Positions 1 through 64,000 of a stretch of 64,000 nt of DNA are shown here, piece after piece. Each line of letters begins with the position of its first letter. The stretch's first letter is position 1. The notes under the pieces are model-generated. The model saw only the letters and a program-made list of their open reading frames with translations, ran no database searches and was not told the origin of the DNA. The stretch is from Bacteroidota bacterium (GTDB taxonomy: Bacteria; Bacteroidota; Bacteroidia; Cytophagales; Cyclobacteriaceae): NCBI GenBank assembly GCA_024280115.1, contig JAJRQT010000016.1:1-64000 (forward strand), in the 5' to 3' direction. Made by a program: the position numbers and the translations under genes.

Positions 1-42
1 GATACAAATTAATTACCTGGTTAACAAGCGTTTGAGACTTAA

Positions 43-267
43 ATGGGTAACCCTATAGACTTAATAGGAGACCCTTATGAAAGAGCACAACACGACTCTG
101 AAGATTACAGTCGCTGGTTTATGGAGCACGCTTTTGCTTTAGTTCCTGCTCAAGTAAAAATTGCTGAATTTTTAGGAACTTTTAGAGAGTATCCTCAACG
201 ACAAAAAGTAGGAAGTTTTAGTTTAGATAAAGTGTTAGAGCAAATGCAAAATGCAAAAACAAACTAA
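43..267 (+). pseudogene. C-terminal remnant of an arylsulfatase
   Basis: The 74 residues match the end of long bacterial arylsulfatases: a DPYERA block, then WFMEHAF, VPAQ, a FLGTF segment and a Q-R-Q-K-x-G-S-F-S-L-D ending. The catalytic N-terminal domain with the formylglycine cysteine is absent. In the same frame just upstream are TAA stops at 10-12, 22-24 and 40-42, so the ATG at 43 is an internal methionine and not a genuine start. A terminator follows at 283-325. This is the tail of a decayed gene lying beside the DUF1254/DUF1214 array. The family call rests on recognising the conserved tail. Whether the rest lies left of the window edge cannot be seen. Confidence 0.7.
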
Positions 268-282
268 ATTTTATTAGTTCTA

Positions 283-325
283 AAAATCCAAAACCGAGTA
301 TTGATTTCCTTGGTTTTGGGTTTTT
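283..325 (+). terminator. Rho-independent terminator after the arylsulfatase remnant
   Basis: The left arm AAAATCCAAAACC (283-295) pairs with GGTTTTGGGTTTT (312-324), with one G-T wobble, around a 16-nt loop, and the right arm runs straight into a T tract. It sits 16 nt after the stop of the sulfatase remnant. Confidence 0.65.
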
Positions 326-437
326 ATATAATCCTTAATAGAGAAAACAAACAACGAAATACCAGCAAAGGCTCATATGTAATTCGAGGTTCATCGTAAA
401 TTGAAAATGAATAACTTCGGAATCTCGCACTACGCAG

Positions 438-671
438 TTGCAAACAAATCAACCTTTCCCAACCGTGGGTAGTAACGACAAAGGAATTAGAACCAACGAT
501 GACGGTTCTATGGATATTTATTTTTCTCCTGAGGCCCCTGAAGGGTATGAAAACAATTGGTTACAAACCATACCTGGAAAATCTTGGTTTGTTGTTTTTA
601 GAATGTACGGTCCTCTAGAGCCATTCCTTGATAAATCTTGGAGAATAAGTGAAATTGAATTAGTAAAATAA
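438..671 (+). pseudogene. C-terminal remnant of a DUF1214 protein
   Basis: About 77 residues correspond to the last part of a DUF1254/DUF1214 protein: the LQTNQPFP block, a DDGSMDIYF strand, the PEG(Y)ENNW motif and a FRMYGPLEPF ending. The only in-frame start is a TTG at 438, and homology-like sequence begins slightly earlier, at about 426. An in-frame TGA lies at 408-410. The signal peptide, the DUF1254 domain and most of DUF1214 are missing, so this is a truncated copy. The intact gene at 7147-8706 ends with almost the same motif series, so the fragment probably derives from a copy of that type. It was probably left by recombination within the array. Confidence 0.7.
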
Positions 672-706
672 AAGAATAAATAACACTAATAATAAATACA
701 ATTAAA

Positions 707-1801
707 ATGAAAAAAACAGCATTAAATTTAAAATTCATTGCAATTTTAGCTGCTGCAGTAATTATTTCAAGTAGCGCAATTGCGCAAAAGCATCACAAAA
801 ATGATAAAAACGACAAAAGTTATTACATCCAAGATTGGGATCACCAAGCACCCACGGTAGATGCCTACAATTTTGTACGGGCCGAAACCGATTTGCAATT
901 TAAAGGATATTCCTCTGCACCATTTACATTTGGTCAGTTTACCCATGGTAGAAAAGCCTATGATGTAGATCACCAAGTAACTTTAAGCGGTAACAGAGAT
1001 ACCTTTTACTCCATGGCTGTATTTGATTTGTCAAAATCTGATTTAACGGTTGAGTTGCCAGATTCAAAAGGAAGATATATGACATTAATGCCTGTTTCGC
1101 AAAATCATGATGTATATCGTGTATTAAATGCTCCAGGTACTTATACCTTCAAACAATCAGAAATAGGTACACGTTATTTGTTTCTTGCAGTGAGAATTTT
1201 AGTGGATCCAAACAGCCCAGAAGATATCAAAACAGTTCATGCGCTTCAGGATGCCGTTGTTGTAACCCAAGCTGACAAAGGAGATGCTTCTGGTCTTCAA
1301 GATTGGAACGAAGATGAAATGTTAGCCATGCGTAAAGCATACAATACTTTAGGAAGTGCTGCTTCAAGTCTCTCTAGATTCTTTGGTGAAAAAGATGACA
1401 ACTCTTATCTTGATAAAGCTATGGGAGTAGCTGTAGGTTGGGGTGGAATGCAGGAAGCAGATGCGAAATATATTACTACTCAAGTTGAAAAAAATGATGG
1501 GAAAACAGCTTATACTATTACCGTACCTAAAGAGGTGCCTGTAGATGGATTCTGGTCGGTAACTATTTATAATAAAGAGCGTTTTATGGTTCCTAATGAG
1601 TATAACTCTTATGCATTTAACTCGTTAACTTCAAAGAAAAATAAAGACGGAACAGTAACTCTTCACTTAGGTGGAGACCCAAAAGCGGATAACTATATAT
1701 ATATTCCTGAAGGATGGTTATACATGATACGTTTTTATCAACCTCATCAAGAAATTATTGATGGTACCTGGACTTTCCCGGAAGCTGTTGAAGTAAAATA
1801 A
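707..1801 (+). CDS. DUF1254/DUF1214 exported protein (short form, copy A)
   Basis: This is a 364-residue secreted protein of the DUF1254/DUF1214 family, whose biochemical role is not established to my knowledge. A signal peptide of about 26 residues (charged MKK, hydrophobic core, SAIA then QKHH) suggests periplasmic export. The DUF1254-like part covers roughly residues 50-190, including RDTFYSM and VELPD..GRYM. The DUF1214 part covers about 265-362, with TITVP, VDGFWSVTIYN, DGTVTLHLGGDP and a FYQP..IIDGTW ending. It is shorter than the usual form of about 450-520 residues because its N-terminal half is compact. A near-duplicate lies at 4554-5642 with an identical 3' end. The ATG at 707 is supported by the signal peptide and an A-rich leader. 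Confidence 0.85.
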   Translation: MKKTALNLKFIAILAAAVIISSSAIAQKHHKNDKNDKSYYIQDWDHQAPTVDAYNFVRAETDLQFKGYSSAPFTFGQFTHGRKAYDVDHQVTLSGNRDTFYSMAVFDLSKSDLTVELPDSKGRYMTLMPVSQNHDVYRVLNAPGTYTFKQSEIGTRYLFLAVRILVDPNSPEDIKTVHALQDAVVVTQADKGDASGLQDWNEDEMLAMRKAYNTLGSAASSLSRFFGEKDDNSYLDKAMGVAVGWGGMQEADAKYITTQVEKNDGKTAYTITVPKEVPVDGFWSVTIYNKERFMVPNEYNSYAFNSLTSKKNKDGTVTLHLGGDPKADNYIYIPEGWLYMIRFYQPHQEIIDGTWTFPEAVEVK

Positions 1802-1808
1802 AAAAAAC

Positions 1809-1850
1809 AACATTGTACTATCCCCTTTATTGTGGGGTAGTATAATGTTT
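1809..1850 (+). terminator. Hairpin terminator after DUF1254/DUF1214 copy A
   Basis: AACATTGTACTATCCCC (1809-1825) pairs with GGGGTAGTATAATGTT (1834-1849), with one bulged T and one G-T pair. The loop is 8 nt and the strand ends in TTTTA. It begins 7 nt after the stop codon at 1801, so copy A can be terminated separately from the next gene. Confidence 0.7.
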
Positions 1851-1899
1851 TACTCAAATGATAAGCATCAACTCACAGATTATTACAATAAATATAAAG

Positions 1900-2979
1900 A
1901 TGAAAAAAACAGCATTAATTTTTCCATTAGCATTAGCTTTAGTTTTAAGCTCTTGTGGTGATACGAAAGAGAAATCGGATAAAAAGGAAGTATCTACAGA
2001 AGTTTCTACAAAAACTGAAACTACTAAAGTTACAGCTGAAAACTATGCCCTTGCCGAAACAGAGGGAATTATGGCGGCTAAGGTGAAGCAAATTGCCGAA
2101 GCAACTGGTACTAATGGTACAGGCGTAATCATGCATGTAAAAGCAGGTGCGGATCCTAAAGAAAAAGTGATAATGCGGCTAAATTTCGATACAAAATACT
2201 CATGGCTAGTGTTAGATTTAACTGAACCGGCAACCATTACCATGCCAGATGTAGGCGATCGATACCAAACCGCCTGGGTAATTTCAGACGAGCATTACAA
2301 TCCTTTTGCTTTAGACAAGCCGGGAGATTATGAATTGACCGAAGAAAATGTAGGTAGTAAAAATGCACTTGTAATCTTTAGAACTCAGGCAGATATTACA
2401 GATCCTGAAGATATGAAAGCTGCCGATATTGCTATGGATGGTTTACAGGTAACCCAAAAAGATAGAGGTGAATTTAAAGCTACTCACAAATGGGACAGGG
2501 ATGATGTTTTAGCGTGGAGAGCAAAATACCAACAACTTCAAAAAGACAAAAACATTACTTCAGATAAAATGTTTGGTAAAAAAGGATTAAGAACAGATGA
2601 AAATCATAATGTAGGAACTGCATTTGGATTTGGTGGATTTACACCTGAACAAGCCGTATATCCTATCTATTATCCTACAAGTAGCAAGCCACAAACGTTT
2701 ACTATTAAAGATGCTCCTGTAAATGCTTTCTGGTCAATTACAGTGTATGGTAATGATGGATTTGTTCACTCGAATACCTATGTTATTACGCAAACAAATG
2801 CCAAGAAAAATAAAGATGGTTCAGTAACCATTCACTTTGGTGGAGACCCAAAAGCAGATAATTCTTGGAAATTTATGATGACTGGAATTTTGCACTTCGC
2901 TTATACCAACCTACGGAAGATTTCTTTAATGGAAACTGGACAAAACCTGAATTGGTTGAGGTTAAATAAAAAAAAATAA
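1900..2979 (+). CDS. DUF1254/DUF1214 lipoprotein with frameshifted C-terminus
   Basis: The preferred start is ATG 1900 (MKKTALIF), not the ATG at 1858, because it gives a lipoprotein signal with lipobox LSSC at Cys19 and a charged K/E/T-rich linker. The body shows DUF1254-like strands (VLDLTEP, TMPDVGDRYQ) and the DUF1214 block (VNAFWSITVYG, DGSVTIHFGGDP). After the WKF at 2866-2874 the annotated frame reads an atypical basic tail. The -1 frame from 2877 reads DDWNFALRLYQP, FFNGNWTKPELVEVK and then TAA at 2967-2969, which is exactly the expected family ending. One base has therefore been lost near 2875-2880 (ATGGAT to ATGAT), or the sequence is in error there. The last 34 or so residues as encoded are probably non-native. 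The next gene follows within 15 nt of the restored stop. Confidence 0.8.
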   Translation: MKKTALIFPLALALVLSSCGDTKEKSDKKEVSTEVSTKTETTKVTAENYALAETEGIMAAKVKQIAEATGTNGTGVIMHVKAGADPKEKVIMRLNFDTKYSWLVLDLTEPATITMPDVGDRYQTAWVISDEHYNPFALDKPGDYELTEENVGSKNALVIFRTQADITDPEDMKAADIAMDGLQVTQKDRGEFKATHKWDRDDVLAWRAKYQQLQKDKNITSDKMFGKKGLRTDENHNVGTAFGFGGFTPEQAVYPIYYPTSSKPQTFTIKDAPVNAFWSITVYGNDGFVHSNTYVITQTNAKKNKDGSVTIHFGGDPKADNSWKFMMTGILHFAYTNLRKISLMETGQNLNWLRLNKKK

Positions 2980-2984
2980 AGACA

Positions 2985-4538
2985 ATGATGAAATTACAAT
3001 TAATTGTAACATTAGCATTAGCTTTAGTTTTAAACTCTTGCGGTGACAATAAAGAAAAGAAAGAGAAAACTACAGAAGTTTCTGAGAAAACGGAAATCGC
3101 GGGAGCGGGGCCGTCGGCAACGATAAGTAAGAAAAATGGGCGCGTTTACCAAACCATTGATACGCGTATTGGCAAACTTACCTTTGAAAACGACTATCTT
3201 GTGGGTATTCCTACGAAAGAAAGCAGTGAGAAGCTCTTTGATGCGATAGACTTTCAGCGTGCTACACAAGCGTACATCTGGTCCATTCCCTTGATGGGGT
3301 TCTACTCTTGGAAGCAATCTTTCTATAATGAAGGTGGCGAAGATGGTCAGATCAATTACTTTGAAAGCTACGACTCTAAGCTAGGTGGCGTAACTTATAA
3401 TATGACTACACCCTATGTAACGTCTTACTTTAATGTGGAGAAGCAACCTGTTATCATTACGATTCCAACGAAGGAAATTCGTGGTGCGGTACACAATATG
3501 TGGCAAATAGGTCTTGCTCAAATGACAAAGAAAGGGAAGTATCTTATCATTCCTAAAGGTTCAAAAGTACCTAAAGGTATTTCGAAAGATATCAAAGTTA
3601 TTGAGTCTAATACCAACTATGTTTTCCTTGGTCTTCGTCTGATGGCAGCTACGCACGAGCAACGTATGGAAGACCTTAATGCTATTAAGATCACAGATAT
3701 CAACGGCAAGCCGCTCAGCAGTAAAGGAATCAACAAACCTAAAATGGGTGTTGATGGGAAAATTCCTCGAGGAATGGCATTTTGGGAACTCTTGAACACT
3801 GCTATTCAAACTGAGCCAGTACATGAACGTGACAGAATGGTGCATGATATGTTACGCCCGTTGGGTATTGAAAAAGGTAAACCTTTCAAGCCGACAAATC
3901 ATCAAAAAGAGTTGCTAGAAGAAGCAGTACTTGTGGGTGAAATGATGGCCAAAAATACTGACTTCTTCAAAACCGGACGTTTGAAGCAATCTGAATATGG
4001 ACCAAAAGGCAACTTTTGGGAGATAGCAAGTGCTTCAACTCCTGAACAAAACCGAGGATTTGGAATGGATCTTGACGGTCGTGCTGCCTGGTTCTATGAA
4101 GCCCTGACTAATGATATTGCAATGCATGGTATGACTAATGGTGGCTGGGGTCAGGTATATCTTGATAATTACAGAGATAGCAATGGTAATGGTCTGGATG
4201 GAGGACATCACTATACGCTTACCATCGATGGTGATGTGAATTATGCAGAAACATTCTGGACAATAACCGTTTACAATATCGAAAATCGTGCTATTATCAA
4301 TAACAAGATTAAACGACCTGATGTGGGTTCTAGTATCGAGGGAATAAAGAAAAATAGTGATGGCAACTATGTTTTCCACTTTTCTCCGAATAAACCAAAA
4401 GGTGTTGCCGAAGCAAACTGGGTGCAGACGAATCCTGGTGCAAACTGGTTTGTCTATTTCAGAGCGTATTCACCAAGCAAAGAGTTTGTTGCTCAAGATC
4501 CTAAAACAATCTTGCCAAACTTTGTTGAAGTTAAATAA
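2985..4538 (+). CDS. DUF1254/DUF1214 lipoprotein (full length)
   Basis: A 517-residue lipoprotein with lipobox VLNSC at Cys19, followed by a K/E/T-rich tether. The DUF1254 domain covers about residues 85-230, with FQRATQAYIWSIPLMGFYSW, a TTPYVTSYFNVE segment, VIITIP and HNMWQIGL. A helical linker carries the IEKGKPFKP motif. The C-terminal DUF1214 domain includes TLTIDGDVNYAETFWTITVYN, DGNYVFHFSPNKPKG, NWVQT and WFVYFRAYSP. This is the complete two-domain form. Function is unknown; surface or periplasmic anchoring follows from the lipobox. The leader up to about codon 30 closely resembles that of the gene at 1900, while the mature parts differ, which suggests leader exchange between neighbours. 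The 15-nt gap to the next gene suggests co-transcription. Confidence 0.85.
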   Translation: MMKLQLIVTLALALVLNSCGDNKEKKEKTTEVSEKTEIAGAGPSATISKKNGRVYQTIDTRIGKLTFENDYLVGIPTKESSEKLFDAIDFQRATQAYIWSIPLMGFYSWKQSFYNEGGEDGQINYFESYDSKLGGVTYNMTTPYVTSYFNVEKQPVIITIPTKEIRGAVHNMWQIGLAQMTKKGKYLIIPKGSKVPKGISKDIKVIESNTNYVFLGLRLMAATHEQRMEDLNAIKITDINGKPLSSKGINKPKMGVDGKIPRGMAFWELLNTAIQTEPVHERDRMVHDMLRPLGIEKGKPFKPTNHQKELLEEAVLVGEMMAKNTDFFKTGRLKQSEYGPKGNFWEIASASTPEQNRGFGMDLDGRAAWFYEALTNDIAMHGMTNGGWGQVYLDNYRDSNGNGLDGGHHYTLTIDGDVNYAETFWTITVYNIENRAIINNKIKRPDVGSSIEGIKKNSDGNYVFHFSPNKPKGVAEANWVQTNPGANWFVYFRAYSPSKEFVAQDPKTILPNFVEVK

Positions 4539-4553
4539 TAAATAATAAAGACA

Positions 4554-5642
4554 ATGATGAAATTAAATTTAAAATTCGCTGCAACTTTAGCTGCTGCAGC
4601 CATTATTTCAAGTAGCGCAATTGCGCAAAAGCATCACAAAGGTGATAAAAATGACAAAAGTTATTACATCCAAGATTGGGACCATCAAGCTCCTCATGTA
4701 GATGCATACAATTTTGTAAGAGCTGAAACCGATATGCAAATGAAAGGCTACTCTTCTGCTCCATTTACATTTGGTCAATTAACTCATAGTAGAAAAGCCT
4801 ATGATGTAGATCATCAAGTAACTTTAAGTGGAAACAGAGATACTTTTTACTCTTTTGGTGTATTTGATTTGTCAAAATCTGATTTAACAGTTGAGTTGCC
4901 AGATTCAAAAGGTAGATATATGACCTTGATGCCTATCTCGCAAGACCATGATGTATATAATGGTTTAAATGCTCCGGGAACGTACACGTTCAAACAGTCA
5001 GAAGTAGGTACGCGTTATATGGTTTTTGTAGTGAGAGTTTTGGTTGATCCAAACGACCCTAAAGATATTAAAACCGTACACAACCTTCAAGATGGTATTG
5101 TGGTAACACAAGCTGACAAAGGTGATGATTCAGGTTTACAAGATTGGAATAAAGATGAAATGTTAGCCATGCGTAAAGCATACAACACCTTAGGTAGTGC
5201 AGCTTCAAGTAGCTCTAAATTCTTTGGTGTAAAAGATGACAACTCTTATCTTGATAAAGCTATGGGAGTAGCTGTAGGTTGGGGAGGAATGCAGGAAGAA
5301 GATGCGCAATATATTCCTGCTCAAGTAGAAAAAAATGATGAGAAAACTGCTTACACCATTACAGTACCTAAAGATGTTCCTGTAGATGGATTCTGGTCGG
5401 TAACGATTTATAACCAAGAGCGTTTTTTGGTTCCTAATGAGTATAACTCTTATGCATTCAACTCGTTAACTTCAAAGAAAAATGATGATGGAACAGTAAC
5501 ACTTCACTTAGGTGGAGATCCAAAAGCAGATAACTACCTTTATTTACCTAAAGGTTGGTTGTACATCGTACGTTTTTATCAACCTCATCAAGAAATTATT
5601 GATGGTACCTGGACTTTCCCGGAAGCTGTTGAAGTAAAATAA
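4554..5642 (+). CDS. DUF1254/DUF1214 exported protein (short form, copy D)
   Basis: This 362-residue protein is a close paralogue of the one at 707-1801. It has the same signal peptide pattern (SSSAIA, then QKHHK), the same domain order, and scattered substitutions. The last 60-70 bases before the stop are identical in the two genes, while the middle has diverged, so either the duplication is recent or gene conversion has acted on the 3' end. Its 5' leader (AAGACAATGATGAAATTA) is instead shared with the gene at 2985, so the start region has a different history from the body. A strong terminator at 5653-5685 closes the sub-operon 1900-5642. Function is not known. Confidence 0.85.
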   Translation: MMKLNLKFAATLAAAAIISSSAIAQKHHKGDKNDKSYYIQDWDHQAPHVDAYNFVRAETDMQMKGYSSAPFTFGQLTHSRKAYDVDHQVTLSGNRDTFYSFGVFDLSKSDLTVELPDSKGRYMTLMPISQDHDVYNGLNAPGTYTFKQSEVGTRYMVFVVRVLVDPNDPKDIKTVHNLQDGIVVTQADKGDDSGLQDWNKDEMLAMRKAYNTLGSAASSSSKFFGVKDDNSYLDKAMGVAVGWGGMQEEDAQYIPAQVEKNDEKTAYTITVPKDVPVDGFWSVTIYNQERFLVPNEYNSYAFNSLTSKKNDDGTVTLHLGGDPKADNYLYLPKGWLYIVRFYQPHQEIIDGTWTFPEAVEVK

Positions 5643-5652
5643 AATATAGTAT

Positions 5653-5685
5653 CAGGGAGTTGCTGTGATGCGGCTCCCTGTTTTT
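5653..5685 (+). terminator. Rho-independent terminator after copy D
   Basis: CAGGGAG (5653-5659) pairs with CTCCCTG (5674-5680), extended by wobble pairs, and is followed by TTTTT. The segment ATCAGGGAGTTGC recurs at about 9112-9124 without its partner arm, which shows that intergenic spacers were duplicated along with the genes. Confidence 0.85.
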
Positions 5686-5721
5686 AAACAGTAATAAATT
5701 GCAACATAATAATCAATAATT

Positions 5722-7125
5722 ATGAAAATCAGAAAACAATTCTTTTTAATTGGTTTATCTGCCCTTCTAATGATGGGTTTTGGGACCGTTAATGCTCAAG
5801 AACAAAACCTTCAGGATAAAATGTTTCAGTTTAGAGCAACTGAGGCTTTGATTTGGGCTATGCCAATTCTTAACTATAAACAAATACGTGAAGGACAAAA
5901 AGCTTTAGGTGTTAATTATAATGATATTGCCTATCATACAAAAATGCAGGATTGGAAATTTCAAACTGCTACACCAAACAATACAACTCCTTACGTTGAT
6001 TTTTTCTGGAATATTGAAGATGGACCAATCGTTATTGAAATACCTCCATCGGCTGATGGTGTTGGAATTTTCGGTACACTGATGGACGCATGGGAACGAC
6101 CAATAGATGATGTTGGTGCTGCTGGTAGAGACAAAGGTAGAGGAGCAAAATATGTAATGATACCTGAGGGATATCAAGGCCCGCTACTTCATAACGCTTA
6201 TACGTATGTACAAAGAACCAATAACGGAATTGGAATTTTACGTCCCATTATTGCGGATGCAAGTCCTGAAAATCTTAAAAAAGCTGCTGAGTTTGCGAAA
6301 AGAATTAAAATATATCCTCTCGCTCAAGCAGATAATCCACCAAAAAATAATTATGTAGATATCTATGGTAAAATCATGGAAGGTATTCCTCAGTTTAATG
6401 AAAATCTTTTTGCTTTGTTAAATGAGATTATGCAAGAAGAACCGGTAGAAGCTCAAAATCTTGCCATGATGGGAATGCTTAAAAACATTGGTATTGAAAA
6501 AGGAAAGCCTTTTGCTCCTGATGCCAGAGCTAAAAAGCTTTACGCAGCTGCGGCTAAAGATGCACTTGATTACATGATAGACACGTACCACAAACACCTT
6601 AACCCTCGAATATATGAAGGAAAAACATGGAATTTATTAGTTCCACCTGGAGTGGTAGAAACAGATTTCTCGTATGAATTTCCCAGCTATTTTGATTATA
6701 TCGCCCGTGGCCCTATTTATTACGGAATTATTTCTAGTGTGAAAAATTATGGTTCAGCTACCTTCTATATTAGTAATGCAGAATCATCAGACGGTGAATG
6801 GTTAGAGGGCAGCGAAAATTATAAAATTGTAGTACCTCCCAATGTTCCGATAGATGATTTTTGGGCGATCACTGTTTACGATCTGGAGTCGGCATCTTAT
6901 ATCCGTGATCAATCTAAAAGCAGTGTTGATTCTAACATGAAACTTAAAAAGAACAAAGACGGAAGTACCACTATTTATTTCGGGAAGAAAGCACCCAAAG
7001 GACAAGAAATGAACTGGATACCTACAGTAGAAGGTCGCAGGTTCTTCTTATTATTCCGTTTTTACGGTCCTCAAAAAGGCGTATTTGACGGAAGTTGGAA
7101 ACTAAATGATATCGAAAAAATATAA
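5722..7125 (+). CDS. DUF1254/DUF1214 exported protein
   Basis: A 467-residue secreted protein with a cleavable signal peptide ending in VNA near residue 25. The DUF1254 domain starts almost at once (FQFRATEALIWAMPILNY) and continues through TTPYVDFFWN, VIEIPPSADGVGIFGT and the DVGAAGRDKGRGAKYVMIP stretch typical of the family. A linker with NIGIEKGKPFAPD leads to DUF1214: YKIVVPPNVPIDDFWAITVYD, DGSTTIYFGKKAPKG, NWIPT and FRFYGPQKGVFDGSW. It is a classical family member and is not a close copy of its neighbours. It stands 80 nt after the previous gene, past a terminator, so it may start a second transcription unit with 7147. Confidence 0.87.
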   Translation: MKIRKQFFLIGLSALLMMGFGTVNAQEQNLQDKMFQFRATEALIWAMPILNYKQIREGQKALGVNYNDIAYHTKMQDWKFQTATPNNTTPYVDFFWNIEDGPIVIEIPPSADGVGIFGTLMDAWERPIDDVGAAGRDKGRGAKYVMIPEGYQGPLLHNAYTYVQRTNNGIGILRPIIADASPENLKKAAEFAKRIKIYPLAQADNPPKNNYVDIYGKIMEGIPQFNENLFALLNEIMQEEPVEAQNLAMMGMLKNIGIEKGKPFAPDARAKKLYAAAAKDALDYMIDTYHKHLNPRIYEGKTWNLLVPPGVVETDFSYEFPSYFDYIARGPIYYGIISSVKNYGSATFYISNAESSDGEWLEGSENYKIVVPPNVPIDDFWAITVYDLESASYIRDQSKSSVDSNMKLKKNKDGSTTIYFGKKAPKGQEMNWIPTVEGRRFFLLFRFYGPQKGVFDGSWKLNDIEKI

Positions 7126-7146
7126 GTCATATTAAACCTTATTACA

Positions 7147-8706
7147 ATGAAAATTACAAATAGAATACTGATAGCAGTTGCGGCTATTTTTCTTGCATCT
7201 TGTGGTTCTCCAACTACGGAAATTTCAGAAACTAAGGAAAAAACTAAATCAACAGTGGCCGATGCCCCTAAAATGAAAATGACAACGGATATCCCGAAAG
7301 GGCTTTTAACCCCAAACTATATTGATTCTCGAATCGGAGAGTTAAATATGGAAGATGGAGTTCCTACCGTTGAAACAGCAGATATAATTTATGATAATCT
7401 TGATTTCAATCGTGGAGTAACTTCATTCTTGAGTGGTATTCAGATTGCATCAATGGAAGCCATGAGAAAAGGAATTGTCTCTTTTGGACCTCCTAACAAA
7501 ACAGTTCTTCTGTTCGAAGATCTAATGGATTCAAAAGCCCTTTTTCTCACACCTAACACAACAAGTGTTTATATGATGATGTGGTTAGAGCTTAAAGACG
7601 AACCTTATGTGTTAGAAACACCGGCCGATGTGTTGGGTATTATTGACGATCACTGGTTTAAATATGTTGCAGATTTTGGAAGATTGGGAGATGATAAAAA
7701 CCAAGGAGGTAAATTCTTGGTTGTTCCTCCAGGGTACGAAGGAGAAATTCCTGATGGATACATTGTAAAACACACCAATACGTATGGTAACTGGGTTATC
7801 TGGAGAGGGTTCCAAAAAGATGGAAGTCCTAAACCAGCCATTGACCTGACTAAGAAAGTATTTAAAAGTTATCCGCTTTCTCAGGCAGACAACCCTCCGG
7901 CTCTAACGTTTGTGAACGTTTCGGGTAAATTCTTAAATACCATTCACAACATGGATATTACCATATACGATGAAATTAATGCAGTGGTTCAATCAGAACC
8001 AGCTCATGGCCAGAATCCTGAAATACTAGGTTATTTAGCTTCCATCGGTATTGAAAAAGGCAAGGAATTTAAGCCAGATGCACGTATGACAAAGATTTTG
8101 ACAGAGGCTGCGGAAGTGGCTTCGGTAACAGCACGTACCTTGATTTCAAGACCTAGGGATGAAGCATTTTTGCTATTCCCTAAAAATAGTAAAGTATGGA
8201 CTAACCCATTTGTGGGCGGTAGTTATCAATTTGAAGTTGACGGAACCTCATTACTTGATGGACGCTCAGCTTTTCATTTTTATGCTACTGGAATTACACC
8301 AGCAATGGCTAAGAAATTTATAGGGAAAGGCTCTAAATATGCGGTGGCTTATTTAGATCATAATATGAATCCATTGGACGGTAACAAGACCTATAAAGTT
8401 CACGTCCCGCCAAATGTACCGGCCAAAGATTTCTGGTCGTTTACATTGTACGATAATCAAACCCGTGGAATGTTGCAAACAGACCAACGTTTTCCTGGAG
8501 TAGATACAAACAAAAAAGGCCTGAAAACAAATGAAGATGGTTCAGTCGACATATACTTTGGGCCCAAACCTCCCAAAGGGTATGAAAACAATTGGATACA
8601 AAGCATTCCTAACAGAGGATGGAATATGTTGTTCCGTGTATATGGTCCACTTGAGCCTTGGTTTGACAAAGAATGGTATCCAGGAGACCCAGAAGAGGTA
8701 AAATAA
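7147..8706 (+). CDS. DUF1254/DUF1214 lipoprotein (full length)
   Basis: A 519-residue lipoprotein with lipobox FLASC at Cys19. The DUF1254 portion begins with the IDSRIGELNMEDG and YDNLDFNRGVTSFLSGIQ blocks and continues through LTPNTTSVYMMMWLEL, VLETP and DDHWFKYVADFGRLGDDKNQ. The linker carries IGIEKGKEFKPD. The DUF1214 domain ends with HVPPNVPAKDFWSFTLYDNQTR, the LQTDQRFPGVDTN segment, GSVDIYFGPKPPKG, NNWIQ and FRVYGPLEPWF. The truncated fragment at 438-671 matches this ending. The gap to the preceding gene is only 21 nt, so the two are probably co-transcribed. Substrate or binding activity is unknown. Confidence 0.87.
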   Translation: MKITNRILIAVAAIFLASCGSPTTEISETKEKTKSTVADAPKMKMTTDIPKGLLTPNYIDSRIGELNMEDGVPTVETADIIYDNLDFNRGVTSFLSGIQIASMEAMRKGIVSFGPPNKTVLLFEDLMDSKALFLTPNTTSVYMMMWLELKDEPYVLETPADVLGIIDDHWFKYVADFGRLGDDKNQGGKFLVVPPGYEGEIPDGYIVKHTNTYGNWVIWRGFQKDGSPKPAIDLTKKVFKSYPLSQADNPPALTFVNVSGKFLNTIHNMDITIYDEINAVVQSEPAHGQNPEILGYLASIGIEKGKEFKPDARMTKILTEAAEVASVTARTLISRPRDEAFLLFPKNSKVWTNPFVGGSYQFEVDGTSLLDGRSAFHFYATGITPAMAKKFIGKGSKYAVAYLDHNMNPLDGNKTYKVHVPPNVPAKDFWSFTLYDNQTRGMLQTDQRFPGVDTNKKGLKTNEDGSVDIYFGPKPPKGYENNWIQSIPNRGWNMLFRVYGPLEPWFDKEWYPGDPEEVK

Positions 8707-8719
8707 AAGAGCATTAAAC

Positions 8720-8756
8720 TTATGGATTCACAGTGCATTGCACTGTGAATCCATAA
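8720..8756 (+). terminator. Long perfect inverted repeat, probable terminator or processing hairpin
   Basis: TTATGGATTCACAGTGCA (8720-8737) has an exact reverse complement at 8739-8756. As RNA this gives a stem of about 16 bp with a small loop, 14 nt after the stop of the previous gene. It lacks a clear T tract, so transcript-end protection is as likely as termination. Confidence 0.55.
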
Positions 8757-8809
8757 AAATAATCTCACCTCGAAATAGAGGTTTATTTAACGTAAATAGA
8801 AATAATTAT

Positions 8810-9094
8810 ATGAAATTAAAATTACTTATTGGAATCATCTTAATCGGTGGAGCTACAATAGCAAATGCACAAACCTATAAAGCAGATGTGCCCGAAAACA
8901 TTACCACATTAAATCATTACGAGTCTAAATATGTAGGAGAGATTTACTTTGGGCCAAAAGCTCCAAAAGGACACGAAGCAAACTGGGCACCAACCAAAGC
9001 AGGTGTAGATTATTTCTTACTGTTCCGATTTTATGGACCAACTGAAGCATTAAGTCAGAAAACCTGGGTACTGGGGGATCTGGTTAAACAGTAA
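8810..9094 (+). CDS. Internally deleted DUF1254/DUF1214 relic
   Basis: From ATG 8810 the 94 residues read as a normal family signal peptide (MKLKLLIGI to ANAQ), the first mature block (VPENITTLNHYESKYVG), and then directly the last block of DUF1214 (IYFGPKAPKG, EANWAPT, FLLFRFYGP, a KTWVLGDL ending). Some 350-400 codons between the first and last conserved blocks are missing, but the frame is kept. It is therefore an in-frame internal deletion of a full gene. It could still be secreted, but both domains are lost, so activity is unlikely. An upstream in-frame ATG at 8738 lies inside the hairpin at 8720-8756 and is not used here. Confidence 0.65.
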   Translation: MKLKLLIGIILIGGATIANAQTYKADVPENITTLNHYESKYVGEIYFGPKAPKGHEANWAPTKAGVDYFLLFRFYGPTEALSQKTWVLGDLVKQ

Positions 9095-9171
9095 TTAATT
9101 TAAGAAAAAATATCAGGGAGTTGCTTTTCCCGATCTAAATCAATAAGAATAATGGAAACAAACAAAACGAA

Positions 9172-9208
9172 AATAAGAGGGAGTTGTTACTAGATGACTC
9201 CCCTTATT
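9172..9208 (+). terminator. Hairpin terminator at the end of the DUF1254/DUF1214 array
   Basis: AATAAGAGGGAGT (9172-9184) pairs with ACTCCCCTTATT (9197-9208) apart from one A-C mismatch and one unpaired base, with a 12-nt loop. It lies between the deleted relic and the next gene and marks the end of the array. Confidence 0.6.
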
Positions 9209-9269
9209 CTACTTACTAAGCAAATAACTAAAAAATGGTCCGTGAACTGGCCTCCATAAATTAAAACAA

Positions 9270-9944
9270 ATGAAAAAGACTACCTTATTATCCATACTTT
9301 TTTTAGGCGGATCCCTACTTGGCTACGCCCAAGAAAAAACAGCTGAAGAGCTAGCTAAAATGTCGCAAAACCCATTAGCTAATTTAATGAGTTTCCTGTT
9401 TCAGAATAATACTACTTTTGGAAATGGCCCCAACGGAGACAGAACCTCCAATGTCTTAAATATTCAGCCTGTATTGCCATTTTTTGATGGGCACTTAATT
9501 ACGAGAACCATTATACCAATAGTGAGCTCACTAGACTACACCCAAGAAAGCGGAGCAACAACAGGTATTGGCGATATTAACTCAACCTTATTTTATTCCC
9601 CTACTTCAAAAAATGGTTTAACATGGGGTATCGGACCGGTTTTCGTGATTCCTACAGGAAGTAAAGTGTCATCAAAAAAATTTAGTACAGGGGCTTCTTT
9701 TCTAACTCTTAAAATGAGCAAAAAATTAGTTTATGGATTTTTATTAAGTAATGTTTGGTCGGTAGCAGGAAACGGTGATACTAAGGATGTAAATTCATTT
9801 TTGGCTCAATACTTTGTGAAGTATAATTTCCCCAAAGGATGGTATATTTCATCGGCTCCGATACTTACTGCCAACTGGGAAGCTACCAATGGCAATAAGT
9901 GGGAAATTTCTTTTAGTGGGGGGGAGGTAAAGTCATCAGGATAG
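9270..9944 (+). CDS. Outer-membrane transporter-like protein, frameshifted in a G7 tract
   Basis: The open frame gives 224 residues with a signal peptide (to GYAQ), a PLANLMSFLFQNNTTF block and beta-barrel strands with alternating hydrophobic and polar residues. This resembles proteins annotated as neutral outer-membrane or phenol MetA-pathway-like transporters. After ISFSGG the frame ends quickly at 9942-9944. The frame that continues from GGTAAAGTC reads GKVIRIGKIPFNLQAQVF, a DNFGGFSTRFQIHLMLPK ending, and TAA at 10052-10054, a proper barrel C-terminus. The shift lies in a run of seven G at 9918-9924, and one extra G would restore the frame. It could be phase-variable, a fixed mutation or a sequencing error. 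The restored gene would be 9270-10054. Confidence 0.75.
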   Translation: MKKTTLLSILFLGGSLLGYAQEKTAEELAKMSQNPLANLMSFLFQNNTTFGNGPNGDRTSNVLNIQPVLPFFDGHLITRTIIPIVSSLDYTQESGATTGIGDINSTLFYSPTSKNGLTWGIGPVFVIPTGSKVSSKKFSTGASFLTLKMSKKLVYGFLLSNVWSVAGNGDTKDVNSFLAQYFVKYNFPKGWYISSAPILTANWEATNGNKWEISFSGGEVKSSG

Positions 9945-10070
9945 GTAAGATACCATTTAATCTTCAGGCACAGGTTTTCTGGAATGCTGTTCGTCTGGAT
10001 AATTTCGGGGGTTTTAGCACCCGTTTCCAAATTCACCTAATGTTACCAAAATAAACTTAATTCATTTAGC

Positions 10071-11096
10071 ATGAGAAAATTATTACTTATTATTTCTGTT
10101 GTATTCCTATACACATCAGTCTCAAAAGCTCAAACACCCCACGTAAGCGCATACCAAGCGGGTGCGTATCAAGCCGGGGTTATGAATGTACGCGATTTAG
10201 CCCCGGTGCCAGGAGGCGGTTTGATTATTATTGATTATAATTTTTGGAACAATAGCACATCTTACGTAGATAGATTTGGAAATGATATAACCCATATTGA
10301 GTTAGAATATGATGGTTTGAAAACGGAAATAGATTTAACCCAACAAATTTCGGGTTATACCAACGTACCAGTTTTGTTTTATGCATCGAGTTTCAAATTA
10401 CTTGGAGCAACGTATATGGCGTCTATAAATCCGTCATTTATCTCTTCGGGTTATAAAATGAATATTCATGCGTCATTATCTGATACAACTGTAATTACAG
10501 CGGGAAATACAGGCGGCTTTGGCGATTTGGCCATTATGCCCGTAGGCTTGGGTTGGTCTTTCGGAGACAAGGCAGATTTCTCTCTTTTCTACACTCTTTA
10601 CGCACCCACCGGAAGATATGAAACCGGAGCAGCAGACAATGTGGGGAGAGGTTATTGGACACATCAAATACAATTGCCTGCCTATTTCTACTTTATGGAA
10701 AAAGCAACCGCATTATTCGTAATGCCCACTTTTGAAACCAATAGTAATGTGAAAGATTCTGACGTACGCCCCGGCAATCGATTTAGTATTGAATACGGAG
10801 TAAGCCAGTACATTACATCGTGGTTAGAACTTGAAATATTAAATGGTCATAATTTACAAATCAGCGATGATAAAGGCGATGATGTTTGGTGGGATAATAC
10901 CGCGTTAGAATTTCGAGATCAAGCCAGTACGGTAAGTTTTGGACTTGGTGCCTGGCCTGTGGAAGGACAGTTAAACATCCGTTTAAAATACGCGATGGAT
11001 TATGGCGTAAAGCAACGATACAAAAGTAATTTTTGGTCTTTTAGTTTGATTTACATACCGGGGATCCTGAACGGTAAAACGGCATCGGAGGGTTAG
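10071..11096 (+). CDS. SphA/phenol MetA-type outer-membrane protein
   Basis: A 341-residue exported beta-barrel of the phenol-degradation MetA/SphA family (Phenol_MetA_deg). The signal peptide ends at SKAQ. The mature start has the family block VRDLAPVPGGG, followed by Y-F-W-N and D-G-N-D-I-like segments. Later come IMPVGLGW, DFSLFYTLYAPTGRYE and the repeated strand pattern of a membrane barrel. Members are thought to be porins or uptake proteins for hydrophobic compounds; that is family knowledge, and the substrate here is unknown. It follows the restored end of the preceding barrel gene by 16 nt, so the two form a pair downstream of the DUF1254/DUF1214 array. Confidence 0.75.
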   Translation: MRKLLLIISVVFLYTSVSKAQTPHVSAYQAGAYQAGVMNVRDLAPVPGGGLIIIDYNFWNNSTSYVDRFGNDITHIELEYDGLKTEIDLTQQISGYTNVPVLFYASSFKLLGATYMASINPSFISSGYKMNIHASLSDTTVITAGNTGGFGDLAIMPVGLGWSFGDKADFSLFYTLYAPTGRYETGAADNVGRGYWTHQIQLPAYFYFMEKATALFVMPTFETNSNVKDSDVRPGNRFSIEYGVSQYITSWLELEILNGHNLQISDDKGDDVWWDNTALEFRDQASTVSFGLGAWPVEGQLNIRLKYAMDYGVKQRYKSNFWSFSLIYIPGILNGKTASEG

Positions 11097-11138
11097 ATAA
11101 AAAATGAACAACCGCTATTTGTTTTAAATTGAGTATTG

Positions 11139-11852
11139 ATGGTTAAGAAATTACTTCTACTTGTAATGATATCTTTTTTCGCAGATGATATAATTGCACA
11201 AAACGATTCACAGGTAAACCATCAAATCTGGATTGACTTTTACCCGCATTATTATAGAACTGAAAAATTAGAATATTACGGAGATACAGGTTATCGAACT
11301 ATCATAGGAGAAAGAAGTTGGAGCAGAATATATGTGCGTCCATCGGTCAGATATCATTTTAGTAAAAACTGGGAGCTTCAGGGAGGTGTTGGGGTTTTCT
11401 ACATATTTAACACGAATACTATTGATCAATTTGAAGTGAGGCCCTGGCAAGGCGTACAATTTAACGGACCTAAATTTAGACGGATTAGTTTTAAAAATTC
11501 CCTTAAACTAGAGGAACGCTGGTCGTACTTAACAGATACATGGGATGCCAATTTTGAATTTAGGCTGCGTTTTAAGATTTCCGGCTCTATTGCTTTGCGC
11601 GATAAATGGGCCATCCCTTTTTATGGGGAAGCTTTTTTACCACTCACCGGTAAAATTGAAGAGCTGTATCAAAATCAGGGAAGGGCGGGAGTTGGCCTAA
11701 GTTATCAAGCTTCGAAAGATTGGAAACTTGCTTTTTTAATGAATTGGCAACGATCTAAAGCAGGGCAAAATGCAGAGGTTGGTGTTTCGGACTATGTATA
11801 TCAACTTAAAATCATAAAAAAATGGAAAAGGCTGATAGGAAAAAATATGTGA
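11139..11852 (+). CDS. DUF2490 family outer-membrane protein
   Basis: From ATG 11139 (preferred over the TTG three bases upstream) the protein has about 237 residues. It has a signal peptide (VKKLLLLVMISFFA, cleavage near IIAQ) and strands typical of DUF2490 barrels: NHQIWIDFYPHYY, RPSVRYHFSKNWELQGGVG, the R-P-W-Q-G motif, FKNSLKLEERW, FEFRLRFKI and a C-terminal GVGLSYQ. DUF2490 proteins are small outer-membrane barrels of unknown role in Bacteroidota. The gap from the previous gene is 42 nt, on the same strand. The assignment is from pattern recognition of the RPWQG and EERW blocks. Confidence 0.7.
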   Translation: MVKKLLLLVMISFFADDIIAQNDSQVNHQIWIDFYPHYYRTEKLEYYGDTGYRTIIGERSWSRIYVRPSVRYHFSKNWELQGGVGVFYIFNTNTIDQFEVRPWQGVQFNGPKFRRISFKNSLKLEERWSYLTDTWDANFEFRLRFKISGSIALRDKWAIPFYGEAFLPLTGKIEELYQNQGRAGVGLSYQASKDWKLAFLMNWQRSKAGQNAEVGVSDYVYQLKIIKKWKRLIGKNM

Positions 11853-11916
11853 TGGGGTTTCCTGTTTAGCAATATGTACAAAAATAAATTATTATAAACT
11901 TTAAATTATTAGAATT

Positions 11917-12642
11917 ATGTTAATCGGGTTAGGATTATTAGTAGTAGCAATTTTGTTTGGAGGAGATTCTCCATTTGTTATTCCCAAGTTGGATAATTAT
12001 GTAAAAACTCATGTAGTTGATGACGGCAGGAAAGAGATTGTATTGGAGCACTTGAAAGATGCTAAAGTAAAAAGGAAGGCGAGTGAAAAAAAGAATGCCA
12101 AATATATTAAGGAATTCAAAAAATTACTCAAATCGAGGGAAACAACAAAGGAAGAGTTAGAATCGATCATTCAAAATATCAAGGATAATCAAGCGGTTTC
12201 AGATCAAGCGAATATTAAATCTAATATCGAGGCTCAAAAAAATATTACTACCGAAGAATGGGATGCCATCAATGCTGATATTGCCAAAGGATTAGAAAAA
12301 CCAAACAAAAAAGCAACTAAGTTCAGTAATAAGTTGAACACAACATATGAAAAATGGAAGGTTAAAATTGCGAAGACCATTGTTGATGAAGATAAGAAAG
12401 AAAAGGCTGTGGCTTCTGCTGAAAAATTGAGAGCGCTTTATTTAAAAAACCGGGATTTGATTCAAAAAGAAGTGACAAATAAAAACTCCATTTTGTATCA
12501 ATATGAAGCTTCAAAAGAGGAATTGAATATGATGCAAGATAAGTTCATGGATTTATCTGAGAAAGTGTTGAAGGCAGCCATCAAGACCCATTTTGAACTA
12601 ATTGAGCTGACAACCGAAGACGAGTGGAAAAAGATATTGTAA
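11917..12642 (+). CDS. Membrane-anchored coiled-coil protein, unknown
   Basis: 241 residues with a single N-terminal hydrophobic segment (LIGLGLLVVAILFGG) and no clear signal cleavage site. A long Lys/Glu-rich, mostly helical region follows (residues 40-230, KEEL, KKATKF, KEKAVASAEKLRALYLKN). It looks like a single-pass anchored periplasmic coiled-coil. I do not recognise a family. The base composition is like its neighbours. It lies between a DUF2490 barrel and a BamA-type barrel, so a role as a periplasmic spacer or chaperone is possible but is only inference. Confidence 0.6.
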   Translation: MLIGLGLLVVAILFGGDSPFVIPKLDNYVKTHVVDDGRKEIVLEHLKDAKVKRKASEKKNAKYIKEFKKLLKSRETTKEELESIIQNIKDNQAVSDQANIKSNIEAQKNITTEEWDAINADIAKGLEKPNKKATKFSNKLNTTYEKWKVKIAKTIVDEDKKEKAVASAEKLRALYLKNRDLIQKEVTNKNSILYQYEASKEELNMMQDKFMDLSEKVLKAAIKTHFELIELTTEDEWKKIL

Positions 12643-12797
12643 GTACTGTTTAATAAAGAACCCTTAAACTGATTGAAGTTGTCGTCATGTTTTCTGTTAT
12701 TTCTGATAATAAACATTTTCATAGAGGATAAAATAGAAGTGGAATTACGCATGAACATTTGTGCCATCAATACCGATAATCATAACTTAGTAAAATC

Positions 12798-13943
12798 ATG
12801 AAAATACGTTTTATCACCGTGTTTGCTATTATTCTTAGTGCCCACTTTGTTAGCGCTCAAGAAGAAAATAAAATTGATAGTATAAGCAATAATGTAATTC
12901 AGTCTATTTATAAAGATGTCCCGGAATCCATTGATAGTGCGGCAAAAAGATCCGCCTTCAAAGCTTACCCTTATCTATTTTATACACCTGAATCTAAACT
13001 TGCCTTTGGGGCAGGCGGTATATATACCTTTTATACGGGAAAGGGAGCAGAATTAAAACCTTCAAAAATTGGCTTTGGCGGGTATTATTCAACCAATAAA
13101 CAGTATAAAATCAGCATGAATAACACGTATTATTTTGCGAATAATAAACTGTATTTTCATCTGCCAATAAGCTATGGTTTATTTATTAATAAATACTGGG
13201 GTATTGGAAAAGATGTAAGTGATTACGAAAATTCCGGATATACCGTACAAACCTTCGCTGCCACGCTAACGTTTCAGTTACCCCCTGTATGGTTTTCATC
13301 AGACCGAACGGGAATTATCATTGATTATGATTTTACAGAAATTGTTGACAAGCAAAACAATGGTTTACTCAAAAATGATTCCCTGCCCGGGTCGAATGGA
13401 GGGCAACTTATTGGGATTGGCGCTGATTTAGTTTGGGATAGCCGGGATAATATCTTTTTCCCCAATAAGGGTGGTTATCAGTATTTCAAAGTGGTTTTTT
13501 ATCCGGGGTTCAGCGATTACACCTTTGCCAATTTCGAACTCGATGTAAGGCACTATCGCGCCTTTGGGAAAGATCATGTGTTGGCGGGTAACTTCTTTCT
13601 GCAATCTGCCATAGGCGAAACCCCTTTTTATAAACTACCGTCAGTGGGTGGCAAACAAATGCGAGGTTATTTTTATGGCAGGTATCGTGACAATTTTTTT
13701 GCCATGCTACAAATGGAATACCGTCAATACTTCACTAAAAAATGGGGGTTTGTAGTCTTTTCTTCAGTAGGTAATGTAGCCCCATCAATTCTTGATTACA
13801 ATTTTGAAAGTGTTAAATACACCTATGGTGCCGGATTGAGATATCTGTTTAATAAAAAGGAGAAAATAAACTTAAGAATGGATGTTGGCATTGGGACAGA
13901 AGGCAGCACAGGTATTTATTTTGGTATTGAAGAGGTATTTTAA
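12798..13943 (+). CDS. BamA/TamA family outer-membrane barrel without POTRA domains
   Basis: 381 residues with a signal peptide ending in VSAQ. After a short polar stretch, a 16-strand-type Omp85 barrel follows. Visible hallmarks are YLFYTPESKLAFGAGG near the barrel start, GIGADLVWDSRDNIFFPNKGGYQ (the typical WDSRDN/FPxxG strand pair), a P-x-V-G-G-K-Q-M-R-G-Y block corresponding to the loop-6 RGY region, and a C-terminal aromatic residue. No POTRA repeats are present, so it is not BamA itself and resembles the short surface-antigen type. The substrate is unknown. It is the first of two such short barrels in this block; the other is at 19285. Confidence 0.8.
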   Translation: MKIRFITVFAIILSAHFVSAQEENKIDSISNNVIQSIYKDVPESIDSAAKRSAFKAYPYLFYTPESKLAFGAGGIYTFYTGKGAELKPSKIGFGGYYSTNKQYKISMNNTYYFANNKLYFHLPISYGLFINKYWGIGKDVSDYENSGYTVQTFAATLTFQLPPVWFSSDRTGIIIDYDFTEIVDKQNNGLLKNDSLPGSNGGQLIGIGADLVWDSRDNIFFPNKGGYQYFKVVFYPGFSDYTFANFELDVRHYRAFGKDHVLAGNFFLQSAIGETPFYKLPSVGGKQMRGYFYGRYRDNFFAMLQMEYRQYFTKKWGFVVFSSVGNVAPSILDYNFESVKYTYGAGLRYLFNKKEKINLRMDVGIGTEGSTGIYFGIEEVF

Positions 13944-14000
13944 AAACCAAAGACAATATTTAGGAGTTAATAGTACATTGAAATTTTTAAATTGAATAAA

Positions 14001-15722
14001 ATGAAGCCGTTAAGAAACTTACTTTTTGATAAAAAAATGCTCTTGTTCTTAGCGCTATCACTTTTATGGGGTAGTATTGTTTTTGCCCAAAATGTAGAAA
14101 AACCAAAATTGATTCTTCAAATTACCGTGGATCAACTCCGCGGAGATTTACCCACAAAATTTATGAAAAACATGGGCGAAGGCGGTTTTAAATACTTACT
14201 TAAAGATGGTATTTGGTACAACAATGCACACTATGGCCATGCTAATACCGAAACCGTTGTTGGTCATACAACACTTGCCACTGGCGCCGATCCTGCTGTT
14301 CATGGTATGATTTCTAATGTATGGCTAGATAGGGAGACAGGGAAACTAGCTTATAATATTGAAGACTCGCGTTACCACATTTTATCGGAAGGAGCAGATG
14401 TGGATGAAGATACAGAATTAGACGCTTCGCAAAAACTGGCCTCAAGTGACGGGCGCTCCCCATCCAATATTATTGTCACCACTTTTAGTGACGAATTGGC
14501 CTTAACTACCCATGGCGAGGCGAAGGTATTTGGCGTTTCGGTAAAAGACCGTGGAGCGGTTACCTTAGCCGGACATACAGGTAAAGCATTCTGGTTTTCA
14601 AAAGCTACCAATGAGTTTATAACCAGTTCATATTATTATGAAAAATACCCCAATTGGGTAACGGATTGGAATAAACAAAAAATGCCGGCGCGATACGCCG
14701 ACAAATCTTGGGAGTTAAGTGTTGATCAATCTAAGTATATATTTGGAAGCCAAGATGACCAACCTTGGGAAATGGATGTAGCTGGATTTGGCAGAACATT
14801 TCCGCATAAATATGGTCCGGCTGACAGTAAGTACTTGGGTAACTTTTTAATATTCAGCCCTGCAGGTGATGAGCTTACCCTTGATTTTGCTAAAGCACTC
14901 ATTGTTGCAGAAGACATCGGAAAGGATGATGTTACGGATTTCTTAGCTATCAGCTTTTCATCTACCGATTATGTAGGTCATTTATTTGGCCCGTCGAGTT
15001 TAGAAGCCGAAGACAATATGTTACGTTTAGATAGAACCCTATCTGATTTGTTCACATATATTGATGAACATGTTGGATTAGAAAACACCCTTATTGTTCT
15101 TTCGGCTGACCATGGAGGTCCTGAAGCTCCAGGTTACTTAAAAACATTTGGCATCGAGTCAGATTACGTTTCACCTAACAAATGGGATAAGGCGCCGGCC
15201 ATCCAAAGACTAAAAGATAAATTCGGAATCGGACAAGAACTAATTTTAGAATTCTTCCCTCCTTATGTGTACCTAAATCACGATATAATTAAAGAAAAGG
15301 GATTGGATTTAGCCGAAGTGCAAATCGCTATTTCTAAAGAATTGATGAGTGTAAAAGGCATAGCGTTAGCTGTTTCCAGCGAATCATTAAGAGCAAATGA
15401 TTTGCCAGATACATACTTAAACCGTAAAGCTTTAAAAAACTTCAATTACAAGCGCTCCGGCGATATTTTATTATTGCTCAGTCCACAGTATTTCTTTAAC
15501 GATTTTGATGGTGAAATTGTAGCCGCCAACCACGGCGGGCCATGGATGTACGATAGTTATGTGCCCGTAGTATTTGCAGGTTGGAGTATTCAAGGGCAAG
15601 CGGTATCACGTAGGATCGAGCCAAAAGACATCGCAATTACGTTATCCAATATTTTACAAACCAAGCCTCCATCGGGTGCTGACGGGGTGGTTTTAATTGA
15701 AGTTTTAGAGGATATAAAGTAA
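14001..15722 (+). CDS. PafA-like alkaline phosphatase
   Basis: Start ATG 14001 (a TTG lies 9 nt upstream) gives 573 residues with a signal peptide ending in VFA at residue 29. The alkaline-phosphatase superfamily fold shows its metal and catalytic motifs in order: TVDQLRGD (Asp44), NTETVVGH with the probable Thr nucleophile at residue 85, VKDRG (Lys182 and Arg184), STDYVGH, SADHGG and ANHGG. The K-x-R pair is what distinguishes PafA-type phosphomonoesterases from related diesterases, so a calcium- or zinc-dependent periplasmic phosphate-releasing enzyme is likely. It is followed 11 nt later by a CorA-type channel, and together they may serve phosphate and divalent-metal supply. Confidence 0.85.
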   Translation: MKPLRNLLFDKKMLLFLALSLLWGSIVFAQNVEKPKLILQITVDQLRGDLPTKFMKNMGEGGFKYLLKDGIWYNNAHYGHANTETVVGHTTLATGADPAVHGMISNVWLDRETGKLAYNIEDSRYHILSEGADVDEDTELDASQKLASSDGRSPSNIIVTTFSDELALTTHGEAKVFGVSVKDRGAVTLAGHTGKAFWFSKATNEFITSSYYYEKYPNWVTDWNKQKMPARYADKSWELSVDQSKYIFGSQDDQPWEMDVAGFGRTFPHKYGPADSKYLGNFLIFSPAGDELTLDFAKALIVAEDIGKDDVTDFLAISFSSTDYVGHLFGPSSLEAEDNMLRLDRTLSDLFTYIDEHVGLENTLIVLSADHGGPEAPGYLKTFGIESDYVSPNKWDKAPAIQRLKDKFGIGQELILEFFPPYVYLNHDIIKEKGLDLAEVQIAISKELMSVKGIALAVSSESLRANDLPDTYLNRKALKNFNYKRSGDILLLLSPQYFFNDFDGEIVAANHGGPWMYDSYVPVVFAGWSIQGQAVSRRIEPKDIAITLSNILQTKPPSGADGVVLIEVLEDIK

Positions 15723-15733
15723 TTTTTATCATA

Positions 15734-16699
15734 ATGAATTATAACGTTTTTAAGTTAGGTAGTTCGGGTATTACAAAGATCGATTCAACTACTCTTTTTG
15801 AGTTAGAAAAGGACAAATCAACCATATACGTAGTGCATGTAAATGCAACAGATCGTAAGTTGATTAAAAACGACCTCGTAGAATTTGGCGTTCAACCTGA
15901 CATTTCAGAATATATTCAATCTCCATTTGAACATATTAGATTTTATTATTATAAAGAAACGTTGTATGGGGAAATGGCCTTTTTCTCATCAGAAGTAATG
16001 GAGGAGCAATATACCTCTTTAATTATACGAAAAAACGTTCTTATTGTAATTCACCCAAATAACGCTAGCATCTTCACCAACCTAAACAAAACACTTCAAT
16101 CGTTTAATGAGGGTCAACAAAATAAAATTAGTTTGGAGATCATTCTATATTCTATAATTCTTGAAATCTTGTCAAATTACGGGAAGTTGATTTTATCTTA
16201 TCGAGATGAAATAGAAGATTTAGCCCAAGAAATGGATAAAAAAGGATCATCTCTTTCAACCAAAGATATTTGGCAATCGAAAACAGAATCTACTACATTT
16301 CAGCGGGTTTTAGATAAGTTGTATTACACGCTAAGCTTTCCACCAACAAAAGCTTTTATAGATGCCCAAAGTCCTTATTTAAAGTCTTTTGATTATTTAA
16401 TAAAGAACCTAAGTCTCTTAAAAGCTTCGCTCAATCAGGTAGAAGATCGATTAGATTCTTTAAACGATCATTATCAATTAATTTTACAAAGCAAGTCGAA
16501 CAAACGTTTAAAGGTTTTAACAATTATTCAAGCCATTTTTGTTCCATTAACTTTATTGGTAGGAATTTACGGAATGAATTTTAAATATATGCCAGAGCTC
16601 GATTTCCAATATGGCTACTTTGTTAGCCTAGGGGTTATGGTAATTTTTGTTTTGTTATCAATATTCTTCTTTTACAAAAAGGGATGGTTTAAAGATTAG
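15734..16699 (+). CDS. corA: CorA-family divalent metal transporter
   Basis: 321 residues. The large N-terminal cytoplasmic part contains a mixed domain and long helices (DEIEDLAQEM to LDSLNDHY). Two C-terminal membrane helices follow, the first ending in the YGMNF signature (GMN motif) that defines CorA channels, the second rich in V/F/L and followed by KKGWF. CorA proteins form pentameric Mg2+/Co2+ channels. The sequence of the loop after GMN (KYMPEL) fits the family. It begins 11 nt after the phosphatase stop, suggesting one transcript. The symbol is used in the family sense; whether this is the main Mg2+ importer cannot be told from the window. Confidence 0.88.
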   Translation: MNYNVFKLGSSGITKIDSTTLFELEKDKSTIYVVHVNATDRKLIKNDLVEFGVQPDISEYIQSPFEHIRFYYYKETLYGEMAFFSSEVMEEQYTSLIIRKNVLIVIHPNNASIFTNLNKTLQSFNEGQQNKISLEIILYSIILEILSNYGKLILSYRDEIEDLAQEMDKKGSSLSTKDIWQSKTESTTFQRVLDKLYYTLSFPPTKAFIDAQSPYLKSFDYLIKNLSLLKASLNQVEDRLDSLNDHYQLILQSKSNKRLKVLTIIQAIFVPLTLLVGIYGMNFKYMPELDFQYGYFVSLGVMVIFVLLSIFFFYKKGWFKD

Positions 16700-16712
16700 T
16701 TAAAATCCAGTA

Positions 16713-17630
16713 TTGAAAACACTCAAAACATATCTCATTTTGATTATCGGATTGCTTTCGGTAACACAGGCTAGTTCGCAAGACTTAGAACCTCGCTTAA
16801 TGTCTTCTGTCCCCACAGGAGGTAGATTTTTCATTGCTTCTTATGGTCATTCAGCAGGCAATATATTACTGGATAATTCTCTACCTATTGAAGATTTAAA
16901 ATCTAAAATGAATAATGTTGTTTTGGCGTATGCAGGTAGTTTCAAACTTTTTAATAAACTGGCAAAATTCGATGTAATTGCACCGTATTCTTTTGCGCAG
17001 TTTGAAGGTGTTGTTAGCAATATAGATTCATCCACTACTCGAACAGGGTTTGGTGATCCGTTGATTCGCTTGTCGGTAATTCTCGTCGGAAATAAACCGG
17101 TTCCGTTAAGCGAGTTTGGTAAAATAGCTCCCAAAAAATTTAATCTTGGTGTATATTCCAGAGTACGGATTCCCATCGGGCAATACGATCCGAATAAATT
17201 TTTAAATCTGGGAGCTAATCGTTGGGCAGTTAAATTCGGCGTTGTGGGTTCGTATGCGATTAAAAGAAAATTGGTTTTTGAACTCCATTTATTAAGCTGG
17301 ATTTTTGGCGATAATAACAACTTCTTTAATGGAAATGAGATTAGTCAGAACCCGCTATTAATTGCGCAGTTTCATGCCAGTTATACTTTCAAACCCGGAC
17401 TATGGGTTGCTGTGTCTGTAGGCAGAAGCGGCTTGGGTACTACCGCAGTTAATGGGGTAGATCAAGATGATAATCAAAATAACAGCAGAGTAGGAGTTGC
17501 ATTTTCTTACAGAATAGCAAAACATCACTCGTTAAAAATTGCTTATACTACTGGGTTTTCGATAAGGTATGGAGCAGATTTCAATACATTCATATTAGCT
17601 TATCAATTTTTATGGTTTAAGCAAGCTTAA
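16713..17630 (+). CDS. Phenol MetA-type outer-membrane protein
   Basis: 305 residues starting at TTG 16713. No ATG occurs before residue 30, and the TTG is needed to include the signal peptide (TYLILIIGLLSVTQA, cleavage near SSQ). The mature protein has the barrel pattern of the MetA/SphA family: EPRLMSSVPTGG, AYAGSFKLFNKLAKFDVIAPY, RTGFGDPLIRLSV, GVYSRVRIPIGQYDPNKFLNLG and a C-terminal strand FILAYQFLWF. Members are candidate porins for hydrophobic or aromatic compounds. It follows corA by 13 nt. The use of TTG is inferred from the sequence only. Confidence 0.75.
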   Translation: MKTLKTYLILIIGLLSVTQASSQDLEPRLMSSVPTGGRFFIASYGHSAGNILLDNSLPIEDLKSKMNNVVLAYAGSFKLFNKLAKFDVIAPYSFAQFEGVVSNIDSSTTRTGFGDPLIRLSVILVGNKPVPLSEFGKIAPKKFNLGVYSRVRIPIGQYDPNKFLNLGANRWAVKFGVVGSYAIKRKLVFELHLLSWIFGDNNNFFNGNEISQNPLLIAQFHASYTFKPGLWVAVSVGRSGLGTTAVNGVDQDDNQNNSRVGVAFSYRIAKHHSLKIAYTTGFSIRYGADFNTFILAYQFLWFKQA

Positions 17631-17671
17631 AATTTATTATAATTATATGAACTAAATTAAAATTAAGAAAA

Positions 17672-18169
17672 ATGAGAAAATTAGCTTATGCACTTTTGTT
17701 ATTGCCAGCTATTATCAGTTGTAATTCCGGTAGCAATAACTCAGCAAAAAACATTGCACTGATCGAAAAATATGTGCGATCAGTAGAGCAATTGGATTAC
17801 AGCACGATGGAATCCTTACTGGATGACGACTATTTTGGGTATGGCCCTTCTTATGGTGACTCTATTGGAAAAGTACAGGCCGTGGAAAACTGGAAAGCCA
17901 ATGTTGAAAGCTTGTATAAAAGCATCAAATACAACAAATCCAGAAATGTAGCGGTGACAATTACAACTGGTGATAACCAGGGAGATTGGGTATCAAACTG
18001 GGGAGAGCTTCATATTGTTTATAAAGATGGGAAGGGGGCAGTGAATTTATGGGCTAATACAACCTACCAAATTGAGAATAACAAAATCATCAAAAGTTAT
18101 ACTTTTTACAATGAAGCTGATGCCCTGAGTCAATTGGGCTATGTTTTTATTAATCCAAATAATCTTTAA
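17672..18169 (+). CDS. NTF2/SnoaL-like lipoprotein
   Basis: 165 residues with lipobox IISC at Cys17 after MRKLAYALLLLPA. The mature domain starts with a helix (NIALIEKYVRSVEQLDYSTMESLLDDDYF), the usual opening of an NTF2-like cone fold. A Y-G-P region and then strands (NWGELHIVYKDG, VNLWANTTYQIENNKIIKSYTFYNEADAL) follow. The layout fits SnoaL-like ligand-binding or enzyme domains, but no catalytic residues can be assigned. Membrane tethering is inferred from the lipobox. It sits between outer-membrane genes on the same strand. Confidence 0.65.
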   Translation: MRKLAYALLLLPAIISCNSGSNNSAKNIALIEKYVRSVEQLDYSTMESLLDDDYFGYGPSYGDSIGKVQAVENWKANVESLYKSIKYNKSRNVAVTITTGDNQGDWVSNWGELHIVYKDGKGAVNLWANTTYQIENNKIIKSYTFYNEADALSQLGYVFINPNNL

Positions 18170-18186
18170 AAATTAAATTAAAAAAA

Positions 18187-18699
18187 ATGAAAAGAGTTAA
18201 ATCAATATTGATAGTTACTGTTTTATGGCTGGGTTTCAATCAATTATATGGACAGGATGCACAGCCTACGAGTACGATTGCCAAAGGACTGGGACTTTAT
18301 GTATTCCCATCAAACAACCAGGACCAGGCAACACAGGATGCCGATGAAATGGCATGCTACAAATGGGCAAAGGAACAAACCGGGGTTGATCCCATTAATC
18401 CACCGGAAGTCCAGGCAGCAGAGGTAGATCGCTCTGTGGACGGGACGGCAGTAAGAGGAGCCGCTAGAGGCGCTGCTGCGGGAGCTGCGATTGGGGCCAT
18501 AGCCGGTGATGCAGGACAAGGAGCAGCAATTGGCGCAGTAGCCGGTGGGCTTAGAGGAAGAAGGGCCAAAGTAGTAGGTGATGAAATGGAACAACAGGCC
18601 AATAACCAGAATGCCGCAGCTCAGACTCAGGCGATGATGGATAACTTTAATAAGGCTTTCTCTGCTTGTTTGGAGGGTAAAGGATATACGGTTAAATAG
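18187..18699 (+). CDS. Glycine-zipper (YMGG-like) exported protein
   Basis: 170 residues with a signal peptide (ending LYGQ). A conserved-looking region follows (LYVFPSNNQDQ, DEMACYKWAKEQTGVDP), then a glycine zipper of alternating Gly/Ala at about residues 90-120 (GAARGAAAGAAIGAIAGDAG and GAAIGAVAGG). The C-terminal helix ends with FSACLEGKGYTVK. Proteins of this build are annotated YMGG-like or glycine-zipper family and insert in or span envelope membranes. A Cys pair at roughly 57 and 163 could form a disulphide. Its GC content by eye is higher than in the genes before 18000, at about the point where the sequence character of the block changes. Confidence 0.7.
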   Translation: MKRVKSILIVTVLWLGFNQLYGQDAQPTSTIAKGLGLYVFPSNNQDQATQDADEMACYKWAKEQTGVDPINPPEVQAAEVDRSVDGTAVRGAARGAAAGAAIGAIAGDAGQGAAIGAVAGGLRGRRAKVVGDEMEQQANNQNAAAQTQAMMDNFNKAFSACLEGKGYTVK

Positions 18700-18705
18700 T
18701 ATAAT

Positions 18706-19278
18706 ATGATTTTCAGTTTTAAACTACCTGTCCTTCAATTATTGATTTTATGCTTTCTTTTGTTCTCATTGAGTTCTTTTGCTCAAAAGTCAGAAGAAAA
18801 TATTGAGGAGGACAATGATACTGAAAAATTTGTCCATCACAAGATCTCCCTTATTATAAGCCATACGCATATTCCAAAAGGAAATAGTTCTGTTCAAAAT
18901 GAAACATTCCTGATTGTTCCTTCCTGGGGAATGAATTACGAATACTGGTTCAATGAAAGGTGGGCTGTCGGACTGCACAGTGATATGGAGATATCGACAT
19001 ATATTATAGTTAATGAACATGGTAGGGAAATTGAAAGGGAACGTCCGATTATTTCGACTATAGTAGGAATTTACAAACCAAATAAACTAATAAATCTGAT
19101 TGCCGGTATTGGGAGAGAGTTTGAAAAAAATGAAAATTTTTGGGTTTTCAGGCTAGGTTTTGATTTAGAATTTGAAATGCACAATAGATGGGAACTATCT
19201 CCAAGTTTGATCTATGATATAAAAGAATCTGTTTACGATTCCTGGACTATTGGATTAGGGGTAAGCAAACACTTTTAA
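18706..19278 (+). CDS. Small outer-membrane beta-barrel protein
   Basis: 190 residues with a signal peptide (LLILCFLLFSLSSFA, then QKSEE), an acidic linker and about eight predicted strands such as LIISHTHIPKG, FLIVPSWGMNYEYWFNERWAVG, STIVGIYKP, LINLIAGIGREF and a terminal WTIGLGVSKHF ending in Phe. This is the layout of small 8-strand outer-membrane barrels common in Bacteroidota. No specific family or function is recognised. It starts 6 nt after the glycine-zipper gene and is followed 6 nt later by a BamA-like gene, so the three are tightly linked. Confidence 0.6.
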   Translation: MIFSFKLPVLQLLILCFLLFSLSSFAQKSEENIEEDNDTEKFVHHKISLIISHTHIPKGNSSVQNETFLIVPSWGMNYEYWFNERWAVGLHSDMEISTYIIVNEHGREIERERPIISTIVGIYKPNKLINLIAGIGREFEKNENFWVFRLGFDLEFEMHNRWELSPSLIYDIKESVYDSWTIGLGVSKHF

Positions 19279-19284
19279 AGAAAT

Positions 19285-20736
19285 ATGAATTTTAAGAATT
19301 TGCATCCTGAAAAAAGGAATACCCCTTTCCGGGGAATACAAATAGAATTTTCATTATTTCTGTATTCAGCTGTAATATTTTTAACCTTGAATACTCCTGG
19401 ATATTCTCATAATTCTACGAAAAAGACGATAAACACCATAGTTAGGGTCAGCATTGAGAAGACTACCGATCACACCACAGGATTTGAACAGCCCATTTTT
19501 TCTGAAGACAACTTCTGCCTGGAAACTTATATCGAAACAAAGCATGAACTCTGGATCAACCGGAAAAATTTGAATGATAACCCGGATGATATATATAATG
19601 TTAGTCTTTATTTGGCTAACGGAGACAAGCCCTCAAAAAACACACGGAAATTTGTGAGATTTGTAAATGAATCACAAAGCCCGAAAAAGCCCGGACTGTT
19701 TATCGACAGCTTAGATCATGCCATCGATCTGAGCAAGTGGTTACTGGATGTCCATGGGTTTATTCCGGTGATATCTCCAATTACAGAGCCAGCAGTTGGC
19801 TATGGCGCTGCTCTGGCCGGAATGTTTTTTATTCCAAAGAAAAAAACAGATGCACAAAAATTTCAAATGCCCGATATTGTAGGCGCTGCCGGAGGACTTA
19901 CAGGAAATGGTACCTGGTTCGGTGGGGCAGGGTATATCGGTTTCTGGAAAAAAGATCAAATTCGGTACCGGGGAATTGTTGGGTATGGAGATATAAAATT
20001 AAAATATTACGGTACAGGAGTGAACTCATTTTCTGAAAATTCTACAGATTTCAATATTGGCAGTTACTTCTTTTTGCTGCAGGCTATTTTTAGAATGGGT
20101 GAAAGCAGTTTCTTTTTAGGTGGTAAGTATCAACTTGGAAAAGCTACAATTACTGCTTTTGATGAAGGCATAATACCAGATAGAGATATCGAACTTATAA
20201 ACAGTGGAATAGGATTAATTGCTGAATTTGAAAACTTCAATAATGTGCTCTCTCCAACCTCCGGATTACGAGTAAACCTGACCTATGATCAGTTTTTACA
20301 AGGTTTAGGCAGCGACCGTGATTTTGGGCGCTTTACCTTTTTTACACACTACTACATTCCTGTCAACAAATTTTGGGATTCGGGATTTAGGATAGAATCT
20401 CAGTTGGCAACGGGAGATCCGCCATTCTATATGTTACCTTTTTTAAATCTGCGTGGTATCCCGGTCATGCGGTATCAGGGAGAACTGACTGCTTTGGTAG
20501 AAACGGAGCAACTTTTCATGTTAACAAAAAGATGGGGTGTTGTTGGCTTTGCCGGTTACGGTAAGGCATTCAGGTCGCTGGATGAATTGTCTGAGGGTTC
20601 ATCAGCCTGGAATGTGGGAACTGGTTTCCGGTATCTGATTGCCCGCTTGCTCGGTTTAAAAATGGGTATGGACATAGCAAGAGGGCCTGAGGATTGGGCA
20701 ATTTATGTTGTTGTCGGTAGCTCGTGGCTTAAATGA
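19285..20736 (+). CDS. BamA/TamA-type outer-membrane barrel
   Basis: 483 residues. An N-terminal hydrophobic segment (IEFSLFLYSAVIFLTLNTPGYS) acts as signal sequence, but it starts late at about residue 23. A polar region of about 110 residues follows, then an Omp85-type barrel: FIPVISPITEPAVGYGAALAGMFFIPK, GGLTGNGTWFGGAGYIGFW, PTSGLRVNLTYDQF, FYMLPFLNLRGIPVMRYQGE (loop-6 region with R-G-x-P-x-x-R-Y) and a final strand AIYVVVGSSWLK. No POTRA domain is evident. It is similar in design to the protein at 12798 but distinct. Partners are unknown. The next gene overlaps only if an unlikely early start is used. Confidence 0.75.
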   Translation: MNFKNLHPEKRNTPFRGIQIEFSLFLYSAVIFLTLNTPGYSHNSTKKTINTIVRVSIEKTTDHTTGFEQPIFSEDNFCLETYIETKHELWINRKNLNDNPDDIYNVSLYLANGDKPSKNTRKFVRFVNESQSPKKPGLFIDSLDHAIDLSKWLLDVHGFIPVISPITEPAVGYGAALAGMFFIPKKKTDAQKFQMPDIVGAAGGLTGNGTWFGGAGYIGFWKKDQIRYRGIVGYGDIKLKYYGTGVNSFSENSTDFNIGSYFFLLQAIFRMGESSFFLGGKYQLGKATITAFDEGIIPDRDIELINSGIGLIAEFENFNNVLSPTSGLRVNLTYDQFLQGLGSDRDFGRFTFFTHYYIPVNKFWDSGFRIESQLATGDPPFYMLPFLNLRGIPVMRYQGELTALVETEQLFMLTKRWGVVGFAGYGKAFRSLDELSEGSSAWNVGTGFRYLIARLLGLKMGMDIARGPEDWAIYVVVGSSWLK

Positions 20737-20739
20737 AAC

Positions 20740-20747
20740 TATATTTG
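20740..20747 (+). promoter_or_regulatory. Candidate Bacteroidota -7 element (TATATTTG)
   Basis: The octamer matches TAnnTTTG exactly and lies 12 nt before the ATG at 20759. The nearest upstream TTG (20711-20713) is spaced about 26 nt away, longer than usual, so this is a weak call. Confidence 0.25.
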
Positions 20748-20758
20748 CAAAAAAAACG

Positions 20759-21490
20759 ATGAGAAAGTATTTACTGATTATAGCACTATTATTTGTGAGC
20801 GCAGAATCACAATCTCAAGTATTGATATCACTGTTGCTGGGTGATAAATTAAATTCTGACGGACTGGAGTTTGGTCTGGAAGGTGGGTTCAACTGGACAA
20901 AGATATCCGGAATGGAAACCAATACTTATGCGAGAAAATGGAACCTGGGCTTTTATTTCGATATCCGCATGAAAGACCAATGGTCTTTTTATACCGGCGT
21001 CTTAGTGAAGTCAAATTTGGGAGTTGATAAACTTACAGATAATGACCTTGAGCTTCTCGGAGCTACAATCTATAAAGACTTTAATGACTTCAGCCAACGA
21101 GCGAAAGGGGATTACAGCCAGAAAATAAATTCTTTTATAGTACCGGTTCTGGTGAAATATAAGTTTAAAAACAATATATATGTAGAAGCCGGACCTCAAT
21201 TTGCGTGGATGTACAATGCGTGGATAGAATTCGAATCGGATATTGATGGTAGAGATGCAATAATTAAGGAATACAATAAAGACAATATAAACAAGGTGGA
21301 TGCGGGAATTTTGGGTGGTCTTGGCTATAAGTTCCGGAAAGGCCCCGGATGGACTTTAGGCGCCAAGTATTACTATGGTTTTGTGAATGTTTATAAAGAT
21401 CGGGACGGGACTAATAATAGTGCAATATTCTTGAAATTAAATATTCCTATAGGAGCGGGTAAAAAAAATGAAAAAGAGCAAAAAGGATAA
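20759..21490 (+). CDS. PorT-like outer-membrane beta-barrel protein
   Basis: ATG 20759 is chosen over an upstream in-frame start at 20705 because it directly precedes a signal peptide (MRKYLLIIALLFVSAES, then QSQ), giving 243 residues. The mature part has the outer-membrane beta-barrel plan seen in PorT-type proteins: GLEGGFNWTKISGM, KWNLGFYFDIRMKDQWSFYTGV, SFIVPVLVKYKFKNNIYVEAGPQFAWMY, DAGILGGLGYKFRKGPGWTLGAKYYYG. The short-range pattern of G-x-x-x-W/Y and amphipathic strands supports a barrel. Function is not determinable. Confidence 0.7.
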   Translation: MRKYLLIIALLFVSAESQSQVLISLLLGDKLNSDGLEFGLEGGFNWTKISGMETNTYARKWNLGFYFDIRMKDQWSFYTGVLVKSNLGVDKLTDNDLELLGATIYKDFNDFSQRAKGDYSQKINSFIVPVLVKYKFKNNIYVEAGPQFAWMYNAWIEFESDIDGRDAIIKEYNKDNINKVDAGILGGLGYKFRKGPGWTLGAKYYYGFVNVYKDRDGTNNSAIFLKLNIPIGAGKKNEKEQKG

Positions 21491-21518
21491 GTTTTAATCT
21501 AATTGAAATTTTTAATAT

Positions 21519-22562
21519 ATGAAAATCACACACAAATTCTCATTATCAGTAATTTTAGCATTTTTATTGTTGTCACATCACGGCTATACACAATATGCAT
21601 CCAAAAAAGTGAAATCAAAACACCAGATTTATACAGATAGCATCAAACAGGTAAAATACGATTATACCTTCCCTATTTGGGGGCAGACAGTATATAAAAA
21701 AGGATTTGACATCCCCTATCCTATCGGAATTATGGGCAATTTTATTTGGATGGATCAGGGGCTTATTATTGATAATTTGCAGCTCGGCCTGCAGTCTGAA
21801 AATCAGGATATCCCATTAACTCCTGTTGATTTTATTGGTTTTGGAGATAATACTAACACCTCCTATACAGTCAATGTAAGGCCCGATATCTGGGTACTCC
21901 CATTTTTAAATGTGTATGGATTATTTGGGAAAGGCAACTCCCGTACAGAGGTCAACCTGGTAAAACCTGTCGAATTTAAATCTGTGGTAGAGCAAGGTGT
22001 TCGTACCCTGGGCTTTGGTGTAATGGGAGCTGGCGGAATAGGCCCTGTCTGGTTTTCGGTTGACGCCAATTTCACGTGGAACAAACCAGAGTTGCTTGAA
22101 GAGGCCACCAGGGTAAATATATTGGGACTGCGTATAGGGCATACTTTTGTTTTTAAAAATAAACCTGACCGCAACTTTGCCGTTTGGGCAGGTGGGATGC
22201 GCCTGCACATGGCCACAGAAACGGCAGGGGCAATAAAAATGATTGACGCTCTACCACCCGAGACATGGGATCGTAGAGATGAAATTGTAACTGATTATTG
22301 GAATTGGTATGATAACGAAGCTACAATACCTCAAAAGATAGTTGCAGATAAAATACTTACCCCAATCGTGGACCGGCTTGAACAAGCTGATGGCGATTCC
22401 GTGATTTCTTACGGAATGGATAAACAGACCAAAGAATTATGGAACGGGATTATTGGAGCTCAGTTTCAGCTAAATAAAAGGTGGATGCTCCGTACGGAAT
22501 GGGGTGTTATAGGTGATCGGAAATCGGCACTTGCTTCCGTGAATTACAGGTTTTTGATGTAA
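21519..22562 (+). CDS. Exported outer-membrane protein, unknown family
   Basis: 347 residues with a signal peptide (LSVILAFLLLSHHGYT, then QYASKK). The mature protein contains barrel-like strands: FPIWGQTVYKKGFDIPYPIGIMGNFIWM, LQLGLQSENQDIPLTPVDFIGFG, YTVNVRPDIWVLPFLNVYGLFG, VMGAGGIGPVWFSVDANFTW, LGLRIGHTFVFK. Near the end is a helical insertion of about 70 residues (ETWDRRDEIVTDYWNWYDNEA and following), then final strands WMLRTEWGVIGD and ASVNYRFLM. I do not recognise a named family. The large insertion before the last strands is unusual for such a barrel and may form a plug or surface domain. Confidence 0.6.
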   Translation: MKITHKFSLSVILAFLLLSHHGYTQYASKKVKSKHQIYTDSIKQVKYDYTFPIWGQTVYKKGFDIPYPIGIMGNFIWMDQGLIIDNLQLGLQSENQDIPLTPVDFIGFGDNTNTSYTVNVRPDIWVLPFLNVYGLFGKGNSRTEVNLVKPVEFKSVVEQGVRTLGFGVMGAGGIGPVWFSVDANFTWNKPELLEEATRVNILGLRIGHTFVFKNKPDRNFAVWAGGMRLHMATETAGAIKMIDALPPETWDRRDEIVTDYWNWYDNEATIPQKIVADKILTPIVDRLEQADGDSVISYGMDKQTKELWNGIIGAQFQLNKRWMLRTEWGVIGDRKSALASVNYRFLM

Positions 22563-22695
22563 TCCTACTTTGTTTAGTATATGAAAACGCCGTTGCTGTG
22601 TGTTGTCACTAGTAACAATTTGCAGAGATTCCTGTTGATGAATAAATGACGATACTGGAGAAATCAGAATATATTTTTATTAAACCTACTATACA

Positions 22696-23787
22696 ATGAG
22701 AAAAATCGCAATTTCCTCATGTCTTACCTTTTTCCTTATCCTCAGTTTCATCAACCTGGAGGCCCAAATTCATGACTTTGATTCTTTATATGAGCATTCA
22801 AAAGCATTTAAAAAGCACTCAAAATCCATGCTGGATACAATGGACTTTTTTAACAATGATAAGATTTTGAATATTACCATTGAATCCGATTTCAAAAACC
22901 TGGTAAAGAGAAAATATAAAGATGAATATCAACCGGCTATTATAAAATATGACCTGAACGATACCATTACAGTTACGCGAAACATTAAGATCAAACCCAG
23001 GGGAAATATGCGGAAAGGGAGTTGTTTTTTTCCTCCTTTAAAGCTCAATTTTTTGAAAGATGAAATGGTTGTGAAGCAATTGAAAGAGTTTGATAAAATG
23101 AAAATGGTCCTTAATTGCAAGAATGGAAGTGTCTATGAACAATACCTGCTTTCGGAATACTATGTGTATAAGATTTTAAATATCCTTACTGAGTATAGCT
23201 TTCGTGTCAGGCTTATAAATGTGACGTATGTTGATGCGGGTGAAAAATATAAAACCGCAACCAGGTTTGCTTTTATTATTGAAAATAAGGAGCAGATGGC
23301 AGAGCGGCTAAACTCCATCCCTATCGACAATAAGAATGTCAGGGATCAATTGACTGATATTCCGACGCTTGTCAATGGATATCTGTTTCAGTATTTAATT
23401 GGCAATACAGACTGGTCTATCCCCGGGAGACACAATATACAATTGATCAAATCCAAAGATCCGACAATTTCCAAACCCTACGTGATCCCTTATGATTTTG
23501 ACTATGCCGGAATTGTGAACGCCAACTATGCAGTTCCGGATGAAAATTTGGGAACAGAAAGCGTAACAGAACGAGTTTACCGCGGTGTCTGCATGCCGGA
23601 ATCTGAAATGAAAAATGCCGCTAAACACCTGATCGATAGTAAAGATAGAATTTATGCGCTTTATCAATCTTCTGATCTTCTCGATAAAAATAATAATCGA
23701 CGTACTTTGCAATATTTAGATGAATTTTTCAATATTATCGAAAGTGAAAACAGCCTGAAAAGATATATAATCGATAATTGTCGATAG
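22696..23787 (+). CDS. Exported CotH-like (atypical kinase fold) protein, tentative
   Basis: 363 residues with a signal peptide ending in LEAQ. The order of motifs recalls the CotH family of atypical protein kinases: a strand with IKPRGNMRKGSCFFPPLKLNF (compare the RG..R...K.s....F strand), a helix with NGSVYEQYLLSEYYVYKIL, FRVRLINVTYVD, FAFIIENKEQMAERL, then GNTDWSIPGRHNIQLIK and YVIPYDFDYAGIVN, equivalent to the NWD...N and PWDFD metal-binding segments. Similarity is remote and is my inference. If right, it would be a secreted kinase-like enzyme, and the DFD motif would bind the metal. It stands apart by 133 nt from the upstream gene. Confidence 0.5.
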   Translation: MRKIAISSCLTFFLILSFINLEAQIHDFDSLYEHSKAFKKHSKSMLDTMDFFNNDKILNITIESDFKNLVKRKYKDEYQPAIIKYDLNDTITVTRNIKIKPRGNMRKGSCFFPPLKLNFLKDEMVVKQLKEFDKMKMVLNCKNGSVYEQYLLSEYYVYKILNILTEYSFRVRLINVTYVDAGEKYKTATRFAFIIENKEQMAERLNSIPIDNKNVRDQLTDIPTLVNGYLFQYLIGNTDWSIPGRHNIQLIKSKDPTISKPYVIPYDFDYAGIVNANYAVPDENLGTESVTERVYRGVCMPESEMKNAAKHLIDSKDRIYALYQSSDLLDKNNNRRTLQYLDEFFNIIESENSLKRYIIDNCR

Positions 23788-23867
23788 AAATTTTTTGTTA
23801 TATTAACAGCCGCTTTTACTTTAATGCATAAAATTATTTATTGATTTAAATCCTAAAACCCACTATC

Positions 23868-24350
23868 ATGTTTAAAAAGCTCGGATGTTTATTGCCTGTA
23901 CTGGCTGTATTACTTATTTTAACATATATCAGTATCAAGCAAGGTTACAATACAATTTTTCATGAAGACTGGTCGGAGAATTATACTACAAAAACAGCTC
24001 TTGTAATTGACATTGCTATAGATTCTTCTCTTTCACATGATGGCTCAGGTTTCAGCTATTGGAACTATTTATTTAATCCTGTTGTAGAATATGAATTAAA
24101 TGGTAAAGATGTCATAGATACCATAGTTTTTATGACTTCCTATGAAGAATTCAATTGGTACGCCGGAGATAGTATATTAATAAACGTAAATAAATTTAAT
24201 GGTAATCTTTCCAAGGATATTGACACCGACAGAAGCGCAACAGGTGTAGTAAATATTATCATGGGCCTTGTTTTTCTTTTCCTTTTCTATCTCATTATTC
24301 GTTCAATTCTCAGGAAACGTGGAGCAAAGAAGGAAGAAGCAAAACAATAG
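23868..24350 (+). CDS. DUF3592-like membrane protein
   Basis: 160 residues with a membrane helix at each end (LGCLLPVLAVLLILTYISI and VVNIIMGLVFLFLFYLIIRSIL) and an extracytoplasmic beta-rich middle. The middle carries the DUF3592 pattern: ALVIDIAID, NPVVEYELNGKDVIDTIVF and AGDSILINVNKFNGN. The basic tail KKRGAKKEEAKQ-like end is cytoplasmic. The role of DUF3592 proteins is unknown. It is the last gene of the + strand exported-protein block and is followed by a strong hairpin. Confidence 0.6.
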   Translation: MFKKLGCLLPVLAVLLILTYISIKQGYNTIFHEDWSENYTTKTALVIDIAIDSSLSHDGSGFSYWNYLFNPVVEYELNGKDVIDTIVFMTSYEEFNWYAGDSILINVNKFNGNLSKDIDTDRSATGVVNIIMGLVFLFLFYLIIRSILRKRGAKKEEAKQ

Positions 24351-24370
24351 ATGCAATTCTTCCCCCCTCT

Positions 24371-24393
24371 GGGTGTAGAATTTTTCTACACCC
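24371..24393. terminator. Terminator-like hairpin between convergent genes
   Basis: GGGTGTAGAA (24371-24380) pairs perfectly with TTCTACACCC (24384-24393) around TTT. It lies after the DUF3592 gene and before the 3' end of the oppositely oriented TonB receptor gene. No T tract follows on either strand, so the terminator call rests on the stem and its position. The remaining bases to 24570 show no gene. Confidence 0.5.
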
Positions 24394-24570
24394 AAATATT
24401 TATCTACTTAAAATGAAAAAATTTGCAATCTGTACTCTAAAATCAAATAAAATCATTTTGAAATGTAATACGGTTTAGTATGAAACCTTGCTGGAATGGC
24501 AAGCTTATAGGAAAAAGAAATGATATGAAGGTGTAGTTGCAAACTACACATAGTAAGGTAGGCGCCTATT

Positions 24571-26964
24571 CTAAAATTTCCCTCGAACAGATATCACAAT
24601 ATTTCTGCCCGGGGCGCTGATGCCTGATGAATAAGTTCTGTAATGGTGATCGAGTATGTTTTCGATTGCGCCATTAATTCCCAGTTGATCACTGATTTGA
24701 TATTGTAACCTGAGATTTAATGTGTACCACGCCAGGCTGCCGTCATTGCTGTACAGATGAGTTTTATTCCTTTCTGATGGCGGTAAATCCTCGAATTTCC
24801 TACTGCCATTGAACCTTATATAAAACTCACCCTTAAATTTATTTTGATTGTAAAGGATTGACGCCATCCCAAATATTGGCGTAGTATGACGCAATGGCTC
24901 ATTTGTGATGAGATCCTTTCCATTCACGCAATTTATATTCAAGGATGTGGACCAACTTTTAGAGATGTCCATCTTAAAAGCGATATTAAATCCATAGATA
25001 TTTGCCCGCCCGGTATTCACAATGGCCTGCACTTTGCTCAGCTCCCCGTCATAAATTATGGAGTCCCTGCCGGCAATTGAAAAATCTCCTCTGACCATTG
25101 CATCTCTCAGAAAAGAATAGAAAAATACGCTGCTGATTTCTATCTGATTATTAATATACCGGGTTAAGGACAACTCCGTATTGTAGGAATATTCCGGTTT
25201 AAGTTCAGGATTTGGCACAACTACATTGCCCGGCTCTGAATCAAATACTTTTGAAATATCATCTACATTTGGCGCCCTGAATCCCGTAGATAGCATCCCC
25301 GAAATATTCCAGTCAGAATTTGGTTTTGAAACCAACCCAATATTTCCATTGATGGCAGAGCTTCGATTTTCTATCCCGTTATAGGTGAAATTGCTTTCAT
25401 TAAATTTTGAATTAAGACTCTGGTAACTGTACCGAATCCCTGTCGTTAAAAATACCTTTTCACTGAAGTTTCTTTTATAACTCGTATAGACAGCCATGCT
25501 ATGCACATCACTTCCACCGTTGGGATACCTTGTCGAGATATTTGCGGTATTTCCATCTTCGATATCTTCACTAAAAGCAGAAGAGTTTACATGGTTATAG
25601 GTATATTCCAATCCATAAAATAATTGCTGAGACTTATTGAATACTTTTTCAAAATCTGCATTAAATGATAATACATTCACCTTCTCTGTACGGTTTTTCA
25701 GTATTGTTTGCCTGTATCGACGGTCATGCCTGCTTTCCTCAAAGTTCTGAAATGCTGCAATGATTTTTACCTCGTCAAACAATTTACCTGCCTTGAAATA
25801 ATTAAATCGCAATGCATTCATCATCCAACTTTGCGGACCGTAATACCACTGTGCATTTTTCAATATTTCACCATCATATTCAATCAACCTGTCATACCTT
25901 GGGATATCAGTGGTTGTTGAATAATTGAACGTATAACCCAATTCAATATGATCCTTAATTCTAAAACTTAGTTTCTGTAGCGTATTGACTTGTTTATAGG
26001 CTGAAAATTTTTGTAGGTTTTCATTAGAATTTCTGAGAATAGAATCTTGTCCGTTTATTCGTACAATATATTCAGGTCGCTTTCCAAAATTGGGATGGGC
26101 GTCCGGGCGAATGGATCCTGTTCTTAGGTTTCCAAAATCGCTAAAGCTTAAGCTGCCCAGGTAGCTGAAATTCCTTTTTCCAATATTGACCTGGACATTG
26201 GCGGTTTTTTCATTATTTGCCGAACTATATCGAGCCATAGCCTGCCCGGTAAACAGCAATTCATCTCCCCCGGAGAATTGAGGCTTTTTAGTGTGAAAAT
26301 CAATTACACCTCCCAGGGCATCACTTCCATAAATCACGGCTCCCGGGCCAAAGATCACTTCGCCATTTTCAATAGTATTCGGATCAACACTGATGATATT
26401 CTGCAGATTCCCACCTCTAAATATGGTATTGTTCATGCGCACACCATCCACTACAATAAGCACCGAATTCGCCCCAAACCCCCTAATCATAGGACTTCCT
26501 CCACCAAGCTGACTTTTTTGCACAAATACCTGGCCTGTGGCTTCTAATACATCTGCGGATGTCTGCGGATTATTAAAAGCTATGTCTCCTATTCCAAGAG
26601 TCATTATTTCAAATGGAATTTCAGATTTATTTTGTTCCCATTTACTGGCAGAAATCACGAGCTCGTCTATTTTTATTGTTTTTTCAATCATATATACATT
26701 ACTTCCATTTGTGCGGATCTCATTGGAAGTTGTTTTGAGCGTGTAATAAGATGAATGCTGTAATATCAGGTCAGAATTGTTCGAAAAAAGGTTTAATTGA
26801 AAACCACCAAGACTATCAGTATTAGCGAATTTTTTCTGATCGGGGGTATAAATCAACACATCCTCAACAGGTTCCATTGTTGACTTATTGAGAACCTGAA
26901 TGTATTGAGCTGAGAGTGGAAATGTAAAAAGAAAAAATAATCCAACGATATAATACCTGCTCAC
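24571..26964 (-). CDS. TonB-dependent receptor, haemoglobin/haem-type
   Basis: 797 residues with a signal peptide (ending PLSAQ). First is a carboxypeptidase-regulatory-like domain (QVLNKSTMEPVEDVLIYTPD, to about residue 95), then a plug domain with SADVLEATGQVFVQKSQLGGGSPMIRGFGANSVLIVVDGVRMN, the hallmark block of haemoglobin/haem-type TonB receptors, and IYGSDALGGVIDF. A 22-strand barrel follows, with a C-terminal GAIENILDHHYRTYSSGISAPGRNI and final KF. Outer-membrane import of haem, siderophore or a similar ligand is expected from the family, but the ligand cannot be fixed. It is transcribed divergently from the hydrolase at 27049, sharing an 84-bp region. Confidence 0.88.
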   Translation of the reverse strand: MSRYYIVGLFFLFTFPLSAQYIQVLNKSTMEPVEDVLIYTPDQKKFANTDSLGGFQLNLFSNNSDLILQHSSYYTLKTTSNEIRTNGSNVYMIEKTIKIDELVISASKWEQNKSEIPFEIMTLGIGDIAFNNPQTSADVLEATGQVFVQKSQLGGGSPMIRGFGANSVLIVVDGVRMNNTIFRGGNLQNIISVDPNTIENGEVIFGPGAVIYGSDALGGVIDFHTKKPQFSGGDELLFTGQAMARYSSANNEKTANVQVNIGKRNFSYLGSLSFSDFGNLRTGSIRPDAHPNFGKRPEYIVRINGQDSILRNSNENLQKFSAYKQVNTLQKLSFRIKDHIELGYTFNYSTTTDIPRYDRLIEYDGEILKNAQWYYGPQSWMMNALRFNYFKAGKLFDEVKIIAAFQNFEESRHDRRYRQTILKNRTEKVNVLSFNADFEKVFNKSQQLFYGLEYTYNHVNSSAFSEDIEDGNTANISTRYPNGGSDVHSMAVYTSYKRNFSEKVFLTTGIRYSYQSLNSKFNESNFTYNGIENRSSAINGNIGLVSKPNSDWNISGMLSTGFRAPNVDDISKVFDSEPGNVVVPNPELKPEYSYNTELSLTRYINNQIEISSVFFYSFLRDAMVRGDFSIAGRDSIIYDGELSKVQAIVNTGRANIYGFNIAFKMDISKSWSTSLNINCVNGKDLITNEPLRHTTPIFGMASILYNQNKFKGEFYIRFNGSRKFEDLPPSERNKTHLYSNDGSLAWYTLNLRLQYQISDQLGINGAIENILDHHYRTYSSGISAPGRNIVISVRGKF

Positions 26965-27048
26965 TGATTTTTCTTATTTTGAAGCAAAAATAGTCGAAAA
27001 GAAAAAGAAATTGACTTTTACTATAAAATTATCAAATCCAAATTCAGG

Positions 27049-28020
27049 ATGCCAATCATAAACAATTCTTCTTACAAGGCTCCATTCTGGTTATACAATA
27101 AACATATAGAAACCATCATGCCAGGCATATTAAGGAAACCAAAACCACTTGATTATCAAAGGCAAAGGATCAATACGGCTGACGGCGATTTTCTTGATCT
27201 CGACTATGTTGTCAATTCTAATGATAAAATTGTGATTTTATCCCATGGGCTGGAAGGCAATTCTGATAAGTATTATATGCGGGGAATGGCCCATAAATTT
27301 GTGAAACATGGTTGGGATGTGCTTTCATGGAATTGCCGGAGTTGCAGCGAAGATATTAATCTCACTCCAAAATTGTATCATCATGGTGCAACGGAAGATT
27401 TAAATGAAGTTATAGTAAATGTAATCTCTAAAGGTTATCAAAAAATTGTATTGATTGGTTTCAGTCTTGGAGGGAGTCTTGTTGTGAAATATCTCGGAGA
27501 GCACGGTCAGCGAACTCCATCAGAAATTCTTGGAGGTGTAGCAATCTCTATCCCATGCCAGTTGGGGTCTTGTGCGAAAAAGCTTTCCGATCCGGACAAC
27601 AAGTTTTATCTAAATAGATTTTTAAAGAAGCTAAAAGCCAAGATCGTGTCAAAGTCTGCTCAATTTCCCAAAATATTTGATATAAACGGAATGGAAGAAA
27701 TTGTAAGCTTCAATGGTTTTGATTCCAAATACAGCGCTCCATTGTACGGTTTTAAAAATGTTGAAGAGTTTTATAATTATGCCAGCGCAGGGAATTATAT
27801 AGAAGGAATAATAGTACCCACTCTACTGGTAAATTCACTCAACGATCCTATGTTTCCCGACGATTGCTATCCATATGCTGAGGCGGAGAATCACCAATAC
27901 TTTTATTTGGAAACACCGGCAAAAGGTGGACATTTAGGATACTGGTGGCCGGGACAAAAGGAAAGCTGGGTCGAAAAAAGAACCTATCAGTTTGTGAGTG
28001 ATGTAATAGGGTTAGGGTAG
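27049..28020 (+). CDS. YheT-type alpha/beta hydrolase
   Basis: 323 residues of the COG0429 alpha/beta hydrolase group. The opening APFWLYNKHIETIMPGILRK is the typical N-terminus of these enzymes. The nucleophile elbow is GFSLGGS (Ser at about residue 143), preceded by the ILSHGLEGNSD oxyanion segment. A catalytic Asp lies in SLNDPMFPDDC and the His in GGHLGYWW. Substrates are probably acyl esters; the physiological role is not defined. No signal peptide is present, so it is cytoplasmic. Confidence 0.85.
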   Translation: MPIINNSSYKAPFWLYNKHIETIMPGILRKPKPLDYQRQRINTADGDFLDLDYVVNSNDKIVILSHGLEGNSDKYYMRGMAHKFVKHGWDVLSWNCRSCSEDINLTPKLYHHGATEDLNEVIVNVISKGYQKIVLIGFSLGGSLVVKYLGEHGQRTPSEILGGVAISIPCQLGSCAKKLSDPDNKFYLNRFLKKLKAKIVSKSAQFPKIFDINGMEEIVSFNGFDSKYSAPLYGFKNVEEFYNYASAGNYIEGIIVPTLLVNSLNDPMFPDDCYPYAEAENHQYFYLETPAKGGHLGYWWPGQKESWVEKRTYQFVSDVIGLG

Positions 28021-28066
28021 CAACTGAAATTTTTATATTACAAATTGTGAAAAAAATATAAAACAC

Positions 28067-28915
28067 ATGGAAGATCAAAAAGGAATGCCCCCGATTTATA
28101 TTGTTTCTGGCGGAAAAGGTATCGCCGGTCACACCATTGTAGAAACCATGCTCATTCAGTACCCTGATAATAAGATCCCGATCATTATGGAGCCCGAAGT
28201 ACTCACCTCTGAGCAGGTTGAAGAAATCACCAATAAGGCAGTTGCAAGCAAAGGGGCAATTGTACATACCATGGTTGATCATATTATGAGACAAGAACTT
28301 AAAGAAGCCTGCGACATGAAAAATATCTCTCATTTTGACCTTGTAGGAGGGCTTTTTGATTACCTGGATAATACACTTGATATCCGGCCTGTTGATCAGC
28401 CGGGCTTATTCAGATTGCGGAACATAGAGTATTTCAGAAGGGTCAGGGCTATAGAATTTACGATGGCACACGATGATGGCCGGAATTATAACAAAATTGA
28501 AAATGCGGATATTGTTTTATGTGGCGTTTCGAGAACCGGCAAAACCCCTTTGAGTATTTATCTTGCAATGTTCGGATGGAAAGTCGCCAATGTACCAATT
28601 ATCCCAGGACTTGAACCTCCGGAATCCTTATTTAAAGTTGACCCCAAAAGGGTATTTGGCCTGAATATTTCTACCATACCTTTAGTCGCCCAGCGTAAAA
28701 GCAGGGTTACCCGTTTTAATATGCCCGAAGACTCGGACTATATCAACAGAAGGAAGGTACGGGCAGAGTTGGATTATGCGATGAGTCTTTTTAATAAAGG
28801 CGGATTCACAGTACTGAACGTATCTAATAAACCAATTGAGTATTCAGCAAATATGATCATTACCTTGCTTACAGAGCGGTTTGGATCTGATAAATGGCAA
28901 AGGGATGAGGTTTAG
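28067..28915 (+). CDS. ppsR: Pyruvate,water dikinase regulatory kinase/phosphorylase (PSRP)
   Basis: 282 residues matching the DUF299 bifunctional family that phosphorylates and dephosphorylates PEP synthase or pyruvate phosphate dikinase. Visible signatures are the opening YIVSGGKGIAGHTIVETML, the P-loop GVSRTGKTPLS at about residues 152-162, the VANVPIIPGLEPP strand and a following DPKRVFGLNIS block. Most members have S-R-T-S-K-T, whereas this one has S-R-T-G-K-T, a conservative change in the loop. The target synthase gene is not in this window. It begins 46 nt after the hydrolase gene. Confidence 0.85.
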   Translation: MEDQKGMPPIYIVSGGKGIAGHTIVETMLIQYPDNKIPIIMEPEVLTSEQVEEITNKAVASKGAIVHTMVDHIMRQELKEACDMKNISHFDLVGGLFDYLDNTLDIRPVDQPGLFRLRNIEYFRRVRAIEFTMAHDDGRNYNKIENADIVLCGVSRTGKTPLSIYLAMFGWKVANVPIIPGLEPPESLFKVDPKRVFGLNISTIPLVAQRKSRVTRFNMPEDSDYINRRKVRAELDYAMSLFNKGGFTVLNVSNKPIEYSANMIITLLTERFGSDKWQRDEV

Positions 28916-28934
28916 AAATCATAAAGTCTGAAAC

Positions 28935-29540
28935 TCATTCTACGGTCTTCCCGGAAAAAACACTCACTCCCGGATGGATAGGATTTCCGGATGCCCGCCT
29001 GTAAGCCACCACCTGTCCTGTATGATAAATAGCATCTTCAATAGGGCCATTAATCATATTCCAGAATGGGAATTCTACTGTATTACCCTCTCTCTGAAAA
29101 ATAATTTTGAAATCTTCAATATCACCCTCTTTTAATAGTTTGCTAGTTTTTTCAAAGTTCTCCAGAGTCCTTTTGCGCTTTTCTTCAAAAGTCAGATCTT
29201 CATTGGCACGTGAATTTACTTTGCTTTGAGGGGCATTTACAATGGTTCTGGATAGCCCGTAAATATGGTCAATAGTTTCACCTGTTGTCCTGGAATCTTC
29301 ACTGGGCCTGTAGGCCAAATCCTCTACTCTAAGTGATTCCGTAGCCCAGTAATAGCGATATCCAAGTCCATCCACCATCCTTGCAGCTACGGTTTCAGGG
29401 GTATAGGAATCCGGATAATCCGGAATTTGTCGATAGGGTAAATCCTCCCTGTCTTTTGCTGGATTACTATCCTGGCTTTGAGAAATTGCCTGATTCATGA
29501 TGGTGAATTGTAAAATGAAAAGCGTAATTAAAAGTCTCAT
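28935..29540 (-). CDS. Exported DinB-fold protein
   Basis: 201 residues with a likely signal peptide (LLITLFILQFTIMNQAIS). A four-helix DinB/YfiT-like fold follows, with GLGYRYYWATESLRVEDLAYRPSEDSRTTGETIDHIYGLSRTI in the first half and FPFWNMINGPIEDAIYHTGQVVAYRR in the second. The His residues in IDHIYG and IYHTGQV correspond to the metal-binding positions of the fold, so a metal-dependent transferase-like activity is possible. It converges with ppsR, with a 19-nt gap. Despite the family name it is unrelated to DNA polymerase IV. Confidence 0.75.
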   Translation of the reverse strand: MRLLITLFILQFTIMNQAISQSQDSNPAKDREDLPYRQIPDYPDSYTPETVAARMVDGLGYRYYWATESLRVEDLAYRPSEDSRTTGETIDHIYGLSRTIVNAPQSKVNSRANEDLTFEEKRKRTLENFEKTSKLLKEGDIEDFKIIFQREGNTVEFPFWNMINGPIEDAIYHTGQVVAYRRASGNPIHPGVSVFSGKTVE

Positions 29541-29658
29541 TGAAAGGTTGATTTATAATTCGTGGGTAAAATATAATCAATACTACATGATATCAAAGAA
29601 AATGATTATGATGATAGAAAAACAATATTTAGTATAATCCAAATAGTGGCGGTTTTTA

Positions 29659-31404
29659 CTAATTTAAATGAAGGGTTTTCCAATCTTCATCGGATAATTC
29701 TTGTTGGATTTTTTTATCCCTATGGTAAATATCATTGAGGAAGAAAATATCTCCGTTATCCAAAAAACCGCTTGTCCAGTACAACAACAATACATCTAAT
29801 GGTTTTTTTAAATTGACCGTTTTTTCTTTTTTTGCATTGAGCACATCCTGAATTTTTTCCTGATTCCATTTATCTTCATCATTGAGCAGAATCTCGGCAA
29901 GTTTCAAAGGATTCTGAACTCTGATGCACCCATGGCTAAAAGCTCGCTCTTCTTTTGTAAAAAGGTATTTTGAAGGAGTATCGTGAAGATAAACAGCATG
30001 TTTATTTGGAAAAATAAACTTGACCTGCCCCAATGCATTTCCGGGTCCCGGTTCCTGCCTCAAAGTATATGCAAAATTAGATTGATCTACTTTGGTCCAG
30101 TCAACGCTGCTTTGCGGAATTGCTTTACCTCCACGGGTTAACAATGAAATATTCCGGGTAGAAAGATAGTCCGGATCTTTCTTGATTTTTGGAAGGATTT
30201 CTTTAGTGGCAATAGAATAGGGTACCGTCCAGGTTGGGTTGAAGACGAGGTATTTCATCTTTGATCTGAATATGGGAGTTTGGTGATAATAGGTGCCCAC
30301 CATTACTTTAGTTTCGTGTGTCAATACACTATCCTGAAGATAATACAATTGGAATCTTGCGATGTTTACCAGTATCATATCATTGCTGAGGTCATGCAAT
30401 ATCCAGCGCGCTCTTTCCATATTCAGTTTTATCTTATTGAGTTTTTGATCAATGGGAATATTAAGTGCGGCGATAGTTTTTTTGCCAATAACTCCATCAG
30501 GATTCAAACCATGTCGATCCTGAAATTTTTTAATGGCCGCAACTAACTCCTCATTATATGATGCATCATTTATACTCTCTTCAAATTCTATATCGCCGGT
30601 AACAAAGAGTCTTTTTCTTATCGCTCCCAGCTCATCACTAATCTCACCTGGTTTAATCACATTATTTACGGATACTTTTTCCCAGCCGCCATTATCTTTG
30701 ATCAATTGATACCTGATCATTTCATTCACAAATTGTGAATAAGGAGCATATTGAGGTCTGAAATTATAAATTGTTTCTGTAATCGAATTTTCTTTAATAG
30801 CATTGAGGAAAATTTTTACTGGATTTTCAGGAATATCCTTGGCTAAAAGATTCCAATTTACATCGAGGGTATTCGGATTAAGCTTCCCCTTTATTAAATG
30901 GTTAGAATAAATTAATAATCCATCGGTTAATAAAACATCAAATTGGGCTATGCCTTTATAATCCAGAAAAGTGTTGTTTAAAATATTCTCTCGAAGTGAT
31001 AATAATTCTTTAATGTGATAGTCATCTGGATTGAGTCCGTCTGTCCAGGAATTATTAATGCATTCCATTGCCTCTAACCTATTGTTACTATCGAACCAGT
31101 TTAGGCCATAGCCAGTTTTTTTATATATTTCCGGCAACACATTTTTAGAAAAAATGTACTCTCCATTAATTTGATACAGATCATTTCCATTGATAGAATC
31201 AAGGATTACTTTTACATAAACCTGAATACTGTCTAAGGAAAAATTGGAAAAAATATCCTTAGGTTCTTCCGGAACTTCTGCCGGTTGTTCTTCCATGACA
31301 GGGGGTTCATCTATTATATGGTAGTTGTAAGAGATTGTTTTCTGAGTGCAATAGGATAACAATATTGGCAGTAAAAAAATCAAATATTTTTTAAAGTAGT
31401 ACAT
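29659..31404 (-). CDS. Murein L,D-transpeptidase (YcbB/LdtD type lipoprotein)
   Basis: 581 residues. A lipobox-like LLSYC at about residue 19 suggests membrane anchoring. Domains in order are a helical scaffold region (about 60-250), a peptidoglycan-binding domain (AAIKKFQDRHGLNPDGVIGKKTIAALN, about 285-320), and a YkuD catalytic domain with NPTWTVPYSIATKEILPKIKKD and the nucleophile motif SHGCIRVQNP, where Cys is catalytic. This is the LdtD/YcbB architecture that makes 3-3 cross-links in peptidoglycan. It lies next to a second transpeptidase gene on the same strand, 51 nt from that gene's stop. Confidence 0.85.
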   Translation of the reverse strand: MYYFKKYLIFLLPILLSYCTQKTISYNYHIIDEPPVMEEQPAEVPEEPKDIFSNFSLDSIQVYVKVILDSINGNDLYQINGEYIFSKNVLPEIYKKTGYGLNWFDSNNRLEAMECINNSWTDGLNPDDYHIKELLSLRENILNNTFLDYKGIAQFDVLLTDGLLIYSNHLIKGKLNPNTLDVNWNLLAKDIPENPVKIFLNAIKENSITETIYNFRPQYAPYSQFVNEMIRYQLIKDNGGWEKVSVNNVIKPGEISDELGAIRKRLFVTGDIEFEESINDASYNEELVAAIKKFQDRHGLNPDGVIGKKTIAALNIPIDQKLNKIKLNMERARWILHDLSNDMILVNIARFQLYYLQDSVLTHETKVMVGTYYHQTPIFRSKMKYLVFNPTWTVPYSIATKEILPKIKKDPDYLSTRNISLLTRGGKAIPQSSVDWTKVDQSNFAYTLRQEPGPGNALGQVKFIFPNKHAVYLHDTPSKYLFTKEERAFSHGCIRVQNPLKLAEILLNDEDKWNQEKIQDVLNAKKEKTVNLKKPLDVLLLYWTSGFLDNGDIFFLNDIYHRDKKIQQELSDEDWKTLHLN

Positions 31405-31455
31405 GCTATCGGATTGATATAAATAGGGTTATAATTAAATAAAGGCGATTATCTT

Positions 31456-32151
31456 CTATAAGTATTCTGATTTTTCAATATAAGATTTTTGATTGGAATA
31501 TATGAATATCAAGGATTTGTTTTTTATCAGATCAATAATCTTATTATAATTTTCTGCGGGTAGTGTGGGACAACCAAAGCTTCGACCAAGGCGTCCGGCC
31601 TTATCTATAAAAATATCACTGACGTAGTCTGCACTATGAATTACAATATGGCGTTTCCTGGCATTGTCATTGATGTTTTTTTCAAGTCCATCTAATTTTA
31701 AAGAAAGGCCGTGTTTACCAAAATAGGTTTCCGCAGTAAGAAAAAACCCGAGGCTACTTTGCTTTGAATTGACAACATTGGAAAAGGATTCGGGAATATC
31801 CCACCCTGAATTTTTACCATGGGCTACCAAACTTTCATAAATTATTTTACTGTTTTTTAAATCGACAATAAACAGTCGTTCTTCTGTTGACGATTTATTG
31901 AAATCAATGATTGTAAGGATATTTTTCTTTTTTATGGCATCTTTTAATAGTAGTTGCCAATAGCCATGATAGGCAAGAGAAAACGCTTTAATACTTAAAT
32001 CCCGGTTATGTAATGACTTGTAAATACTGTTTGCAGTACTATCAATGGAAGTAATTTGAGCACTATCTAAACACAGAGATGAAGCCTCGTTTTCACTTGT
32101 ATTCAGGATAAATAAAATTAAAATGAAGAATGCCTTTTTTACCGTGTTCAT
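31456..32151 (-). CDS. YkuD-like L,D-transpeptidase catalytic-domain protein
   Basis: With start ATG at 32151 (MNTVKKAFFILILFILNT) the 231-residue protein has a signal peptide. The upstream in-frame ATG at 32196 would add 15 residues before it. The domain resembles the murein L,D-transpeptidase catalytic-domain family (YkuD_2-like): IIDFNKSSTEERLFIVDL, VAHGKNSGWD, RHIVIHSADYVSD and GRSFGCPTLP with the catalytic Cys and preceding His. It probably acts on peptidoglycan in the periplasm. It lies just upstream of the larger transpeptidase gene and may be co-transcribed with it. Confidence 0.8.
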   Translation of the reverse strand: MNTVKKAFFILILFILNTSENEASSLCLDSAQITSIDSTANSIYKSLHNRDLSIKAFSLAYHGYWQLLLKDAIKKKNILTIIDFNKSSTEERLFIVDLKNSKIIYESLVAHGKNSGWDIPESFSNVVNSKQSSLGFFLTAETYFGKHGLSLKLDGLEKNINDNARKRHIVIHSADYVSDIFIDKAGRLGRSFGCPTLPAENYNKIIDLIKNKSLIFIYSNQKSYIEKSEYL

Positions 32152-32278
32152 TAAATTCTTGTTTGAGAATGCTTTCAAGGCAAGGTGGCTGTACAACTAT
32201 TAAATACAAATGTACGAAAAATGTTATTGCGACTCAGAATTCCGCTTTAAAAGTTCTTAGTATATAAACTTGATAAAA

Positions 32279-32965
32279 TTAAAACGGTTCGGCTTCAATC
32301 TCTATTATTTTACTTCTGATCTTTACTTTGCTTTTCATTTCTTCCATCCCGTTTTTCCAAATGTTGTCTTTAGAAATCCTGTTTGCAAACAAGTTTATAT
32401 AACGGGCATATTGGAAATCAAGCCAAAAATAGGTCCCCGATTTGTATCCTGATGAATTTTCATAGACCAGGCGCGTTCTTATTTGGATCATTTTCAACTC
32501 CTTGATCAATCTTTTGTATTCATAGAGTGATAATTCTTTCCTGGTAATTATCCTGATGGAGGTGCTTATTTTATCTCCGGGTTTTATATTTTGAAGTTGC
32601 GCGTTTTTCTGGTAATACTGGTAATTTTCAATTCTTGGCAGGTCAGTTGCAAGCCTGAGCGGGATATGGCTCAATAACTTCACTTTAGAATTTGGCAAAA
32701 ATTCTGCGTATATATCCTGAATTCGTACATTATAAGCCCAGTATTCTGAGTCGTTACATAGGTCACTGGTAAATATAAGTCCCCCCCATTTAAATTTATC
32801 ACCAGATACTTCGCCCTTTGTGGGGTCTATTCGAATATTTTTAAAAAACAATTTAGGTCTGAAGAAGTGTTTCTTGATTTGGGATATTATAAATACACCT
32901 GCCAGTATGCCTCCAAAAAATGCTCCAGATACAACTAAAAAAAAGTTACCGAAAAAATCAGCCAT
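32279..32965 (-). CDS. Single-pass membrane protein, unknown
   Basis: 228 residues starting with a hydrophobic helix (FFGNFFLVVSGAFFGGILAGVFII) and a basic stop-transfer KKHFFRPK, so the remainder is expected to be cytoplasmic. The rest is beta-rich, with strands LFFKNIRIDP, KWGGLIFTSDL and DKISTSIRIITRKE and a dual-basic C-terminal region. I do not recognise the family. It lies alone between transpeptidase and VOC genes on the same strand. Confidence 0.55.
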   Translation of the reverse strand: MADFFGNFFLVVSGAFFGGILAGVFIISQIKKHFFRPKLFFKNIRIDPTKGEVSGDKFKWGGLIFTSDLCNDSEYWAYNVRIQDIYAEFLPNSKVKLLSHIPLRLATDLPRIENYQYYQKNAQLQNIKPGDKISTSIRIITRKELSLYEYKRLIKELKMIQIRTRLVYENSSGYKSGTYFWLDFQYARYINLFANRISKDNIWKNGMEEMKSKVKIRSKIIEIEAEPF

Positions 32966-33083
32966 AGGTTGTAAGCTATTTTAACAAAAGTAAAAATATT
33001 TTTTTAACTTCAATATAGTGTTTGGCAGCTAGTTATATGATAATTTACGACCAATGGCCGTTTTATTTCGATCGGATAAAAAT

Positions 33084-33509
33084 CTATTTTGTTCGTCCTT
33101 TAACCCCCTTGTCAAATATTTCATCAACCGGTTCCCACAGTTCTATTTTGTTTCCCTCCGGGTCGAGAATATGAACAAATTTTCCATAATCATAGCTTTC
33201 TATTTTATCTAACACAGTCACACCCTCTTCCTTCAGTTTTTTCACCAGCCATTCCAGGTCATCAACCCTGTAGTTGATCATAAAATCTTTTAGAGAAGGT
33301 TGAAAATAATCTGTTGAATCACTAAATGGACTCCACTGACTGAAGCCTTTTTTCTCGCTATCTTCAGCATGTCGCCATTCGAAACAGGTACCGTATTCAT
33401 CCGTATCGAACCCGAGATGTTTCTGGTACCATGACTTGATATCATCAGGATTTTTTGTCTTAAAAAATACTCCTCCTATACCTGTAACTCTTTTTTTATT
33501 TTCACTCAT
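33084..33509 (-). CDS. VOC (glyoxalase/bleomycin-resistance fold) protein
   Basis: 141 residues of the vicinal oxygen chelate fold, in two beta-alpha-beta-beta-beta halves. The first starts VTGIGGVFFKTKNPDDIKSWYQKHLGF and the second VDDLEWLVKKLKEEGV, closing with FVHILDPEGNKIELWEP, the classic C-terminal VOC signature including a metal-ligand Glu. Substrate is unknown; such small proteins are often lyases, dioxygenases or binding proteins. Confidence 0.82.
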   Translation of the reverse strand: MSENKKRVTGIGGVFFKTKNPDDIKSWYQKHLGFDTDEYGTCFEWRHAEDSEKKGFSQWSPFSDSTDYFQPSLKDFMINYRVDDLEWLVKKLKEEGVTVLDKIESYDYGKFVHILDPEGNKIELWEPVDEIFDKGVKGRTK

Positions 33510-34091
33510 AAGATCACTACCACAAAGGTATGTAATATATATATACTAAAAGATTAAAAATAGTAAACATTAAGAGATTAAGGGGAGCATGAGCACATTA
33601 TTCGGTACTTAAAGAAGCAGGGATATATTAACATGGGGACCATAGTTTGTGATATTCATATTCACTATTTTTCTTAAAAACCCACCCTTGCCTTCGCGAA
33701 GCCGCTACGGCGAAGCAAGGCCTAACCCCTCCATGGAGCGGAATATTATCCTGATGAAATTTAAACTTGTCATATTCAATGATCGCCTGATTAATACCGC
33801 CGGTTAGGCCAGCTTCTAGTTTCCCCATACCTGCCAATGATTTAGTGAACAACGCCTCATCTCAAAATTTGCATGTAAGTTATTAAAGGTTTTACTATAA
33901 ACTATACCCGTAACATGGCAGATTTAATGGAATTATTTGAGAGATGGAACGCGGGAGATTTAGCACCTCAGAATCGCTTGCATATGCATTAGAATGGATT
34001 CCGGTACTGACACTGATTTGTTGCAAATGAGATTTCAATACTTTTTTAATTATTAAAAAATAGTATATTGGTTGGATAAAAAAGATAAATC
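33510..34091. other. 582-bp gene-free stretch with hairpin repeat
   Basis: No convincing gene is present. It contains the GC-rich hairpin repeat at 33686-33720 and otherwise AT-rich sequence. A 74-codon minus-strand frame (33628-33852) runs across the repeat and resembles spurious frames over such repeats. The last 70 bp, ending at 34091, should hold the promoter of the transporter gene, but no clear element is seen. Confidence 0.5.
33686..33720. repeat. GC-rich intergenic hairpin, probable dispersed repeat
   Basis: CCTTGCCTTC (33686-33695) pairs with GAAGCAAGG (33712-33720) with one bulge, and an inner stem GCCG (33701-33704) pairs with CGGC (33708-33711). It is embedded in a run of text (AACCCACCC before, TAACCCCTCCATGG after) that resembles intergenic repeats seen across many Bacteroidota. 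Only one copy is in this window, so the dispersed status is from memory. Confidence 0.45.
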
Positions 34092-35027
34092 ATGGAACCC
34101 GACGTGCTTGAAGGTGTGAAGTTGAATTGGAATCCTAATACAACAATAGCCTTGAATCTCGCCATAGCATTTATAATGCTTGGCGTGGCCCTTGGGTTAG
34201 ATAAAGATAATTTTATCCAATTATTTAAAAACCCAAAATCCACACTGACGGGTATTATTTCTCAATTTATTCTGCTTCCGTTTTTTACTTTCATTCTTGT
34301 GTGGTTGTTTAATCCCTTACCGGGACTGGCGTTGGGAATGATATTGGTAGCAGCTTGTCCGGGAGGAAATCTTTCTAATTTCTTTTCTTCCATAGGAAAG
34401 GGCAATGTTGCTTTATCTATCAGTCTGACAGTAGCTGCATCTTTTTTGGCAGTAATATTTACGCCATTAAATTTTGAATTTTGGGGAGGTATGCTGGATA
34501 ATACTTCAGGTTTGCTAAAAACGGTGAACATCAACTTCTTTCAAATGGCTCAGTTGATATTTTTTACCATAGCGCTTCCCCTGATCATCGGAATTATTTT
34601 TAAGGAAAAACTCCCCTCATTTACCGCGAAGATTATAAAACCAATCAAGTATATTTCATTTCTGATTTTGATCGCCATCATTGGGTTGGCTTTATCGAGC
34701 AATTTTGAATTATTTTTGGGGTATTATCATTACATTATTGCTTTGGTACTAATTCATAATGCCTTAGCTTTGGCTATTGGTTATTATTTTAGCCGGTTAA
34801 TGAAATTAAGTGAGCAAGACAAAAGGACTATTACCATTGAGACAGGAATTCAGAATTCCGGACTTGGCTTACTCATTATTTTTTCAGTTTTTAACGGTCA
34901 GGGAGGAATGGCTCTGATCGCTGCATGGTGGGGCATCTGGCACATAATTTCAGGTTTTGCCATATCGCAATTTTTTGTTTATAGAGCAGCAAGTGCGGCA
35001 AAGGCGGCTGCATCAATAGTAAGATGA
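34092..35027 (+). CDS. Bile acid:sodium symporter-family transporter
   Basis: 311 residues with about nine or ten hydrophobic helices. BASS-family signatures are visible: IALNLAIAFIMLGVALGLD in the first helix, the ILVAACPGGNLSNFFSSIGKGNVALSISLT block with the conserved C-P-G-G-x-x-S-N, and ETGIQNSGLGLLIIFSVF with E-x-x-x-Q-N-x-x-L, residues that form the two sodium sites. Family members import organic anions with sodium; the substrate here is unknown. Its TGA stop abuts the next ATG with no gap, so it is translationally coupled to the acyltransferase gene. Confidence 0.87.
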   Translation: MEPDVLEGVKLNWNPNTTIALNLAIAFIMLGVALGLDKDNFIQLFKNPKSTLTGIISQFILLPFFTFILVWLFNPLPGLALGMILVAACPGGNLSNFFSSIGKGNVALSISLTVAASFLAVIFTPLNFEFWGGMLDNTSGLLKTVNINFFQMAQLIFFTIALPLIIGIIFKEKLPSFTAKIIKPIKYISFLILIAIIGLALSSNFELFLGYYHYIIALVLIHNALALAIGYYFSRLMKLSEQDKRTITIETGIQNSGLGLLIIFSVFNGQGGMALIAAWWGIWHIISGFAISQFFVYRAASAAKAAASIVR

Positions 35028-36041
35028 ATGAAATTAAGTGACTTATATTATTATCCTCTAAAGCTTTACGTTGTAATTTCCTGTTTCCTATATTTCAGGA
35101 AATTGCGTGTTACAGGATTAAAAAACATTCCAGTTAAAGGTCCGGTGATCTATGCGATCAATCATCAAAATGCATTGTTAGATCCTTTAGTTGTTCATTC
35201 CGTTTCGTGGCGAAATCCTTATTTTCTTACCAGGGCGGATGTCTTTAATAATAAATTTTTAGATAAATTTCTGAGAGGAGTAAAAATGCTCCCCATTTAT
35301 AGAATCAGAGACGGATTCGATAGCATTAAAATGAATGAGGGGATTTTCGAAGCCACGAAAACAATTCTCATTAAGGGTGGTGTTGTTGGAATATTTCCGG
35401 AAGGTAGCCATAGCATAACCTATAGGTTGAGACCACTGAAAAAAGGAATTGCAAGGATTGCGTTTATGGCAGAAGATTCAGCGGATTTTACACTCAATGT
35501 GCAAATTGTTCCTGTTGGTATTCACTATGAATCACATTTCTCCACTAAGGGCAGAGCACTTGTCTCCTACGGGAAACCAATACTCGTTGCGGATTACAAA
35601 CAAACTTTTTTGAAGGATCAAAATAAGGCTTTCAATAAACTTCTATCAGAAATTTCAGACCGTGTGAAATCATTGATTATAAGTATAGAAAGTAAAGATT
35701 ACGACAGGATTTATGAAATCTATAAGAATAAAAGAGTTTACAAAAGGAACCTAAAAGAGCAGTTGAAAGCAGACCAGGCACTTATTTATTCCATAGAACA
35801 CGGAAAAAAATTTGAAGAAAAATCCAACACAGGAAATTTATTGATGAGAGTGATCGATAATTCCTGGTATCTGCTGTGGAAAATTGTAGGTTTTATTCCC
35901 AGGACAATAGTTGATTTCTTGGTAAAAAAAAGAGTTAAAGATCCTCATTATATTGGTACAATTAGATTAGCCTATTCGATGGTTTTATTTCCTATTATAT
36001 TATTAATTCTGTACTATTTGGTTAAGTTTTTAGTGTTTTAA
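35028..36041 (+). CDS. PlsC-type 1-acylglycerol-3-phosphate acyltransferase-like protein
   Basis: 337 residues. The LPLAT/PlsC domain shows the catalytic H-x(4)-D motif in YAINHQNALLDPLVVHS and the later substrate-binding block FPEGSHS in VVGIFPEGSHSITYRLRPLKKGIARIA. A C-terminal segment with two membrane helices (YLLWKIVGFIPRTIVDF and SMVLFPIILLILYYLV) anchors it. It is likely an acyltransferase in phospholipid or ornithine-lipid synthesis; the acyl acceptor is uncertain. The start codon directly follows the transporter stop. Confidence 0.85.
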   Translation: MKLSDLYYYPLKLYVVISCFLYFRKLRVTGLKNIPVKGPVIYAINHQNALLDPLVVHSVSWRNPYFLTRADVFNNKFLDKFLRGVKMLPIYRIRDGFDSIKMNEGIFEATKTILIKGGVVGIFPEGSHSITYRLRPLKKGIARIAFMAEDSADFTLNVQIVPVGIHYESHFSTKGRALVSYGKPILVADYKQTFLKDQNKAFNKLLSEISDRVKSLIISIESKDYDRIYEIYKNKRVYKRNLKEQLKADQALIYSIEHGKKFEEKSNTGNLLMRVIDNSWYLLWKIVGFIPRTIVDFLVKKRVKDPHYIGTIRLAYSMVLFPIILLILYYLVKFLVF

Positions 36042-36121
36042 CTGAATTTTAAGAAAATAAAAATTGAATGAAAGTGTGGGCAATATATCTGTGTGAAATA
36101 TAAATATTAAAATAAAGTCTA

Positions 36122-37168
36122 ATGCGAGTAATTAGTTTTTTGTTTTTTTATTTTATCCCGTCTTTAGTCATATCACAAGCAAGGTATTTCGATGGTAATG
36201 TAAAGGATAAAAATGATAGTATATCCATCTCTGATGCACATATTTTTGATACAAAGGGATATTTAAGGGCGGTTACTGACAGATATGGTGATTTCCACTT
36301 ACAATATTTTGAACATGAAACTTTTACGGCTTCGTGTATTGGATACAAATCAATTTGTTTTCCTGTTTCAAGATTATTACTTGATTCAGTAATATTCATG
36401 GCGGAGGATACTGTAAAACTTAATGAAATTATAATAACACCATTAACTGCAAATGAAATTATTTCGCGGAGCATAGAGCAAATAGACAATTTTTATCTAT
36501 TTGATGATATAACCACTACTGGAGCATTTAAATTAATTGTAGAAAAAGACGATACAATTATTTTTAGTAGGGAAAATATTGAATTGCAGGTAATCATGAA
36601 AGCCCCTGATTATTTCCCTCAATTAATGGAAAACACGAAAACAGTAGTCAGCGATAATTCTGATGAAATCACGTCGGCCATCTTTGGGAATTTTGAAAGT
36701 GAAATAAGCAATATTTTTTACTTTGACCATATTATTCGAAAAAGAGGATTTTTCAACTCCGATAATTTAGAAATGTGGAACTTTAAGATTGCCGGATATA
36801 CAGTTTTAAATGAAACAAACATGATAATTATTTCAGCCAATTTTATTGACCACACAAGAAATTTATATCATGCGAGCAAAATTTATATAAATGAGGAAGA
36901 TTATGGTATTATGAAAATTAAATTTACATACAATTGGAAAAAAAGAAATTATATAAAATCTAAAATAGATACTTTATGGATTGCCGATGTAAAATGGGAA
37001 GGTCGAGCAAATTATTTAAAACAAGGCAAAAAATACACTCTTTCAAATTTGGAGTATATAAATGAAAAGGCTGTCTATGATAAAAACCTTATGCATAACT
37101 ATGGGAAATTATATGATTATGAAATACTCTGCAATTTTACTTCGAATCAAATAGAAACTGATTTATAA
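36122..37168 (+). CDS. Exported carboxypeptidase-regulatory-like domain protein
   Basis: 348 residues with a signal peptide (SFLFFYFIPSLVIS). A CarboxypepD_reg-like beta-sandwich follows: FDGNVKDKNDSISISDAHIFDTKGYLRAVTDRYGDFHL, then FTASCIGYKSICFPVS. The C-terminal two thirds (from ELNEIIITPLTANEIISRSIEQI-like text) resembles the long tail of Bacteroidota proteins that start as TonB-receptor-like carboxypeptidase domains but lack a plug and barrel. Function is unknown. The codons are AT-rich compared with the previous gene. Confidence 0.72.
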   Translation: MRVISFLFFYFIPSLVISQARYFDGNVKDKNDSISISDAHIFDTKGYLRAVTDRYGDFHLQYFEHETFTASCIGYKSICFPVSRLLLDSVIFMAEDTVKLNEIIITPLTANEIISRSIEQIDNFYLFDDITTTGAFKLIVEKDDTIIFSRENIELQVIMKAPDYFPQLMENTKTVVSDNSDEITSAIFGNFESEISNIFYFDHIIRKRGFFNSDNLEMWNFKIAGYTVLNETNMIIISANFIDHTRNLYHASKIYINEEDYGIMKIKFTYNWKKRNYIKSKIDTLWIADVKWEGRANYLKQGKKYTLSNLEYINEKAVYDKNLMHNYGKLYDYEILCNFTSNQIETDL

Positions 37169-37400
37169 TTTTGATCCGTTCAACCAACTCAATCGAATTC
37201 GTTGCCTTTTATTTCTTATTCCTTTTAAAAAATTTCAATTAATGTAGCCTTCACACCTGATCAATGCAGATCATAGAAAAACAAAGTAGTATGAATCGGG
37301 ATTTTTATGACTTATTTCGTAATAGATAATTAGGTGAAACTTTCCTGCGTTACAGCATTGTCTTTATATGCTTTTTAGACAAAACTCCTGAATCGAAATG

Positions 37401-37429
37401 AAAAAAGGCATCCCAAAATGAGATGCCTT
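37401..37429 (-). terminator. Rho-independent terminator of the cyclophilin gene
   Basis: Read on the minus strand: AAGGCATC (37429-37422), 9-nt loop, GATGCCTT (37412-37405), then a T tract (the A run at 37401-37406). It begins 23 nt after the peptidylprolyl isomerase stop. The rest of the 283-bp gap up to 37451 shows no gene. Confidence 0.85.
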
Positions 37430-37451
37430 GGAAAACTATTTTATTTATTCC

Positions 37452-37889
37452 TTATGATTCAATGACTTCAATAGTGTCTATCGAATCTCCTTGCTGTATT
37501 GCATCTAAAACATCTAATCCCTCGGTTACCTTTCCGAATACCGTATGGTGCCTGTCCAGGTGCTTGGTGTTGTCCCGGCTATGACAAACGAAAAATTGAG
37601 AACCTCCCGTATTTCTACCCGCATGGGCCATGGATAGTACGCCTTTGTCGTGAAACTGATTATCTCCATCCAGTTCGCAATCAATAGTATAACCTGGTCC
37701 GCCTGTTCCGTCACCTTTTGGGCATCCTCCCTGAATTACAAAATTCGGAATTACCCGGTGCCATGTGAGATTATCGTAATAACCATTTTTCGCAAGTTTT
37801 GTAAAATTTTCAACTGTGTTAGGGGCATCCTTTTCAAAGAATTCTACCTTCATTTCTCCCCTGTTGGTTTTAATTATTGCTTCTTTCAT
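37452..37889 (-). CDS. Cyclophilin-type peptidyl-prolyl cis-trans isomerase
   Basis: 145 residues, a minimal cyclophilin. Conserved active-site blocks are [28 protein letters not shown] with the catalytic Arg in the H-R-V-I-P-x-F motif, the [12 protein letters not shown] loop, and [16 protein letters not shown] with the Q-F-F substrate pocket. A final [14 protein letters not shown] completes the fold. No signal peptide is present, so it acts in the cytoplasm. It carries its own terminator. Confidence 0.92.
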
Positions 37890-38013
37890 TAACTTTTTTA
37901 TTTAATAGCCGACAAAGTTAATAATTTATCTTTACTCTCAAGAATCAGTTGAAATTTCTTTAAACGGTAAGTCCGGAATTGCGATTTAGGATCAAATGGC
38001 TGCAATAATATCA

Positions 38014-38235
38014 TCAACGACGTCTTTGGGCATTTACAGTGATGTCTTCATCTGTATTGGTAATTGAATAGTTATATTCAGATTTGATGTTTATTTCATT
38101 TATCAGAATACCGCAAGGTGGGGTCCATTTGGAAGTGATGCTAATACGCTCGGAATCTATAATCCAGATCGTTCCGTCCATCATAATCAATTTTTGTCCA
38201 TCCTCCTGTATTGCCATTAAATTAGTTCTCTGCAT
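38014..38235 (-). CDS. Small hypothetical protein
   Basis: 73 residues from ATG 38235 (a second ATG at 38217 is also possible). An AGGGAAG purine stretch lies immediately before the first ATG. The protein reads as plausible beta-rich globular sequence (MDGTIWIIDSERISITSKW, GILINEINIKSEYNYSI) and ends in basic NAQRRR. No family recognised. It could be a real short gene; the absence of any overlapping better frame supports it. Confidence 0.45.
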   Translation of the reverse strand: MQRTNLMAIQEDGQKLIMMDGTIWIIDSERISITSKWTPPCGILINEINIKSEYNYSITNTDEDITVNAQRRR

Positions 38236-38412
38236 CTTCCCTTTTTTAAAAATTATCCGCTCTCAATAATCAATGAGACATAATATAGTCATCATCTTAG
38301 TGAAATTCACTTATTACCGAAAAGTAATGTTAATTTTAATAAATCAAGACTTATATTAGGCTGCTAATTGAGGAATGGTGAGCATTCTATAACTATAAAA
38401 AACAATAAACCC

Positions 38413-39765
38413 ATGAACAGGAGACAATTTATTCGCAATTCGGCTCTGTCTGCAATATCCATAAAGCCCTTGGCAGGGTCATTTCAAAATACGAAGTCAT
38501 CTGATAAAAATATTGAAATACTTAACCCATTAGGACGCGTACCTGTCAGTATGATTATTGACGATTCTACAAGCCTGGTCAATCTGGCTCATTACGGGAT
38601 TCCTCAATTTGCAGAAGTATTTCCTGACAGATATTTTAAAGATTGGCGGAAATTGCCAAGAGAAATCCCCGACACATTCGTGGCAGAATTTATTGAGTGG
38701 TGCGATTTGAATGGCGTGAAAGGTAAATACAGCATGGTGCCATATCCTGCATGTACAGGGTGGCTTCACAGATTTATACCGGGCTGGTCTAAAAATGATT
38801 TAAAAAACAGTCTCAACCTCGTTCGGAATGAGGTCACCAGAAATTGGGACATCCATCCGGAGATGATCAGCCATACCAGGGTTATTGATATTAAAACAGG
38901 ACTCCCATATCCCAATGCCACTCCCGACTTCATGGAAAACTGGGAATGGAGCCAGGAGAAGAGCGCCGATGAATTGGCGTCTTACCTATCTTATGCCTTA
39001 AATGTATTGAAGGAAGCCGGATTGTACTGTGAAGGAATCACGACGCCTGGCACATTTGGTAATCGGAATATGACGAATTTAGCCATCGCTACTCAAGAGG
39101 CTGTCAAAGAGATATACAATGCCGATGTCAGTCATTTTTTCAGGAATGTTATTACTGATAAAGAAAAAAGCGTCGCACCTGTAGTGATGCATAAAGAAAA
39201 TATCCAATCTTCAGATCCATCCTGCGCTGTTCATATTATAGGCTGTACAGGTGACTGGTTTGGAGGCTGGGATGGCCTGACTCCGGGCAGTCCGGAAAAA
39301 TTCATTACAAAAGATCTCAGCTCCGGAAGGATGGTTGACGTAATCGAAAGCGGGGAACCCGCAATTATGGTCTGTCACTGGCCCGGCATTTATTACAATG
39401 GTGAAAAGTTAGGATTCAATATTTTTAAAGAAGTAGTAGGCCGTCTGGAGCAAAAGTACGGGGCTGATATTCATTGGATGAAACTTAGTGAAATTGCGCG
39501 TTATTGGGCAGCAAAAGAGTTTGTTTCTTTCGAAGAATCAAACGATGGTCTGACAATCAATGCTCCATTCCCGGCAAAAGACTTCACTTTCTCGATGGAT
39601 ATGAAAATTCGCAATCCTGAACTCCACTTTGGAAGTGAAAGCCTTAAGCTAACTGAATTGGCTTCTTCCGGATCAATAAAAAGCAACAGTTTTTCCCGGA
39701 GCAAAGGACAAACTGTAGTATGTTTAGATTTACCAAAAGGAAGATCGACATTGAGAAAAGGGTAA
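38413..39765 (+). CDS. Tat-exported polysaccharide-deacetylase-like protein, tentative
   Basis: ATG 38413 gives 450 residues starting NRRQFIRNSALSAIS, a twin-arginine-type signal (R-R-x-F-I). An upstream in-frame ATG at 38368 is unlikely. The mature part begins RVPVSMIIDDSTSLVNLAHYG and has a VKGKYSMVPYP strand, EMISHTRVID and EGITTPGTFGNRN. The pattern of Asp-Asp near the start and a His later resembles the metal sites of polysaccharide deacetylase-like barrels. The C-terminal 90 residues form a beta-sandwich. A carbohydrate-active role is inference. A hairpin follows at 39791-39822. Confidence 0.6.
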   Translation: MNRRQFIRNSALSAISIKPLAGSFQNTKSSDKNIEILNPLGRVPVSMIIDDSTSLVNLAHYGIPQFAEVFPDRYFKDWRKLPREIPDTFVAEFIEWCDLNGVKGKYSMVPYPACTGWLHRFIPGWSKNDLKNSLNLVRNEVTRNWDIHPEMISHTRVIDIKTGLPYPNATPDFMENWEWSQEKSADELASYLSYALNVLKEAGLYCEGITTPGTFGNRNMTNLAIATQEAVKEIYNADVSHFFRNVITDKEKSVAPVVMHKENIQSSDPSCAVHIIGCTGDWFGGWDGLTPGSPEKFITKDLSSGRMVDVIESGEPAIMVCHWPGIYYNGEKLGFNIFKEVVGRLEQKYGADIHWMKLSEIARYWAAKEFVSFEESNDGLTINAPFPAKDFTFSMDMKIRNPELHFGSESLKLTELASSGSIKSNSFSRSKGQTVVCLDLPKGRSTLRKG

Positions 39766-39790
39766 AGACCCGGTATCCAGAATTCAACTC

Positions 39791-39822
39791 CATCAGAGTT
39801 TTCCTACAGAAAAACTCTGATG
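39791..39822 (+). terminator. Terminator-like hairpin
   Basis: CATCAGAGTTTT (39791-39802) pairs perfectly with AAAACTCTGATG (39811-39822) around an 8-nt loop, 26 nt after the stop of the Tat-exported protein. No T tract follows, so termination is probable rather than certain. Confidence 0.6.
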
Positions 39823-39899
39823 ATTCAATTGCTAATTTCGTCCGCTTGGTCTCTCCCATATGTTTAGTCTCTCAGACCTATTACTAGCAAAAAGCACCA

Positions 39900-40229
39900 T
39901 TTTCCCAGGTACGAAAGCAAGATATATTCCTGCCTATTCAATAGTGGTCTTAAGCTCAGGGGGTTTGTCTTAGCGAGAAGCTCTGAGGCCAGGATGCCAT
40001 TTAATAAATCATTGCGGATAGCAGGGAGACTCTTCAGGCTGCGCCCTTCAAAGTGACGGATGTTTGTTGGAACGAAAAGGGCTTTGCGCCAGGGATGGAG
40101 CGGCATGTTTGAGCTCGAAATGGCCTTGCGTGCTGCCTGCCATTGCACTGGATCTTGCGCTTGGACAGACAGGATGGCAAGCGAGTAGCGACAGCCTGCT
40201 TGCAGTAGGCAGGCCCGCCCGGGCGCCCA
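39900..40229. other. GC-rich non-coding stretch
   Basis: From about 39900 to the dinB stop at 40230 the DNA is visibly more GC-rich than the flanks, with a GCCTGC/GCAGGC inverted repeat and a CGCCCGGGCG palindrome near 40195-40225. Frames of 60-94 codons exist on both strands but overlap each other and have biased, protein-unlike composition. The GCGCCAGGGATGG text resembles a motif I associate with intergenic repeats in Bacteroidota. No gene is supported. Confidence 0.45.
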
Positions 40230-41426
40230 TCACCCCGAAAACGTATTGAAGTCGTACCTCAGTTTCGAGCCGGTATCCAGGGTTGACGCCCGCATTAGTG
40301 CTCCTGCCCCATATTTGGTTTTTATCCTGTCAGTTGCTTCAAAGAGATTGATCTCCTCCCGGGTATCGTCAAACAAGTTGATCTGATAATTGCCATGCGC
40401 CAGTTTGCTGAGCCTGATCCCAATCAGCCGTATCAGGATGCGCCTGGTGTATAATTTGTCGAAAAGTCCCAGGGCCTTATCGATCAGCGTTTTATCTGAA
40501 GAGGTGTATGGGATGTGCAGTTGCTTGCTTGTCGTTTCGAAATCTGAATAGCGAATTTTTACAGCGATGCAGGCGCACAGTTTTTTTTCGCTTCTCAGCT
40601 TGAATGCCAGCTTCTCGACCATGGCCGTGAGTATGGCTTTCATCTTCTTCACATCAATGCTGTCTGTCTCGAAGGTGCTTTCCGTCGATATGGATTTTCG
40701 CTCCACAAATGGTATCACGGGGCTGTTGTCAATACCGTGAGCCTTGTTCCAGATGATGCGCCCGTTTTTCCCAAAGGTAGCTTCGAGCATTCCAACCGGC
40801 ATTTCCCGAAGCGTTTTCACCCTGGTAATGCCCATTTCATAAAAGAAATCAGCAGTTTTTTTTCCAATCATGGGGATTTTCCGAATGGATAATGGCGCCA
40901 GAAAAGCCTCTTCATTCCCCTGTTCTATCTGCCTTTGACCATTGGGTTTGCATTCGCCGGTGGCGACTTTCGATACCAGCTTATTTACGGACAAGCCCAT
41001 AGAGATGGGAAGATGGGTCTCTTTCATAATCGTTTTCCTCAATTCGCCCGACCACCTGTAACATCCGAAAAATTTGTCCATACCACTCAAATCCAGGTAG
41101 AATTCATCGATGGAAGACTTTTCAAATAGCGGCGCTTGCTCGCGAATGATTTCCGTAACCACCTTGGAATGCCTGCTATAGGCCTCGGCATCGCCGGAGA
41201 TCACGATAGCATCGGGGCATAGCTGAAGGGCCAGTTTCATAGGCATGGCGGAATGCACGCCAAATTTTCTCGTTTCATAGCTGCAGGCCGCAACGACGCC
41301 GCGATCGCTTTTACCCCCTATAATCAGCGGCTTGTTTTTGAGTCTGCTGTCACGCAAACATTCTACCGACACAAAAAATGCATCCAGGTCCATGTGCAGT
41401 ATCGATCTTCCGTCATTTGCGAGCAT
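40230..41426 (-). CDS. dinB: DNA polymerase IV (Y family)
   Basis: 398 residues of an error-prone Y-family polymerase. The palm motif HMDLDAFFVSVE carries the first catalytic Asp, and SSIDEFYLDLSG supplies the second acidic pair (D-E). The fingers R in YETRKFGVHSAMP is present, and GLSVNKLVSKVATG with the K is conserved. A helix-hairpin-helix thumb (IRKIPMIGKKTADFFYEMGI) and a little-finger domain follow. The C-terminus reads INLFDD, which resembles a beta-clamp binding motif (QxNLF type) at about residue 350. It is divergent from the small gene at 41564 and shares a 137-bp control region that holds an inverted repeat. Function: lesion bypass. Confidence 0.92.
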   Translation of the reverse strand: MLANDGRSILHMDLDAFFVSVECLRDSRLKNKPLIIGGKSDRGVVAACSYETRKFGVHSAMPMKLALQLCPDAIVISGDAEAYSRHSKVVTEIIREQAPLFEKSSIDEFYLDLSGMDKFFGCYRWSGELRKTIMKETHLPISMGLSVNKLVSKVATGECKPNGQRQIEQGNEEAFLAPLSIRKIPMIGKKTADFFYEMGITRVKTLREMPVGMLEATFGKNGRIIWNKAHGIDNSPVIPFVERKSISTESTFETDSIDVKKMKAILTAMVEKLAFKLRSEKKLCACIAVKIRYSDFETTSKQLHIPYTSSDKTLIDKALGLFDKLYTRRILIRLIGIRLSKLAHGNYQINLFDDTREEINLFEATDRIKTKYGAGALMRASTLDTGSKLRYDFNTFSG

Positions 41427-41497
41427 ACGAATTAAAATAGCTAATTATTTTAGTTTTTATTTGTAATGAAAATCCTTTTTGCTAAATTTATACGTAA

Positions 41498-41520
41498 TAT
41501 TACTAATATATGTAGTAATA
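41498..41520. promoter_or_regulatory. Candidate S24-repressor operator (dinB control region)
   Basis: TATTACTA (41498-41505) and TAGTAATA (41513-41520) are exact inverted repeats separated by 7 nt. The site lies 72 nt upstream of the dinB start and 44 nt before the ATG at 41564. A related ACTA-N7-TAGT repeat precedes the repressor gene, at 41918-41934. Confidence 0.5.
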
Positions 41521-41563
41521 AATAAGAATAAAAGCAATTATTCAGAATCAAATCGTGGTAAAA

Positions 41564-41851
41564 ATGCGGGGACCTTACAGTGAAAGATATGACGGGTTGC
41601 AGATAAAAGTTGAGAGCAAGAAGTTGAAGTCAGGAAAATGCCAGGTGAAGTTCTTTACATATGGATTGTATGCAGAAGATTTTTACGGATATGCGCTGGT
41701 GGAAGGAGATAAAACTTTGAGAGAAGTTGTGGAAGAAATAAAAGCTAAGCTCAATGAAATGGGTAATCCTGCTAATTATTATCAGCAAAACTTATATTCG
41801 ATCAAAAGAGACAGGACACGAGTGGAAGATTTTGTAATATTTAAAGCGTAA
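41564..41851 (+). CDS. Small protein of the S24/dinB cassette, unknown
   Basis: 95 residues plus stop from ATG 41564; a GTG at 41555 could add three residues. It starts RGPYSERYDGLQIKVE and has two beta strands (GLQIKVESKKLKSGKCQVKFFTYGLYAEDFYGYAL), a helix (TLREVVEEIKAKLNEM) and a C-terminal strand with R-D-R-T-R-V-E-D-F. It is soluble, with a compact alpha/beta make-up. I do not recognise a family. It sits between dinB and the LexA-like repressor, downstream of the proposed operator, so a damage-inducible role is suggested by position only. Confidence 0.7.
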   Translation: MRGPYSERYDGLQIKVESKKLKSGKCQVKFFTYGLYAEDFYGYALVEGDKTLREVVEEIKAKLNEMGNPANYYQQNLYSIKRDRTRVEDFVIFKA

Positions 41852-41917
41852 CAATATTATTATCAGAATTTAATAAGCGAGATATCAATATCTTACATAG
41901 TTAGAACTAAAGAAATA

Positions 41918-41934
41918 GACTAGATAAATTAGTC
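41918..41934 (+). promoter_or_regulatory. Candidate autoregulatory operator of the S24 repressor
   Basis: GACTA (41918-41922) and TAGTC (41930-41934) are inverted repeats with a 7-nt spacer, 27 nt before the repressor ATG. Spacing and the ACTA/TAGT core match the site at 41498-41520. Confidence 0.4.
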
Positions 41935-41961
41935 AAATTATACTCCAAATGATAAAAAGGA

Positions 41962-42756
41962 ATGAGCATAATAAGCGATAACCTGAAATATTTAAGAAAA
42001 AAAATAAGTCTCACCCAGGAACAAATGGCTCAACAAATTGGAATAAAAAGGTCATTACTCGGTGCATACGAAGAGGGAAGGGCTGACCCGAGGATCAGTA
42101 ATCTGCTGAAATTTGCTGAGATTTTTGACTTGTCTGTCGATCAGCTGATAGGTGCTAACCTCACTGAGGGAAATAATGCCATCAGTTTTAGTAAGACAGC
42201 GGAAAGGTCTTCGGATAATTTGAAGGTATTGTCCATAACGGTTGACAAAAATGATAAGGAGAACATTGAGCTGGTACCTCAGAAGGCGGCAGCCGGATAC
42301 CTGAATGGTTATTCGGATCCTGAGTATATAGAGGAATTGCCCCGGTTTCAACTGCCGGTATTGCCGGATAATGCAACTTACAGGGCTTTTGAGATCAGTG
42401 GAGATTCGATGTTACCCTTGCGAAATGGCACCATAATCATTGGTCAGTTTCATGAAAATGTCATCAATCTGAAAAATGGGAAAACATATATTTTAGTAAC
42501 GAAAGATGAGGGCATCGTTTATAAAAGAGTTTTTAGATATGCTGATAATCCGGAATTATTCTGCCTTGCCTCAGACAACAGGCAATACAGCACCTACGAT
42601 GTACATGGAGAAGATATTGTAGAAATCTGGGAATCGAAAGCATTTATAAGTATGGAATTCCCCGACCCAGGTGAGGAGGATGAGTTTACCCTAAAAAGAC
42701 TTGCAGATATCGTGTTGGATCTGCAGCAGGAGGTTATTAAGTTGAAAGATAGATAG
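41962..42756 (+). CDS. XRE-type LexA-like repressor with S24 peptidase domain
   Basis: 264 residues. An N-terminal helix-turn-helix of the XRE/cI type is seen (LRKKISLTQEQMAQQIGIKR, residues 11-40, continuing to about 63). The C-terminal LexA/UmuD-type S24 domain has the Ser nucleophile in GDSMLP (Ser149) and the Lys general base in IVYKRV (Lys188). A candidate self-cleavage Ala-Gly site lies at Ala111-Gly112 in KAAAGY, the expected place between DNA-binding and catalytic domains. All elements for RecA-stimulated self-cleavage are present. It follows the small protein gene by 110 nt and probably controls it and dinB. It is analogous to, but different in build from, canonical LexA (no winged HTH). 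Confidence 0.85.
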   Translation: MSIISDNLKYLRKKISLTQEQMAQQIGIKRSLLGAYEEGRADPRISNLLKFAEIFDLSVDQLIGANLTEGNNAISFSKTAERSSDNLKVLSITVDKNDKENIELVPQKAAAGYLNGYSDPEYIEELPRFQLPVLPDNATYRAFEISGDSMLPLRNGTIIIGQFHENVINLKNGKTYILVTKDEGIVYKRVFRYADNPELFCLASDNRQYSTYDVHGEDIVEIWESKAFISMEFPDPGEEDEFTLKRLADIVLDLQQEVIKLKDR

Positions 42757-42910
42757 GTTATTGGTTCAATAGTTCAACGATTTGTGGTTCAACGGTTAAC
42801 ATCATCCATAACTTTTCAAGGTTTCAATCAACCTGTTTATTTGAGCTATTCGTTTAATATTTGCACTATCAGATCGCTTGAATTTATAGCATGTTTAGTG
42901 TGCATTTATG

Positions 42911-43327
42911 TTATTTTTCAAGTTTTTTAATCAAACTTTTTGGTTCTAGTATTTCTAATTTACAATCTGTATAATCTTTAACATTTCGAGTAACAATAAC
43001 TTGTATTTCATTGTATTCGGCTGAAAATACCTGAACAGCATCTTCAAAATCTTTCATGCCTGATTCTAAAGCATCAATAATCATTTCTTTGTCAACACCT
43101 ATAACATCAACTATCTGTATTAATTCTACTAAAAATTTCTTTGCTTTAGTTTTATTTGTTTGTTTGCTGGCAATATAATAGATGTCTGTAACTGATGTTG
43201 CTGAAATGTATCCTTCTAATTTATTTTCATCAATCTTGCTAAATATTTTCGCTGAGTCTTTGAAATATGGCGCTCTTTTTAAAGCTATATCTAAAATTAC
43301 GTTTGTATCTATGAGTATTTTAATCAT
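42911..43327 (-). CDS. PIN-domain toxin (VapC-like)
   Basis: 138 residues of the PIN fold. The conserved acidic residues are visible: Asp7 in ILIDTNVILD, an acid in the central region (SVTDIYYIA), and the DFEDAVQ motif of helix 5 with a later TRNVKDY strand. PIN toxins are Mg2+-dependent ribonucleases. It overlaps the preceding gene by 4 nt (43324-43327), the usual organisation of an antitoxin-toxin operon. The RNA target is unknown. Confidence 0.82.
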   Translation of the reverse strand: MIKILIDTNVILDIALKRAPYFKDSAKIFSKIDENKLEGYISATSVTDIYYIASKQTNKTKAKKFLVELIQIVDVIGVDKEMIIDALESGMKDFEDAVQVFSAEYNEIQVIVTRNVKDYTDCKLEILEPKSLIKKLEK

Positions 43328-43551
43328 CTGTATTTTTCAGACAAATAGTCATATTTTGATAAATCTGCATCATTGTCTTTAAGAAATCCCGCCCACTTAT
43401 CTACAAAAGATTTACCAATTGCTCTCTTTTTCATTTTTCGATTTTTAGGGACAATGATTATTTCAACATCTGTATCAAATAATGATGGTGTAAATGGAAG
43501 CTGAATAGTTCCATTTGAGGATATTTTTGTATTAAACTTAAAAATTTTCAT
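43324..43551 (-). CDS. Antitoxin partner of the PIN toxin
   Basis: 75 residues. The N-terminus (KFNTKISSNGTIQLPF) resembles a beta-rich AbrB-like start, and the C-terminal half (KKRAIGKSFVDKWAGFLKDND) is a charged toxin-binding type tail. Position directly upstream, with a 4-nt overlap to the PIN gene on the same strand, supports the antitoxin call more than the sequence does. It likely also represses its own operon. Confidence 0.7.
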   Translation of the reverse strand: MKIFKFNTKISSNGTIQLPFTPSLFDTDVEIIIVPKNRKMKKRAIGKSFVDKWAGFLKDNDADLSKYDYLSEKYR

Positions 43552-43717
43552 TTTTTTATCAAAGTTACAAAATCTAAACTCGATTTTCGAATGTTCAATT
43601 GAAACAGTAGGGGGAATCTAGCAGATTATTAAAAGTATTGAAAATTTAAAAAATTATCAAGTTTACTTAATTCATCGAATTTTGATGCTTTACTTGGACT
43701 TATTTATGAATTCTGTT

Positions 43718-44326
43718 TCAGAAACTTTTGATTATTCCAATTGATGGATATACAAATTTGATCGGGTTTGGCTTGCTTAGATCTGCAACCGATGAGTACG
43801 TGACTTTAACATCGATATACATAGTTTCAGAGATTTTGAATAATGAACCAAGTCCCAATCCCAGATTAAAAGTATTGTAGTCACTTTTTTCATCTGTTCT
43901 CACGTCACCCAATCCATCAGTTTCAAAGTAATTATAGCGTGTTTTTCCTATACCCGAAATGAACGAAATATAAGGTTTGATTTTGACTGAGTTTAGCATG
44001 TAAAATTTAAAATCTAAGTTTAACCCAAAAGACTTATAGGAATATTCAGAATAATGTACATGTTGATTTAACACAGTATTATATATATAAGTCACTTCAT
44101 TTTTTGTAAATCCATAATATGGCATTAACCCTATAGCAAACCTATTTGAGAAGGAATAGTCAACGCTGCCGGTAAATAAACCGCCTTGCAAACCGGAAGC
44201 ATTTGTATCGAATAAAGGAGCGCCGCTTAAACCAACTTGCCAGGAACCTTTTTCAATTTGGCCTAAAAGTGACGGGCTATAACCAATTAAAAAAATGAAA
44301 GCTACTACAAATATCTTGATATTCAC
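43718..44326 (-). CDS. Outer-membrane beta-barrel protein
   Basis: 202 residues with a signal peptide (IFVVAFIFLIGYSPSLLG). The following amphipathic strands are typical of an 8-stranded Bacteroidota outer-membrane barrel: GSWQVGLSGAPLF, FTGSVDYSFSNRFAIGLMPYYGF, YSYKSFGLNLDFKFYML, VKIKPYISFISGIGKTRYNYF, TFNLGLGLGSLF, and a C-terminal SIGIIKSF ending in Phe. No specific function. Confidence 0.68.
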   Translation of the reverse strand: MNIKIFVVAFIFLIGYSPSLLGQIEKGSWQVGLSGAPLFDTNASGLQGGLFTGSVDYSFSNRFAIGLMPYYGFTKNEVTYIYNTVLNQHVHYSEYSYKSFGLNLDFKFYMLNSVKIKPYISFISGIGKTRYNYFETDGLGDVRTDEKSDYNTFNLGLGLGSLFKISETMYIDVKVTYSSVADLSKPNPIKFVYPSIGIIKSF

Positions 44327-44458
44327 GATGATTGAGCATTTATCATAATGAAGATACTGTCCATAACTGTGAATACAAACTATTTAACAATTTTTAACAT
44401 TTGCCCGTACAGGTTTTCATCTCGCACAAAGACTCTATGTTTACCCAACTCTATCTCA

Positions 44459-45226
44459 TCAACCATAGCCATTCAAGGTTTCAATCAACTTTTTGATACG
44501 AGCAATGCTTTCCTTATTTGCATTTTCATTAGGCTTCAATTCATACCACAATCCATCGCCGGGAGAAATATAATTTCCCTGAGTTTTCGGAATTTTCTCA
44601 AAGCTGTTCTCAGGCAAGTAGTCAATGCTGAAAATAAATTTTAATAGCTTTTGACCTTCGCCCCAGCCCATGGATTTACTCCTCATTTTCAGTGAGTTAA
44701 CCTGTAAATCTCTTCCAGCGAAGGAGAATGTAAAATCAATTTTTTGATTTAGCTTGTTGGAGTTTTCGGGTAGAAAACTAATTTGAAGAGGCGCTTCCTT
44801 TTTACTCATTTCAAAAACGGCCTGGATGATTTCCTGAACGAATATCTCCCAGGGCCTTGTAACGGCAGGTTGCAAAACTTCAGATTTATCATCGCCAGTA
44901 ATCTTTATTATAAATTCTGAGCCGTCTTTTGACCGCGATGGTTTTTTCTTCCAATTGGTTAAACTGAGTTTATTTTCGATCTCTTTCCCCCAAACAGGAG
45001 GCAAATTTCCATTCCAGCTATAATCGTCATCCACAGAAAATCCTTCTTCAAAAATCTCTTCTTCCGTTATTTCATCCCGGTCATAATATTCCAGTTGCAG
45101 ATCCACCTGATAGTCCTCAGAGCTACTTTTTGAAATTTCTACCTTATACCTGTGACAAAAAGGTGGCGGAATTGGTCCTGTGATGTATTCAATAGTTATT
45201 TTGGTGAAAGTTTCGATATGCCTCAT
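44459..45226 (-). CDS. Hypothetical protein, unknown family
   Basis: 255 residues with no signal peptide or membrane helix. The N-terminal part is beta-rich with Trp/Pro (FTKITIEYITGPIPPPFCHRYKVEISK) and an acidic middle (YDRDEITEEEIFEEGFSVDDDYSW). The C-terminal half has a LQISFLPENS segment and a FSFAGRDLQVNSLKMRSK stretch. It begins 8 nt downstream of the menE-like gene on the same strand, so it is probably in the menaquinone operon. No family identified. Confidence 0.6.
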   Translation of the reverse strand: MRHIETFTKITIEYITGPIPPPFCHRYKVEISKSSSEDYQVDLQLEYYDRDEITEEEIFEEGFSVDDDYSWNGNLPPVWGKEIENKLSLTNWKKKPSRSKDGSEFIIKITGDDKSEVLQPAVTRPWEIFVQEIIQAVFEMSKKEAPLQISFLPENSNKLNQKIDFTFSFAGRDLQVNSLKMRSKSMGWGEGQKLLKFIFSIDYLPENSFEKIPKTQGNYISPGDGLWYELKPNENANKESIARIKKLIETLNGYG

Positions 45227-45234
45227 TTTCTCAT

Positions 45235-46326
45235 CTAATGTTCATTGCGAAGATATACTTCTGCATTCCTAATTCTGTCAATTTTTCCTGATTTTGTATA
45301 GATCAATTCCGGGATTTGACTGAGTGCTTTTGGATTATGATACCGGGGTAAATTATTTTTAAGTATCTGCAATATATATACTTCATCCAGCATCGTTTCA
45401 CCATATTCGATCAATAATATCATTTTGTTGGTGAGTATTTTATCGGGCGTGGATAATATGCAAAAAGGCTGGATGATCCCGAGGCCATGAAGCATTTCCT
45501 TAACTTGCTGTTCTATTTTCTCAATCTGAATTTTTATCCCGCCGGAGTTAATCACATTATCGTATCTACCTATCCACTTAAAAGATTTGTCATCGATCAA
45601 TTCTACGATATCATTCGTGATCAATCCCTTGATTTCCAGTATCCGGTCACGAATAATGAGGCAATTCCGTTCGTCCCTCGAAAAGGATACGCCTTTCAGC
45701 GCATGGTAAATGTCAGATTTTTCCAGGCCGTTTACACTTCTCAAAGCTACATGTGACAATGTTTCTGTCATGGAATAACTATGATAAATGGTTGGTTTTA
45801 GTTTTTGAAGCTTTGATTCGAGCTGAGTGTGTAATCCTACTCCACCGATTAATAGTTTTTTTATATAGTCAAATTTTCTTGCGGATACTTCTTGAGCACC
45901 TTCCACCTGAAGGGGTGTCATGGCAACAAAATCGATAATTTGTCCGGGGGTGATTTGAGTGAGTGGATTGGCATTTGGCGTAACAACTATTAAATTCAAA
46001 TCACCCTCAATGGCCCTGATGATCATCATCTTCCCGGCTACAAATTCAATATTCAGACAAGCAAGAGCTGTTTGTCCGGGTTTCAATTTAAATGTTTCAA
46101 TTGATCGTCGGGCACTTTTTATCAACTGGTATCGTGAAAATTTGATTTCTTTGGGGGTACCGGTCGAACCGGATGTTTTAAGTAGGAATTCATTTTGATC
46201 CGAAAGCCAGCTTTTGATAAAAGAAAGCGTATCATATTCAAATTCTGAGATATCGCCCTGTTCAATCTCATCATTTAGCAGTTGATGGATTTTTATCAAT
46301 TTTCCGTTGAGAATGAATGACTTCAC
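45235..46326 (-). CDS. menE: o-Succinylbenzoate-CoA ligase-like (MenE-type) enzyme
   Basis: 363 residues of the ANL (AMP-binding) superfamily. Visible motifs: P-loop-like LKTSGSTGTPKEIKFSR, SYSMTETLSHVALR for the adenylate-binding Thr-Glu pair, and the hinge GRYDNVINSGGIKIQIEKIE with the conserved GRxDxxI and Gly-Gly. It is shorter than the usual 450-490 residues, consistent with compact Bacteroidota MenE proteins. It probably activates o-succinylbenzoate to its CoA ester in menaquinone synthesis, given menD upstream on the same strand. Confidence 0.82.
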   Translation of the reverse strand: MKSFILNGKLIKIHQLLNDEIEQGDISEFEYDTLSFIKSWLSDQNEFLLKTSGSTGTPKEIKFSRYQLIKSARRSIETFKLKPGQTALACLNIEFVAGKMMIIRAIEGDLNLIVVTPNANPLTQITPGQIIDFVAMTPLQVEGAQEVSARKFDYIKKLLIGGVGLHTQLESKLQKLKPTIYHSYSMTETLSHVALRSVNGLEKSDIYHALKGVSFSRDERNCLIIRDRILEIKGLITNDIVELIDDKSFKWIGRYDNVINSGGIKIQIEKIEQQVKEMLHGLGIIQPFCILSTPDKILTNKMILLIEYGETMLDEVYILQILKNNLPRYHNPKALSQIPELIYTKSGKIDRIRNAEVYLRNEH

Positions 46327-46578
46327 ATCGATTGAATTTTCTATTTGAGTGGAAATGCGTAATTGTTAAATATGATTTAATGCTATAATAATTTTTACTT
46401 TTGATATTACCAACCAGATATGTTTGGTTTTTCTGATTGCTTCCATCACAAATCTGTCTAACTTCCTATACCCATCTTTTCAATAAATATCTCTATTTTT
46501 ATTTTTATTATCCCATTATTTCATTTTCCGATAAATTCGTCGTAGATCCATTTTAATAACCACTCATGTTGTAATCAT

Positions 46579-48285
46579 TCATTTCCATAATTGAGCGGCT
46601 TTTAGCTTAAACTTTTCAAAAACCTGCTGATTGATATTGGCTTCGGTTTCAATCTCCAATATAGCTGATCCGGTTTTTTTATTGAAAAACTCTTTCAGAA
46701 TATCCGGTAAAGCCTTCGGAGTTTTTACTGCAAAATACTTCATACCAAAATCACGCGCAGTGTTTGCAGCATTTAGTTTTTGCTGAGTTTCAAAGAATGT
46801 TTCCAATTCATCCAATTGTTTTGGCCCGTTAAGGAGCCTGAATATTCCTCCGCCATGATTATTGAGGATGATGATCCTAAGGTTATCAGGCATATGATTG
46901 TGCCAAAGCCCATTTCTATCATAAAAAAATGCAATATCTCCAATGAGGAGCACATTCAACTTATCGTTGTTGATTGCATGGCCGAGGGAAGTACTCAAAC
47001 AACCATCAATCCCGCTTGTCCCGCGGTTTGCCCAAACTTCAATTTCCTGCTCCTTCCCAATACCCAGGATGTTCGCGTATCTAACAGGCATGCTGTTGGC
47101 CAGATGCAGAATACTTTCCGATGGTAATTGAGATATAATTCTTTGGACTGCATGGAATTCACTCAGATAATCAATGTTAAAAAAATCATTGATAAATGTG
47201 CGTGCCTGCAATTCTTTTGTAACCCAGAGATTGTAAAAGGCATTTTGCTTTTTGTTAGAATTCATAAAGTGTTCCTCAATTATTCTAAAAAAAACTTCGG
47301 GATTCAATTCAATATTTTTAGTGAGCGACTTGAATGGATCTATAGTTTCATTATTAAAACCAATATGCCAGTGATCCATAACTTTCTCATTGCGAAGAAA
47401 GTTCTTTAATTTTTTTGAAAGCACGCTTTGTCCAAATGAAATCAGAAGATCAGCGCTCAGATTTCTTTGATCTTCCACATCTTCAAGGATTACATCATGT
47501 TTCCCAATTGAATGATCAACACGACTTAAATTGGCAGTGATATCACCAATTATTACCCATTTTAATTTTTTTTGAATTTGATTCAGGCTAATAATCAACT
47601 CGTCTGATATTCTTGTTTGGCCAACTACAACCATGATTTTATCATATTTCTTGAGGTCATCAACCAGGCCATCTGCATATTGATTTGTTGGTTGGCATAA
47701 TATATTGGGTGACTTAACAACCTGCAATTTGCTTGAATAATGGAAGTCTTCTTCCGGTGATGGATAAAATGGTTCTCTTATAGGAATATTGATATGAACC
47801 GGACCAAGGGCGGATCCTGTAGCTTTGATGATGGCTTCTGATATCATTTTCTCTGAATGCCATCTGGCTTCTTCACAATCAAATGAAACGGGAAACTGAT
47901 AGGATCCCAATACATGGTTTTGAAACATATTTTGCTGGCGAATGGTCTGGCCATCCTGTTGGTCGATCCATTCTGGTGGACGGTCTGCGGTTAGGACAAT
48001 TAATGGAACATTCTGGTAAAAAGCTTCAATAATAGCAGGATACAGGTTTGCAGCGGCTGTTCCCGATGTGCAGATAATAGCCACAGGTTTATTGCTTGAT
48101 TGGGCCAGACCCAGTCCAATAAATCCAGCGCTGCGCTCATCTGGGATAATAAATGTTTTAATCCCGGGGTGCCTGGCAAAAGCCAGAGTGAGCGGAGCGC
48201 TTCTCGATCCCGGGCAAATTACAGCCTGATCAATTTTATGTTGAGCACAAATCTCGGCAATGTTTACGATGGGTTGTATGATCAT
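46579..48285 (-). CDS. menD: MenD, 2-succinyl-5-enolpyruvyl-6-hydroxy-3-cyclohexene-1-carboxylate synthase
   Basis: 568 residues, a thiamine-diphosphate enzyme of menaquinone synthesis that condenses isochorismate and 2-oxoglutarate. The opening NIAEICAQHKIDQAVICPGSRSAPLTLAFARHPGIKTF is a MenD signature, followed by CTSGTAAANLYPAIIEA with the ThDP-activating Glu, and VHINIPIREPFYPSPE. The ThDP-binding C-terminus has NRGTSGIDGCLSTSLGHA and LLIGDIAFFYDRNGLWH with the GD(x)n motif. It is expressed from the same strand as menE, with a 252-bp gap that holds no gene. Confidence 0.93.
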   Translation of the reverse strand: MIIQPIVNIAEICAQHKIDQAVICPGSRSAPLTLAFARHPGIKTFIIPDERSAGFIGLGLAQSSNKPVAIICTSGTAAANLYPAIIEAFYQNVPLIVLTADRPPEWIDQQDGQTIRQQNMFQNHVLGSYQFPVSFDCEEARWHSEKMISEAIIKATGSALGPVHINIPIREPFYPSPEEDFHYSSKLQVVKSPNILCQPTNQYADGLVDDLKKYDKIMVVVGQTRISDELIISLNQIQKKLKWVIIGDITANLSRVDHSIGKHDVILEDVEDQRNLSADLLISFGQSVLSKKLKNFLRNEKVMDHWHIGFNNETIDPFKSLTKNIELNPEVFFRIIEEHFMNSNKKQNAFYNLWVTKELQARTFINDFFNIDYLSEFHAVQRIISQLPSESILHLANSMPVRYANILGIGKEQEIEVWANRGTSGIDGCLSTSLGHAINNDKLNVLLIGDIAFFYDRNGLWHNHMPDNLRIIILNNHGGGIFRLLNGPKQLDELETFFETQQKLNAANTARDFGMKYFAVKTPKALPDILKEFFNKKTGSAILEIETEANINQQVFEKFKLKAAQLWK

Positions 48286-48396
48286 CCGGATCGAAAAAAT
48301 TTATTTCAGCTTATAAAATATTTCAGCAATGAAAGTACGGCTAATTTTAGATTATTGAAAAAAATTAAAATTTACCAACCATATTTTCCAGCATCA

Positions 48397-48663
48397 TTAT
48401 TTACGCATTGTTACCAATCGGCATTTTCCTCGCCCAAACAATTCTGATAATTCTTTTTTATAGTTAAAATCATCAGGAAGATTAATCGATCCTTTTAGCT
48501 TTTTTACAGAAGGTGAAAGCTTTATTTTTCGGAGACTGTCTTCCAGAACAACTTTTAAATAGTTTTCTATCAATTCTGACAAACTACATCCACGATTTTT
48601 AGCATAAAGTTTTGCTTGCTCAATTGTACTCTGATCTAGTGTTATAGTTAGTTTTGTTTGCAT
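48397..48663 (-). CDS. Orphan DUF6364-type (ribbon-helix-helix) antitoxin
   Basis: From ATG 48663 the product has 88 residues: a beta strand (KLTITLDQSTIEQAKLYAK), a helix with RGCSLSELIENYLKVVLE, and the SPSVKKLKGSINLPDDFNYKKELSELF tail that fits DUF6364 proteins. An earlier ATG at 48711 adds 16 doubtful residues. Family members neutralise PIN-type toxins encoded directly downstream. Here the downstream neighbour is menD, and no toxin gene follows. The end (GRGKCRLVTMRK) is atypical, so the toxin has probably been lost and this is a remnant. Confidence 0.6.
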   Translation of the reverse strand: MQTKLTITLDQSTIEQAKLYAKNRGCSLSELIENYLKVVLEDSLRKIKLSPSVKKLKGSINLPDDFNYKKELSELFGRGKCRLVTMRK

Positions 48664-48795
48664 TACGAATGTATTTGATGTAAAGATGCATATTGCGAGT
48701 TGGAATACCAACCATTATTGCCTGGCGGCAACACCCGATGCGTGCTTCATACATTCATAATTGAATAACAGCCTTCTTGAATTGGTACTGCAAAG

Positions 48796-48837
48796 CCTAT
48801 TCGCAATAGCCCTCGTTTGCAACGAGGGCTCAATAGG
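48796..48837. repeat. Intergenic hairpin (REP-like)
   Basis: AGCCCTCGTT (48808-48817) and AACGAGGGCT (48821-48830) form a perfect 10-bp stem with a TGC loop, flanked by CCTATT (48796-48801) pairing with AATAGG (48832-48837). It sits between the OmpA/PD40 gene and the orphan antitoxin. No second copy is in the window, so REP status is tentative. Confidence 0.5.
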
Positions 48838-48873
48838 GATTCTTACTTACTTCACCCGGATTCTATCAACTCA

Positions 48874-50922
48874 TCAATTCTTCAATATCTTAATCTCAAC
48901 CCTTCGATTCTTTTTCCTTGATTCAGGACCTGCATTGCTTGCAATGGGCTTGGTTCCTCCGTATCCTTTGGCTTTGAGCCTCTTTTTGTTGATGCCTTTA
49001 TCAGTTAAGTATCCCATAATAGAGATCGCTCTCGATTCAGATAGCCTCAGGTTCGCTGATGAGGAGCCCCGATTGTCAGTATGACCTCCCAACTCTATTT
49101 CAAGTGATGGATTATCATTCATTATCTGAAGTAAACGCTCTAGTTCCGGTTTTGATTCAGGAAGCATTTCAGCTTTGCTTTGCTCAAAGAAAATGTTACT
49201 CAATTGAATGGTCTCTCCAACTTCAATAGGAGTGAGTATCAGATCCCGCTTGATTTCTTTATACTCACTAACCATAGAGAAATCTTCATTTTGACTTATG
49301 GCAATATACCCTTTGGCCTCGGCCCTGAATCCATATTTTTTCCCGGCGGGTAGTACAATTTTATAATTTCCATTTATTGGATCAGAAACTGCGAGGCCGT
49401 CATCCTCATTAAGTGGAAAACTTTCATAGAATATATCAGCCTCAATAGGTTGTTTTGTTTTAGAATTGATCACCCTTCCTGTAATCAGGACAACAGGATC
49501 TGGCTTGGCTTCCTTTGAAAGGGATATCCTGTAAATGTCTTCGTCTGCCGGATTAAAATCCACTTTATTCATAGCTCCGGCTGTAGATATAAAATAGGCA
49601 TAATCACCTTTTGCCGAAATGGTATAATACCCATCCCAACCGATAGAATTAATGGATTTCCCAATATTTGTCGGAACACTCCATTTTGTCCAGGTGTCAT
49701 CCAGTCTCCTGCTATAAAAAATGTCGCTTTCTCCAAAACCACGATGCCCGTTAGAAGCGAAATAGAGTGTCTTGTTGTCTGAGGCGAGGAATGGAGCAAA
49801 TTCAACTTTCCTCGTATTAATCACTGATCCGAGATTTATGGGTTTGGACCATGAATTTTCACCTGTTCTGAAACTGACATACAAATCCTGATCACCTTTA
49901 GAATCGTTCCTTTGAACAGCCGAGATTAAAACTTTACCAGAATTTGACTGAAAATAGTCCTGGTATTCACTTAGATTATGATAGTCTTCAATATCTTGTT
50001 TTCTTGGGAAACTCCACCCTGAGGCTGTTTTCCTTGACACGGAGACGCCATCTTCAACATTGCCATCATCATAGTATGCATTTATTAACATAATCGTATT
50101 TCCATCGGGACTTACCGAACAGATTCCATTTGGTAGTTTGTCATTCAATGGCATCCCAACATTATGGGCAAATGACCATTCTTTCCCAACCATGTCAGAA
50201 ATATAAATATCCTGGTCGTCTCTTTTTCCTCCCATATTGCTGGGTGTATTTTTCCTTGCAAAATAAAGCTTCAATCCATCCGGAGTAATGACTGGTTTGG
50301 ATTCAAGATATTTGGTATTCACGTTGTCACTAAGGCGTTCTTTATAAGCAACAAATATTATTTCTTCTGATGAGGATGCCACTGCTGAAGATGCGCCAGG
50401 TATAACTTCGCCGTTATATTCCGATTCACAAATGCCCACAGCATCTATTTGTGACCATCCTTTGTTCACGTAAGTATTTAAATGAACAGCTACTTTCTTT
50501 ACCAGATATGGAGTTTTATCAATTTTTATTGAAAGTACATTGAATGGTTGATTGAGCTTTTCACCCTGAGATTCATAAATACTATAGGCGTTATCTTCGG
50601 TATCATGGAGGATTACCTTACTTATTTTACCCGGAAGATAATTTTCAACAATGATGACCTGGCTGACGGGTTGCGGTTCCCGGTAGGCCAATGTAACTGC
50701 TCCATAACCTGTTTCAGCATTTAACCGAAATGCATTGCTATTCATTTTGCCGTATGGTTCGGCATCGGGTTTTCCTAAAACTTTATCCGCCGAGTAAGAT
50801 GTTTCTGAAAATTGATTGAATTGAAAAGTCACTTCAGAAGCCCATTGAACTTCCTGTGAAAAACTATTTGTACCAATTAAAAGTGCAAATGCAAATACCA
50901 ATCCTGCTGCTCTCATCTCCAA
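48874..50922 (-). CDS. OmpA-family protein with PD40 beta-propeller repeats
   Basis: 682 residues. A signal peptide (MRAAGLVFAFALLIGTNSFSQ) is followed by a discoidin-like domain (about 25-190) with ASEVTFQFNQF and VSQVIIVENYLPG. Next come WD40-like PD40 repeats with VITPDGLKLYFAR, ICSVSPDGNTIMLIN, FAPFLASDNKTLYFASNGHRG and SAKGDYAYFIS (about 200-460), and a carboxypeptidase-like linker (VLITGRVINSKTKQPIEADIFY). It ends with an OmpA peptidoglycan-binding domain: LGGHTDNRGSSSANLRLSESRA, GYGGTKPIASN. Periplasmic/outer-membrane attachment to murein is likely; the propeller may bind partners of the envelope. Confidence 0.85.
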   Translation of the reverse strand: MEMRAAGLVFAFALLIGTNSFSQEVQWASEVTFQFNQFSETSYSADKVLGKPDAEPYGKMNSNAFRLNAETGYGAVTLAYREPQPVSQVIIVENYLPGKISKVILHDTEDNAYSIYESQGEKLNQPFNVLSIKIDKTPYLVKKVAVHLNTYVNKGWSQIDAVGICESEYNGEVIPGASSAVASSSEEIIFVAYKERLSDNVNTKYLESKPVITPDGLKLYFARKNTPSNMGGKRDDQDIYISDMVGKEWSFAHNVGMPLNDKLPNGICSVSPDGNTIMLINAYYDDGNVEDGVSVSRKTASGWSFPRKQDIEDYHNLSEYQDYFQSNSGKVLISAVQRNDSKGDQDLYVSFRTGENSWSKPINLGSVINTRKVEFAPFLASDNKTLYFASNGHRGFGESDIFYSRRLDDTWTKWSVPTNIGKSINSIGWDGYYTISAKGDYAYFISTAGAMNKVDFNPADEDIYRISLSKEAKPDPVVLITGRVINSKTKQPIEADIFYESFPLNEDDGLAVSDPINGNYKIVLPAGKKYGFRAEAKGYIAISQNEDFSMVSEYKEIKRDLILTPIEVGETIQLSNIFFEQSKAEMLPESKPELERLLQIMNDNPSLEIELGGHTDNRGSSSANLRLSESRAISIMGYLTDKGINKKRLKAKGYGGTKPIASNAGPESRKKNRRVEIKILKN

Positions 50923-51078
50923 AAAGATTTATATTAATAATAGAAACTTTAAACTGATTTTCAATTGGCAATTTCGGAGTATTGACCGTCTTTTTTTGAT
51001 GAGTTTTTACAAAAACAGTACGCAATTTTTAAAATCATAAAAATTATATCATTATCTATATATAAAATATTTGAATTG

Positions 51079-51086
51079 TATATTTG
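51079..51086 (+). promoter_or_regulatory. Candidate -7 promoter element of tkt (TATATTTG)
   Basis: An exact match to TAnnTTTG lies 35 nt before the tkt start, in the 200-bp divergent region shared with the OmpA/PD40 gene. No convincing TTG -33 element at the usual 19-23 nt spacing was found. Confidence 0.35.
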
Positions 51087-51121
51087 CAGCGATTTTTCAA
51101 TAGCAATTAATAGTACTTAAT

Positions 51122-53161
51122 ATGAATAAAAATGTCATTAACAAGGCAGCAGATAATATGAGAATATTGTCGGCGGCGATGGTAGAAAAGGCAAAATCGG
51201 GGCATCCTGGAGGTGCGATGGGTGGCGCTGATTTTGTACATATTCTATACTCAGAATTTTTAAATTTTGACCCGACAGATATGGCTTGGGCAAACAGGGA
51301 CAGGTTTTTCCTCGATCCGGGTCATATGTCGCCGATGCTATATTCAATTCTTGCGTTGGTCGGCACCTATTCGGTCGAAGACCTCGCCAGTTTCAGACAA
51401 TGGGGAAGCCCAACTCCCGGACACCCTGAATTGGATGTAAATAAGGGTGTGGAAAATACTTCCGGTCCATTGGGACAGGGACATACCATGGCAGTTGGCG
51501 CAGCCATTACCGAGCGATTTTTAGTTGAAAGATTTGGTGAATGGATGGCTCATAAAACTTATACTTTTATTTCAGATGGTGGCGTTCAAGAAGAAATATC
51601 ACAAGGTGCCGGACGAATTGCCGGCTATTTGGGACTGGGCAACCTGATCATGTTTTATGATTCCAATGATATTCAATTATCAACAGAAACCGATGCAGTA
51701 ACCATTGAGGATACTGAGGCAAAATATAAAGCATGGGGTTGGGAAGTTGTTACTATTGATGGAAATAATACAGAAGAAATCAGGTCTGCTTTAACAAAAG
51801 CTCAGAATCAAAAAGAGCGCCCATTCCTGATTATTGGAAAAACCATCATGGGTAAAGGGGCAGTTACGGAAGATGGTTCAAATTTCGAGCGGCAATGTTC
51901 TACTCATGGAATGCCATTGACCAACGCAGGCGCTTCTTTTGCAAAATCGATAGAAAACCTCGGTGGAGACCCTGAAAATCCATTTGTTATATTTGATGAT
52001 GTGGATGCTTACTGGAAAGAGGTAAGAGCTAAAAAGCAAAATGACGCCGCCGCTAAAAAAGATGCCCAGGCTAAGTGGGAAAATGAAAACCCTGAATTGG
52101 CCACTAAACTAAAAGCCTTTTTAAGTGGGAAAGCCCCCTCGATCAATTATGAGGAAATTATTCAAAAAGAGGATACTGCAACAAGAGGCGCATCTGCAGC
52201 AGTGTTGAGCTATTATGCCGACCATATCGAAAATATGATAGTTGCATCCGGCGACTTGTCAAATAGTGATAAGACAGATGGATTCCTGAAGAAAACCACT
52301 CAATTCAAAAAAGGTGATTTTTCCGGGTCTTTTTTGCAAGCCGGAGTCAGCGAATTGACCATGGCAGCAATTGCAAATGGCATGGCTCTCCACGGTGGTG
52401 TATTCCCTGTTTGTGGAACCTTCTTTGTATTTTCAGATTATATGAAACCCGCTGCGAGAATGGCTGGGTTGATGAAATTACCCGTAAAATATGTCTGGAC
52501 TCATGATGCTTTCAGAGTGGGTGAGGATGGACCAACTCATCAACCGGTTGAGCAGGAAGCACAAATTCGGCTTATGGAACAACTGAAAAATCATGATGGT
52601 AAAAACAGCATGCTGGTACTGAGACCGGCAGATGCTGTGGAAACTACCGTTTGCTGGAAACTGGCAATGGAAAATACAAATAGTCCGACAGCATTGTTGC
52701 TTTCCAGACAAAATATTACAGATGCTCCGGTAATCGGACCTTCCAGATATCAGGACGCACTGAAATCCGCTAATGGGGCATACATTGTAAAAGCTACCAA
52801 TGGAACACCTGATGTCGTTCTGGTAGCAAATGGCTCGGAAGTTGCGACACTGGTTGATGGAGCTAAGAAACTTGAAGAAGAGAAAGGACTAAAGGTACAA
52901 ATAGTCTCAGCGCCATCAGAAGGGTTGTTTAGAAATCAGGATGCTGCATACCAGGAAGAGGTAATTCCAGCCGATAAACCAACTTTTGGACTTACAGCAG
53001 GCTTGCCAGTAACACTCCGCGGGTTAGTGGGAGGCAGAGGCAAAGTCATTGGATTGGATCATTTTGGATATTCAGCTCCTTATAAAGTGCTTGATGAGAA
53101 ATTCGGATATACTGCGGAAAACGTATTCAATCAGGTTTTATCCTATTTAGAAACTTATTAA
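51122..53161 (+). CDS. tkt: Transketolase
   Basis: 679 residues of a thiamine-diphosphate transketolase of the pentose phosphate pathway. The N-terminal substrate/ThDP region shows KAKSGHPGGAMGGADF and RDRFFLDPGHMSPMLYS. GPLGQGHTMAVGAAITERF and the metal-binding TFISDGGVQEE then YDSNDIQLSTETD follow. The pyrimidine domain contains SKSADLSNSDKTDGF-like text and FSGSFLQAGVSELTMAAIANG, with CGTFFVFSDYMKPAARMAGLMKLPVKYVWTHDA and DGPTHQPVEQ containing the catalytic Glu. The C-terminal domain ends KVIGLDHFGYSAP. It is monocistronic with a strong terminator. Confidence 0.95.
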   Translation: MNKNVINKAADNMRILSAAMVEKAKSGHPGGAMGGADFVHILYSEFLNFDPTDMAWANRDRFFLDPGHMSPMLYSILALVGTYSVEDLASFRQWGSPTPGHPELDVNKGVENTSGPLGQGHTMAVGAAITERFLVERFGEWMAHKTYTFISDGGVQEEISQGAGRIAGYLGLGNLIMFYDSNDIQLSTETDAVTIEDTEAKYKAWGWEVVTIDGNNTEEIRSALTKAQNQKERPFLIIGKTIMGKGAVTEDGSNFERQCSTHGMPLTNAGASFAKSIENLGGDPENPFVIFDDVDAYWKEVRAKKQNDAAAKKDAQAKWENENPELATKLKAFLSGKAPSINYEEIIQKEDTATRGASAAVLSYYADHIENMIVASGDLSNSDKTDGFLKKTTQFKKGDFSGSFLQAGVSELTMAAIANGMALHGGVFPVCGTFFVFSDYMKPAARMAGLMKLPVKYVWTHDAFRVGEDGPTHQPVEQEAQIRLMEQLKNHDGKNSMLVLRPADAVETTVCWKLAMENTNSPTALLLSRQNITDAPVIGPSRYQDALKSANGAYIVKATNGTPDVVLVANGSEVATLVDGAKKLEEEKGLKVQIVSAPSEGLFRNQDAAYQEEVIPADKPTFGLTAGLPVTLRGLVGGRGKVIGLDHFGYSAPYKVLDEKFGYTAENVFNQVLSYLETY

Positions 53162-53189
53162 TTCAGAAAATCAATAGTGAAATATTTTT

Positions 53190-53215
53190 AAAGCCCCGGC
53201 TTTCGGGGCTTTTTG
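53190..53215 (+). terminator. Rho-independent terminator after tkt
   Basis: AAAGCCCCG (53190-53198), a 5-nt loop, CGGGGCTTT (53204-53212) and a T tract to 53215. It starts 28 nt after the stop of tkt, and lies just before the convergent transporter gene. Confidence 0.92.
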
Positions 53216-53241
53216 CATTTATTAAAATGACCAACCAATTA

Positions 53242-54624
53242 TCAGAATATCTGAACACCAAAAAAGATCTCAAGAATCGTGATGATGAAAATCGCCCCGA
53301 GCACCGGCGGGCTTATATACTGTAAGGAAAAACTAATATATTTTGCGAGAAAGGTCCTTGGAAATTTCGGATGCCCATGCGAAAGTTCCCTGAATAATTT
53401 ATGACGGTTCCAGACATAAATAGAAAATATACTGACCATCAAACCTCCAAATGGCAGTAAAGTGTTTGATGCAACGTCAGTCACAAAATCCATAAAATTC
53501 ACAGGTTTATCCGCACCAACATAAGTGATGAAATTGGTAAAAAATTCAGAATATCCATTGCCGAGCATCGAGGGGATTCCTAATAAAAAAATAACTGCAG
53601 CCGAATACCAGACTGCATATTTTCTTTTTATTTTATGTTTGTCCACCATATAGGCTACAGGTAATTCCATCAGTGAAATGGTGGAAGTCAGCGCTGCAAA
53701 AGCAAGCAATAAAAAGAAAAGCGCACCGATTATAACTCCAAGTGACGGACCCATGGATTGGAAAATTCCCGGCATGGTCATGAATATTAATCCTGCACCA
53801 CCTTCAGGTTCAATTCCTTGTGAAAATACAAAAGGAAAAATCATTAATCCTGCAAGAAAAGCAATTCCAACATCAGCTATTGTTATAAGAGCACCGGCTG
53901 ACACGATGTTTTCCTTTCTGCTCAAATAGCTGCCGTATGTCATAAGAGCACCGAGACCCAGCGAAAGAGAGAAGAACGATTGTCCCAATGCCCGATAAAT
54001 AACATTCAAATTTAACTTAGAAAAATCGGGAACTAAATAAAATTTAACCCCATCCATGGCTCTATCCAGCGTCAATGCATATATTGTCAGAACAAGGATG
54101 ATGATAATCAGAACTGGCATCAGAATTTTGCTAAATTTTTCAATGCCTTTTGTAATACCCTGGGATACGATATAAGCCGTACCTATTAAAAAGGCGAGCG
54201 CATATCCACCAACTTCAGCGATGTCAGTTACATATTCTTCAAAATGATGGCCTATTTCAAAATTCCCAAGAAGCATTTCAACAAAATAGCCTAAAACCCA
54301 GCCTGAGACTACATTGTAAAATGATAAAATCACCACCGCACAAAACACGCCTAAAATTCCTATAATTGACCAATTAGGATGTCCGAGAGGTTTAAATGCC
54401 AGTGCAGCACTTTTCTGAGCCCTTCTTCCAATGGCGATTTCGCTAACGAGTATAGGATAGCACAAAACGAAGGAAAACAGCAGATAGACAATTAAGAAAG
54501 CCGAGCCTCCTCCTTTCCCGACTTCAAAAGGGAATTTCCAGATATTCCCCAGACCTACCGCGCTGCCTGCTGCCGCAGCTATAAATCCGAATTTATTTGA
54601 AAATTTGCCTCTGCTTGCTGCCAT
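53242..54624 (-). CDS. Sodium-dependent transporter, NSS (SNF) family
   Basis: 460 residues with about 11-12 membrane helices. The first helix has the NSS hallmark FIAAAAGSAVGLGNIWKFPF, which lines the sodium sites, and the second carries a GGGSAFLIVYLL pattern. Other family blocks are PILVSEIAIGRRAQKSA, QSFFSLSLGLGALMTYGSYLSRK and AFAALTSTISLMELPVAYMVD. It is probably an amino-acid:sodium symporter. It converges with tkt, 80 nt apart. Confidence 0.9.
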   Translation of the reverse strand: MAASRGKFSNKFGFIAAAAGSAVGLGNIWKFPFEVGKGGGSAFLIVYLLFSFVLCYPILVSEIAIGRRAQKSAALAFKPLGHPNWSIIGILGVFCAVVILSFYNVVSGWVLGYFVEMLLGNFEIGHHFEEYVTDIAEVGGYALAFLIGTAYIVSQGITKGIEKFSKILMPVLIIIILVLTIYALTLDRAMDGVKFYLVPDFSKLNLNVIYRALGQSFFSLSLGLGALMTYGSYLSRKENIVSAGALITIADVGIAFLAGLMIFPFVFSQGIEPEGGAGLIFMTMPGIFQSMGPSLGVIIGALFFLLLAFAALTSTISLMELPVAYMVDKHKIKRKYAVWYSAAVIFLLGIPSMLGNGYSEFFTNFITYVGADKPVNFMDFVTDVASNTLLPFGGLMVSIFSIYVWNRHKLFRELSHGHPKFPRTFLAKYISFSLQYISPPVLGAIFIITILEIFFGVQIF

Positions 54625-54789
54625 AAACTACTACGGGATTGTCATTTCTGAGAAGTTTTCAAAAAAAACATATTAATCGATACTTACCAAATAATTTCTT
54701 CTATTCATTTTTTCAGAATAGAATATTAGAATCTTATTGTAACATAAAATTAAGTTTGGAGAATATGACAAAAAGCATAATTCATTTAT

Positions 54790-54898
54790 AATATAAGTAC
54801 CATTGTCATTTAGTTAAGAATACGATTGTCTTACCTCTCCCTTTACCCTCTCCAGAGAGGGATAATTGGCGCTTAACTAAATGACATTGATATAAGTA
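54790..54898. mobile_element. MITE-like inverted-repeat element with 9-bp direct repeats
   Basis: Arms CATTGTCATTTAGTTAAG (54801-54818) and CTTAACTAAATGACATTG (54872-54889) are inverted repeats with one mismatch. They enclose a 53-bp centre with no coding capacity. The 9-bp sequence ATATAAGTA occurs on both sides (54791-54799 and 54890-54898) as expected of a target duplication, one base off the left arm. The centre contains text (CTTTACCCTCTCCAGAGAGGG) of the kind found in intergenic repeats. The element sits in the gap after the DUF1501 gene. Confidence 0.6.
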
Positions 54899-54917
54899 AT
54901 CAAAGTAGAGTGAATAT

Positions 54918-56399
54918 TTAAGCTAAAATTTCATTGATCACCCTACCGCTCACATCTGTCAACCTGAAGGGTCTGCCCTGATATGGATATGTCATTTGTT
55001 CATGGTTAAATCCCAATAAATGCAATATTGTCGCCTGAATATCGAAGGTTGAAACCTGCCCCTCTACCCCACTATATCCAATCTCATCTGTTTCACCAAA
55101 ACTGGTTCCTTTTTTCAGGCCACCTCCGGCCATCCAAATAGTAAATGCATCTGCATGGTGGTCTCTTCCCTTAAATGGATTTGTTTTCCCTTCCCGGTTT
55201 TCCTGCATGGGCGTTCGCCCGAATTCTCCTCCCCAAATCACCAAAGTCTCCTCCAGCAATCCACGCTGTTTCAAATCGAGTACCAGTGCAGTAACCGCCT
55301 TGTCAGTTTGCCTACATTTGTTCACCAAACCAATATCTATAGAGCCTCTCTCCGAAGTTCCATGAGTATCCCAACCCCAGTCAAATAGCTGAACATAACG
55401 CACTCCTTTCTCGATCAATTTTCGGGCCAACAGAGCATTATTGGCAAAAATAGATTTGCTGGGATCGCTACCATACATGTTGTGAATGTACGCTGGCTCA
55501 TCAGCAATATTCATGACCTCGGGAACAGTCGTTTGCATCTTGAATGCAAGTTCATACTGAGAAATCCTTGTGAGAATTTCCGGGTCATTAAATTCATTAT
55601 ATGACAAACTATTTATTTCATTAAGTGCGTTGATTGAAGCTTTTCTTTGATCACGGTTTATATCTTCCGGATTTTTTATAAAAAGCACAGGATCACCATC
55701 GGATCGGCATTGAATTCCCTGGTAAACAGAAGGCAAAAAACCACTTCCCCAAACACTTTTTCCCGCATCGGGATTGTTACCCCCGGAGGTCAATACCACA
55801 TAACCTGGCAGATTGGAATTTTCTGATCCCAACCCATAAGTTACCCAGGACCCCATACTTGGTCTTCCCAATCTTGGGCTGCCCGTGTGCATAAGCAATT
55901 GTGCAGGAGCATGATTGAATTGATCTGTATGAACAGCTTTTAAAAAAGTAAGCTCATCCGCTATAGTCGAGAGATGTGGCAAATAGTTTGAGATCCAGGC
56001 CCCGCTTTCTCCGTGTTGTTTAAATTTTGCCTGCGGACCCAGCATTTTAGGAATTCCGCGGATAAAGGCAAATCGTTTTCCTTCCAGCAGGGATGGAGGG
56101 CACTCTTTTCCATCAAGCTTTATAAGATCAGGCTTGTGCTCAAACAACTCAAGTTGGGACGGGGCACCGGCCATATGTATATAAATCACATTTTTTACCT
56201 TCCCCGGATAATGTGGTGATTTTGGATCCATTGGATTTCCCAGGAAACCTACATTTGGTTTGACTCCGGATGCTGAATTGCCACAACCACCCATCAGTGA
56301 TGAAAGGGCTAATCCTCCCAATCCCATAGAACAGCTTTTTAGAAAATGCCTCCGGGTTTGTTCTTCTAATCTTTTTAGTTTTTCACCTTCTATTGTCAC
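54918..56399 (-). CDS. DUF1501 domain protein with Tat-type signal
   Basis: 493 residues. The N-terminus RRHFLKSCSMGLGGLALSSLMGGCG combines a twin-arginine-like motif and a possible lipidation Cys. The body is the DUF1501 domain, a sulfatase/alkaline phosphatase-like fold: NVIYIHMAGAPSQLELFEHKPDL, ISNYLPHLSTIADELTFL, and LVIWGGEFGRTPMQENREG, GRDHHADAFTIWMAGGG, FGETDEIGYSGVEGQVSTFDIQATILHLLGFNH. These are the typical C-terminal blocks. It always pairs with PSD1 genes; here it lies 99 nt downstream of the PSD1 stop, on the same strand. Substrate unknown. Confidence 0.88.
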   Translation of the reverse strand: MTIEGEKLKRLEEQTRRHFLKSCSMGLGGLALSSLMGGCGNSASGVKPNVGFLGNPMDPKSPHYPGKVKNVIYIHMAGAPSQLELFEHKPDLIKLDGKECPPSLLEGKRFAFIRGIPKMLGPQAKFKQHGESGAWISNYLPHLSTIADELTFLKAVHTDQFNHAPAQLLMHTGSPRLGRPSMGSWVTYGLGSENSNLPGYVVLTSGGNNPDAGKSVWGSGFLPSVYQGIQCRSDGDPVLFIKNPEDINRDQRKASINALNEINSLSYNEFNDPEILTRISQYELAFKMQTTVPEVMNIADEPAYIHNMYGSDPSKSIFANNALLARKLIEKGVRYVQLFDWGWDTHGTSERGSIDIGLVNKCRQTDKAVTALVLDLKQRGLLEETLVIWGGEFGRTPMQENREGKTNPFKGRDHHADAFTIWMAGGGLKKGTSFGETDEIGYSGVEGQVSTFDIQATILHLLGFNHEQMTYPYQGRPFRLTDVSGRVINEILA

Positions 56400-56449
56400 A
56401 GTTTTATTAAATAGGTAATTTATATTTGTTTAGAATTCCAAAGATTTTC

Positions 56450-56498
56450 TAACTCCAGGCTTCCGACTCCTAACTTCGGGCTTCCAACTTCCAACTTC
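56450..56498. repeat. Degenerate tandem repeat of a CTTCCAACTT-like unit
   Basis: Short units such as AACTCCAGGCTTCCGACTCC and AACTTCGGGCTTCCAACTTC recur in tandem right up to the stop of the PSD1 gene. Similar low-complexity runs in Bacteroidota intergenic DNA have no known function. Confidence 0.4.
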
Positions 56499-59237
56499 TC
56501 AATTTTTCATGATAAATTCATCTAGGTTCAGCATAGTATTGGCAACGATGTTCATTGCTCTCCTATGTTTTTCATTTGGAAATTCATTGACTCGATACGC
56601 CACATTTTTAATTAACTCTTCTTCATTTACTTCATCATATAACCGTAGGAGGATTTCCAGTTTCTCCTCCTCAATTTCTTTATACATCATGAGTTTATAT
56701 CCATATTTGATCTGATCAGCCACCTGATTCCCACCGTTCTCCATCATGCGTCTGGCAAAATGCATGGAAGTTTCCACATAAACACTATCGTTCAATGTAA
56801 CCAAAGCCTGAAGCGGTGTATTGGTATTTATCCTTCTGGAAGTACACACCTCCCTGGCCATCACATCAAATAGAAGCATGGATGGGTATGCGCCTGTTCG
56901 TTTCCAATAGGTATAAATAGCCCGTCGGTATTGATCCTCTCCCTCACTCCTAATCCACTTCCGACCATTATAGGGTGAATTCCAGATTCCATCGGGCTGA
57001 TATGGCATTACACTCGGCCCATACATTTTAGGGCTGAATAACCCACTTACCACCAGGGCCTGATCTCGGATCTGCTCTGCGGTCAGACGGATTCGGGGTC
57101 CCCTGGCATAATATTTATTTTTTGGGTCAATATTCAGATGATCCGGTTTGCTAAAGGATGATTGTTGATATGCAGCTGACGAAACAATATATTTTAAAAG
57201 CGCTTTGGTACTCCAATTAAACTCATTCATAAATTTAAATGACAAATAATCCAATAGCTCCCTATGCGTTGGTGGAATCCCCTGGGTTCCGAAGTCTTCC
57301 AAAGTTTCTATAATTCCATATCCAAAGAGTTGTTCCCACAGCCTGTTTACATAGGTTCTGGCTGTTAGCGGATTTTGAGGGCTAACCATCCAGGAAGCCA
57401 AACCGAGTCGATTGGCAGGAGCATCTTCTTGTAAAGTGTTCATAATTTCCGGTACACCCGGTTGTAGCAAACCACCTGTCGTAAGCCAGTTACCCCGCTC
57501 AAAAAGTCTCGTTTCCCGTGCAAGGTCTTTTGGATTCTCAAGCATTATCGGGGTTTTGAGGGTTTTTGCGTTGATCAATTGCCGGAATTTATTTAATGCA
57601 TCAGCGTACCCTTCTGCTTCAGCTCCCGGAAACTGCTCGGTAAAATAAAACCAGTCAAACATCAAACCGTTGTTCAGCGGGTTTTTAAGGTTTGGATTAT
57701 AATAGGTGAAATAAAGATCATGTGTACCGGTGACCTGTTGGAAATTAATTTCATTAAATATCCATTTCTTTTTGGTATCTGCAACTTTGATTTTTTTCAA
57801 AACAGGACCATTAATACTATCCAGGTGAATATCCCATATTCCCCCCGGGAGAAAACTCCTGTACCGGTAAATAAGTGTGTTTTTCCCATCGAGATTTACC
57901 TTCTTTAATCTGCTTGAACCATTATTCCGGAATACCAGCCATTTGGTATCGGCCAGCTCACTATTCACAAAATGATCACTTGTAAGAGAATTAATACTCG
58001 GTTGCCAGGTTTTTACAAATCTTGTGATTTTATCAGCTCGTTTCTTATCCACATTTTCAATAAGCCAATTTTTAAGCTCAACCAATCTGACACTGTCCAA
58101 TCCTCTAAAATCACGTAAAACGGGATAGTCATCAAAAGTATCTTCATCGCGTGAATTATTGAAATATGCCATAAATTTGTAATAATCCTCGTGTTTGAAA
58201 GGATCGTATGGATGAGCGTGACATTGCACGCAGGAAAATGTAGTACCCATGGTCACCTCCCACGTAGTGTTCACACGATCAATTACTGCGGCGACGCGAA
58301 ATTCTTCATTGTCGGTCCCACCCTCATCGTTGGTCATGGTATTTCTGTGAAATGCTGTCGCGATCAATTGATCATCAGAAGGGTTGGGCAAAAGATCTCC
58401 AGCGATCTGCTCGGTTAAAAACTGATCGTATGGCATATCTTTATTAAATGCCCTGATCAGCCAATCGCGATACTTCCAGATCGTCCGGGCATCATCACGT
58501 TCATATCCTTTTGTGTCAGAATACCTGGACAGATCCATCCACATACCTGCCCATTTTTCTCCAAAATGTTGCGAGTTCAGAAGTTCATCAATATAAGCAT
58601 TCAGTGCATATTCAGATGGATCACTTTTTAATTTATCAAAAGCATTATTTGGAGGAGGCAGACCGATTAGATCAAAAGACAATCTTCTGGCAAGAGTAGG
58701 TAGGTTAGCTGGTTGAGAAGTATTGAGTTTCAGCTCTTTTACTTTAGTATATATAAAATTATCAACATCATTTTTTCTCCAGGCTTTAAATTGGTCATCG
58801 CTGGAATACTGATCTGGAATAACTACATTTTCTACAGGAACATATGCCCAATGGGTGCCCCATTTTGCTCCCTGCTCTATCCAATTTTCTAAAATATCTA
58901 TCTCCTTTTTAGTTAGTGGTTCCTTTTCATAAGGCATGCGCTCTTCGGGATCTTTGCTGAGCAGTCGCCTGATCATTTCACTTTGTCCCGGATGACCGGG
59001 TACAATTGCCGGAGTTCCGGATTCTGTATTTCCTTTAGCTTCTGCTTCAAATAACAAGCTGAATCCCCCGTTTTGCTTTACGCCACCATGACAAGTGATG
59101 CAGTGCTTATTCAGGATCGGCTTTACCTGGGTAATATAATCAACTTCTTTATCGGGAATAATCATCCAAATAACCAGACCGGAAAAGACCAGAAGCAGTA
59201 TGATGGGTAATGATTTGGATGATTTCAGTTTTCTCAT
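56499..59237 (-). CDS. PSD1 protein: cytochrome-c-like, DUF1549 and DUF1553 domains
   Basis: 912 residues from ATG 59237 (an ATG at 59252 adds five). An N-terminal hydrophobic anchor is followed by a planctomycete-type cytochrome c domain with a haem motif HCITCH (KHCITCHGGVKQNGG, about residues 45-55) and a downstream Met region. The DUF1549 domain includes SFDLIGLPP, WAGMWMDLSRYSDTKGYERD, and FSCVQCHAHPYDPFKHEDYY with a second CxxCH. The DUF1553 domain has NPLTARTYVNRLWEQLFGYGIIETLEDFG and INTNTPLQALVTLND. Such proteins are common in Planctomycetes and Bacteroidota with sulfatases and DUF1501; the role is not established. Confidence 0.88.
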   Translation of the reverse strand: MRKLKSSKSLPIILLLVFSGLVIWMIIPDKEVDYITQVKPILNKHCITCHGGVKQNGGFSLLFEAEAKGNTESGTPAIVPGHPGQSEMIRRLLSKDPEERMPYEKEPLTKKEIDILENWIEQGAKWGTHWAYVPVENVVIPDQYSSDDQFKAWRKNDVDNFIYTKVKELKLNTSQPANLPTLARRLSFDLIGLPPPNNAFDKLKSDPSEYALNAYIDELLNSQHFGEKWAGMWMDLSRYSDTKGYERDDARTIWKYRDWLIRAFNKDMPYDQFLTEQIAGDLLPNPSDDQLIATAFHRNTMTNDEGGTDNEEFRVAAVIDRVNTTWEVTMGTTFSCVQCHAHPYDPFKHEDYYKFMAYFNNSRDEDTFDDYPVLRDFRGLDSVRLVELKNWLIENVDKKRADKITRFVKTWQPSINSLTSDHFVNSELADTKWLVFRNNGSSRLKKVNLDGKNTLIYRYRSFLPGGIWDIHLDSINGPVLKKIKVADTKKKWIFNEINFQQVTGTHDLYFTYYNPNLKNPLNNGLMFDWFYFTEQFPGAEAEGYADALNKFRQLINAKTLKTPIMLENPKDLARETRLFERGNWLTTGGLLQPGVPEIMNTLQEDAPANRLGLASWMVSPQNPLTARTYVNRLWEQLFGYGIIETLEDFGTQGIPPTHRELLDYLSFKFMNEFNWSTKALLKYIVSSAAYQQSSFSKPDHLNIDPKNKYYARGPRIRLTAEQIRDQALVVSGLFSPKMYGPSVMPYQPDGIWNSPYNGRKWIRSEGEDQYRRAIYTYWKRTGAYPSMLLFDVMAREVCTSRRINTNTPLQALVTLNDSVYVETSMHFARRMMENGGNQVADQIKYGYKLMMYKEIEEEKLEILLRLYDEVNEEELIKNVAYRVNEFPNEKHRRAMNIVANTMLNLDEFIMKN

Positions 59238-59356
59238 TGTAGCAAAGTACAAAATTAATCGCGAATTAGTATGATGATCTTAGCCCATGTTCTTGGAAAT
59301 CATATTAATACTATTGTATAATTTACAATCAATACAAATGATTTGTGAGTTTTTAT

Positions 59357-59386
59357 CCTCAGAGTCTTCTTCGAATGACTCTGAGG
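59357..59386 (-). terminator. Terminator-like hairpin next to a G6CG6 run
   Basis: CCTCAGAGTC (59357-59366) pairs with GACTCTGAGG (59377-59386). It lies 43 nt beyond the stop of the minus-strand gene ending at 59430. A run of six G, one C, six G (59385-59397) adjoins the right arm, notable in this AT-rich DNA. No strong T tract. Confidence 0.45.
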
Positions 59387-59429
59387 GGGGCGGGGGGAAA
59401 TTAAAGTTTACGGACCTACTAAAATTATA

Positions 59430-59996
59430 TCACAATATTTTTAATATCCGTTTCAATCCCCTGGTGTACAATTCATTTTTTATTGGCGATTCATCCAGAT
59501 AATGGAGCCTGGCTTCATTTGTAAGTGAAACTAAATCTGAACTATTCAAAGATTCTTCAAAAAATACCTTTAGTATTATAACTGTTTTTAAGGCGATTGC
59601 CCTAACCCTCATGGTATGCTCTGATCCCCTTGATGGATGGAGATGTATATAATTTCCATGGGATCTGCCAAAAACCAGCGTCCAGGTCGAGTGGTCACTG
59701 AGGACAATCGATGCATATTTTCCGGGAGCTTTTTGGATAAAATCATGATAATTTTTTTCATAATAACAATTCTCGGTTTTCAAATCCAATTCAATTTCTT
59801 TCGCAATTTTAAAAAGTGATAATTCTCCATAATAAAAGTCAATCATGGAGTTGCCAATTTTTTTTATGATGGTATTTATTTCATTTTTAGATAAACCATT
59901 GTCTCTGGCTTTTTCGATAATTTCTAAAACAGCGCCCCGATGATGTTTAAGTGAGTTGAATAGGAAAGGTGTTGGCAGATGCTGGTTGAGCTCCAT
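59430..59996 (-). CDS. Hypothetical protein encoded beside App1-like phosphatase
   Basis: 188 residues, no signal peptide or membrane helix. The N-terminal half is helical (LEIIEKARDNGLSKNEINTIIKKIGNSMIDFYYGELSLFKIAKEIEL). The middle has a block HSTWTLVFGRSHGNYIHLHPSRGSEHTMRVRA that looks like a conserved ligand or metal region with several His. The end is helical. It follows the App1-like gene by 8 nt on the same strand, so the two are co-transcribed. Family unknown. Confidence 0.6.
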   Translation of the reverse strand: MELNQHLPTPFLFNSLKHHRGAVLEIIEKARDNGLSKNEINTIIKKIGNSMIDFYYGELSLFKIAKEIELDLKTENCYYEKNYHDFIQKAPGKYASIVLSDHSTWTLVFGRSHGNYIHLHPSRGSEHTMRVRAIALKTVIILKVFFEESLNSSDLVSLTNEARLHYLDESPIKNELYTRGLKRILKIL

Positions 59997-60004
59997 GACG
60001 ATTC

Positions 60005-60913
60005 CTAATGAAAGGTCAAAAAAGAAACGCCAAGATCAGTTATTTTTTGCCTGTAGCTCTGTATTCTTTTTTCATTCTTAATATACGGCAATTTACGAAT
60101 CATAACTCCTTTTATTCTGTTATGAAATTTTGATACAATTTGGTAGTAAATCTCCATGTCTTTCTGTCCATTATCGCCAATGAGAATGAATTTTTTCTTT
60201 GGATAGAATCTCAATAAGAATTCAATACTTTTTATTTTGTGGTTGTGATGAACTTTCCCTGAAGAAACAAGATCTCTTAATCCCTTTTTCAAATTTTGTA
60301 AAAAGAAAACTCCTTTTGGTAGTTCATTGATGCTGAAAAAATCTATCAGAAAATCGTATAAATTCCATTCACTGTTCGACACATAATAAAAATCTTTCAC
60401 CTTAGAGTCATCATCAAGGTCTTTGATGTGCGCATACCAGCTTTTTAGGAACGGGATGGTTTTTCGCGTATGCGCATTTCGAAATAATAGCAGCGTCATT
60501 TTTCTTATCAACTTAGTGCTATGCGAAACCAAAAGCGTATCATCAATATCTGATATCACGCCAGTCTCCTGATCATCGGAAAAGTAATATTCACTTTCAA
60601 AATTTTTATCATTCCTTTTCCAATATAATTGATACTTATACCATCCGGGTTTGTCATGGGCCTGTTTTATTTCACAGGTAAAAAACCCTTTTTTATTCGT
60701 ACGAACTCTTTTTTTTGTTCCATTGATTGATACATCAATTGCAGTCATTTTCAATGGCTTGGCTCTAAATCGCCTGATAGTTTGTTTTAGATTTCTTCTT
60801 TTCCCATGATGGGGATGCAGATCGCGAACCTTGTGCTTTTCAAAAGCATGACCGCTGATGATCACTCTTTCACTATTTGCAATGCCCCGATATCCGATGA
60901 TTTTTGATTCCAC
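60005..60913 (-). CDS. App1-type (DUF2183) phosphatidate phosphatase-like protein
   Basis: 302 residues. The N-terminal region is a beta-rich module (IIGYRGIANSERVIISGHAFEKHK and FFTCEIKQAHDKPGWYKYQLYW). The catalytic HAD-like DUF2183 domain follows: GVISDIDDTLLVSHST with the D-x-D-x-T motif (about residues 135-145), YYVSNSEWNLYDFLIDFFSI, and FILIGDNGQKDMEIYYQI with the final acidic pair. App1 in yeast is a Mg2+-dependent phosphatidate phosphatase; bacterial members have no tested role that I know of. It overlaps no other gene and leads into the unknown gene at 59430. Confidence 0.85.
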   Translation of the reverse strand: MESKIIGYRGIANSERVIISGHAFEKHKVRDLHPHHGKRRNLKQTIRRFRAKPLKMTAIDVSINGTKKRVRTNKKGFFTCEIKQAHDKPGWYKYQLYWKRNDKNFESEYYFSDDQETGVISDIDDTLLVSHSTKLIRKMTLLLFRNAHTRKTIPFLKSWYAHIKDLDDDSKVKDFYYVSNSEWNLYDFLIDFFSINELPKGVFFLQNLKKGLRDLVSSGKVHHNHKIKSIEFLLRFYPKKKFILIGDNGQKDMEIYYQIVSKFHNRIKGVMIRKLPYIKNEKRIQSYRQKITDLGVSFLTFH

Positions 60914-60990
60914 GTATTGAAATTAGGAAAATGAACACAAAATGGAAACTAAATTGATTGAAGGTTTTACCTCTTCTGAAACGCTCAGTT

Positions 60991-62544
60991 TTAGTTTAAA
61001 TTATTCGCAATAAGTATTTGCTTCATTTCGGGAAACCCTTCATCCGTATCTCCCAATTTCATACGGAGATCCATCATTTCATTTTTCAGTTTTGATATGA
61101 TTTCAGAATATTCCGGATTGTGATAGGCATTATGATTTTCATGAGCGTCTTTCCGCAAATCGTAAAATTCCCATGCCGGTTTGGTGTTTTCTCTATGGGC
61201 TCCCGGCATATTCAGATGTTGTCCGTAAAAGAAGATCAATTTGTATCTGTCATTTCGAATCCCAAAGTGCGCCGGTCTGTTTGTCTGGTGTAGCCAATAC
61301 CTGTAATACATGGATTTTCGCCAATTTTCAGGCGTATTGCCAGAAAGGTTCATCCGAAAACTTCTTCCTGTTTTAAAGTGATCACTCTTTACTCCTGCAT
61401 AGTCCAAAAACAACGAAGGGAAATCAATGTTTAAAACCATGTCATTATTCCATGAATTCTTTTTGATCTCTTTGGGATACCTTATAACGAAGGGCATACG
61501 CAAAGCCTCTTCATAAAACATCCTTTTATCGAAAAACCCATGTTCTCCAAGGAAATACCCCTGATCAGCCGTGTAAATTACGACTGTATTATCTGCTAGC
61601 CCCTGCTCATCGAGGTAATTCAATAGCTTTCCAATATTATCGTCAATGGCAGAACCACTGCGCAAAAAATCCTTAACGAACTTTTGATAGATCTTCTTCC
61701 TGATCTGAACGCTGTCTAACCCATCCAAATCGAAAGGTAATCCCGGGTACCGATTGGACCCTTCTTTGGAAGCTGCAACCCACCGGTTTCCGAGAATTTC
61801 AAGGATCTGGCCACTAAAAGTGCGTCCGGATGCTTCCTGACTAAAGTCTAAAAGGTTCCCCGGTTCAGGAAACTCCACACCGTCAAACATATGCTCTTTT
61901 CTCTCAGGATAATCAAACGGTTCGTGTGTCGCTTTAAAATGGCACATGAGCATAAACGGTTTGTTTTCATCCCTCCCACTCAGCCATTTAATGGCTTCAT
62001 CTCCGATCACATCAGATGAAAATCCATGGTATTCTTTTCCTCCTTCAGCCCAATTCTCAGTATTTTTCAAAATTGGATTGTGATACCTCCCCTGACCCGG
62101 AAGCACATTGAAATAGTCGAATCCGGCCGGAGTTTTCTTTAAGTGCCACTTTCCTACTATTGCTGTTTGATAACCATTTTGCCTCATGACCTTGGCCACA
62201 TTCAGACTATCCGGTTCCAATGCTTCTGACAAGGTGAAAACTCCATTGTGGTGGCTATACTGTCCTGTCATAATGGAGGCCCTGCTCGGTGTGCAAATAG
62301 AATTTGTGCAAAACACATTTCTCAGGGTGCAGCCTTCCTCAGCAAGCCTCGAAATATTCGGCGCCTGTATATAATCTTTTAGCGGACCACCGTAAATTCC
62401 CCATGCCTGGCTTGTATGGTCGTCAGCCATGATGAACAAAATATTTGGCTTAATGCTTTGTTTTTCAGTTGAACAGGATACTAAAATGACAAAGAATGTA
62501 ATGACGAAAATCCCGGATATTTTAATATTTTTCATAAATCTCAT
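60991..62544 (-). CDS. Sulfatase (formylglycine-type), lipoprotein
   Basis: 517 residues from ATG 62544; ATG 62535 (MKNIKISG) is an equally good start for the signal. Lipobox-like LVSC near residue 23 suggests membrane anchoring. The N-terminal metal site is NILFIMADDHTSQAWGIYG (D-D), and the formylglycine signature is ICTPSRASIMTG (C-T-P-S-R, Cys modified). Other family blocks: VGKWHLKK, YTADQGYFLGEHGFFDKRMFYEEALRMPF. Type I sulfatases remove sulfate esters from polysaccharides or small molecules. It follows the neighbouring sulfatase by 8 nt, so they form one unit. Confidence 0.9.
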   Translation of the reverse strand: MRFMKNIKISGIFVITFFVILVSCSTEKQSIKPNILFIMADDHTSQAWGIYGGPLKDYIQAPNISRLAEEGCTLRNVFCTNSICTPSRASIMTGQYSHHNGVFTLSEALEPDSLNVAKVMRQNGYQTAIVGKWHLKKTPAGFDYFNVLPGQGRYHNPILKNTENWAEGGKEYHGFSSDVIGDEAIKWLSGRDENKPFMLMCHFKATHEPFDYPERKEHMFDGVEFPEPGNLLDFSQEASGRTFSGQILEILGNRWVAASKEGSNRYPGLPFDLDGLDSVQIRKKIYQKFVKDFLRSGSAIDDNIGKLLNYLDEQGLADNTVVIYTADQGYFLGEHGFFDKRMFYEEALRMPFVIRYPKEIKKNSWNNDMVLNIDFPSLFLDYAGVKSDHFKTGRSFRMNLSGNTPENWRKSMYYRYWLHQTNRPAHFGIRNDRYKLIFFYGQHLNMPGAHRENTKPAWEFYDLRKDAHENHNAYHNPEYSEIISKLKNEMMDLRMKLGDTDEGFPEMKQILIANNLN

Positions 62545-62552
62545 TCCCTCTT

Positions 62553-63971
62553 TTAATAATCTCCTCTTGAGCGGCTATTGTTTATGGATTTAATCCAGTC
62601 AGCCATTTCAGCTTTCATTTTAATCACCTGCTCCTCATTGTTAGCGGCAATATCGTATGTTTCTCCCGGATCATTTAATAAATTGTATAGCTCTACAGTT
62701 TTTCCCTCATCAACACTTATAAGCTTAAATTGATCACCTACCCACGACATTTTTCTATTATATAAAAATCCAATTGATTGATTTCTCTCGGTCTGCTTTC
62801 CATTAATCACCTCTTTTAAGCTTATTCCGTCCATGGGTCTGTTGAGTTTATGGGAGATGGAAAGCATATCCAAGATAGTTGGCATATAGTCACTTGTCAC
62901 CATGGGGAAATTGGAGGTTTGATTCGGTTGAATGCCTTCTTCCCATACACAGAAAGCGGGAACTCTAACACCGCCTTCATATAGGCTTCTTTTTCTTTCC
63001 CTGAATGGGCCTGATAATCCCGGAGTTCCATTTTCAGGTCCGTTATCGCTGCAAAACCAGATCATCGTATTATGCGCTTCCCCGAGCTCTGAAAGCTTTT
63101 TCCACAATCTTCCTATTTGCTCATCCATAGCAGTAATGGCCCCATAGTACAATTGTTCTTTTGTCTCGAAAGTTTTATACATATTCTGGTGAGATTTATC
63201 GGCAACCACAGGCAGATGCGGTGTATGAAGCCAGATTACACTAAAAAACGGATCTTCCATTTTTGAAGATCTCTCGATAAAGTCAATCGCTCTGTCCATG
63301 ATAACCCTTGAGTCATCACCCTCCAGACTGTCTTCCTCAAGTATCTCCTTTCCTTTCCAATAATGGGTTCCAAACAATTCGGAACTGTCCTTTCCCTGAA
63401 TGCTTTCCCAACCAAACCTCGGACTTTCACCGATTGATATATCGTAGTTTTTAGGTTTGATCATCGGGTCGTATGTGGGCACTTTGGATTCTGTAGCAAA
63501 AAATTCATCAAATCCGTGTTGGGAAGGAATACTGAAATCCTGGTAATTCCCGGGACGCCCGCGATTAGCATCATTCATTTTTGTCGTAAATGTTCCCAGG
63601 TGCCATTTCCCAAAAAGACCCGTAAGGTAATGGTGCTTCCTCAATACTTCAGCGATGGTCACTTCTTCCGTTTTCATATATCCGCTATTGGCTGTAGGGA
63701 TGTTCATTCGATAGGGATTTCTGCCTGTCAGACAACTGGCACGCGTTGGTGAGCAAACAGGAGAGGCAGTATAAAAGCGATTGAATACCATACCCTTCGA
63801 AGCGAGCATATCCAGGTTGGGTGTTTTTATAATTTTATTACCATTAAATCCGGTATCGCCCCAGCCGAGGTCATCGCACATGATCATGATTATATTTGGC
63901 CTGTTCGGAACTTTTTCTTCGGAACAAGCACATATTAAAAGCAACAATATCGAATAGATAGTGAATTTCAT
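62553..63971 (-). CDS. Sulfatase (formylglycine-type), lipoprotein
   Basis: From ATG 63971 (MKFTIYSILLLLICAC) the product is 472 residues with a lipobox-like CAC near residue 16; an ATG at 63992 adds seven. N-terminal metal site IIMIMCDDLGWGDTGFNG (D-D), formylglycine signature VCSPTRASCLTGRNPYRM with Cys for maturation, GLFGKWHLGTF, WFCSDNGPENGTPG and EGGVRVPAFC. The C-terminus has a typical ELYNLLNDPGETYDIA. It is probably active on a sulfated polysaccharide, with the second sulfatase gene downstream of it. The gene begins near the window end, so an upstream partner may lie outside. Confidence 0.9.
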   Translation of the reverse strand: MKFTIYSILLLLICACSEEKVPNRPNIIMIMCDDLGWGDTGFNGNKIIKTPNLDMLASKGMVFNRFYTASPVCSPTRASCLTGRNPYRMNIPTANSGYMKTEEVTIAEVLRKHHYLTGLFGKWHLGTFTTKMNDANRGRPGNYQDFSIPSQHGFDEFFATESKVPTYDPMIKPKNYDISIGESPRFGWESIQGKDSSELFGTHYWKGKEILEEDSLEGDDSRVIMDRAIDFIERSSKMEDPFFSVIWLHTPHLPVVADKSHQNMYKTFETKEQLYYGAITAMDEQIGRLWKKLSELGEAHNTMIWFCSDNGPENGTPGLSGPFRERKRSLYEGGVRVPAFCVWEEGIQPNQTSNFPMVTSDYMPTILDMLSISHKLNRPMDGISLKEVINGKQTERNQSIGFLYNRKMSWVGDQFKLISVDEGKTVELYNLLNDPGETYDIAANNEEQVIKMKAEMADWIKSINNSRSRGDY

Positions 63972-64000
63972 TGTGCAGAAAATTTGAAACAATCCAATAT

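Follow-up and report, generated by a model that had tools for sequence, protein, structure and literature searches.

A short inverted-repeat element lies between two minus-strand open reading frames (53242-54624 and 54918-56399) in a 64,000-nt stretch of a Cyclobacteriaceae draft genome, hereafter the window. What kind of element is it, what would move it and what does it carry between its ends? The original prediction described a MITE-like form with 18-bp inverted repeats and 9-bp direct repeats, the latter perhaps marking a 9-bp target site, to be mobilised by a transposase encoded elsewhere. We compared the element with copies in its own genome, with transposons of related genomes and with repeats that resemble its core.

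Structure of the window element

The element proper spans 54801-54889 (89 bp) and consists of 18-bp arms with one mismatch and 53 bp between them (Table 1). The near-perfect inverted repeats were thus confirmed, and the middle is non-coding as predicted, with no ORF of at least 80 aa overlapping the element. A second inverted pair (18 nt, at most one mismatch, spacer of 20-100) was not found in the 64-kb window. The window element has a T at position 3 of its own left end. It folds well as a single strand, mostly through its long ends (z -5.55), and 701 bases around it matched no Rfam family at the gathering score. To one side, two adjacent minus-strand ORFs (54918-59252) resemble, by eye, the DUF1501 and cytochrome/DUF1553 pair of Planctomycetes and Bacteroidota.

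Table 1. Features of the window element, in window coordinates.
Feature	Position	Strand	Remark
Left target site duplication ATATAAGTAC	54791..54800	.	9/10 identical to right copy; length from 37 copies
Left terminal inverted repeat CATTGTCATTTAGTTAAG	54801..54818	+	16/18 to type A consensus CAATGTCGTTTAGTTAAG
Left spacer	54819..54834	+	Spacers are the most variable part across copies
Third (reverse-Hoogsteen) tract, GGGAGAG on - strand	54835..54841	-	
Purine tract, GAGAGGG on - strand	54846..54852	-	
Pyrimidine tract, CCCTCTC on - strand	54855..54861	-	
Whole class II intrastrand triplex motif, CCCTCTC-TG-GAGAGGG-TAAA-GGGAGAG	54835..54861	-	7/7 valid triplets
Right spacer	54862..54871	+	
Right terminal inverted repeat	54872..54889	-	17/18 to consensus
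Right target site duplication ATATAAGTAA	54890..54899	.	

Copies in the same genome

We searched the element's own genome (7.22 Mb in 236 contigs, 95% complete) by BLAST with the window element as query. At least 43 pieces were found at no fewer than 40 loci, a lower bound on the copy number because 40 of 64 first-look candidates were scored; the 43 pieces reduce to 40 loci because three copies were split. At 37 of the 40 loci the copies belong to one type (type A) with consensus ends CAATGTCGTTTAGTTAAG, and a scan with the arms alone added three type A copies, each containing a 22-nt insert. The same arms, for which the original prediction had proposed a genome search, therefore recur at many second sites. 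A sister type B, with ends near TAATGCCATTGACTTAAG, was found at three of the BLAST loci and at two more places, one of them truncated by a contig end. The own genome thus holds at least 40 type A and 5 type B copies, about 45 in all. Type A copies are 84-98% identical to a consensus drawn up by eye, i.e. they differ from it by 2 to 16%, so the family does not look recent. The position of the central motif within the element is constant across copies. In eleven type A copies (L011, L038, L039, L041-L043, L045, L046, L291-L293) the loop that separates the third from the purine tract is extended by a hairpin insert of ~22 nt, which shows paired changes (CGCC/GGCG, CACC/GGTG).

MITE-like elements with other cores were also observed. 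In two relatives (G115 and G054; L097 at about 130-247, and L098) the very same ends enclose a core of the ACCTGACAGGT type. The own genome has a third MITE group (type C; L064, L066-L071, L273-L290) of 131-152 bp with ends near CAATGTCAATTAGTTAAG, whose cores are other repetitive hairpins, CACTGCGAGCG...CGATGACG and the GGTCTGTGTCCTCACAGACC type. One of these cores was placed by BLAST at 18 sites, 12 of which had at least one end of at least 14 letters, the core being mis-placed in the other six.

The arm-like sequence CATTATCAGTTAGTTAAT at ten contig ends was considered as a set of IS4-element ends and rejected, as it lies inside one other repeated element. The last ~100 bases of ten own-genome contigs (L052-L061) share a sequence that begins near CACCATAGTCGTTAACC and that directly follows TTTGTGAGGA or TTTGTGTCCTC in about half of them; it looks like a high-copy element targeting a repeated hairpin. 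Among IMG/VR viral contigs, an exact MITE/IS end occurred only once (L309:10958-10975), with no partner of at least 14 letters in the stretch examined.

Target site duplication

The left and right flanks of the 37 type A copies were compared at lengths of 6 to 13. A length of 10 bp stood out (mean identity 0.684 versus 0.409 for shuffled partners, z 11.9), with 9 bp as the next best (z 2.7). The flanks matched at 9 or 10 of 10 positions in 16 of the 37 copies and at 6 or fewer in 15, which therefore show no clear duplication at the refined ends. Direct repeats are thus present where the original prediction placed them, at a length of 10 bp with one mismatch and not 9 bp; the proposed 9-bp target site gives way to one of 10 bp on the family statistics, ATATAAGTA being the identical part of the 10-bp repeat. 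An open frame of at least 120 codons across the insertion was seen at none of the 37 sites, a test that a gene broken by the element would escape.

A full-length IS4-family element with the same ends

In 196 genomes of the same family, the PF13006 (Nterm_IS4) profile gave one sub-threshold match, in G166 (L104). The element found there is 1416 bp long, has both ends exactly CAATGTCGTTTAGTTAAG (18/18) and carries AGTTATATAG on both sides, a perfect 10-bp duplication. Its transposase is a single ORF, an open frame without a stop, and matches NF033592 (transpos_IS4_1; 5.4e-52, 176.9 bits, cut-off 115) as well as PF01609 (DDE_Tnp_1). The Y-2-R-3-E-6-K signature and the D, D residues were found in G166, L107-L110 and L112, the sequences aligned with InsG of E. 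coli IS4.

With the G166 transposase as query, 43 of the 196 genomes gave a relative at an E-value of 1e-3 or lower, weak ones included. Perfect 10-bp duplications flank the elements L109, L112, L119 and L120, the ends of which match the MITE consensus at 35, 34, 28 and 28 of 36 positions; the duplication of L109 lies in a locally repetitive site. Both ends are exact in L107, which lacks a duplication, and in L110; L110 and L108 each start at a contig end. L126 has ends of 35/36 without a perfect duplication, and a broken copy (L118) lies close to a contig end of G131, a genome of the same genus. The ends of E. coli IS4 itself match the MITE consensus at 14/18 and 13/18.

The full-length transposon that the original prediction called for was accordingly found in exact form in a relative of the same family, and not in the own draft assembly. 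No relative of the G166 transposase at E up to 1e-3 and no PF13006 match were found in that draft. It has five PF01609 matches, four of which, read as ORFs, resemble by eye the IS5, ISAs1 and IS982 types; a pair of these ends was present at none of the five loci (including L050, scanned for ends only). Since no IS4-type transposase was found in the draft, the MITE copies are either orphans or have a partner that was not assembled. On sequence grounds, the MITE is probably mobilised in trans by an IS4-type transposase.

Taken together, the element is 89 bp long with 18-bp ends and no ORF of at least 80 aa, has dispersed copies (40 loci and 3 more) with 10-bp duplications and shares its ends with an autonomous transposon in G166. 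It is therefore a MITE with near certainty, as its form had suggested. It is neither a single copy nor devoid of a related transposase, given the many second sites with the same arms and the full-length transposon in a relative.

The core as an intrastrand triplex motif

Repeats of the PIT/BoxC/TM(ECO) intrastrand triplex kind are reportedly the subject of work by Hoyne et al. in 2000. On its purine strand, the window core starts with a pyrimidine tract, followed by the purine tract that pairs with it in Watson-Crick fashion and then by another purine tract running in mirror order. With 7 of 7 triplets and loops of 2 and 4, it fits the class II ITxF definition (stem 6-15, loops 1-6, valid triplets) in the portion of Holder et al. 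(2015, PMC4666352) used here. By its letters the core is a class II purine-motif intrastrand triplex motif of the PIT/BoxC/TM kind, a feature absent from the original prediction, and both triplex formation and a function of the core are putative.

We scanned 65 cores for the motif, 41 from the own genome and 24 from relatives (found by BLAST with the MITE). Under loop limits of 1-10 and 1-8, against 1-6 in the published rule (a difference that affects L092), 40 of the 65 had a perfect class II motif with 6 to 9 triplets, 15 had one mismatch (five of these with only 6 triplets, below the published rule) and 10 failed. None of 1300 letter-shuffled cores reached the element's own score or 6, whichever was larger. 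Seven of the ten failed cores are copies in which the 22-nt insert lengthens one loop past the limit, L078 is intact once correctly framed, and L032 and L091 fail outright. In the relatives, elements of ~87 to 93 bp have the same or similar ends and different middles, and these middles tend to keep the three-tract pattern.

Conservation was assessed in the 40 type A copies. Stems varied at 21 of 832 cells (2.5%), ends at 87 of 1434 (6.1%), loops at 22 of 238 (9.2%) and spacers at 121 of 1023 (11.8%). The corresponding p-values (9e-5 for stems versus ends, 3e-15 for stems versus spacers) are too small, because cells are dependent and 37 of the 40 copies come from the BLAST search that used the window element as query. 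After removal of subfamily-diagnostic columns (a second base in at least five copies), stems remained at 2.5% versus 6.0% for spacers (p 4e-4, likewise too small). The conservation of the stems may be partly BLAST ascertainment, though the three arm-found copies are included.

Co-variation of the third tract with the purine tract

Next to the 65 cores (L078 re-framed), three elements of the MAG CSMAG_1701, five of G066 and one of G035 were included in a test of 74 elements without exclusions. Hairpins were picked blind to the third tract; both sides of each were then compared over six triplets and the higher score was kept, for real and permuted flanks alike. Six of six triplets were reached by 54 of the 74 elements; 19 fell short and one (L032) had no hairpin. 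With each combination of genome and tract entered once, valid triplets numbered 168 of 180; 5000 permutations averaged 158.6 and never exceeded 166 (P 2e-4). The corresponding values were 81/90 versus 75.3 with one row per distinct tract (P 0.007) and 192/198 versus 177.9 for all relatives (P 2e-4). With flanks shuffled letter by letter, the mean was 135 and the highest score 147 of 180. The hairpin has the same sequence on either strand; when mostly the side lacking the third tract was scored, no signal appeared (P 0.74 and 0.88). In a smaller test, with tracts typed from 18 elements and biased because weak elements were left out, 62 of 63 triplets were valid (P 1e-4), and the mirror reading matched at 6 or 7 of 7 positions versus 3 to 7 for the direct-repeat reading. 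The contrast is smaller in the test without exclusions than in the typed set, yet it stands.

Examples of purine/third tract pairs are GAGAGGG/GGGAGAG in the own genome, GAGGGAG/GAGGGAG in G035, GAGAGGA/AGGTGAG in G033 and G184, AGAAGGA/AGGTTGA in G148 (a core of 9 triplets, with T.AT) and AAGAGGG/GGGAGAT in G007 and G066. The class II triplex type permits T opposite A. In G007 and one G066 group the outer position has changed in all three tracts, giving T.AT for the G.GC of the own genome. One G033 element has C opposite A and breaks the triplet rule. In related MITEs, the sequence of the third tract tracks that of the purine tract.

The motif inside and outside MITEs

The pattern CCCTCNC, GNGAGGG, GGGNGAG with variable loops was searched for in the 196 family genomes. 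It was found in 50 of them, and its reversed control in none. Among the matches listed, 118 from 26 of the 50 genomes were examined with 60-nt flanks (60 regions by place, one locus for each of 24 genomes and earlier loci). All 20 examined matches of the own genome lie between IS4-type ends (19 by the script rule, L033 by eye), and a 21st, which has one type B arm, is located at a contig end. The same arrangement was seen for 5/5 matches in G066 (of 7 counted), 1/1 in G035 (of 2) and 1/1 in G083 (of 2). None of the 91 matches examined in 22 other genomes lay between such ends; 22 of the 25 relatives examined thus had none within such MITEs. Five of these 91 have a nearby inverted repeat scoring 10 or 11, without an IS4-type motif; random pairing reached a score of 10 once in 118. 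G033 and G184 have both copies outside MITEs and MITEs with variant letters. Outside MITEs, triplex motifs also form clusters and closely spaced inverted pairs (G140:C53:178-493; G064:C5:580105-580629; G158:C19).

Several kinds of ends surround the core. Inverted-repeat elements whose arms are unrelated enclose the 26-nt core in G010 and G066 (0 to 2 changes) and in G133 (3 or 4 changes). In CSMAG_1701 it lies between ends near TAATGCCATTAACTTAAG in three copies, one with a perfect 10-bp duplication and two with 2/10. The five G066 copies match at 8, 7, 8, 9 and 3 of 10 duplication positions and the G035 copy at 1 of 10; the G066 ends, CAATGCTATTAAGTTAAG, also bound L119 and L120, full elements found in other genomes. 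Several end types around one core may reflect either repeated capture of the core or a core that was retained as transposase and ends were exchanged together.

The exact core was found in one of 296 genomes of a phylum sample, the own genome. A collection of 84,980 species, from which the own genome may be absent, yielded 4 loci, in one Cyclobacteriaceae MAG (three contigs) and one Flammeovirgaceae MAG. A 17-nt piece of the core with at most one mismatch was present in 10 of 196 family genomes versus 5 of 196 with a reversed-control match, and the single 17-nt matches in G114, G125, G149, G169 and G177 are unlike MITE cores.

Origin of the element and alternative explanations

The ends, the target duplication, the copy number, the matching full-length elements in relatives and the third tract that follows the purine tract argue for one reading, which we consider very probable: the window element is an IS4-subgroup MITE without a gene, carrying a G/C-rich intrastrand triplex repeat of the PIT/BoxC/TM type captured between IS4 ends. 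An IS4-type DDE transposase made elsewhere would bind both 18-bp ends, excise the element and paste it into AT-rich DNA, duplicating 10 bp; the cut-and-paste route is assumed by analogy with the family. The triplex repeat between the ends would be either cargo or a working part. This repeat, located outside such ends in most relatives examined, would here have been captured by a pair of IS4 ends and copied along with them, capture being the direction that we infer. We favour a core that is cargo with some selective retention.

That the core is only a Watson-Crick hairpin, terminator-like or acting as RNA, with the third tract a by-product of a repeated pyrimidine tract, seems unlikely to us. 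The CCCTCTC/GAGAGGG hairpin is real, the single-strand fold is strong (z -5.55, mostly the long ends) and the tracts are of such low complexity that permuted flanks already score 158.6 of 180. A hairpin alone, however, leaves the mirror-order match of the third to the purine tract unexplained (P 2e-4; letter-shuffled flanks at most 147/180), as well as the better fit of the mirror over the direct-repeat reading in the biased typed set of 18 and the change in all three tracts, T.AT for G.GC, in G007 and one G066 group; no Rfam family was recognised at the gathering score. That the element is a REP sequence of an IS200/IS605-type (RAYT) transposase is highly improbable. Such sequences would share with the element a short palindrome and many copies, but IS4-type ends and 10-bp target duplications, both present here, are not expected of that class.

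It is also improbable that the triplex repeat is itself mobile and landed inside MITEs after their formation. This would suit the 22 relatives in which all 91 places examined lie outside IS4-type ends, but not the own genome, in which 0 of 20 examined matches are outside such ends, nor the constant place of the motif within the element. Somewhat less doubtful, though still not what we expect, is that the motif is an active part of the MITE, with fork stalling or single-strandedness raising transposition or helping the ends meet, and selection keeping the stems. Its stems vary less than the transposase-binding ends (2.5% versus 6.1%, p 9e-5), and no fewer than three IS4-type end sequences enclose the motif, which is also present in MITE-like elements whose arms are unrelated (G010, G066, G133). 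MITEs with similar or the same ends and other cores (type C of the own genome and the G115/G054 element) point the other way. From the portion of PMC4666352 available, PIT elements arrest polymerase in vitro, in keeping with an active part, and are without effect in vivo, which speaks against it.

Implications

The question addressed by this locus is how bacterial intrastrand triplex repeats spread and persist. What is new is that a mobile element carries and multiplies a repeat class which the E. coli survey (PMC4666352) did not find at mobile elements. Holder et al. (2015) describe no mobile element at the E. coli motif sites, so the present family is a counterexample with a testable route of spread. 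The transposon family that has this repeat as its core is known by its ends, its duplication length and a parent transposase, so that both the spread of the repeat and its effect on transposition are directly testable. A wider proposal, which we offer as speculation with a small chance of being right, is that repeats of the PIT/BoxC/TM kind spread partly as cores of DDE-transposon MITEs, being repeatedly captured between different ends and kept because the triplex raises MITE success, e.g. by stalling forks or by exposing or pairing the ends. Under this proposal, copies not flanked by such ends would in part be remnants of such elements. In the open-access literature searched, no title or abstract joined the triplex motif and MITEs; in the portions seen of PMC5101192, PMC7015867 and PMC8044849, the term occurred only in the reference lists.

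Comparison with known systems

The closest match among transposons is the IS4 subgroup, for which the part of De Palmenaer et al. (2008, PMC2266710) used here gives ends of the form -AATR--------WTW (Table 1 of that paper), direct repeats of 10-13 bp and a size of 1400-1650. The consensus ends fit this form, the 10-bp duplication of the MITEs and of five full-length elements falls within the range, and the G166 parent, at 1416 bp, has the size and the single-ORF DDE transposase with YREK. Unlike these elements, the window element is an 89-bp derivative without a transposase and with a foreign repeat as its core, and the G166 parent matches the Pfam Nterm_IS4 profile only below threshold (not at all in a separate profile scan).

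With PIT/BoxC/TM(ECO), as covered by the excerpt of Holder et al. (PMC4666352), the core shares the class II pyrimidine-purine-reverse Hoogsteen order on one strand and G.GC with A.AT and T.AT triplets, and its letters are similar (CCCTCNC..GNGAGGG..GGGNGAG). The strict TM(ECO) consensus, CCCTCNCCC/GGGNGAGGG/GGGNGAGGG, has 9-nt stems and a second loop of 3 nt; the window core, with stems of 7 nt and a second loop of 4 nt, is TM-like and not strict TM(ECO). The same excerpt reports no stable triplex in duplex DNA or in vivo, and no association of the E. coli sites with transposons, phages or plasmids, nor remnants of transposases or integrases, whereas the window repeat lies inside a transposon.

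BrickBuilt of Porphyromonas gingivalis, from the same phylum, is an intergenic MITE with another repeat class inside, a minisatellite, in about 19 copies according to the part of PMC4596501 consulted. Its core is a 23-nt tandem repeat and not a triplex motif.
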